Of a stretch of 25,938 nt of DNA, positions 1 to 25,938 are shown one piece after another (position 1 is the first letter of the stretch; each line of letters begins with the position of its first letter). The stretch is from a virus. The notes beneath the pieces were generated by a model. The model was not told the DNA's origin, made no database searches, and saw only the letters and a list, made by a program, of their open reading frames with translations. Made by a program: the position numbers and the translations under genes. Location of the stretch: positions 1-25,938 of the IMG/VR virus record IMGVR_UViG_3300005838_000059. One strand, given 5' to 3'.

Positions 1-1
1 A

Positions 2-202
2 GGACATAATGCTGCTAATAAAGGAACCGATAAATGGGATTGGGTAGGGTGTCATGTTGTTACACAAAATCCAAGTCCAACTGGCGAGTATGCTATTAGC
101 CCAAATCCATTAGAAGATCTTCCAGTAGGAGCAAAGATCTACTTTAAACAACAAAGCAAAGATGGAACTGTTGGCCCTGTTACAACTGGCAAACCTTGTT
201 AA
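2..202 (+). CDS. 3' end of an unidentified protein (5' truncated)
   Basis: An open frame runs in from before the window and ends at TAA 200-202, giving 66 C-terminal residues. The segment is rich in Gly, Pro, Asn and Thr, has aromatic residues spaced as in a beta-rich domain, and ends in TTGKPC. This composition suits a virion or tail protein, but I do not recognise the family. The next gene's longest reading starts inside it, overlapping by 41 bases. Confidence is in the frame being coding, not in a function. Confidence 0.6.
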   Translation, partial: GHNAANKGTDKWDWVGCHVVTQNPSPTGEYAISPNPLEDLPVGAKIYFKQQSKDGTVGPVTTGKPC

Positions 203-428
203 GGTGCCTAAGTCAGAACTGCCCATTATAGGTGGACTAGATCAGTTTATGGAAGATGAAGACTGGGCTATAATTTTTGATAGAAATGGCAGAGTTAAAG
301 GTTTGTATATCCCAGAGACAGCATCAGACAATGATGAAGATGTCCCTGAGGAAATTATAGAAATACTAGAAAGGGCAGGGATCGACCTTGAAGATGATGA
401 CGACATCATAGACCCTGTAATACACTGA
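162..428 (+). CDS. Small acidic protein of unknown function
   Basis: The frame encodes 88 residues. The N-terminus is leucine-rich, the middle has WAIIFDRNGRVKGLYIPE, and the tail is strongly acidic with a run of Asp. Two starts are possible: ATG 162, inside the preceding gene and without a clear ribosome site, or ATG 249 (residue 30), which would leave 59 residues beginning MEDEDWAII. The stop TGA at 426-428 shares its last base with the next ATG, so the two genes are translationally coupled. I recall similar short acidic proteins in marine T4-like phages, but no function is known to me. Confidence 0.6.
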   Translation: MELLALLQLANLVKVPKSELPIIGGLDQFMEDEDWAIIFDRNGRVKGLYIPETASDNDEDVPEEIIEILERAGIDLEDDDDIIDPVIH

Positions 429-892
429 TGAATATAAAACGAACTATCCTATTCATATTAGTAACGTTAGTGCTGACAGCACAAACTGCATTTACTATTA
501 GTTATGGTTTTGAAGTATCTGGAAGTAAACGAGTTCCAATTCTTGTTCCCAGAGATCAAAATCTTAGAGATGCTCAACCGGTCCAAGCTCGAATTCTTAG
601 CGTTGATGAAGCGTTTGAACACCATAACATAGTGCAAGCAGCACCCCATAAATGTTTTTATGAACGTGAAGCCATAAACCCAACTGATAGCCGTAACTGG
701 CTTACTAAAATAATCAATCCTCGCGGTCCAGTTCATTACGAGACCCACCGCAACTGCTATGCTCAACATGAACAAGTCGTACAACGTGTTTTCGTAGGAT
801 ATATTGTTACTCATGAAGCAGGTGGTCAAGTTGGGCGTACTTTTACTACAAGCCGTCCTAGAGGGAGATACATTACAATTATGTCTAAATAG
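428..892 (+). CDS. Secreted or periplasmic protein resembling the C-terminal part of 17-kDa surface-antigen proteins
   Basis: This is a 154-aa protein. Residues 1-24 form a classical signal sequence (MNIKR, then a hydrophobic stretch to AQTAFT) with no lipobox cysteine. The body has two cysteines about 33 residues apart. The C-terminal stretch from VGYIVTHEAGGQVGRTFTT to RGRYITI follows the pattern seen at the end of glycine-zipper outer-membrane proteins of the Rickettsia 17-kDa/SlyB type, though the glycine zipper itself is missing. It starts on the last base of the preceding stop. Export to the periplasm is a fair inference; a role at the envelope during infection is a guess. Confidence 0.6.
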   Translation: MNIKRTILFILVTLVLTAQTAFTISYGFEVSGSKRVPILVPRDQNLRDAQPVQARILSVDEAFEHHNIVQAAPHKCFYEREAINPTDSRNWLTKIINPRGPVHYETHRNCYAQHEQVVQRVFVGYIVTHEAGGQVGRTFTTSRPRGRYITIMSK

Positions 893-893
893 G

Positions 894-922
894 TTGACCA
901 TCTTATAGCTATTTGCTATAAT
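894..922 (+). promoter_or_regulatory. Sigma70-type promoter
   Basis: TTGACC at 894-899 and TATAAT at 917-922 are separated by 17 bases, a near-consensus pair. It lies directly after the stop of the secreted protein and 37 bases before the ATG at 959, so it would start the block of small genes, the tRNA and the HTH gene. Host RNA polymerase without phage factors should be able to use it, which suits early expression. Confidence 0.8.
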
Positions 923-958
923 GTATATATTGAAAACAACTAAACAGGAGTCTATCCA

Positions 959-1135
959 ATGAATACAGATGTTACATATGCAGCCAACGAGGCGATTTTC
1001 GGTTTACAACTTAGAACTAACCAGGCTGTCAATTTTGTTGTTCGTAATGCTAAAGTTGACAAGACTACTGCTAAACAGGCTCTCAAAGCAGTTATGACTG
1101 GGTATAAAGAGACCACCGTAAATGAAAAAGTATAA
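959..1135 (+). CDS. Small protein of unknown function, 58 aa
   Basis: ATG 959 is preceded by AGGAG (946-950) at good spacing, and the frame ends at TAA 1133-1135. The 58-residue product begins MNTDVTYAANEAIF and is predicted mostly helical, with a basic central part (RNAKVDKTTAKQALK). It is the first gene after a strong sigma70 promoter, as expected of an early host-takeover protein, but I do not recognise it. Confidence 0.7.
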   Translation: MNTDVTYAANEAIFGLQLRTNQAVNFVVRNAKVDKTTAKQALKAVMTGYKETTVNEKV

Positions 1136-1140
1136 AAGGA

Positions 1141-1374
1141 ATGGGCCAAACAAACGAACCAACGATTAACGAGCAGGGCGAAGATATTGCCCGCTCGTTA
1201 ATTTCCGCTATGGAACACAAACTAGAACAACACGGAGAACTAGATTTATATGACGTCTTTTGTGAATGGTATGAAGAAATGGATCAACTTCCTCATGTTG
1301 AATTATGGTTACGTAATCGCAGTGATGATAGTAGGATTGGTCCTCTTGATGTTAAAACCTTTCTAGGCAATTAA
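1141..1374 (+). CDS. Small acidic protein of unknown function, 77 aa
   Basis: The gene starts 5 bases after the preceding stop with AAAAGGA just upstream. The product is acidic (ELDLYDVFCEWYEEMDQ) and probably helical, with no membrane segment. It lies in the same early transcription unit as its neighbours, directly before the tRNA. I do not recognise the family. Confidence 0.65.
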   Translation: MGQTNEPTINEQGEDIARSLISAMEHKLEQHGELDLYDVFCEWYEEMDQLPHVELWLRNRSDDSRIGPLDVKTFLGN

Positions 1375-1383
1375 CAAAAATCT

Positions 1384-1474
1384 GGACAGGTGACTGAGAG
1401 GCCGAAAGTACTCGATTGCTAATTGAGCGAACCTTAAAAAGGTTCCGTGGGTTCGAATCCCACCTTGTCCACCA
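1384..1474 (+). tRNA. tRNA-Ser (anticodon GCT), CCA encoded
   Basis: The acceptor arm GGACAGG (1384-1390) pairs with CTTGTCC (1464-1470), with one G-T wobble. A discriminator A and an encoded CCA (1472-1474) follow. The anticodon arm CTCGA/TTGAG carries loop TTGCTAA, so the anticodon is GCT, reading AGC and AGT. The long variable arm (AACC...GGTT) marks a class II tRNA, and the T-arm has GGTTCGAATCC. AGT and AGC codons are frequent in this phage's Ser-rich virion genes, so the tRNA may support its own codon use (inference). Confidence 0.92.
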
Positions 1475-1488
1475 GATGGGGTCACTAC

Positions 1489-1523
1489 CTAATAGGTGCG
1501 ATACTGACCACGGTTAGTCAGAA
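1489..1523 (+). other. Two small hairpins between the tRNA and the HTH gene
   Basis: ACCT/AGGT closes a three-base loop at about 1492-1499, and ACTGAC/GTTAGT closes CACG at about 1503-1520. They may be processing or stability elements for the tRNA 3' end or the leader of the next gene. No U-run follows, so they do not look like a terminator. Confidence 0.3.
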
Positions 1524-1567
1524 AGTCAAAAGTAAAAATTTAGTCTCAATCATACAAGGAGAAATCG

Positions 1568-1816
1568 ATGACTAACAAGCAAGACCGGGTATTAGTTGCC
1601 CTTAAAGACGGTCAATCTTTGACCGCAAAGCAAATTGAAGCACGTTTTGGCGTGGGCAATGCCCGCTCAACTGTTTCAGCTCTACGCATGAAGGGCTTTC
1701 CCGTTTATGCAAATCGCCATGTTGATACAAAAGGTCGTAAGACTACTAAGTATCGTCTTGGTACAGCTCGTCGTGCAGTTATTGCCGCAGGCTATCGCGC
1801 TCTAGCTAGTGCATAA
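1568..1816 (+). CDS. Helix-turn-helix DNA-binding protein
   Basis: This is an 82-aa protein with a strong ribosome site (AAGGAG at 1557-1562). Residues 10-40 form a winged-helix/HTH unit (LTAKQIEARFGVGNARSTVSALRMKG), followed by a probable wing (PVYANRHVDTKGRKTTKYRLG) and a basic, Ala-rich tail ending AGYRALASA. I recall small proteins of this type in many marine T4-like phages. It closes the early block, just before a strong palindromic terminator. A regulatory role is inferred; its operator is not known. Confidence 0.8.
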   Translation: MTNKQDRVLVALKDGQSLTAKQIEARFGVGNARSTVSALRMKGFPVYANRHVDTKGRKTTKYRLGTARRAVIAAGYRALASA

Positions 1817-1823
1817 TTGGTAA

Positions 1824-1847
1824 GGGAGGAGGACTAGTCCTCCTCCC
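1824..1847 (+). terminator. 24-base perfect palindrome, probable terminator
   Basis: GGGAGGAGGACT is followed at once by its reverse complement, so the RNA can form a 10-bp GC-rich stem with a CTAG loop. It is followed by ATCCTTTT. It separates the early block from the IF-1 operon, whose late-type box starts 8 bases later. Confidence 0.7.
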
Positions 1848-1854
1848 ATCCTTT

Positions 1855-1862
1855 TATAAATA
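1855..1862 (+). promoter_or_regulatory. Late-type promoter box TATAAATA before infA
   Basis: This is an exact match to the T4 late promoter -10 element. Only 6 bases separate it from ATG 1869, so transcription would begin at about the start codon. There is no Shine-Dalgarno between, which points to a leaderless mRNA. Confidence 0.65.
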
Positions 1863-1868
1863 TATGTG

Positions 1869-2087
1869 ATGGGTAAATCCGATTACTACGAAGCTGAAGG
1901 CAAAATTACTAGTCTTATTCCAGGAGGAAAATTTTTAGTAGAACTTGACAACGGCGCTGAAATAACAGGACATTTGAGTGGCAAAATGCGCTTAAATAAA
2001 ATAAATGTACTAATTAACGACCTAGTTACAGTTGAAATTAGTCCATATGACTTAACGCAGGGAAGGATAACGTACAGGTTTAAATAA
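1869..2087 (+). CDS. infA: Translation initiation factor IF-1
   Basis: The product is 72 aa, the same length as E. coli IF-1. It has the family's OB-fold landmarks in order: EGKITSLIPGGKFLVELDNG, then TGHLSGKMR (E. coli AHISGKMR), then VTVEISPYDLTQGRI (E. coli VTVELTPYDLSKGRI). IF-1 sits in the ribosomal A site and, with IF-2 and IF-3, sets start-codon selection. I chose ATG 1869 because it gives the family length; GTG 1866 would add one residue. The stop overlaps the next ATG by one base. A phage copy could keep initiation running or change mRNA preference late in infection (inference). Confidence 0.93.
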   Translation: MGKSDYYEAEGKITSLIPGGKFLVELDNGAEITGHLSGKMRLNKINVLINDLVTVEISPYDLTQGRITYRFK

Positions 2088-2266
2088 TGGAACCTTTTAA
2101 ATGCAAAGTTCGAGGAACTATTCATGGATACGAATCTTGCACTAGTGGCGTAGATGAAGACTGGGTTCCTAATTGCAAATGCGAAGATAACATCTGTCAC
2201 CGTAATATACTAACAGGTTGTGGTTGCGGAGAGAAAATTTTAAACTTTTACGAGGTAAAATATTGA
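2087..2266 (+). CDS. Cysteine-rich small protein (59 aa), possible metal or Fe-S binder
   Basis: ATG 2087 shares one base with the infA stop, and the stop TGA 2264-2266 overlaps the start of the Fe-S carrier, so all three genes are coupled. The product has seven cysteines, at residues 6, 18, 30, 32, 37, 45 and 47, including CxC pairs (NCKCED and GCGCGE). Such spacing suits zinc or an Fe-S cluster. Its place directly before an A-type Fe-S carrier suggests it could be a client or partner of that protein. I do not recognise a family. Confidence 0.65.
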   Translation: MEPFKCKVRGTIHGYESCTSGVDEDWVPNCKCEDNICHRNILTGCGCGEKILNFYEVKY

Positions 2267-2568
2267 TAACACTTACTGAAAATGCAAAAAACTACTTAGA
2301 AAGTATTAAAGGAGACTCCTTTGTTACTCTGAGCGTTAAGGGTGGTGGTTGCAGCGGCTTTCAATACGTATGGGGATTACATAAAGATGATTCCGAGTAT
2401 ACCTGGAGTGATCCAATTGACAATTGTTTAGTATTAGATCCGCTAGCAGAGATGTACGTTTTAGGAAGTCAAATTGATTACGTAACTGAGCTAGGAGGTA
2501 GCTTTCTAGCAGTAAAGAACCCCACTTCTACAAGTTCATGTGGATGTGGCGAGAGTTTCGGCTTATAA
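2263..2568 (+). CDS. A-type iron-sulfur cluster carrier (IscA/ErpA/HesB family)
   Basis: The protein is 101 aa from a TTG start at 2263, which gives the usual family opening (M)ITLTENAKNYL and has GAGGT at 2252-2256. The three cluster-binding cysteines are present: Cys30 in GGGCSGFQY and Cys93/Cys95 in SSCGCGESF at the C-terminus. A-type carriers receive [2Fe-2S] or [4Fe-4S] clusters and pass them to apo-enzymes. I recall similar genes as auxiliary metabolic genes in marine phages. It ends the operon that begins with infA. Confidence 0.9.
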   Translation: MITLTENAKNYLESIKGDSFVTLSVKGGGCSGFQYVWGLHKDDSEYTWSDPIDNCLVLDPLAEMYVLGSQIDYVTELGGSFLAVKNPTSTSSCGCGESFGL

Positions 2569-2586
2569 TTTAACTTACAAATTTAA

Positions 2587-2617
2587 CTAAATACCATAAA
2601 CTAAGGATTGTTTATGG
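2587..2617 (+). promoter_or_regulatory. Late-type box plus ribosome-site hairpin of the 838-aa virion gene
   Basis: CTAAATA (2587-2593) is followed directly by a perfect 8-bp hairpin with arms CCATAAAC (2594-2601) and GTTTATGG (2610-2617). The loop TAAGGATT holds the Shine-Dalgarno, and the 3' arm contains the ATG (2614). Transcripts started from the CTAAATA box would begin inside the 5' arm and could not fold the full hairpin, whereas read-through RNA could. Confidence 0.55.
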
Positions 2618-5130
2618 CCGCACCAGTATGGGAAACACCGCCCGGCAGTTTAGGTACTATTGTTGAGCAAGAGTTTTATCAAATTCAACTAAGTGCTAGT
2701 AACACCGCATCATACGAATATCTAAGTGGAGTATTGCCTCAAGGCATACGTGTAACTAACACTGGCTTGACTGAAGGATATCCTAAAAACGTAGATTACA
2801 TTCAAGGCGTTCCAAAGGCTGTCACAAAAGATACAACTAGTCAGTTTACTGTAAGAGCATCAAGCGAAGACGGTTTAGTAGCTGATCGTGTTTTTACCCT
2901 AACAGTTACAGGGCCAGATGCACCGATTATTGATATATTGCCAACCAGTGACCTAGGTGATTACTTTGACGGAGAATTTATTAGTGAACAACTAACAGCA
3001 ACAGACGAGGATCCTGGAGATACACAAACCTGGAAACTAATTGCTGGCGAGTTACCCACAGGCCTTACACTGAGTACAAGTGGCTTACTAAGTGGATGGT
3101 TAGAGCCGCTGCCAGCGGAAACAGGTGACAGCGGGTTCGATGTAAACAACTTTGACATAGGTAGTTTAGATTTTAGTGTAATTAGTAGAAGTGTTACATA
3201 CAAGTTTACGGTACAAGTAGCAGATTCTGGCGGATTAACTAGCTCTAAAGAGTTTACAATTTTTGTAGCTAGTAAAAATACATTGCAAGCAGATACTACT
3301 TTATATACAGCAGATAGTTTTGCACCAACTGTTGATAGTAGTTTAATTGGTAGCAAGATTACTAGTGATTCGTCAAATAAAAGAACACCTCATATGGTAA
3401 CAAAACCAGCAGATTTTGGTGAAATATTACACGACAATTATTACTCATTCCAGTTTATTGGAGCAGATTTAGACAAAGATCCTATAATGTATAGTATAAC
3501 AACTGGCGATGGCCTGGGTTACGATGCTGATGGCAGTAATTTTGATATGGCTGGATTGGACCGAGGAGATTTAGAATTACCTCCTGGAATGACACTGGAT
3601 ACAACAAGTGGGTGGTTATCTGGTTATATTCCAGTTCAATCAGCAACAACAAAAGATTATAAATTTGGTATTCAGGTATACAAGAAAGACCATACAGAAT
3701 TCATTAGTGAGATAACATTCTTTACATTAACTATAATCGGTAACGTAGCTGGGATAGTGACATGGCCCACAGCAGATCTAGGTACAATAGATACTGGCAG
3801 TGTTAGTGAACTGGATGTTTCAGCTACTATAAGCAATAATAAGTCTGTAGTATATGAGTTAAAAACAGGAAAAGACAACAATCTTCCACAGGGACTAAAA
3901 TTAGAACAAACTGGCCTTGTAACTGGCCGTGCAAGTTTTGAGTCTTTTATGGCAGATACTGGAACTACAACGTTTGATAAAGATGATACGCTAATTACAG
4001 AAACAACTTTTGAGCGTGAGTTTAAATTTTCAGTTAGAGTATATAGTTCAGATTTAACTATTGATACGTTCCAGGAATTTACTGTAACACTCACTCCTAG
4101 CAGTTTTAAACCATACGAAGCATTATATGTAAAAGCATTACCAGTAATAGAGCAACGAGATCTTTACGCAAGTCTTGTTAATAACTCAGATGATATTGCT
4201 ACAGAAGATGTATATAGATTAGGAGATTTAAACTTTGGTGTTCAGAAAGAAGTTAGAGCTCTTATCTCAAGTGGATTAAACCCAGTGCCTACAACTGATT
4301 ATGTTGAAGCAATGGCATATAACCATCATAACAGTGTATTAAGGTTTGGCGATATTAAAGTAGCACATGCATATGAAGCAGACGGAAAAACTGTTAAGTA
4401 TGATGTAGTTTACGTAGATCTAATAGATAGAAATCAGGGAATAGATCCAACTAGTAAATTGTCTAGCCCAGCAGCCCAACAAATTGACCTACACAAACAA
4501 CAAAGCGTAACGGCTATGACAGGTTTTAACGCACCATTAACAATAGACAGCCATCAACTAAGTGTTGATAGCAGTGGGTTTAAAGCGGCTGATGGAAATT
4601 ACAGATATGCATATCCTAATGCTATTGAAAACATGCGTTCCAGGATATCAACAGGCGTTGGATATGCTGTATTAGAGCGTTTAACTTTGCCACAGTGGAT
4701 GCAGGATAAGCAGTTAGACGCAAATAGTGTGGTATTAGGTTACACATTTGCGGCTCCGTTGGTATATTGCAAGGCTGGAAGTGGAGATAAAGTTGCATAT
4801 CTTCTTAACCAAAGAACTAACATTGATTTAAAGAAGATTAGCTTTGAAATAGATAGATTTATACTTGACAATAATCTTAGCAAAAACTATAATAAGACAA
4901 GTGGAGAATGGACTAGTGCAGCTGAAACAACATTTGATGTGGCTCAAGCTGAAACTAATCCATCAATAACAGATAAGTCTACATTTGATGGCGGAGGAAC
5001 TAGATTCTTCGCTAATGTAGATGCATATGCTGCACCAGATGAAAACGATCAGTTTATTAAATTTCCAAAACGAAGTCTTTTCTATTATGATAGAAGTTCT
5101 TCAGGTTTCGAATATAATAATAACAGTTGA
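2614..5130 (+). CDS. Large virion protein with four Ig-like (He_PIG type) repeats
   Basis: This 838-aa protein starts MAAPVWETPPGSLGTI. Four repeats, at about residues 8-95, 110-220, 265-375 and 385-500, share the pattern (D/S)LG.., a beta-strand, LPxGhxLxxTGLxxG, and a closing FTVxV strand pair. This is typical of putative Ig/cadherin-like domains (He_PIG) in secreted and virion proteins. The region after about 505 (ALYVKALPVIEQRDLY onward) is different and may be the virion-anchoring or receptor-facing part. Its late-type promoter box and the tail-fibre-like gene after it support a tail, baseplate or fibre component. The exact structure it belongs to cannot be told. Confidence 0.8.
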   Translation: MAAPVWETPPGSLGTIVEQEFYQIQLSASNTASYEYLSGVLPQGIRVTNTGLTEGYPKNVDYIQGVPKAVTKDTTSQFTVRASSEDGLVADRVFTLTVTGPDAPIIDILPTSDLGDYFDGEFISEQLTATDEDPGDTQTWKLIAGELPTGLTLSTSGLLSGWLEPLPAETGDSGFDVNNFDIGSLDFSVISRSVTYKFTVQVADSGGLTSSKEFTIFVASKNTLQADTTLYTADSFAPTVDSSLIGSKITSDSSNKRTPHMVTKPADFGEILHDNYYSFQFIGADLDKDPIMYSITTGDGLGYDADGSNFDMAGLDRGDLELPPGMTLDTTSGWLSGYIPVQSATTKDYKFGIQVYKKDHTEFISEITFFTLTIIGNVAGIVTWPTADLGTIDTGSVSELDVSATISNNKSVVYELKTGKDNNLPQGLKLEQTGLVTGRASFESFMADTGTTTFDKDDTLITETTFEREFKFSVRVYSSDLTIDTFQEFTVTLTPSSFKPYEALYVKALPVIEQRDLYASLVNNSDDIATEDVYRLGDLNFGVQKEVRALISSGLNPVPTTDYVEAMAYNHHNSVLRFGDIKVAHAYEADGKTVKYDVVYVDLIDRNQGIDPTSKLSSPAAQQIDLHKQQSVTAMTGFNAPLTIDSHQLSVDSSGFKAADGNYRYAYPNAIENMRSRISTGVGYAVLERLTLPQWMQDKQLDANSVVLGYTFAAPLVYCKAGSGDKVAYLLNQRTNIDLKKISFEIDRFILDNNLSKNYNKTSGEWTSAAETTFDVAQAETNPSITDKSTFDGGGTRFFANVDAYAAPDENDQFIKFPKRSLFYYDRSSSGFEYNNNS

Positions 5131-5136
5131 TAAATA
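5129..5136 (+). promoter_or_regulatory. Late-type promoter box GATAAATA
   Basis: It overlaps the stop of the 838-aa gene and lies 26 bases before ATG 5163, with a CGGAGA ribosome site in between. One base differs from the T4 late consensus TATAAATA. Confidence 0.55.
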
Positions 5137-5162
5137 ATATAGTTGCACGGAGACAATAAAGA

Positions 5163-5894
5163 ATGGCTAGTAATATTAATTCAAATAACGTAGATGGCAC
5201 ATATCCTATCGCTGGACAGGATAATGACACTCAGGGTTTTCGTGATAACTTCACAAACATCAAAACAAATTTCACTAATGCTAAGACAGAAATTGAAGAT
5301 CTGCAAAGTAAAGTAGTATTAAAGAGTGCCCTTACTGGAACAACTTTAAGTAACGCTGGCGGAGGCGCTATCATAAGCGACTTTAAGTTGCAGGACATGA
5401 GTGAAACTCGTGTAGCAAAAGGCACAACAAGTGGAACAGTAACTTTTGATTACACAGGTGGTGGTTATCAAACAGTAACAACCAGCGGAAATATTACTAT
5501 AGCATTTAGTAACTTCAGTGCAAGTGGATCACTTAGTAGATTACGTGTAGAAGTTACAGTAGCCAATGTGGCACACACTCTTACACTTCCAAGCAGTGTA
5601 ACTATTGGTGCAGACACTCTTCAAGGCATTGTTCCATCAACTAAAGTTATTACTTTTGATGCTATTGGAACATACATTTTTGAATTTACAACAGACGATG
5701 CTGGAACCACTGTTGTTGTAAATGATTTAACACGCACAAGAGTTAAACTAGACGTTCGTACTCCTGCTAACGTAGGACGAAGTGGCGATGTTGCAGGCTT
5801 TACATCTGTAGACAGCAGTTACATATACGTTTGTACAGGCTCATATGATGGATCAACAGTTATTTGGAAACGTGCCGCAATTAGTGCATACTAG
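5163..5894 (+). CDS. Tail-fibre-like virion structural protein
   Basis: The 243-aa product opens with ASNINSNNVDGTYPIAG and then DNDTQGFRDNF, an N-terminal pattern I recall from structural proteins of T4-like cyanophages and their marine relatives. The rest is Gly/Ser/Thr-rich alternating beta sequence (TTSGTVTFDYTGGGYQTV), as in fibres, and it ends in a compact domain with GSYDGSTVIWKRAAISAY. It follows its own late-type box. Its partner is probably the preceding Ig-repeat protein. The assignment to a fibre rather than another decoration is inferred. Confidence 0.75.
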   Translation: MASNINSNNVDGTYPIAGQDNDTQGFRDNFTNIKTNFTNAKTEIEDLQSKVVLKSALTGTTLSNAGGGAIISDFKLQDMSETRVAKGTTSGTVTFDYTGGGYQTVTTSGNITIAFSNFSASGSLSRLRVEVTVANVAHTLTLPSSVTIGADTLQGIVPSTKVITFDAIGTYIFEFTTDDAGTTVVVNDLTRTRVKLDVRTPANVGRSGDVAGFTSVDSSYIYVCTGSYDGSTVIWKRAAISAY

Positions 5895-5906
5895 GAATTA
5901 TTATGA
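5890..5906 (+). repeat. 17-base direct repeat, copy 1
   Basis: ACTAGGAATTATTATGA spans the stop, ribosome site and start of the 107-aa gene. An identical copy lies at 6232-6248, and a diverged one (ACTAGGAACTAAGATGA) precedes the ATG at 6805. Confidence 0.9.
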
Positions 5907-6226
5907 ATGAATACGGAGCACATTTTTTCAGAAAATATATTAATATTTTAGGCGAAGATGAACAACAAGAGTTACCATTGGGTTTACTAGATAATCGTAA
6001 GACTTTTAGACACGAGGATCTTGCATGGATTATCGATTCAGACAATTTAGAAATGGCATATGCAGTGGAATTAGGTGCTAAAGACCTTGCAGAAAAATCA
6101 AGAAGAAAATATGAAAATTTAACTCCTGAACAAAAAGAAAAATATTTACTCAAATCTTATTACGAAATAGATAGTCAAGGAGGTTGGCACTCTCCAGGCA
6201 TGCCCAAGGGATGGTTACCAGATTAG
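5903..6226 (+). CDS. Protein of unknown function, 107 aa
   Basis: The gene starts 8 bases after the fibre gene's stop, with TAGGAA as the likely ribosome site. It is charged and mostly helical, with LAWIIDSDNLEMAYAVELGAKDLAEKSRRKYE in the middle and a C-terminal GGWHSPGMPKGWLPD. No signal or membrane segment is seen. Its leader is the first copy of the 17-base repeat shared with the next small ORF. I do not recognise the family. Confidence 0.65.
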   Translation: MNEYGAHFFRKYINILGEDEQQELPLGLLDNRKTFRHEDLAWIIDSDNLEMAYAVELGAKDLAEKSRRKYENLTPEQKEKYLLKSYYEIDSQGGWHSPGMPKGWLPD

Positions 6227-6231
6227 GACAG

Positions 6232-6248
6232 ACTAGGAATTATTATGA
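6232..6248 (+). repeat. 17-base direct repeat, copy 2
   Basis: This copy is identical to 5890-5906. Here the TAG inside it is not the stop of the gene before (that is TAG 6224-6226), so it looks like a transplanted gene boundary. Confidence 0.9.
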
Positions 6249-6328
6249 CATATATGAATAAACAAGAATTTCAAAAGTTACAAGAAAAAAGTAGCATTAA
6301 CGGCAATAACCTAAGGGAAAGGGATTAG
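6245..6328 (+). pseudogene. 27-codon ORF, probable truncated relative of the next gene
   Basis: ATG 6245 to TAG 6328 encodes 27 residues that include MNKQEFQKLQEK. The next protein begins MNKDQFKNLQAK, so the first residues are clearly related. The small ORF then loses similarity and stops, and its leader is a copy of the one before the 107-aa gene. It is best read as a remnant of a duplication, though a real micropeptide cannot be excluded. Confidence 0.5.
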
Positions 6329-6331
6329 ACA

Positions 6332-6796
6332 ATGAACAAAGATCAATTTAAAAATCTACAAGCAAAACTAGAGAGCATCTGGAACGAAGATAGTTTTATC
6401 GTCAATGATGCCCCAAGACAAGCGCCTGCAGGAACAGCAGGTCAGCCTGGCTCAAAGGGTCCTAAAGATGCTGAGAAAGTAATGGTTGCTAAAGATGCTA
6501 GAAAGCTGCCGCCGAATCGGAGAAAGAGGGACGCCTGGCGCGTTTCCCAGGGCCTGGCGAATCTACGTGCAGCACCGAACCTTCGTCACCTGGCGAAGCT
6601 ACGTAAAGAAGAACAAGCAACAGTCTCTGAAGCAACACAAGGCCCAGGAGTAGATGCAGTAATGGAACTTATAGACATGGGCGTTAGCAAAGAAGACTTG
6701 TTTGATCAAATGATGCGTGATCACAGTGATGACGAGCTCTTGTCATTTGCAGACGATTACCGTCGTATGAATGACTTCCCTGGAATGGAAGACTAG
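6332..6796 (+). CDS. Protein of unknown function (154 aa) with a GC-rich basic insert
   Basis: The protein starts MNKDQFKNLQAKLESIW, and its C-terminal half is acidic and helical (VDAVMELIDMGVSKEDLFDQM). Between about residues 48 and 95 it is very basic (RKLPPNRRKRDAWR). That DNA (about 6505-6605) is much richer in GC than its surroundings and contains a 16-base repeat 36 bases apart. The short opening MNxxxFxxL is shared with the preceding mini-ORF and loosely with the next gene (MNTPQEFRKLIES). The function is unknown to me. Confidence 0.65.
   Translation: MNKDQFKNLQAKLESIWNEDSFIVNDAPRQAPAGTAGQPGSKGPKDAEKVMVAKDARKLPPNRRKRDAWRVSQGLANLRAAPNLRHLAKLRKEEQATVSEATQGPGVDAVMELIDMGVSKEDLFDQMMRDHSDDELLSFADDYRRMNDFPGMED
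6553..6604 (+). repeat. Imperfect 36-base tandem repeat inside the 154-aa gene
   Basis: CCTGGCGAATCTACGT (6553-6568) recurs as CCTGGCGAAGCTACGT (6589-6604), 15 of 16 bases alike and exactly 12 codons apart. A third CCTGGCG is at 6534-6540. In protein this gives LANLR and LAKLR. Confidence 0.75.
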
Positions 6797-6804
6797 GAAC
6801 TAAG

Positions 6805-7200
6805 ATGAACACACCACAGGAATTTAGAAAACTAATTGAATCTATAGAAGTCCAGGAAGCAGCAGACGGTCCTAAAGAGCAACTCATGGACATCATGGAA
6901 CAACTACGCCAACTATCCGCCGAGGCTGCTGGTATTATGGCAGAGCACTTCCCCCAAGCTCATCAGCAAGGCGATGCATACGGTGCATTTAATTTTGGTA
7001 GCAGTAACAACCAGTATGACACTTCATTTGAAAGCATTTTAAATTCTTTAGACGATGAGAGTGATAGCAATTTTGAAGATGCTGCTAATGAATTAGATAG
7101 TCTAATTAGAAGCGGCATGGATGATGAACAGGCCCTTCAGAAAGTTGCCAGTGAATATGATGTTCCTATTGAAGAACTAGAAGATTACATGGGTAGATAA
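6805..7200 (+). CDS. Acidic protein of unknown function, 131 aa
   Basis: The gene starts 8 bases after the preceding stop. The product begins MNTPQEFRKLIESIE, has a helical section (LMDIMEQLRQLSAEAAGIMAEHF), an Asn/Ser/Gly-rich linker, and an acidic C-terminal domain (DEQALQKVASEYDVPIEELEDYMGR) of UBA-like or HTH-like helical spacing. I recall comparable acidic proteins in marine T4-like genomes near structural genes, but no role. The shared MNxxxEF opening hints at a small family with the two ORFs before it. Confidence 0.65.
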   Translation: MNTPQEFRKLIESIEVQEAADGPKEQLMDIMEQLRQLSAEAAGIMAEHFPQAHQQGDAYGAFNFGSSNNQYDTSFESILNSLDDESDSNFEDAANELDSLIRSGMDDEQALQKVASEYDVPIEELEDYMGR

Positions 7201-7208
7201 GAAACATA

Positions 7209-7237
7209 TTGCATTAAAAGACTCCTGCTAGTATAAT
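7209..7237 (+). promoter_or_regulatory. Sigma70-type promoter inside a hairpin before mazG
   Basis: TTGCAT (7209-7214) and TATAAT (7232-7237) have 17 bases between them. The -10 lies in the apical part of the hairpin at 7221-7256. Transcription would begin at about 7244, so RNA from this promoter lacks the 5' arm. Confidence 0.65.
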
Positions 7238-7262
7238 ATAAACATATTGCAGGAGTTTTTTT
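7221..7262 (+). terminator. Terminator-like hairpin that also masks the mazG ribosome site
   Basis: Arms ACTCCTGC (7221-7228) and GCAGGAGT (7249-7256) are followed by a run of seven T. An inner stem AATAT/ATATT can form in the loop. The 3' arm contains the only Shine-Dalgarno (AGGAG, 7251-7255) for ATG 7263. Read-through RNA would end here or hide the site, whereas RNA started within the loop would expose it. Confidence 0.65.
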
Positions 7263-7673
7263 ATGACACAAATTGATCTAAACAAATACAAAGAGTTTGT
7301 AGATGCTGTAACAAGCAAAGAGAGTAAAGCAAATAATGAATATATTATGCGGTGGACTACACTTGTAAACCAACGCAATGCTAACCTACCCCGAATGTTA
7401 ACAGCATGCCTAGGCCTTAGTGCAGAAGCAGGCGAGTTTACTGAAATTGTTAAAAAAATTGTATTCCAAGGCAAACCAATGGATGATGACAATATTTTCC
7501 ATATGAAGCGTGAGCTTGGCGATGTTATGTGGTACTGGATGCAGGCTTGTATGGCATTGGATCTAGATCCTAATGATGTTATTGCAGAGAATGTAAATAA
7601 GTTACAAGCAAGATATCCAGACGGAGAGTTTGATCCATACTACAGTGAGAATAGACAGGAAGGCGATCTTTAA
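7263..7673 (+). CDS. mazG: MazG-like nucleotide pyrophosphohydrolase
   Basis: This is a 136-aa protein of the all-alpha NTP pyrophosphatase group. The metal-binding motif is complete: E55-A-G-E58 in GLSAEAGEFTEIVKK and E84-L-G-D87 in ELGDVMWYWM. Family members hydrolyse (d)NTPs, or in some cases ppGpp-like nucleotides, to monophosphates. In marine phages MazG has been proposed to adjust nucleotide pools or the host starvation response; the substrate here cannot be read from sequence. Its expression appears to be set by the hairpin and promoter just upstream. The next gene starts immediately after its stop. Confidence 0.9.
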   Translation: MTQIDLNKYKEFVDAVTSKESKANNEYIMRWTTLVNQRNANLPRMLTACLGLSAEAGEFTEIVKKIVFQGKPMDDDNIFHMKRELGDVMWYWMQACMALDLDPNDVIAENVNKLQARYPDGEFDPYYSENRQEGDL

Positions 7674-7919
7674 ATGCATCCATTAGCACCAGACTTTGAT
7701 GACATGCCAGACGAAAAACTAAACGAAAAGATAAAAAATCTTAACTCTAAGATGGTGTCTGCATATAGATCTGGGTCTCAAGCTGTTGGGCAAATGCGTA
7801 TGCTAATGGACGATTACCAAGAAGAAAGACGACGTCGCGACAAGGAGTCTTTAGACAAATTAATGGAACAGAGTAAGGAAGATGGAAATGATTGGGACGA
7901 TATTATCGATATCGGGTAA
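7674..7919 (+). CDS. Short coiled-coil protein conserved in T4-like phages
   Basis: The gene follows the mazG stop without a gap. The 81-aa product begins MHPLAPDFDDMPDEKLNEKI, continues as a helix with GQMRMLMDDYQEERRRRDKE, and ends in an acidic tail. I recall this opening and layout in proteins widespread among marine T4-like phages, without a confirmed role. A coiled coil over residues 13-70 is likely. Confidence 0.7.
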   Translation: MHPLAPDFDDMPDEKLNEKIKNLNSKMVSAYRSGSQAVGQMRMLMDDYQEERRRRDKESLDKLMEQSKEDGNDWDDIIDIG

Positions 7920-7925
7920 CACATT

Positions 7926-8111
7926 ATGATCGAAGTAGCAAATGATAATGTTATTCAAGCCCGTGAATTTTGGAATGCAAAGGTTAACAAGATTATTCAG
8001 AACTTCGAATATGGTCGAATTACCATGGAAGGTATGGTAGATGAATTGGCCCTGATGGGTTATGAAAAAGAGCAGGTATGGTCTCTTATTAGTGAAGATG
8101 AGGATTATTAA
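7926..8111 (+). CDS. Small protein of unknown function, 61 aa
   Basis: This short, acidic, helical protein starts MIEVANDNVIQAREFWNAKV and has RITMEGMVDELALMGYEKEQVWSLI. It overlaps the next start by one base (TAATG), which supports it as a real coupled gene. I recognise no family. Confidence 0.65.
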   Translation: MIEVANDNVIQAREFWNAKVNKIIQNFEYGRITMEGMVDELALMGYEKEQVWSLISEDEDY

Positions 8112-8761
8112 TGATTACTATTAAGCATAAATTTTTAGCTAGCGTTGTTATTGAAGGGCAAATTTTGCCAAATAGTTGGGATATGAATCTTAATTTAATT
8201 CCCAACGAGTCTATACATAATCATCATGATATTGCAATTGCTACTGATAGAGTAAACGTGTGGATTGAAAGCATGCTTGACAACAGTATGCTTGTAGGGC
8301 CACAGGATATGTTAACACTTAAAGAAATGTCCATGCATCCTTTTGCTATTGGTGTTCATCCACTGCCTGACGAGCCGTATGATAGGATATTATCAATTTG
8401 CTTATACACTAAAATTAGTAGTATAATGGAGAATAAGATGTTTGTAGATAGCATCTGGCTTGAGAGTTACCAGAGTGAAGGAATTAGTCACACATATTGC
8501 TCTGATGACGGTGATACAGCATTGTTAAAAAATCTAGCAGTGCCAGGACAAGAAGAATTTGCTGAGTATTGGTACAGGAAAGATCCAGTGTTCTTCAGAG
8601 TAGACAATGAAGGTGTTACTCTTACTGAGCAAAGTTGGAAAGACCTTGGATTATCATTTGATGCTGCTAATACGTCGGATGGAAAGGTAGTGCCAATTAC
8701 AAAAAGTAAATTTAAGCCAAGAATTATCCCTGGCGATAAAGGAGATGACAGCATTGCTTGA
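8111..8761 (+). CDS. Conserved T4-like protein of unknown function, 216 aa
   Basis: This soluble protein includes DRVNVWIESMLDNSM and DRILSICLYTKISSIMENKMFVDSIWLES, a helical core with hydrophobic strands, and a charged tail (VPITKSKFKPRIIPGDKG). I recall similar proteins in marine T4-like phages in this neighbourhood, annotated only as hypothetical. It is coupled to genes on both sides: a one-base overlap before, and a 17-base overlap with the DnaE-like ORF after. Confidence 0.7.
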   Translation: MITIKHKFLASVVIEGQILPNSWDMNLNLIPNESIHNHHDIAIATDRVNVWIESMLDNSMLVGPQDMLTLKEMSMHPFAIGVHPLPDEPYDRILSICLYTKISSIMENKMFVDSIWLESYQSEGISHTYCSDDGDTALLKNLAVPGQEEFAEYWYRKDPVFFRVDNEGVTLTEQSWKDLGLSFDAANTSDGKVVPITKSKFKPRIIPGDKGDDSIA

Positions 8762-9266
8762 ATATGATTTATACGGCAGACAAATTTACTCGCATGATGA
8801 TGCAGTAAATGCCTTGTATATTAATCCAAATCTCGACCTAAGAAGTTTAGATATTAGAGATGTAGAACAATTTAATCGTGCTAGTGCGTTACTATACACT
8901 GGAACAAAATTGGAAAGCGCAGAAACACCAGAATGCACACCTGAAGAATATCACAAGATGAATCAGCAAAATTGGCATATGCCGGTTGAGTATAAAGATA
9001 TAGACATAGCAAAGTGGTGTTTAGACAGATGTGAAAGTGATGAACAAAGACAACGTGTAGGAACAGAGTTACTTATGTATCAGGAACGAGATCTATTTTC
9101 TCTACTACAGTTCCTATGTTACATGGTTGATAAAATGAGGGAACATAATATTGTATGGGGTGTAGGTAGAGGATCAAGTGTAGCAAGTTATGTGCTATAC
9201 TTAATCGGCGTACACAAGATTGATAGTTTATATTATGATCTTGACGTAGCAGAATTTTTACGATAA
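8745..9266 (+). CDS. Short protein with a DNA polymerase III alpha (DnaE)-like motif
   Basis: The 173-aa product carries near its C-terminus VWGVGRGSSVASYVLYLIG followed by VHKIDSLYYDLDVAEFL. This matches the DnaE segment GPGRGSAAGSLVAYALGI...IDPLxYDLLFERFL that lies just before the catalytic PDxDxDF motif of bacterial Pol III alpha. The protein ends before that motif would occur, and nothing else of the polymerase is present, so it cannot polymerise. It is probably a repurposed fragment that binds DNA or a replisome partner (inference). I recall T4-like cyanophage ORFs with a similar label. Confidence 0.75.
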   Translation: MTALLEYDLYGRQIYSHDDAVNALYINPNLDLRSLDIRDVEQFNRASALLYTGTKLESAETPECTPEEYHKMNQQNWHMPVEYKDIDIAKWCLDRCESDEQRQRVGTELLMYQERDLFSLLQFLCYMVDKMREHNIVWGVGRGSSVASYVLYLIGVHKIDSLYYDLDVAEFLR

Positions 9267-9269
9267 ATA
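9262..9269 (+). promoter_or_regulatory. Late-type promoter box GATAAATA
   Basis: It lies 28 bases before ATG 9298, overlapping the stop of the DnaE-like ORF. AAGGAG at 9285-9290 is the ribosome site. Confidence 0.55.
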
Positions 9270-9297
9270 TAATATACGCATATTAAGGAGTATTTCA

Positions 9298-9795
9298 ATG
9301 GCAAAACGGCCCAATAAGATATATCGAACAGCTGCAGGACAAACAGTTGATTTTGGCGCACTACTAAGTCAAAATGAAACAGTACCAGCAATTGGCAACA
9401 TGAATGTTAATGCTAGAGGTGACGAGATCGCCCCCAGCGGAGACATTGTAAAAACCAGAGATCAAGTGATGAAAGAATACCATCAAATGAATACCATGGT
9501 TCCACAAGACGGCAGAATTCCAGAAAGTGCTGATGATAATTGGCAAGACTGGGAGCCAAAAGTAGAAAAAGAGCTAGTAAAAAATAACGCACCAGCTGTA
9601 GAAGATGTAGCTGAAGAGACAGTGGTTGCAGAAGAAGCACCAGTAAACGCTCAAGAAGAAGTGGTTGAAGAAGTTAAAGAAGAACCACGCCCAAGTGCTG
9701 GACTAGCAAGTGCAGTTGCCGCGGCAAAGACGGTAGGCTCGACAGTTAAGAAGCCAACTAAACCCAGTGAAGTATCAGGAGTAACCAGACTTTAA
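9298..9795 (+). CDS. Probable virion-associated protein, 165 aa
   Basis: The N-terminal half (MAKRPNKIYRTAAGQTVDFG, then NETVPAIGNMNVNARGDEI) is a pattern I recall from T4-like marine phages, where it is listed as a structural or hypothetical protein. Residues 80-135 are a low-complexity Glu/Val/Ala run, and the tail is basic (VKKPTKPSEVSGVTRL). A late-type box and a strong AAGGAG site precede it, which fits late, abundant expression. The next gene begins one base after its stop. Confidence 0.7.
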   Translation: MAKRPNKIYRTAAGQTVDFGALLSQNETVPAIGNMNVNARGDEIAPSGDIVKTRDQVMKEYHQMNTMVPQDGRIPESADDNWQDWEPKVEKELVKNNAPAVEDVAEETVVAEEAPVNAQEEVVEEVKEEPRPSAGLASAVAAAKTVGSTVKKPTKPSEVSGVTRL

Positions 9796-9796
9796 A

Positions 9797-10153
9797 ATGC
9801 CAGTATCAAATACAAATATTACCGGAACAGTTAGCCCATTGCATGATGGTGTTCTTGTAAAAGAAATGAAATTCGATCAATTGACCACAAAGAGTGGCAT
9901 AATTATTCCTGGTGATGATGGCATAGGCAGAGGCGTTCATCCACGCTGGGCAGAAGTAGTTGCCATCGGTCCAAAACAAGAAGATGTAACAATTAATCAG
10001 TGGATCTTGGTTGCACACGGACGATGGAGCCGTGGTTTTGAACTTAATGGAGAAACTTGTAGGACAGTTGATCCAAAAGATATTCTTATAGTTAGCGATG
10101 AGAAACCTTCTGATGATTTTATTGCTCCTAGTACTGGACATCAAAATGCGTGA
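9797..10153 (+). CDS. groES: GroES-like co-chaperonin (T4 gp31 counterpart)
   Basis: The 118-aa protein has the Cpn10 layout: PLHDGVLVKEMKFDQLTTKSG (beta strand leading to the mobile loop), IIIPGDDG, a roof segment, then WAEVVAIGPKQEDVTINQWILV, matching the GroES core (G.V.AVG......V.VGD.V). T4 gp31 replaces GroES so that GroEL can fold the major capsid protein, and this protein probably serves the same end. The fold is clear, but sequence alone does not say whether it prefers the host GroEL. It sits between a probable virion gene and a coiled-coil ORF that overlaps its last 8 bases. Confidence 0.82.
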   Translation: MPVSNTNITGTVSPLHDGVLVKEMKFDQLTTKSGIIIPGDDGIGRGVHPRWAEVVAIGPKQEDVTINQWILVAHGRWSRGFELNGETCRTVDPKDILIVSDEKPSDDFIAPSTGHQNA

Positions 10154-10319
10154 CATGCCACAAGCAGCAGATATACACACAACAATTGATATACTAAAAC
10201 ACAATGTGCATGAATTGCAGAGTCAGTTACAGGAGGCATATATTAAAATTTCTCAGTTAACAGACGAAAACGAGTCGTTAAGTTCTTTAGTACAACGGGA
10301 TCAATTGTTGGACAAGTAA
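10146..10319 (+). CDS. Small coiled-coil protein, 57 aa
   Basis: I chose ATG 10146, inside the last codons of the co-chaperonin gene. The product (MRDMPQAADIHTTIDILKHN onward) has heptad spacing throughout (VHELQSQLQEAYIKISQL, then TDENESLSSLV), indicating a single coiled coil. The longer reading frame upstream would lie wholly within the co-chaperonin gene. The function is unknown; coiled-coil adaptors of this size are common in T4-like genomes. Confidence 0.6.
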   Translation: MRDMPQAADIHTTIDILKHNVHELQSQLQEAYIKISQLTDENESLSSLVQRDQLLDK

Positions 10320-10324
10320 GTTAT

Positions 10325-11041
10325 ATGATTGAGGCAAAAGAATTCAATACTAGAACCGGCAATCTTATTATTCATTCGGAAGATAATATTATTGGACGAA
10401 GTATAGAAAACTATGGTGAGTATTGCTGGCCTGAAATAGAACTTATTAAAAGTCATATTGAACCCAATGATTTTATGATTGATGTTGGTGCAGGAGTTGG
10501 TACTCACAGTGTAGCACTCGGCCCACATTGTGGGAAAATTTTAGCAATTGAAGCAGATAACGAGAATTACGATCTACTTGTAAAAAATTTAGCCATTAAT
10601 ATGTGTAAAAATGTTACACCTAATCACATGGCACTGGGTTCAGAGTTTAAAAAGGTAGGCACTAACTTTAATTATTCCAAGACAATGATTACTGATAATG
10701 GTGATGTTATTATGACTGCTTTGGATAATATCCAAGGATTTCCAGCAGTTAATCTTATCAAAGTAAGTGTAAACGGCATGGAACTTCCTATACTAATGGG
10801 AGCAAAGAACACCATGTCTTACTTTAAATGTCAGGTGGTTGTAGACGTTAGCGATAAAGCAAGCAAACCATTTATAATTGACTATCTACGTGGACTCAGC
10901 TATAATGTATATGAGTTTAAATGTCCATTGTTTACAACAGCAAACCATAAAAGAAACTCCAAGAATTTATTCGGCAATGCTGCAAAAGATATTATTTTTG
11001 CAACATTTACAGAACCCAACTCCAGACTAACACAGGTATAA
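10325..11041 (+). CDS. FkbM-family SAM-dependent methyltransferase
   Basis: The 238-aa protein has motif I MIDVGAGVGTHSVAL (residues 51-65), an acidic end of the second strand (ILAIEADNENYDLL), and the FkbM-type segment LIKVSVNGMELPILMGAKN. In most FkbM proteins that segment reads IKIDVEGxE, so the usual Asp and Glu are replaced by Ser and Asn here. Such enzymes O-methylate sugars or small molecules. In a phage the target could be a surface glycan or a fibre glycan (inference). The original clamp-loader start lies two bases after its stop. Confidence 0.78.
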   Translation: MIEAKEFNTRTGNLIIHSEDNIIGRSIENYGEYCWPEIELIKSHIEPNDFMIDVGAGVGTHSVALGPHCGKILAIEADNENYDLLVKNLAINMCKNVTPNHMALGSEFKKVGTNFNYSKTMITDNGDVIMTALDNIQGFPAVNLIKVSVNGMELPILMGAKNTMSYFKCQVVVDVSDKASKPFIIDYLRGLSYNVYEFKCPLFTTANHKRNSKNLFGNAAKDIIFATFTEPNSRLTQV

Positions 11042-11043
11042 TA

Positions 11044-11070
11044 ATGAAAGAATTATGGACTGAAAAATAG
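11044..11070 (+). pseudogene. Orphaned 5' end of the clamp-loader gene
   Basis: ATG 11044 begins the reading MKELWTEK and then hits TAG at 11068-11070. The intact clamp-loader protein begins MKALWTELYRP at 11774. Clamp-loader ATPases commonly start with W(T/V)EKYRP, so the orphan copy keeps the consensus Lys that the intact gene has as Leu. It lies directly after the methyltransferase stop, where the clamp loader would be expected to start, and is separated from the real gene by the endonuclease ORF. Confidence 0.65.
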
Positions 11071-11773
11071 TTTCTATGCATAAATATAGTTGTAAGGAGA
11101 TTACAACTATGCCATATAATAAACCATTTGCTGAAGAAATAATAACAGAAGAACTTTGTGATTATGGATGCGGTCAAACTGCAAACTACATTTTTAGAAA
11201 AGGAAAACTTTGTTGTTCTAATCACCATAATAGTTGCCCAGCAAAACGCAAAGCATTTAGCGATTTAGACCACAGTGAAAGAACAACAAAAAGTCTAGAA
11301 ACTAGAACTAGGCTAGGTATAACAAAAACTTCACAAATAAAAGCAGCAATCACCCGCAAAGAAAATGGACACTATGACAAACTTGCTGATACAATGCGTA
11401 AACATTGGGAAGAGCATCCTTGGAACAATATGCCAAAATGGGGAGTATATAAGGACACAGAAATCAAGTATCAGAGTAAGCCAGAATATAACTTTCTGCA
11501 AGAACTTGAAGATGAGCACGACTTAACCTGGGTTAGAGAAAATGTTAAAAGAGGCCCATGTTTTTATTATAACGATCCTACAAGCGGGAAAGAAAGATTG
11601 TATATAAGCGATTTCCAGATTGAAAATACTATATTTGAAGTTAAAGGAAACTATACTTGGAATAAACACGGTAAAGACAAAGGTTTGGAAGAAACAAATA
11701 AAGCAAAACTTGACAAAGTTAAAGAATCAAACTATAATGCTATATTAGTATTAGAAGGAAAAAGGTTAAAAAT
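11071..11773 (+). mobile_element. Free-standing homing-endonuclease insertion
   Basis: A 703-base block with its own late-type box, ribosome-site hairpin and endonuclease ORF sits between two versions of the first codons of the clamp-loader gene. The ends are exact: the block starts after the orphan TAG, and its ORF ends in ATGA overlapping the regenerated ATG at 11774. Confidence 0.65.
11079..11108 (+). promoter_or_regulatory. Late-type box and SD-in-loop hairpin before the endonuclease
   Basis: CATAAATA (11079-11086) is followed by a 7-bp hairpin with arms AGTTGTA (11088-11094) and TACAACT (11102-11108). The 7-base loop AGGAGAT holds the Shine-Dalgarno, and the ATG (11109) follows at once. 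Late transcription would begin at about 11093, at the end of the 5' arm, so only read-through RNA could form the hairpin. Confidence 0.65.
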
Positions 11774-11777
11774 ATGA
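11109..11777 (+). CDS. Putative homing endonuclease, zinc-binding N-terminus and PD-(D/E)XK-like nuclease
   Basis: The 222-aa protein begins with a cysteine cluster (C17, C21, C35, C36, C43, in CDYGCGQTANYIFRKGKLCC) like the zinc-binding N-termini of several phage homing endonucleases. The C-terminal half has a PD-(D/E)XK signature: D168 in YISDFQIENT and E177-V-K179 in FEVKG, followed by a helix with TNKAKLDKVKESNY and the strand AILVLEGK. Such enzymes cut a site in an endonuclease-free relative and spread by recombination. Its position at a split clamp-loader start supports this role. I chose ATG 11109 because the hairpin and AGGAG directly precede it. Confidence 0.78.
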   Translation: MPYNKPFAEEIITEELCDYGCGQTANYIFRKGKLCCSNHHNSCPAKRKAFSDLDHSERTTKSLETRTRLGITKTSQIKAAITRKENGHYDKLADTMRKHWEEHPWNNMPKWGVYKDTEIKYQSKPEYNFLQELEDEHDLTWVRENVKRGPCFYYNDPTSGKERLYISDFQIENTIFEVKGNYTWNKHGKDKGLEETNKAKLDKVKESNYNAILVLEGKRLKI

Positions 11778-12694
11778 AAGCACTCTGGACAGAGTTGTAT
11801 AGACCTAGCACATTAACAGACTATGTGTTCCGCGATGATGCACAGCGTAAACAAGTACAAGGATGGGTAGACAGCGGAATGATTCCGCACTTACTTTTTA
11901 GTGGTGCTCCTGGTGTGGGTAAAACTACACTAGCAAAAATATTAGTTAACCTACTAAACATTAACGAATATGATGTGTTAGAGATCAATGCTAGTCGTGA
12001 GAACAGTGTTGATGCAGTTAGGGAGAAAATTACTAACTTTGTGGCAACGATGCCCTTTGGTGAATTTAAAGTAGTACTACTTGATGAGGCTGATTACATT
12101 AGTCCCAACGGGCAAGCGGCATTACGTGGTGTTATGGAAACATATGCAAGTACCGCACGTTTTATCCTAACATGTAACTATCCCAATAAAGTTATTCCAG
12201 CATTGCATAGTAGATGCCAGGGCTTCCACATTGAGAAAATTGACACCACAGAATTTACTGCAAGGGTAGCAACAGTATGTGTTACAGAAGGTGTTAACGT
12301 TGATATTGACACACTGGATAGTTATGTAAAAGCAACGTATCCTGATCTGCGTAAATGCATTAATTTAGTGCAAATGAACACAGTTGACGGCCAACTAGTA
12401 AAGCCACAGGAATCAGATAGTGCAACAGCAGACTATAGACTTGCTGTAGTAGACTTGTTTAAAGAAGGAAAGATACTGGATGCACGTAAACTATTATGCA
12501 CCCAGGTACGTGCGGATGAGATGGACGAGTTGTTTCGTTGGATGTATGATAACTTAGAGCTGTGGAGTACTACACAAGAAGGACAGGATCAAGCAGTGCT
12601 AATTATTGCCAAAGGATTACGCAACATTCCCATGGTAGCAGATCAAGAAATCAATTTATCGGCGACATTGGTAGAATTATGTCAAATAGGATAG
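11774..12694 (+). CDS. 44: Sliding-clamp loader ATPase, T4 gp44 type
   Basis: This is a 306-aa AAA+ protein. Walker A is GAPGVGKT (residues 44-51), Walker B VVLLDEAD (100-107), sensor 1 TCN (133-135), and the arginine-finger SRC motif HSRCQG is at about 145-150. The helical collar domain follows. It opens and loads the sliding clamp onto primed DNA for the phage replisome. In T4 the partner gene 62 comes directly after 44; here an SGNH-like gene overlaps its last 16 bases, so any gp62 or clamp gene must lie outside the window. The start overlaps the endonuclease stop (ATGA). Confidence 0.92.
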   Translation: MKALWTELYRPSTLTDYVFRDDAQRKQVQGWVDSGMIPHLLFSGAPGVGKTTLAKILVNLLNINEYDVLEINASRENSVDAVREKITNFVATMPFGEFKVVLLDEADYISPNGQAALRGVMETYASTARFILTCNYPNKVIPALHSRCQGFHIEKIDTTEFTARVATVCVTEGVNVDIDTLDSYVKATYPDLRKCINLVQMNTVDGQLVKPQESDSATADYRLAVVDLFKEGKILDARKLLCTQVRADEMDELFRWMYDNLELWSTTQEGQDQAVLIIAKGLRNIPMVADQEINLSATLVELCQIG

Positions 12695-13497
12695 TTGTTT
12701 GTAGTAATCCTGAAGATGACGATTATGTTGGCGAAGAATATAATGCAGACTATTGTAATATTTGCGAATATGACTGGCAGGAACTAAAACAAAAAATACA
12801 AAAATACCCTGAGGTTATTTTAAAACACAATGGCAAAAATAAAGATGGTCTTTTCGACCTTATAACTTTCGCTAACTTAATGGGTTTACCTGCCCCTAGC
12901 GCACAGAACAGCTTTCACGTAAACACAAATAAAGATCGTAAATTAAATTCAGATGAAGTTTTATATTTAGGTTGTAGTCACACAGCAGGTTCTGGACATA
13001 GTAGCCAGGAGACAATGTATACTCATATTCTTTCTAACATGTTAAACAAAAGTGCTAATGTAGATCATCATGCTGGAAAAGGAAACTGGCTTACAGAAGA
13101 AAAACTACAAACCTACAATCTAAAAAATGCAACAGTAATTATACAATTTACAGATATTTTTAGATTAAGACTAAACGGATATGATATTCCTGGATATCAG
13201 TATAGTAAAAACCAAAGTGCAGTGTTTTCTGATAAAGTTCTTGCAAGTATATTTTTAGAACAAGTTAAAAGAATAGTTAACTTGTTAAGATCTAACAGTG
13301 CTAAATTTTGTTTTTTTCATCTGTCACACAACTATCCACAAGAGCGGGAAACTAACAGTATACTTACCACCTATAAAGAATTTGTATATATTCCAGACTT
13401 TAACTTAGATACTGCTGATCAAGGACATCATATGGGAGTAATATCTCATACTCACTGGGCAAAACTTATTTACAATAAATTTAATGAGCTATACTAG
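12679..13497 (+). CDS. SGNH/GDSL-like hydrolase with an extra N-terminal region
   Basis: From ATG 12679 the product is 272 aa. After about 90 residues of unassigned N-terminus comes YLGCSHTAGSGHSSQ, with Ser100 as the likely nucleophile of SGNH block I. A Gly/Asn segment follows (HHAGKGNWLTEE), and near the C-terminus DQGHHMGVISHTHWAKLI can supply the Asp-His pair of block V. SGNH enzymes remove acyl groups from glycans or lipids. It overlaps the clamp-loader end but differs in role, so it may belong to a surface-modification set with the FkbM gene and the second SGNH gene (inference). Confidence 0.68.
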   Translation: MSNRIVVCSNPEDDDYVGEEYNADYCNICEYDWQELKQKIQKYPEVILKHNGKNKDGLFDLITFANLMGLPAPSAQNSFHVNTNKDRKLNSDEVLYLGCSHTAGSGHSSQETMYTHILSNMLNKSANVDHHAGKGNWLTEEKLQTYNLKNATVIIQFTDIFRLRLNGYDIPGYQYSKNQSAVFSDKVLASIFLEQVKRIVNLLRSNSAKFCFFHLSHNYPQERETNSILTTYKEFVYIPDFNLDTADQGHHMGVISHTHWAKLIYNKFNELY

Positions 13498-13574
13498 GGT
13501 AGAACTATGTCAGATATAATATGAAGGTGTTATTTAACGACGGAAGCATTTTATCAGACAACTAGACGATTTTT

Positions 13575-14150
13575 TTAAGCCATATATCTAGTCATAATGC
13601 TTAGGCGTTTTTTATTTGCTACCTCATCACAACTGTGCCAACTGTAGGCATCATTCCTTATAATCCAACTGCGATTGATACGGAAATCTATGCTTTTTTT
13701 AAACTCTCCTTGAGGAGTATTTAAGTTTGTACCAGTACCACCATATATGTATAACTGCCAAGCAACAGCAATAGCCACACTGTCAACATGGTTACCAACT
13801 GCATATCCATGTTCGTCCATGTACAAATGATCCATGGTTTTGCGTTTTCTATAGGGAACATCCAATAATGTGTATACAGCCTGTTGAATGTCTTCGTGAT
13901 CCATTATATAACGGTAGTAGTCTTGCCAAAATTCTGTGCTAGAGTGTAATTGATACACTACGCGGTGTTGACTGAGTTTTGGTGTGTTTTTTAGCCAATT
14001 TTCCTCGGGCCAGTTACCCATGCACTGTTCGTATAACTCAGGGTGTAGAGTATCATCAATAACTACATGCCAGTAGGGTTCCCAGCAAACCTGTGCATTT
14101 TTTATCTGATTTATGGTGAAATTCTGGTATTCTTGCCAGTTTATTGTCAT
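13575..14150 (-). CDS. 2-oxoglutarate/Fe(II)-dependent oxygenase
   Basis: The 191-aa protein carries the facial triad of the family: H121-x-D123 in GNHVDSVAIAV and distal H172 in YSWHSCDEV. R182 in KKRLSIMTRY follows as the likely 2-oxoglutarate carboxylate ligand. The spacing suits prolyl-hydroxylase-like enzymes. Similar oxygenases occur in marine T4-like phages, with substrates proposed among proteins, nucleobases or small molecules; none can be named here. It is convergent with the SGNH gene and divergent from the small-gene block at 14234. Confidence 0.8.
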   Translation of the reverse strand: MTINWQEYQNFTINQIKNAQVCWEPYWHVVIDDTLHPELYEQCMGNWPEENWLKNTPKLSQHRVVYQLHSSTEFWQDYYRYIMDHEDIQQAVYTLLDVPYRKRKTMDHLYMDEHGYAVGNHVDSVAIAVAWQLYIYGGTGTNLNTPQGEFKKSIDFRINRSWIIRNDAYSWHSCDEVANKKRLSIMTRYMA

Positions 14151-14176
14151 AAAAATACTTATCTTTACGGAAATGG

Positions 14177-14204
14177 TTGACTATATGCTAGTACGTGTTA
14201 TTAT
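14177..14204 (+). promoter_or_regulatory. Sigma70-type promoter, copy A
   Basis: TTGACT (14177-14182) and TATTAT (14199-14204) are 16 bases apart, with ATATGTATAGTTA overlapping and following the -10. The same 13 bases recur after the promoter at 15241, so the two probably form a co-regulated pair. Confidence 0.7.
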
Positions 14205-14233
14205 ATGTATAGTTAAACAACACGGAGCGAGCA

Positions 14234-14578
14234 ATGAAATATCAAGTTCACCAAGTGCAACTTACAGACGCTGAAGTAGATAAGATCAACGCTGAAGGGC
14301 ACGATGCTGTAGAGCGTCATGCAATGAAGCTGAAGATGTCCTTTAGCGATGATGCTGGTGGAATTGCTAGCCGCATGTATGGTCAGGGCTTTTATGATCA
14401 TGTTGCTAACATTACTGCTGATAGCCTCGAGGGTGTGTTCTATACAGGTAACATGGGTCCTGAGGAGAACATCGAGCGTTTGGCGCAGATGAGCAGTGTT
14501 AGCGTTGGTGACTTGGTTATTGCTGAGAACGGTGATAAGCATGTAGTTGCTAATACTGGTTTCAAAGAGGTATTTTAA
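14234..14578 (+). CDS. Conserved phage protein of unknown function, 114 aa
   Basis: The product starts MKYQVHQVQLTDAEVDKIN and has a C-terminal small beta domain (SVSVGDLVIAENGDKHVVAN). I recall this opening from T4-like cyanophage proteins that are annotated only as hypothetical. It is the first gene behind promoter copy A, with GGAGCGAG as the ribosome site. The stop shares a base with the next ATG. Base use is slightly richer in GC than in nearby genes. Confidence 0.72.
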   Translation: MKYQVHQVQLTDAEVDKINAEGHDAVERHAMKLKMSFSDDAGGIASRMYGQGFYDHVANITADSLEGVFYTGNMGPEENIERLAQMSSVSVGDLVIAENGDKHVVANTGFKEVF

Positions 14579-14793
14579 TGATCCGTAAAAAACAACCCAA
14601 ATCCGAAATGGTCATAGACCTCACAGGTCCTGATGGCAATGCGTTTGTGTTAATGGCCACTGCAACAAATTTGGCTAGGCAGTTAGGTCTGGACTCAGAT
14701 AAAATTGTCAAAGACATGAAGTCAGGCGATTATGAAAATCTGGTTAACGTCTTTGACAGCTACTTTGGTTCATTTGTAATTTTAGAGAGATAG
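14578..14793 (+). CDS. Small conserved protein of unknown function, 71 aa
   Basis: It is coupled to the gene before (TAATG). The product MIRKKQPKSEMVIDLTGPDG continues with NAFVLMATATNLARQLGL and ends in GDYENLVNVFDSYFGSFVILER. I recall similar 70-residue proteins in marine T4-like phages. It is alpha/beta, with no membrane segment, and its function is unknown. Its last codons are part of a 42-base repeat that recurs at 15201. Confidence 0.7.
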   Translation: MIRKKQPKSEMVIDLTGPDGNAFVLMATATNLARQLGLDSDKIVKDMKSGDYENLVNVFDSYFGSFVILER

Positions 14794-14816
14794 TAAATGG
14801 CTTTTAAAATTCGGTT
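14775..14816 (+). repeat. 42-base direct repeat, copy 1
   Basis: It spans the end of the 71-aa gene and the first codons (MAFK) of the next gene. The copy at 15201-15242 matches at 38 of 42 positions. Confidence 0.85.
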
Positions 14817-15012
14817 AGGTGGTACGAATGAATTCGTATCTGGGATTGATCCTTACGCTTCTCATTGTGTGCCACCAGGTGAGGTGACATTTGTAGAGGG
14901 TTGGGAAAATCCCTCTGCGATAGTCTTTCCCACAATAACTGCGGCCAAGAGGGCTAAGGAAAAAGTGTGGGATATCGAAGGTTTTCACACTACGATTGAA
15001 TCTTATGACTGA
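14797..15012 (+). CDS. Small protein of unknown function, 71 aa
   Basis: The product begins MAFKIRLGGTNEFVSGIDPY and includes the aromatic-rich segment EGWENPSAIVFPTITAAKRA. It is probably alpha/beta and soluble. AGAGAGATAG lies just before the ATG. It overlaps the next gene by 8 bases. Its first codons exist a second time at 15223 as a 17-codon remnant. Confidence 0.6.
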   Translation: MAFKIRLGGTNEFVSGIDPYASHCVPPGEVTFVEGWENPSAIVFPTITAAKRAKEKVWDIEGFHTTIESYD

Positions 15013-15205
15013 GTACAGTTCAATGGCGGAAGCTAGGGCGGCATTTGTGCGAGAAAGACTTGAATTCCTAGCACAACAAAGACTCCTTCTTATGCAACAA
15101 GAAGGCGTTATTGCTGAATCTAGGCGTGAAATTGAACGAGAAATCGTTGAATTAAATGTTGAAGAACTAGATTCTGCGCCGACCTGGAACAAAATTCGAT
15201 TGTAA
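15005..15205 (+). CDS. Small coiled-coil protein, 66 aa
   Basis: ATG 15005 lies inside the end of the preceding gene. The product MTEYSSMAEARAAFVRERLE is a single charged helix with heptads through EREIVELNVEELD. ATG 15023 (MAEARAAF) is a possible alternative start. The function is unknown. It is the last gene of the unit driven by promoter copy A. Confidence 0.6.
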   Translation: MTEYSSMAEARAAFVRERLEFLAQQRLLLMQQEGVIAESRREIEREIVELNVEELDSAPTWNKIRL

Positions 15206-15242
15206 TTTTAGAAAGATAGTAAATGGCTTTTAATAAACGGTT
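15201..15242 (+). repeat. 42-base direct repeat, copy 2, with gene-start remnant
   Basis: This copy of 14775-14816 includes an ATG (15223) that opens MAFNKRLTYMSY and stops after 17 codons at 15274-15276. It ends on the first bases of promoter copy B, so the duplicated gene start runs straight into a promoter. Confidence 0.8.
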
Positions 15243-15268
15243 GACGTACATGTCATATATGTTACTAT
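15241..15268 (+). promoter_or_regulatory. Sigma70-type promoter, copy B
   Basis: TTGACG (15241-15246) and TACTAT (15263-15268) are 16 bases apart. The following ATATGTATAGTTA is identical to that of promoter copy A. It drives the 242-aa gene at 15320. Confidence 0.7.
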
Positions 15269-15319
15269 ATGTATAGTTAGTTAGCTTCTTAATTTAAACT
15301 GCTATGAGGACCAAGACAA

Positions 15320-16048
15320 ATGAAACGCATCGATAACACCACTGCCTATCCCCTTAAAGACGCAATGGCACTGGCTGTGATGGCTCAGCGCATTAACGAC
15401 GATTACTTGCCTCGCGATGACATTAAAAAAGACGCCGAGGGCGAATTAATTAGTTGCCGTGTAGCCAACAAAGACCTAATTAAATATGGTCTTGGAATAT
15501 TAAAGCCTACAAATTCTTTATACCAGTTCTCAGGACAATTTCAGTTTTATACTGATAATGTTGCTGACGATGATGACTTAGAAGTAGCGCAAGAGATTAT
15601 TAGCTACTATACCGGTCTTATGTTTAAAGCCATTGGTGGCAAAATTAACGAGTTTGAAGAACGTGTACTTGAAATTGTTAAAGCTGATACCGTTACGGCA
15701 TACGACATTGGCGTTATTGCTAGCTTACCCAAGAGCTACGCTCGTAATGTTACTCGTGAAGCTGTAGAGCAGAAGCAACGTGAACTAAGTGACTCTAGCA
15801 TGCATATTGGTACAGTAGGGGACACAGTAAACATGGACTTGGAAATTATGCGGTTTAACTTTATCCAGAAGTTAAACTGTTATGTTGTCAATGCTCAATG
15901 TGACGGAAATTTAGTAGTATTTTTTACTAGTAACAATGATTTTAATGGCCCTACTAATGTTAAAGTACGTGGCCGTGTAAAACGTCATCAAGTTAGTAGT
16001 TATCATGGTGGCAAGGAAACAGTCTTTAACTACGTAAAGGTGACCTAA
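15320..16048 (+). CDS. Conserved phage protein of unknown function, 242 aa
   Basis: The N-terminal two thirds are helical (LKDAMALAVMAQRINDDYLP; YDIGVIASLPKSYARNVTRE). The last about 85 residues form a beta-rich unit (IGTVGDTVNMDLEIMRFNFI, CDGNLVVFFTSNN, VKVRGRVKRHQ) that reads like an OB-type or similar nucleic-acid-binding barrel. I recall T4-like phage hypotheticals with this C-terminus. It lies alone behind promoter copy B with the next small gene. A nucleic-acid role is inferred from the fold guess only. Confidence 0.7.
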   Translation: MKRIDNTTAYPLKDAMALAVMAQRINDDYLPRDDIKKDAEGELISCRVANKDLIKYGLGILKPTNSLYQFSGQFQFYTDNVADDDDLEVAQEIISYYTGLMFKAIGGKINEFEERVLEIVKADTVTAYDIGVIASLPKSYARNVTREAVEQKQRELSDSSMHIGTVGDTVNMDLEIMRFNFIQKLNCYVVNAQCDGNLVVFFTSNNDFNGPTNVKVRGRVKRHQVSSYHGGKETVFNYVKVT

Positions 16049-16049
16049 A

Positions 16050-16343
16050 ATGGATAAGGTCTTCATGTTATTGTTTAGTTTTGTCCTAAACACACCTGAA
16101 GGTCCGCGAGACGAGATCTTTCAGGTTTATAGCAAGCATTTTGATACTCAGGAGTCTTGTGAGTCAACTCTAAATAGCTGGAGTTATCTTATCAAAGCTG
16201 GCGCAGCGGATAAATTAAATGGTATGTTAAAAAAGGGTTTTGCTGTAGAGCTTAAATCCGTGGTGTGTGCTGTACAGCCTGTACTGCCCAACAAGCCACA
16301 GGATGAGCCCAGCACCAAGTACACGCCTAGTAACGTAGGCTAG
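16050..16343 (+). CDS. Small secreted or membrane-associated protein, 97 aa
   Basis: The gene starts one base after the preceding stop. The first about 13 residues (MDKVFMLLFSFVL) are hydrophobic and may be a short signal or anchor. The rest has two cysteines (QESCESTLNSW and SVVCAVQPV) and a Pro-rich tail. The cysteines could pair in the periplasm. I do not recognise the family. The stop TAG is directly followed by a second in-frame TAG. Confidence 0.6.
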   Translation: MDKVFMLLFSFVLNTPEGPRDEIFQVYSKHFDTQESCESTLNSWSYLIKAGAADKLNGMLKKGFAVELKSVVCAVQPVLPNKPQDEPSTKYTPSNVG

Positions 16344-16363
16344 TAGGGCGTTGCGGGCCCTAC
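16343..16363 (+). promoter_or_regulatory. Perfect 7-bp hairpin before the ATG at 16365
   Basis: Arms GTAGGGC (16343-16349) and GCCCTAC (16357-16363) enclose the 7-base loop GTTGCGG. The stem and loop sizes equal those of the hairpins before the endonuclease and glnK, but the loop here lacks AGGAG. Confidence 0.5.
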
Positions 16364-16364
16364 G

Positions 16365-16553
16365 ATGAAGTGGCTGTTAACCACAAAAATAACGCACGAT
16401 GCCAAGTAGGCGAGAAGCAGGGCTTCTCAGAGAACCAAAATATGGCTTGTTGCTCTGGAAGGCAAGGTCTATTGGGAAGAACGGAAGACGACCTCTTGTG
16501 GAGTCATTAATAAACAACGGCGCAGAAGCTATGTTGTCCCCGAAGAAAAATAG
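16365..16553 (+). pseudogene. Amber-interrupted small ORF or structured RNA
   Basis: Frame by frame, ATG 16365 reads MKWLLTTKITHDAK and stops at TAG 16407-16409. The same frame then stays open for 47 codons, including IWLVALEGKVYWEERKTTS and KQRRRSYVV, to TAG 16551-16553, exactly at the terminator. This protein-like composition and end point suggest one small gene broken by a nonsense codon. Alternatively the region is a structured RNA: it has hairpins GAGAAGC/GCTTCTC (16412-16428) and CAAGGTC paired with GACCTCTTG. The second half has no ATG, GTG or TTG of its own in frame. Confidence 0.4.
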
Positions 16554-16575
16554 CCCCTTAGGGGGTTATTTTTTT
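16546..16575 (+). terminator. Intrinsic terminator
   Basis: AAAATAGCCCC pairs with GGGGTTATTTT around a TTAG loop, with seven T at 16569-16575. It ends the transcription unit that begins at promoter copy B, just before the convergent minus-strand gene. Confidence 0.85.
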
Positions 16576-16577
16576 GA

Positions 16578-16841
16578 CTAATGCCCGCCATTATTAAACT
16601 TATCACGTAATTTATTAACAAAGTCCCACAACGAACCTATTTGTTTATTAACAACGTCCACTTCAGCTCTGAGCCTTACTGTCTCAACGTATGTGTCACG
16701 TTTTTCTAAGTCGTCTAGGTCTTTACGAAGGTTTTTTACTTCAGATTGTAACTTAACAGCTACAACTATTGCACCAATAAGAAAAAGAATCTGATGCCAG
16801 TACTGTGAAATGAGCTCCATCATATAACTATCGATTGACAT
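16578..16841 (-). CDS. Small membrane protein with a coiled coil, 87 aa
   Basis: From ATG 16841 the product begins MSIDSYMMELISQYWHQILF. One membrane segment (about residues 15-30, ILFLIGAIVVAV) is followed by a charged coiled coil (VKNLRKDLDDLEKRDTY onward) and a short tail ending NNGGH. The layout, N-in anchor then coiled coil, resembles spanin-like or other phage inner-membrane proteins, but no family is certain. ATG 16823 or 16820 are alternative starts. Its start lies inside the promoter region of the divergent HAD gene. Confidence 0.6.
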   Translation of the reverse strand: MSIDSYMMELISQYWHQILFLIGAIVVAVKLQSEVKNLRKDLDDLEKRDTYVETVRLRAEVDVVNKQIGSLWDFVNKLRDKFNNGGH

Positions 16842-16862
16842 GTATTCTATATATGCTAATAT
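16835..16862 (+). promoter_or_regulatory. Sigma70-type promoter with extended -10, before the HAD gene
   Basis: TTGACA (16835-16840) and TAATAT (16857-16862) are 16 bases apart, and TG at 16854-16855 makes an extended -10. The ATG at 16868 is only 5 bases past the -10 and has no Shine-Dalgarno, so the mRNA is probably leaderless. Confidence 0.7.
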
Positions 16863-16867
16863 TAAGT

Positions 16868-17470
16868 ATGGAAAAAATAATTTTAACAGATGTTGATGGT
16901 GTATTGCTGAACTGGGAATACGCTTTCGGAACGTGGATGGAAGAACACGGTCATACAATGATCGAGAATGGTAATTTTATCTACAATATTGGAAAACGCT
17001 TTGATATAGACAAGAACGAAGCAAGCAAATTAGTTCGTTTTTTTAATGAAAGTGCGACGATTGGTTATTTGCCAGCATTACGTGATTCTCAGCATTACGT
17101 AAAGCTACTGGGTAATTTGGGATATAAATTCCATGTTATTACTAGTCTAAGTAAAAATCCCAATGCACAACGATTACGCACTAAAAACCTTGAAAAACTG
17201 TTTGGCAACGTTTTTGAAAAGTTTATCTACTTAGACACTGGTGCAGACAAAGATGTTGTTCTAGAGCAATATCGCGACACTGGATTACTTTGGGTAGAAG
17301 ACAAACCAGCCAATGCTGAAGTTGGCGTTAACATGGGGTTAAAAGCAGTTATAATGGAACACGCCTTCAATTTACATTATGAAGGCGTGGCACCATTTGT
17401 TAAGAACTGGGCTGATATTTACACTCTTGTGACAGGCAACCCAGTTAATATTAATATTGATATAGTGTAA
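16868..17470 (+). CDS. HAD-superfamily phosphatase or nucleotidase
   Basis: The 200-aa product begins MEKIILTDVDGVLLNWEYAF, with D8-x-D10 as the HAD nucleophile and acid/base. Motif II is FHVITSLSKN (Thr/Ser). Motif III/IV is supplied by a lysine near QRLRTKNLEK and by LLWVEDKPANAEVGVNMG (E-D acidic pair). The all-helical insert after motif I is a C1 cap, as in 5'(3')-deoxyribonucleotidases. A role in dephosphorylating nucleotides would fit a phage, but the substrate is not shown. I chose ATG 16868 because it gives the motif at the N-terminus; the upstream frame lies within the promoter. Confidence 0.8.
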   Translation: MEKIILTDVDGVLLNWEYAFGTWMEEHGHTMIENGNFIYNIGKRFDIDKNEASKLVRFFNESATIGYLPALRDSQHYVKLLGNLGYKFHVITSLSKNPNAQRLRTKNLEKLFGNVFEKFIYLDTGADKDVVLEQYRDTGLLWVEDKPANAEVGVNMGLKAVIMEHAFNLHYEGVAPFVKNWADIYTLVTGNPVNINIDIV

Positions 17471-17476
17471 CTAGCG

Positions 17477-18037
17477 TTATGCGTACTTAACTGCTTTTCC
17501 TGCCATTATTAGCTTCATTGTGCAAGTTACTTGATTTGTAGTAACTCCCATGGTATACCAGCCCTGGCTTGCATCATAAGCGGCTGCAAATGCGTCGCTG
17601 TAACCATCACTGTCAGTAGCAACAGTCTGAGCGCCTGACCAATTATAACTATCCTCGGCAGTCCAATCAGAAATTTCAACAGTATCTCCTGATGCCCATG
17701 ATCCTGGATCGCCGCCATCATGCGTTAATGTTTGACTATAGAACTTGTCGTCATCAGCAGCTTCGTTATATCCAAAGCCAGTCCAGTGGACGTTTCTGTC
17801 GCCCTCGCCGTCTACATACAAGTCATTTAGTAGCGTAACTTTAACTTTTGCAGTAACACTTCCATCAGCGTTTGGCTCTTTTGAGCTAGTCCAATCAAAT
17901 GTAGCAATAGCTGCACTAGTAGGTGTAACTGTATGCTCAGCTACAAGATCTACTTCATCTACTGTAATTTTAACTTTAGCATCTTCAGAACCATATTGAT
18001 CCTGGTGCAATTTTAGTGCAATTTTATAACTAGCCAT
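17477..18037 (-). CDS. Virion protein with a CBM36/60-like carbohydrate-binding domain
   Basis: The 186-aa product starts MASYKIALKLHQDQYGSEDA and has an N-terminal beta-sandwich with VKVTLLNDLYVDGEGDRNVHW. The ND...DRN pattern (residues 71-72 and 80-82) is the calcium and sugar-binding signature of xylan-binding modules (CBM36/60 type). The second half is Trp/Gly/Asp-rich (GDPGSWASGDTVEISDWTAE) and ends VTCTMKLIMAGKAVKYA. A strong AAGGAGG ribosome site and late-type boxes precede it. It probably decorates the virion and binds surface or marine glycans (inference). Confidence 0.72.
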   Translation of the reverse strand: MASYKIALKLHQDQYGSEDAKVKITVDEVDLVAEHTVTPTSAAIATFDWTSSKEPNADGSVTAKVKVTLLNDLYVDGEGDRNVHWTGFGYNEAADDDKFYSQTLTHDGGDPGSWASGDTVEISDWTAEDSYNWSGAQTVATDSDGYSDAFAAAYDASQGWYTMGVTTNQVTCTMKLIMAGKAVKYA

Positions 18038-18056
18038 TACGGCCTCCTTTAAACAT

Positions 18057-18076
18057 GTTTATATAAATTATTTATC
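18057..18076 (-). promoter_or_regulatory. Late-type promoter boxes on the minus strand
   Basis: GATAAATA (18076 to 18069) overlaps the phoH stop, and TATATAAAC (18065 to 18057) follows. Either would start RNA for the CBM-like gene at 18037. AAAGGAGG lies 6-13 bases before its ATG. Confidence 0.5.
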
Positions 18077-18799
18077 GCCATATATAGACAGCACTTCAGT
18101 GACCACAGGATGTCTTTCAATGTCTGTGTTCTGGAACTTAACAAATTGAATATATTGGCTCTGACTATATTTATAATATAAGTTACCAAAATTAATTAAA
18201 CCATTCTGTGATTCTTGGCGATCAGTTTGCTGAATATCGCCAGTAACTGCCATGCGACTTTCGTCTCCAATTCGTGTTAGTAACATTTTCATCTGATTTG
18301 GTGTTGCGTTTTGCATTTCGTCTGCAATAATAAAAGCGTTTTTGAATGTTCGACCACGCATAAAGGCTAGTGGTGAAATCTCAATTACTGACTCGTCTAT
18401 CATTGTTTTTATTTCTTTTGGTCCATAGTATTCTTGTATTACATCAAAAATAGGCCTGGTCCATGGCTCCATTTTGCTGTTAAGGTCTCCAGGTAGAAAG
18501 CCGTGCTTCTCATCGTCCACTCCCACTGCTGGGCGTGTAATCACAATCTTATTAATACTACCATCTTTTAATGCTTTAATTGCGGCTAGTACCGCGAGCA
18601 TAGTTTTACCAGTTCCGGCTGGTCCTACGCCAAAAACAATTACGTTACTTGGATCAAGTAATTTGGTAATGTATGTTTCTTGGTTAAGATTACGGGGTAC
18701 AAGAACCACTTTGTTCTTGCGCTGAATATATTCGTTAATATTAATGATATTTTGATTGTCTTGAGTATGTTTAGGCTTGTGTTTTGTCCTTCGACTCAT
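18068..18799 (-). CDS. phoH: PhoH-like ATPase
   Basis: The 243-aa protein has Walker A GPAGTGKT (residues 59-66), ITRPAVGVDDEKHGFLPGDL (family-specific), and Walker B FIIADEMQN (about 157-164). MTGDIQQ-type sensor residues follow (AVTGDIQQTD). PhoH is a frequent marine-phage gene; related bacterial proteins act on RNA or DNA, and in hosts the gene can be phosphate-regulated, but the phage role is unsettled. Its AGGAGG ribosome site is caught in a hairpin and overlapped by a leader ORF, which points to coupled translation. Confidence 0.93.
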   Translation of the reverse strand: MSRRTKHKPKHTQDNQNIININEYIQRKNKVVLVPRNLNQETYITKLLDPSNVIVFGVGPAGTGKTMLAVLAAIKALKDGSINKIVITRPAVGVDDEKHGFLPGDLNSKMEPWTRPIFDVIQEYYGPKEIKTMIDESVIEISPLAFMRGRTFKNAFIIADEMQNATPNQMKMLLTRIGDESRMAVTGDIQQTDRQESQNGLINFGNLYYKYSQSQYIQFVKFQNTDIERHPVVTEVLSIYGDK

Positions 18800-18857
18800 T
18801 TACTAGTCCTCCTGTTAGAAAGTCGAGGACAAATACCATTGATTTTACTGAGAGCAT
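18771..18857 (-). CDS. 28-aa leader peptide overlapping phoH
   Basis: The ATG (18857 to 18855) has a strong AAGGAGGG ribosome site. The ORF reads MLSVKSMVFVLDFLTGGLVN and stops at 18773-18771, 27 bases inside phoH. It crosses the stem that masks phoH's Shine-Dalgarno, so translating it would open that stem. It may act as a cis-regulator rather than a functional protein. Confidence 0.5.
   Translation of the reverse strand: MLSVKSMVFVLDFLTGGLVNESKDKTQA
18806..18830 (-). promoter_or_regulatory. Hairpin masking the phoH ribosome site
   Basis: On the minus strand GTCCTC (18830 to 18825) pairs with GAGGAC (18811 to 18806) around a 13-base loop. The 3' arm contains part of the AGGAGG used by phoH. 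Confidence 0.55.
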
Positions 18858-18897
18858 CCGCCCTCCTTTCAAAAGTATTTAATACGCCGGTCTAGCC

Positions 18898-18906
18898 ATT
18901 ATAGCA
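18898..18906 (-). promoter_or_regulatory. Extended -10 element for the leader peptide and phoH
   Basis: TGCTATAAT on the minus strand is an extended -10 match. No good -35 is found at 16-18 bases. RNA would begin about 35 bases before the leader peptide's ATG. Confidence 0.4.
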
Positions 18907-18908
18907 TG

Positions 18909-19685
18909 CTATTTGAGTTTCTGCTCTGCAAAGCCATAAAAAAGTTTATTAATAAAATCTGTATGGGCAGACTCTGCTGGATGAGTAGTATAAAAAGGAT
19001 AGCCATTGTCTGCTGCCCATTTAAAGAATCCTGGAAAATGATAGAAATTATTCTGATCCAAACTATCATACAAATTTTGTGTACTCGCGTCCCAGGGGAC
19101 ATTTTGGTTAAATATACATTCATCTACATAGGTAAAAATATATTTTTTATTACGTTGTTTTAACCAGTCTTGAAGATAAACTATCTCTTTAAGAGTACTA
19201 TACGTCTCCCAGGATTCATTATTACCCACGTGCTTGTAATACATCTCACTAAAGTCTGCTAGACCGGTAGACTGAGCAACTAGCTGTTGTTTCTTATAAT
19301 GAGAAAAAACACCCTGTGCAAAATTTTGAAATGCCTCTAGTATAACATTTTGATCTCGTTCATGAGTCCATGGTGTTATGCTATACCAAGGACTATCTTT
19401 TTCTAGAGTGTTATAGTTAAACTTAAATTCAAAACGTGTAGGGAAACTCCACATAACAGCTACGACATGATCTATGTTACGTTTATCTAAAGAACTTACA
19501 GTGTTAATAATATTTCTAGCAATAGCCGGATTACTCCATCCGCCCTGTGCTACACACATGTACTTCATACCCAGTTTATGTGCTAAAAAAGCACTCCAGG
19601 TAAGCTCGCTAGGTTGTTGTGTGGTGCAGTCTGCTAGTTCATTACCATAGGTAAAACTATCGCCACCTGCTACTAATACTGTCAT
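18909..19685 (-). CDS. SGNH/GDSL-type hydrolase
   Basis: The 258-aa product has block I at the extreme N-terminus (VLVAGGDSFTYGNEL, Ser10), AQGGWSNPAIARN (Gly and Asn of blocks II/III), and near the end THPAESAHTDFINKLF as the His-containing block. The usual D-x-x-H is replaced by A/S residues before His, so the catalytic Asp is not obvious. Related phage proteins could deacylate surface glycans or modify fibres. A TATAAATA box lies 48 bases upstream. It is a second member of the fold in this window (see 12679). Confidence 0.75.
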   Translation of the reverse strand: MTVLVAGGDSFTYGNELADCTTQQPSELTWSAFLAHKLGMKYMCVAQGGWSNPAIARNIINTVSSLDKRNIDHVVAVMWSFPTRFEFKFNYNTLEKDSPWYSITPWTHERDQNVILEAFQNFAQGVFSHYKKQQLVAQSTGLADFSEMYYKHVGNNESWETYSTLKEIVYLQDWLKQRNKKYIFTYVDECIFNQNVPWDASTQNLYDSLDQNNFYHFPGFFKWAADNGYPFYTTHPAESAHTDFINKLFYGFAEQKLK

Positions 19686-19732
19686 TTATTGGTATTGGCC
19701 TTGTTAATATAATATGCTACTATTAATAAATA

Positions 19733-19740
19733 TATTTATA
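19733..19740 (-). promoter_or_regulatory. Late-type box TATAAATA on the minus strand
   Basis: An exact late-type match, oriented toward the SGNH gene that starts at 19685. It sits in an AT-rich stretch that also holds a plus-strand box at 19771. Confidence 0.55.
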
Positions 19741-19770
19741 CAAGAGAATTTACTACATAGTCCAACGATG

Positions 19771-19778
19771 TATAAATA
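19771..19778 (+). promoter_or_regulatory. Late-type box TATAAATA
   Basis: An exact late-type match 24 bases before ATG 19803. AGGTGG at 19790-19795 is the ribosome site. Confidence 0.65.
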
Positions 19779-19802
19779 TAACTATATATAGGTGGCACCA
19801 CT

Positions 19803-20327
19803 ATGGACATTAAAAAAATTGTAGAAAATACCAAGAAGATTTACATGAGCGAGTCTAGTTTAGAACTACTCATGGACTTTGAACGAGTATTAGACGAAGT
19901 TGATATGTATGCTTTTAAAAACTGGAAGCGAGGAGAACTTGTTGAAGGGCCAATAAAACACAAACACTGGGTAGAATGCACATTTATGTATCCGAACAAA
20001 ATGATGCCTGACCCGGACGGTGGAAAAAGACTACTAGGATACAAAGCTATAGTAGAGTACAAAAAAGACAAGTTATCGACTCCAGTTAAGGTAGAAGACT
20101 ACGGCGACTTCAGGCCTGGCACTAAAAAGCCTAAAATGAAAGAAGATCCAGTTTGGTTGGTAAAAATTAAAATGCCATCAGAACTTGTTAAAGACACCCA
20201 AGAAGGATTTGTTGAATTAGAAGGTCGTGATATTGATCTAAGTGAACTTGAAAATGCTTATGACCAAGACTTAAACGACATGACAGCAAATCAGAGTGTC
20301 GATCAAACTATGGCACCTGGAGCATAA
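19803..20327 (+). CDS. Conserved T4-like protein, probably virion-associated, 174 aa
   Basis: The product begins MDIKKIVENTKKIYMSESSL and has LMDFERVLDEVDMYAFKNW, then a beta-rich middle (VECTFMYPNKMMPDPDGGKR, WLVKIKMPSELV) and an acidic Asn/Gln-rich tail. I recall close counterparts in T4-like cyanophages next to structural genes, with no named T4 equivalent. A TATAAATA box precedes it, and the next two genes are closely coupled, so late expression with the lysis genes is likely. Confidence 0.72.
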   Translation: MDIKKIVENTKKIYMSESSLELLMDFERVLDEVDMYAFKNWKRGELVEGPIKHKHWVECTFMYPNKMMPDPDGGKRLLGYKAIVEYKKDKLSTPVKVEDYGDFRPGTKKPKMKEDPVWLVKIKMPSELVKDTQEGFVELEGRDIDLSELENAYDQDLNDMTANQSVDQTMAPGA

Positions 20328-20329
20328 TA

Positions 20330-20875
20330 ATGCAGGTTACAGAAGGTTTAGAATCAAACGATCTACAGGACAGAGTACAGGCTAAAGTTCACTTTGATGA
20401 GTTTGCTCCCAAGATGGGCAAAGACGATCAAGTAGTGGTAGTAAGTTTTATGGTTATGGGACAAGATGCTGCTAAAGACTTAGAGAGTTTCCTAGAAAAA
20501 GGTTATTCCTGGCTCTTGGATGCAGAAACAAGTGCAGGAGAAAAAGAACCTAGCATGTATCTAGTATTTGTAGAGGCAGAACGCAGAAACTATTTTCCAG
20601 AAAAATTTATGAGCCTTATTGGTGATCTAGAAAACATCACAGGAATAAAATCTAAAGACTGGGTCATGAAGTATTACCAGGGAACACGACGTGATCCCAA
20701 GTACCAGTTAACTAAACAGAATATGATTACACATATTCCATTAAGTCCAAGAAAATACCGTCAAGCTAAAGCTAGTGAAAGCATGTTAGAAAGCATGCTT
20801 AATATTGCTAGAACTCCACGAAAGAAAGGCGACACACATGAACTTAGAGCAACTACAAAAAGATCTAGAGGTTGA
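20330..20875 (+). CDS. Conserved T4-like protein, probably virion-associated, 181 aa
   Basis: The gene starts two bases after the preceding stop. The product has VQAKVHFDEFAPKMGKDDQV, VVVSFMVMGQDAAKDLESFL, a Trp/Asp-containing core and a basic tail (RTPRKKGDTHELRATTKRS). I recall it as the neighbour of the preceding protein in marine T4-like genomes. Its last 38 bases overlap the endolysin gene. Confidence 0.7.
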   Translation: MQVTEGLESNDLQDRVQAKVHFDEFAPKMGKDDQVVVVSFMVMGQDAAKDLESFLEKGYSWLLDAETSAGEKEPSMYLVFVEAERRNYFPEKFMSLIGDLENITGIKSKDWVMKYYQGTRRDPKYQLTKQNMITHIPLSPRKYRQAKASESMLESMLNIARTPRKKGDTHELRATTKRSRG

Positions 20876-21281
20876 CGAAGGCGTAGTTTACGCTGTATAC
20901 AAAGACCATCTAGGTTATCCTACATTTGGCATTGGCCACTTAATACTAGAATCAGATCCAGAATATGGACAAGCAGACGACACGCCAGTAACCGAGGAGC
21001 GTGTTACAGAAGCGTTCCAAAGCGACTGCGAAATAGTTTTAAAAGACTGTAATATACTTTATTCAGACTTTGACGAGTTACCAGAAGAAGTACAATTAAT
21101 TATTGCTAACATGATGTTTAACATGGGTCGTCCAAGACTAAGCAAGTTTAAAGGAATGAAGCGTGGAGTAGACGCAAGGGATTGGAATCAAGCAGCAGAT
21201 GAAATGGTTGACTCGGGATGGTACAAACAAGTAACTAACCGAGCTGAAAGATTAGTTAAACGGATGCGAGCTCTAGCGTAA
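20838..21281 (+). CDS. e: T4-type lysozyme, endolysin (GH24)
   Basis: The 147-aa product begins MNLEQLQKDLEVDEGVVYAV. It has the T4 lysozyme catalytic set with identical spacing: E14, D23 and T29 (T4 E11, D20, T26), in DEGVVYAVYKDHLGYPTFG. The C-terminal lobe matches T4 as well (MFNMGRPRLSKFKGMKRGVD; SGWYKQVTNRAERLVKRM). It cuts the MurNAc-GlcNAc bond of peptidoglycan. It is free-standing, so it acts as an endolysin or a particle-bound lysozyme; a spanin pair follows within 1 kb. I chose ATG 20838 because it gives the family N-terminus. Confidence 0.93.
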   Translation: MNLEQLQKDLEVDEGVVYAVYKDHLGYPTFGIGHLILESDPEYGQADDTPVTEERVTEAFQSDCEIVLKDCNILYSDFDELPEEVQLIIANMMFNMGRPRLSKFKGMKRGVDARDWNQAADEMVDSGWYKQVTNRAERLVKRMRALA

Positions 21282-21285
21282 ATGC

Positions 21286-21293
21286 TATAAATA
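21286..21293 (+). promoter_or_regulatory. Late-type box TATAAATA
   Basis: An exact late-type match at the end of the lysozyme gene, 75 bases before ATG 21369. It would drive the small protein and the spanin genes. Confidence 0.6.
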
Positions 21294-21368
21294 TGTTTAA
21301 GACAACCCAGTCAATAAACGTTATGCAGTGAGTAACATTAGAAAAACAACCATTAGGAGCAAGAATAA

Positions 21369-21617
21369 ATGGCAAATTGGAGAACAGGACACGGTGTTGA
21401 CCCAGTAGGCACCATTACTGAAACAAATATTGATACTTGGTGGGCAAGTAAAGATCGTACAATCGCACATGGCTGGGACGATGCACATGGCCACATTACA
21501 AAGGTTATTAGTCAGGGTATTCCAGCAGGACACTCTGTAAAACATGGGTTAAACGACGCAGGCAACAAATATTACCTCACTATCAGTGGCGATAATATTA
21601 ATAAAACCTGGGATTAA
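21369..21617 (+). CDS. Small protein of unknown function, 82 aa
   Basis: AGGAG at 21355-21359 precedes the ATG. The product MANWRTGHGVDPVGTITETN is rich in His, Trp and Gly (WDDAHGHITKVISQGIPAGH) and ends in GDNINKTWD. No membrane segment is present, so it is not a holin. The spanin gene starts two bases after it. Function unknown. Confidence 0.6.
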   Translation: MANWRTGHGVDPVGTITETNIDTWWASKDRTIAHGWDDAHGHITKVISQGIPAGHSVKHGLNDAGNKYYLTISGDNINKTWD

Positions 21618-21619
21618 TT

Positions 21620-22081
21620 ATGGGCTTAAAACTCGTTGGAGTAATGATGATTGTTATGGCCGCAATGGCTGGAATTGGATATTGGTATTACACTGATACT
21701 CAAAAAACCATGCGTATATTAGTGGCTAATGAAGCAAAAGCTACACAGGCCGCTAAAACAGCGGAAGCCGCTACTAAAGCTATACAGGAAAATCTCCAAC
21801 GAGTTTCCCAGCAATTACAAGAAGTAAACGAAGATTTTGCAGCAAGTAGAAAAAATAATAACATTCTATCAAAAAAATTAGGCAGACATGATCTAGGAAA
21901 ACTTGGAGAGAACAAACCAGGACCAGTGCAAAAAATAATTAACAGTGCTAGTATAAAAGTACTACGTTGTTTTGAGCTAGAAAGTGGTGCTAAATTAACG
22001 GAGAAAGAGAAAAATGCTAAAACAGGCCAGAAGTTCAACAGTGAGTGTCCTTGGCTTATGCCTAGTCGCACTGCTAATTAG
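21620..22081 (+). CDS. Inner-membrane spanin-like protein (Rz type)
   Basis: The 153-aa product has an N-terminal membrane anchor (VGVMMIVMAAMAGIGYWYY), a long Ala/Gln/Glu coiled coil (AKATQAAKTAEAATKAIQEN onward) and a C-terminal globular part with two cysteines. This is the i-spanin layout. Its 3' end overlaps the next lipoprotein gene by 68 bases, a hallmark of Rz/Rz1 pairs. Together they would span the periplasm and fuse inner and outer membranes in the last step of lysis. Confidence 0.75.
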   Translation: MGLKLVGVMMIVMAAMAGIGYWYYTDTQKTMRILVANEAKATQAAKTAEAATKAIQENLQRVSQQLQEVNEDFAASRKNNNILSKKLGRHDLGKLGENKPGPVQKIINSASIKVLRCFELESGAKLTEKEKNAKTGQKFNSECPWLMPSRTAN

Positions 22082-22499
22082 CGGTTGCAGTTCCACTCCT
22101 AGAGTACTTGAAATATCCAGTAAACCTGTAGATATGCCTAAGTTAAATCTGCCTCAAGCAGACGTTTTAGATCTCCAACAACGTAAAATAAAATGGCTAA
22201 TAGTCAATCATGAAAACTTTAAAGACGTTATGGCAAAACTAAAGAAAGACGGACGTCCAGTAACTTTGTTTGCACTTAATGATCAGGGTTATGCAAATCT
22301 TGGTCTTACTTTAAGTGACATACGTGCATATATAGAACAACAAAAAACAATTATCCTAGCATATGAAAACTACTATAAAGAAGCTGACAAGGCTGTTAAT
22401 AAAGCCAACGATCAAATGATAAAAAATAACGACGAATGGAAGAAAACACAGGAAAAAACTGATAGTACTCCAGGGTTTTTGAAAAAGTTATTTAATTAA
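22014..22499 (+). CDS. Outer-membrane lipoprotein, o-spanin-like (Rz1 type)
   Basis: The signal peptide ends in lipobox LLISGC, with Cys25 as the lipid site and SS after it, which favours outer-membrane sorting. The mature part is 137 residues (longer than classical Rz1), with PQADVLDLQQRKIKWLIVNH and a C-terminal helix (AYENYYKEADKAVNKAND). The start lies in another frame inside the i-spanin gene. The spanin role follows from position and layout, not from residue-level similarity. Confidence 0.7.
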   Translation: MLKQARSSTVSVLGLCLVALLISGCSSTPRVLEISSKPVDMPKLNLPQADVLDLQQRKIKWLIVNHENFKDVMAKLKKDGRPVTLFALNDQGYANLGLTLSDIRAYIEQQKTIILAYENYYKEADKAVNKANDQMIKNNDEWKKTQEKTDSTPGFLKKLFN

Positions 22500-22500
22500 A

Positions 22501-22695
22501 ATGGCTAGTATAAATGGTGGGACTCAGTTAGGGCTTAATACCGGAACTAACAACTCATGTCGAAATTGCGGACATGGCAGTCATTGTGGTACTAGACTGA
22601 CTGAAGAAACCAATAATGCATGGGGAAACCGTCTAGGTATGCTAGTTATATGTCAGAGCTGTAGTTGTGATAGTTGTAATAAAAAGAAAGATTAG
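22501..22695 (+). CDS. Small cysteine-rich zinc-ribbon-like protein, 64 aa
   Basis: It starts one base after the preceding stop. Cysteines occur as SCRNCGHGSHCGT and CQSCSCDSC, giving two or more CxxC pairs typical of a zinc site. Basic and Asn/Gly-rich. It may bind nucleic acid or protein; I do not recognise it. There is a 10-base gap to the next gene. Confidence 0.55.
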   Translation: MASINGGTQLGLNTGTNNSCRNCGHGSHCGTRLTEETNNAWGNRLGMLVICQSCSCDSCNKKKD

Positions 22696-22705
22696 GATAA
22701 GCAAT

Positions 22706-23104
22706 ATGAAACAAATTTTAGCAGCAGGGTTAATAGCTATCTTAGTATCGGGATGTGCATTATCAGATGCTATTCCTAGTTTTTGGGATGATAACCAAAG
22801 CGCACGTATAGTGGATATGTATGTAAAGTCTACTAATTTAGATTGTAAACAACCACACTTACCTCAGGTTAAGAGCATGAAAGATGACTTACAGTGGTTT
22901 GAGCTGTACAGTAAAAGCAAAGGCTGGTTACAACGTGACGTAATTAAATTAATTGCACCTATGCAAAAGACTGTACTAGAATTTTATAAACGTAGCAGTG
23001 GTGAAAAGCAGGGCAGTGTAGCATATTGCGAGATTAAGAAAAAATTACTAATTAAGCAGAGCAAAGACAGTGCAAAATCAGTATTAGGAAGGTATGACTT
23101 ATAA
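22706..23104 (+). CDS. Lipoprotein of unknown function, 132 aa
   Basis: I chose ATG 22706, which gives MKQILAAGLIAILVSGC with lipobox LVSGC (Cys17) and Ala after it. The mature part is helical with LDCKQPHLPQVKSMKDDLQW, KGWLQRDVIKLIAPMQKTV and a second cysteine near the end. I recall similar phage-encoded lipoproteins. A periplasmic role in lysis or in superinfection exclusion is possible. The stop overlaps the next ATG by one base. Confidence 0.65.
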   Translation: MKQILAAGLIAILVSGCALSDAIPSFWDDNQSARIVDMYVKSTNLDCKQPHLPQVKSMKDDLQWFELYSKSKGWLQRDVIKLIAPMQKTVLEFYKRSSGEKQGSVAYCEIKKKLLIKQSKDSAKSVLGRYDL

Positions 23105-23358
23105 TGGATAAAGCAATAGAAGATCTTAAAGCTCTTATGGACGATGGACCAGATTGGGCAAAAGAACGTGCAGGTATTGTATTAGATTTGCACAGTCAAC
23201 ATGAAGCAGGCGATATTTCAGATGATGAATTTGCAGAATTATTAGAAGATCTAATACGTACAGATCAATTAGATGAAGCGAGTGACAATCTAGATATGAA
23301 AAATAACTTTGTAACGTCCGTAATGGCGTTAAAGAATGTTATTGGTGCAGTGCTGTAA
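23104..23358 (+). CDS. Small acidic helical protein, 84 aa
   Basis: The product (MDKAIEDLKALMDDGPDWAK onward) is strongly acidic and helical throughout, with a hydrophobic C-terminus (VTSVMALKNVIGAVL). I recall similar proteins in T4-like marine phages, without a known role. It is the last gene before the glnK leader. Confidence 0.65.
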   Translation: MDKAIEDLKALMDDGPDWAKERAGIVLDLHSQHEAGDISDDEFAELLEDLIRTDQLDEASDNLDMKNNFVTSVMALKNVIGAVL

Positions 23359-23365
23359 CTATTCC

Positions 23366-23373
23366 TATAAATT
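23366..23373 (+). promoter_or_regulatory. Possible late-type box TATAAATT before glnK
   Basis: One base differs from TATAAATA. RNA would begin about 62 bases before the glnK ATG and would include both leader hairpins. No sigma70 pair of good spacing is seen in the interval. Confidence 0.4.
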
Positions 23374-23388
23374 TTAATCATAAGTAAA

Positions 23389-23420
23389 GGTGGCAATCAA
23401 GAGTATTGCCACCCTAGTTT
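23389..23420 (+). terminator. Strong hairpin in the glnK leader (terminator or attenuator)
   Basis: Arms GGTGGCAAT (23389-23397) and ATTGCCACC (23405-23413) form a perfect 9-bp stem with a 7-base loop, followed by CTAGTTTT. It could end upstream late RNA or, if RNA starts at 23366, attenuate glnK-amtB. Confidence 0.6.
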
Positions 23421-23441
23421 TGTGAGTCAGGAGTACTCACA
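23421..23441 (+). promoter_or_regulatory. SD-in-loop hairpin at the glnK start
   Basis: A perfect 7-bp stem with arms TGTGAGT (23421-23427) and ACTCACA (23435-23441) encloses the 7-base loop CAGGAGT. The ATG at 23442 follows at once. Sizes are the same as in the endonuclease hairpin at 11088-11108. Confidence 0.65.
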
Positions 23442-23795
23442 ATGAAAGGATACATTATGAAACTAGTAACAGCAATCATCAAGCCCTTCAAGCTGGATGA
23501 GGCTAAGGAAGCTCTGGAAGGTATAAACATCTATGGGCTTACAGCTTCTGAAGCAAAAGGGTATGGTAGACAAAAAGGTCACACGGAATTATACCGTGGG
23601 GCAGAATACACAATAGATTTCCTCCCAAAAATTAGGTTAGAAATGGCAGTAGCTGACAATCAAGTAGAGTTAGTGATCGAGTGTCTATCCGCAGTTTTGA
23701 AAACAGGAAAAATAGGCGATGGTAAAATTTGGACAACACCAATTGATACCATGGTAAGAGTAAGAACAGGAGAAACTGGGGAGAACGCATTATGA
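23442..23795 (+). CDS. glnK: PII nitrogen-regulatory protein, GlnK type
   Basis: The 117-aa reading starts MKGYIMKLVTAIIKPFKLDE; from ATG 23457 it is 112 aa, the GlnK length. The T-loop is intact (GHTELYRGAEYTIDFLPK, Tyr51 in GlnK numbering, the uridylylation site). The B-loop TGKIGDGKIW and C-loop RVRTGETGE bind ATP/ADP and 2-oxoglutarate. GlnK senses nitrogen state and plugs AmtB when ammonium is plentiful. ATG 23442 has the SD-in-loop hairpin; ATG 23457 has AAAGGA inside codons 2-3 of the longer reading. It overlaps amtB by 4 bases (ATGA). Confidence 0.95.
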   Translation: MKGYIMKLVTAIIKPFKLDEAKEALEGINIYGLTASEAKGYGRQKGHTELYRGAEYTIDFLPKIRLEMAVADNQVELVIECLSAVLKTGKIGDGKIWTTPIDTMVRVRTGETGENAL

Positions 23796-24997
23796 GTGAA
23801 TTACATTATGCCCTAGATACATTTTATTTCTTACTCAGTGGCGTGTTAGTCATGTGGATGGCAGCAGGCTTTACTATGCTAGAAGCTGGCATGGTACGTA
23901 CAAAAAACGCAAGTGAAATTGTAATGAAGAACTTTGCTTTATATGGAGTAGCATGTATTATGTTCCTCTTTATAGGGTATAACATTATGTATGGCACTCC
24001 AGGCGATTTGTTTGTGGGTGGTGACCACAAAGCAGCAACAGCAGATAACTATTATTCAAAATTAAGTGACTTTTTCTTCCAACTAGTATTTGTTGCAACA
24101 GCAATGAGTATTGTAAGTGGAGCAGTTGCAGAACGTATGAAGTTGTGGGCGTTCTTAGTTATTGCAGTAGTTGTAACAGGAGTTATCTATCCTATCCAAG
24201 GAAGCTGGAGTTGGGGTGGAGGCTGGCTTAGCGATTTTGGATTTAGCGACTTCGCTGGTTCAGGTATTGTGCATATGTTTGGTGGAGCCACTGCATTAGC
24301 AGTTGTTTTACAATTGGGTCCACGCAAAGGCAAGTATAGCAAAGACGGAAAGCCACAACCTATAATGGGTAGCAACTTAGTACTAGTAGGATTAGGCACA
24401 TGGATCCTATGGATGGGTTGGTTTGGTTTTAACGGTGGATCACAGTTAAAATTAAGCACACTTGCTGATGCAAATGCAGTAGCGCAAATATTTGTTAACA
24501 CAAACCTTGCGGCGGCCGGTGGATTACTGGCAACAATGATTGTTGCAAAAGTACTCACGGGCAAAACAGACTTAACACTTGCACTCAACGGGGCACTTGC
24601 TGGTCTTGTTGCTATTACAGCAGACCCACTCAGTGGTAGTGCTATGGTATCAACTATTATTGGTGCTATAGGCGGTGTTATCGTTTACTTTAGTATTATT
24701 GGTTTAGATAAGTTAAAGATTGATGACGCAGTGGGTGCTATAAGTGTGCATGGTGTTGTAGGCATATGGGGCGTATTAGCAGTGCCCTTAACAAATGCTG
24801 ATGCAACAATTCTTGCTCAACTTGCAGGCATTGGTGCTATAGCTGGTTTTACATTTGTAACTACAAGTGTATTTGTTTTTATAGTTAAGAAAACAATGGG
24901 AATTCGTGTTAGTGTAAAAGAAGAACACGAAGGATCAGATATAGAAGAATTAGGGGTAACAACATATCCAGAGTTCAAAATGTCGGCTAAATTTTAA
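23792..24997 (+). CDS. amtB: Ammonium transporter AmtB
   Basis: The 401-aa protein is complete, with about eleven membrane helices and no cleaved signal. Key residues are in place: the twin histidines H161 (GSGIVHMFGG) and H320 (AISVHGVVG), D153 with the E. coli spacing of eight to the first His, and the Phe gate region (FFFQLVFVATAMS; WFGFNGG). The tail has the cytoplasmic EELGVTTYPEF pattern that docks GlnK. It moves ammonium into the cell. The pair glnK-amtB has the bacterial order and overlap and its own terminator, as in a cargo unit taken from a host. Confidence 0.96.
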   Translation: MSELHYALDTFYFLLSGVLVMWMAAGFTMLEAGMVRTKNASEIVMKNFALYGVACIMFLFIGYNIMYGTPGDLFVGGDHKAATADNYYSKLSDFFFQLVFVATAMSIVSGAVAERMKLWAFLVIAVVVTGVIYPIQGSWSWGGGWLSDFGFSDFAGSGIVHMFGGATALAVVLQLGPRKGKYSKDGKPQPIMGSNLVLVGLGTWILWMGWFGFNGGSQLKLSTLADANAVAQIFVNTNLAAAGGLLATMIVAKVLTGKTDLTLALNGALAGLVAITADPLSGSAMVSTIIGAIGGVIVYFSIIGLDKLKIDDAVGAISVHGVVGIWGVLAVPLTNADATILAQLAGIGAIAGFTFVTTSVFVFIVKKTMGIRVSVKEEHEGSDIEELGVTTYPEFKMSAKF

Positions 24998-25003
24998 GGA
25001 AAG

Positions 25004-25029
25004 AGGGGGTTAAAAGCCCCCTTTTTTTG
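25004..25029 (+). terminator. Intrinsic terminator after amtB
   Basis: AGGGGGTT (25004-25011) pairs with AGCCCCCT (25015-25022) around AAA, followed by seven T. It isolates glnK-amtB from the next late-type unit. Confidence 0.9.
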
Positions 25030-25030
25030 A

Positions 25031-25037
25031 CTAAATA
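25031..25037 (+). promoter_or_regulatory. Late-type box CTAAATA
   Basis: It lies directly after the amtB terminator and 16 bases before ATG 25054, with GGAG (25044-25047) as the ribosome site. The same box form precedes the 838-aa virion gene. Confidence 0.5.
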
Positions 25038-25053
25038 AAGGAAGGAGCAAGTG

Positions 25054-25464
25054 ATGGATATACCTACGCCGGGCGTGGCGGCATTAGAAATAACTGAATT
25101 TCTTTTACCTTATATTGGTATGGTTATGATTGTTATCATAGGATTTATGATAAAGGATTTTGCAACCAAATTGAGTAAAGGTATTGCATTTTCTATGAAT
25201 AAACAATTTCAAGAAGGCGATCATGTTTTAGTTGATGGCGAAAGGGCTCTTATTGTAAAAATTGGGATAACACAAACAGTATTTGGTGTTACAAAAGATG
25301 CTGGTCCGTTAGAAGGTGATTATGTTTGGCGTTATGTTCCTAACGAACGTATTGCATTTCTTAAAATAGAAAAAGTTATATTCGATCATACTCCTACTAG
25401 TAACAAACAACATATTAAAGCAAATACTGAAAAAATTGAGGAGTTGAAGAATGGCTTTGGATAA
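25054..25464 (+). CDS. Small MscS-like membrane protein, 136 aa
   Basis: One membrane segment (about residues 14-35, FLLPYIGMVMIVIIGFMI) leads into a basic helix (FATKLSKGIAFSMNKQ) and then a beta domain. FQEGDHVLVDGERALIVKIG and TQTVFGV follow the MscS pattern F..GD.V...G..G.V..I....T, and YVPNERI matches the VPNG-type strand. It is less than half the length of MscS and lacks the full pore helices. It could form a small channel, act in lysis timing, or modify host osmotic gating (inference). GTG 25051 is an alternative start. Confidence 0.65.
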   Translation: MDIPTPGVAALEITEFLLPYIGMVMIVIIGFMIKDFATKLSKGIAFSMNKQFQEGDHVLVDGERALIVKIGITQTVFGVTKDAGPLEGDYVWRYVPNERIAFLKIEKVIFDHTPTSNKQHIKANTEKIEELKNGFG

Positions 25465-25750
25465 GGAAGGTGTAACCATAGTTGAGGTTGACCGTAGTAC
25501 CACAGAGGTTGAGCAGACTAGCTGGTACAATCAAGCACATGCAGAAGCAATCGACAAATGGAGAATCTGGCCTCGTTTACTGATCACATTGTATGGCGTT
25601 ATGTTCTACAGAACAACAGAATGGTTCATGTCTCTACCTGATCCAACTAACGCCCAAAGTGCCTTTATATCTGTTATTGTAGGCGCAGGTGCTGCATGGT
25701 TTGGACTATATTGTGGATCTGGCGGCGGTGGCAAAAGCTCAAAAAAATAA
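25451..25750 (+). CDS. Two-TM holin-like protein, 99 aa
   Basis: The gene overlaps the preceding one by 14 bases. The product has a soluble N-terminus (VEQTSWYNQAHAEAIDKWRI), two membrane helices (PRLLITLYGVMFYRTTEWFM; FISVIVGAGAAWFGLYC) and a short basic Gly/Ser/Lys tail. Similar two-helix proteins with an NAQ..F....GA..A.FGLY pattern are listed as holins in marine phages as far as I recall. With the MscS-like gene it may form the membrane part of lysis, 3 kb from the spanins. Confidence 0.6.
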   Translation: MALDKEGVTIVEVDRSTTEVEQTSWYNQAHAEAIDKWRIWPRLLITLYGVMFYRTTEWFMSLPDPTNAQSAFISVIVGAGAAWFGLYCGSGGGGKSSKK

Positions 25751-25776
25751 TTATTTTATTACCTTGATTTTTAGTG

Positions 25777-25782
25777 TATAAT
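25777..25782 (+). promoter_or_regulatory. -10 box TATAAT just before the J-domain gene
   Basis: TATAAT is 7 bases from ATG 25790. No convincing -35 lies 16-18 bases upstream (the sequence there is TTTTAT). If used, the mRNA would begin at or next to the ATG. Confidence 0.45.
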
Positions 25783-25789
25783 TATATGT

Positions 25790-25938
25790 ATGGATTACTA
25801 TGAGTTACTCGGGGTAGATCGCCGAGCATCAGCTGACGAAATTAAAATAGCATTTCGCCTTAGGGCAAAGAAGATGCATCCTGACACGGGCGGTGATCCA
25901 GAAGAATTTAGACAGATCAGCGAAGCATATGAAATCCT
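25790..25938 (+). CDS. DnaJ-type J-domain protein (3' truncated by the window)
   Basis: The first 49 residues read [20 protein letters not shown] and on through [20 protein letters not shown]. The J-domain helices I-III and the HPD motif needed to stimulate DnaK ATPase are intact. The gene runs off the window end, so the rest is unseen. It has no Shine-Dalgarno. With the GroES-like protein it suggests the phage steers host chaperones. Confidence 0.88.

Follow-up and report, generated by a model that had tools for sequence, protein, structure and literature searches.

Late-promoter-like box, hairpin, and genes of the locus

The window analyzed here, i.e., the whole stretch of 25,938 nt, represents a fragment of the record of an uncultured virus (IMGVR_UViG_3300005838_000059). 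By its clamp loader and PhoH proteins, its nearest named phages are the jumbo phages Paride/PA5oct, Atu_ph07, and Phosso. The phage group hosting the two hairpins described below is that of the uncultured marine giant phages, which are distantly related to T4. The first hairpin, at site A, covers the start of a gene for an Ig-domain protein, behind an infA-iscA operon. The features are as follows.

1824–1847, + strand: intrinsic terminator-like hairpin upstream of infA
1855–1862, + strand: TATAAATA, 6 nt upstream of the ATG of infA (1869); predicted +1 at 1868, adjoining the AUG
1869–2087, + strand: infA-like gene (IF-1; PF01176, E = 3.7e-21)
2263–2568, + strand: IscA/HesB-like gene (PF01521), upstream end of a possible read-through RNA
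2586–2593, + strand: late-promoter-like box ACTAAATA; the CTAAATA core (2587–2593) is a degenerate form of the clade's ATAAATA
2594–2601, + strand: 5′ arm of the hairpin, CCATAAAC, at promoter positions −5 to +3
2599, + strand: predicted late +1, from the T4 spacing with the box at −13 to −6 (PMC1524935)
2603–2607, + strand: Shine-Dalgarno (SD) sequence AAGGA, read from the sequence, within the hairpin loop
2610–2617, + strand: 3′ arm, GTTTATGG, with the start codon (2614–2616) inside, from folding and helix pair counts
2614–5130, + strand: gene for an 838-aa protein with Ig-like (He_PIG) domains (Pfam PF05345, E = 3.5e-17; Ig-like beta sandwiches in the model), probably a virion protein

The site A helix has 8/8 Watson-Crick pairs, 2594–2601 with 2610–2617, closing an 8-nt loop, TAAGGATT. 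Its 5′ arm abuts ACTAAATA directly, with no gap (2593/2594). A preliminary description of this DNA had pointed to a CTAAATA (2587–2593) touching a perfect 8-bp hairpin with the ATG in its 3′ arm, and this is confirmed. In T4, the late box occupies positions −13 to −6 relative to +1 (PMC1524935). With this spacing, the late RNA is predicted to start at 2599, retaining 3 of the 8 bases of the 5′ arm, in agreement with the earlier suggestion that it would begin inside that arm. The T4-type box is so placed that late RNA is predicted to be without the 5′ arm, whereas in the predicted fold of a longer, upstream-initiated RNA the AUG is inside the 8-bp helix. The calculated cost of opening the SD-AUG segment is 8.1 kcal/mol in the read-through RNA versus 3.2 kcal/mol in the predicted late RNA.

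A structure search with the Ig-domain protein returned Ig-like proteins of uncultured phages and no named virion part, and PDB sequence searches were empty. The neighbors of the gene in relatives are fibre-like (T4_gp9_10_N). These neighbors and the Ig-like domains make it probable that the product is a virion protein; the label of virion gene, given to it earlier, stands at that level.

The box itself needs a closer look. ATAAATA is enriched upstream of starts in the clade, and gp55-like late sigma genes, sought with the gp55 sequence of the T4 record, occur in six of eight large relatives, as would be expected of gp55-dependent late promoters. The gp55 count is that of the large relatives. 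The CTAAATA variant, in contrast, shows no such enrichment in the clade, and in the window it is found five times, not above the 7.9 expected by chance. Late promoters with CTAAATA, preceded by A/G C at −13/−12, are known from Aeromonas phage Aeh1 (PMC1524935, PMC2988020), which shares this box with the window. The proposal that CTAAATA is a late promoter is helped by the promoter motif of orthologues, which stands in register with the hairpin; the box in the window is a degenerate copy of the clade motif, (A/G)ATAAATA.

The terminator scan also lists 2618–2593, on the minus strand, as terminator-like. That the hairpin ends minus-strand transcription is scarcely credible: the T tract is weak and is not kept in the hairpins of orthologues, and no minus-strand gene is near. 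This reading was dropped on those two grounds.

The hairpin against chance and among orthologues

Judged by single-sequence energy, hairpin A exceeds chance by a small margin only. The 44-nt segment of site A folds at −9.5 kcal/mol (z = −1.98), a value equaled in 9 of 200 shuffles; folded over 81–141 nt, the site is not unusual (z about −0.8). For the window alone, the closing of the start compared with upstream shuffles gives p = 0.15. Window-wide, there are 10 perfect hairpins of at least 8 bp versus 5.6 ± 1.8 expected in shuffles, and three of the 10 (2594–2617, 11086–11110, and 23420–23442) carry the SD in their loop, with the start codon lying in or at the 3′ arm.

In the last of these, TTGTGAGT pairs with ACTCACAA, and the final base of the hairpin is the A of what may be the start codon of P-II (glnB). 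The vicinity has no ATAAATA box, and a second ATG follows at 23457. The P-II (glnB) gene near 23442 is followed by an ammonium-transporter-like gene.

Support for hairpin A is carried by comparison, which renders the case convincing. Orthologues of the Ig-domain gene were gathered from viral contigs, and two of them, in genomes G007 (72% aa identity) and G002 (65% aa identity), share the infA-iscA neighborhood. A box sits at the matching place in both, AATAAATA in G007 and GATAAATA in G002, and a helix follows right after the box in all three, of 8 bp in the window, 11 bp in G007, and 9 bp in G002. The three-sequence alignment has nine pairs, with two two-sided changes, one one-sided change, and no broken cells; sliding the pairing along the alignment lowers it to 27–50% paired. 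Pairing is thus conserved in relatives, with the exact architecture in three sequences only, so few that shuffles match the alignment score in 67 of 500 trials.

Most orthologues have a different gene on their upstream side, a fibre-like one of virion type, and their hairpins are weaker or otherwise built. The SD or AUG is closed by other arms, such as AATACTC/GAGTATT in locus L128 and AAATACT/AGTATTT in L147. The end of the promoter pairs with the SD region in L128, L136, and L147, while in L126, L127, L129, L132, and L134 the arm lies upstream of the box; ATAGCG pairs with CGCTAT in L127, and GACTCC with GGAGTC in L126. The L125 orthologue has no hairpin. By this comparison, the arms turn over fast and the logic persists. 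Over the orthologues, the mean calculated cost of opening SD-AUG is 8.8 kcal/mol in read-through RNA versus 6.5 kcal/mol with the upstream part shuffled (Wilcoxon p = 5e-4, among related sequences). The mean in the predicted late RNA is 4.1 kcal/mol, a drop that is partly trivial because that RNA is shorter.

Such pairing is missing from the neighboring fibre-like family, which has the same promoters in the same genomes (Mann-Whitney p = 0.002, 16 versus 56 representatives). A tblastn search with this fibre-like neighbor gave no match in named phages. An iscA profile search for further phages with the iscA/Ig-gene order gave 80 iscA loci, and the Ig-gene signature was next to none of them.

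Could the palindrome have arisen by chance from an AT-rich leader, a compact late promoter, and an ATG, with no function? The marginal z of hairpin A would allow this, as would the high rates of hairpins in null models of short AT-rich leaders. The compensatory changes and the turnover of arms among orthologues speak against it, as do the occurrence of the second site in differing architectures and the neighboring fibre-like family without a hairpin; we regard a chance origin as unlikely.

A further reading makes the palindrome an operator, through which a phage protein represses by way of the promoter DNA or the RNA hairpin, much as I-TevI does. The inverted repeat does overlap the promoter, and autorepression of I-TevI at its own late promoter is known (PMC2988022). 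However, the arm sequences differ wholly among orthologues while pairing is kept, which points to base pairing rather than to a binding site, and an operator is quite improbable here.

The second site in gene 44 and other start-codon hairpins

The preliminary description held that the arrangement recurs at a second place in the window. The recurrence is real, with a box at 11079–11086 and a 10-bp stem reaching to 11110. The features are as follows.

11044–11070, + strand: remnant of the start of gene 44 (MKELWTEK, then a stop), before the insertion
11079–11086, + strand: late-promoter-like box CATAAATA
11086–11110, + strand: second hairpin, 10 bp (11086–11095 with 11101–11110), GGAG in the loop, ATG at 11109–11111
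11109–11777, + strand: homing-endonuclease-like gene, an insertion that follows codon 8 of gene 44
11774–12694, + strand: clamp loader gene 44 with a re-coded 5′ end (phrog_168, E = 1.8e-77)

Gene 44 is an early/middle gene in T4. Members of the 11109-gene family occur in three lineages, each directly after a gene 44 start remnant and before a re-coded gene 44; relatives lacking a gene of this type have an intact gene 44 start. The gene is thus an insertion in a conserved gene, flanked by remnants of the target, and the remnant together with the re-coded start is the footprint expected of a homing endonuclease, which its product probably is. The C-terminal part of the 11109 protein has D168 and E177xK179, in the order alpha-beta-beta-beta-alpha-beta (in a poor model, pLDDT 48.6), which suggests a putative PD-(D/E)xK nuclease. 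Its match to DUF7487 is below the cut-off.

The hairpins of this nuclease family also vary. An 80%-identical copy keeps 7 bp of the hairpin. In a 56%-identical copy (L221), the hairpin is another one altogether: it has 13 bp, encloses the box, and holds the SD in its 3′ arm (z = −6.2). The hairpins are distinct across the three lineages, the relatives of the gene showing two versions besides that of the window. The contig carrying L221 and L222 (G023, 117,666 bases) has ATAAATA sites that are mirror-symmetric along its entire length, and it looks like an inverted duplication of itself, probably an assembly artefact. Given this apparent duplication, L221 and L222 are one locus counted twice.

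These structures bear on the idea that the hairpin aids translation, either by presenting the SD in the loop or by giving the RNA a stable 5′ end. The SD is indeed unpaired in the loop at 2594–2617 and largely so at 11086–11110. But the AUG is paired, the late RNA would be without the hairpin, and the SD is inside the stem in L128, L126, and L221. An aid to translation is very improbable indeed.

An unbiased test asked how general the association is in these phages. ATAAATA accompanies 18 of the 66 starts (27%) that have a helix of 7 bp or more, versus 130 of the 1269 others (10%). The odds ratio is 3.3 (p = 1.4e-4), compared with 1.75 (p = 0.07) for permuted motifs. For T4 starts, the counts are 9 of 18 with a helix versus 15 of 159 others. 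In Paride, ATAAATA accompanies 3 of 9 starts with an 8-bp helix versus 17 of 207 (p = 0.04); at the 7-bp threshold, p is 0.19.

Hairpins had been expected to be enriched genome-wide over all late promoters, and they are not: across the late-promoter genes, 24 hairpins (E ≤ −7) were found versus 20 in shuffles. At the strictest cut, all late-box genes give 15 versus 9.8 in shuffles. The hairpin-box device is confined to particular genes. HNH-type genes with the same device are found in G007 (Pfam HNH, just below the cut-off) and in G016 (by sequence likeness only). Two lysis-type genes have a late-type box and a start-codon hairpin, namely L092:16589 (GH19-like) and L115:10593 (T4-lysozyme-like, with a weak hairpin). 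These two are functional counterparts of T4 gene e.

Among the Paride genes with both helix and ATAAATA is Paride_0006, whose SD lies in a GC-rich 8-bp stem (z = −3.8) and whose loop contains GATAAATAC. It is flanked by two pieces annotated as UvsX-like (L321 2240–3742; Paride 6255–7745), a position that resembles that of an endonuclease in an interrupted gene. Paride_0006 has no Pfam or Rfam match, and Rfam scans of the window and of the Paride hairpin site gave tRNA only and no match, respectively.

A proposed promoter-of-origin switch and its upstream RNA

We propose that the promoter from which an RNA originates would decide whether the Ig-domain gene is translated from it. RNA initiated upstream would have both arms and fold, placing the start codon in the 8-bp helix, so that initiation would be poor. 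RNA from the late promoter, beginning at about 2599 inside the 5′ arm, would form no helix and would be translated, giving late synthesis of the protein. At the second site (11086–11110), the same action would apply to the homing-endonuclease-like gene ahead of gene 44. The switch is supported by the compensatory changes, the turnover of arms, the fibre-like family without pairing, and the association of helices with ATAAATA, and we consider it probable at site A and likewise at the second site.

The mechanism has been proven for T4 genes e, soc, 49, and I-TevI (PMC3014915, PMC2988022). For T4 gene e, the read-through RNA hides the start and the late RNA is without the 5′ arm, with an effect of about 100-fold (PMC3014915). 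Gene e differs from site A in having the SD in the stem and two late promoters, and at site A the effect is a predicted one. The likeness to soc and e drawn in the preliminary description holds: the soc geometry is matched, and the helix is conserved, with compensatory changes, in site A orthologues. In soc, as at site A, the late box is followed nearly at once by the 5′ arm, CATGTAATT in soc; the loop holds the SD, and the 3′ arm, AATTACATG in soc, contains the ATG. Furthermore, soc is a capsid gene behind early genes, and the site A gene is a probable virion gene. Site A differs from soc in its gene, with no sequence relation, in its CTAAATA box, and in an upstream operon that may be late. 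The second site has its own precedents in I-TevI, I-TevII, and segB of T4 and mobE of Aeh1, where an endonuclease gene in an early/middle unit has a late promoter within a hairpin (PMC2988022). The 11109 gene matches this arrangement. Those endonucleases are GIY-YIG or HNH, whereas the 11109 protein looks PD-(D/E)xK-like and its gene sits in gene 44.

The source of the read-through RNA has been reconsidered. It had been taken to be early RNA from the infA operon, and this is not supported: infA has its own TATAAATA at the AUG, a terminator lies upstream, and no strong sigma-70 promoter was found on the plus strand between 900 and 2800. Hence, the operon RNA may itself be late. In a comparison of infA-like loci (window 1824–1871; L124 about 510–527; L143 about 2180–2233), TATAAATA or AATAAATA was found 6–7 nt 5′ of the infA ATG in three genomes (the window, G007, and G002), and a terminator-like hairpin just upstream of infA in two of the three (the window and G007). 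The infA box, if used, may give a leaderless late infA (IF-1) message.

The same switch might then work with a late infA-iscA operon, the hairpin barring translation of the Ig-domain gene off the operon RNA and the gene's own promoter setting the dose. The boxes, the terminators, and the lack of a strong sigma-70 promoter in that interval favor a late operon, as does the fibre-like virion gene found upstream in most orthologues. Against it, infA RNA from a box so near the ATG would have no leader, an unusual situation; early RNA could yet get past the terminator; and the T4 precedents are all early/middle versus late. We hold this reading to be possible, with a likelihood well below even. That the hairpin separates two late RNAs, with a leaderless infA plus iscA transcript insulated from translation of the Ig-domain gene and the dose set by the gene's own promoter, is rather doubtful. 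The early-versus-late and late-versus-late versions predict the same anatomy.

The promoter-of-origin switch would extend a device proven in T4 to distant, uncultured marine giant phages, to which Paride, a cultured jumbo phage, is probably to be added. The genes newly linked to it are the Ig-domain gene and the nuclease in gene 44. Since pairing arms are replaced quickly and the logic is constant, the switch is to be found by geometry, not by sequence. For phage metagenomes, the rule would be that where a late box lies in a start-codon hairpin or touches it, the gene sits on an RNA that is not meant for its translation.
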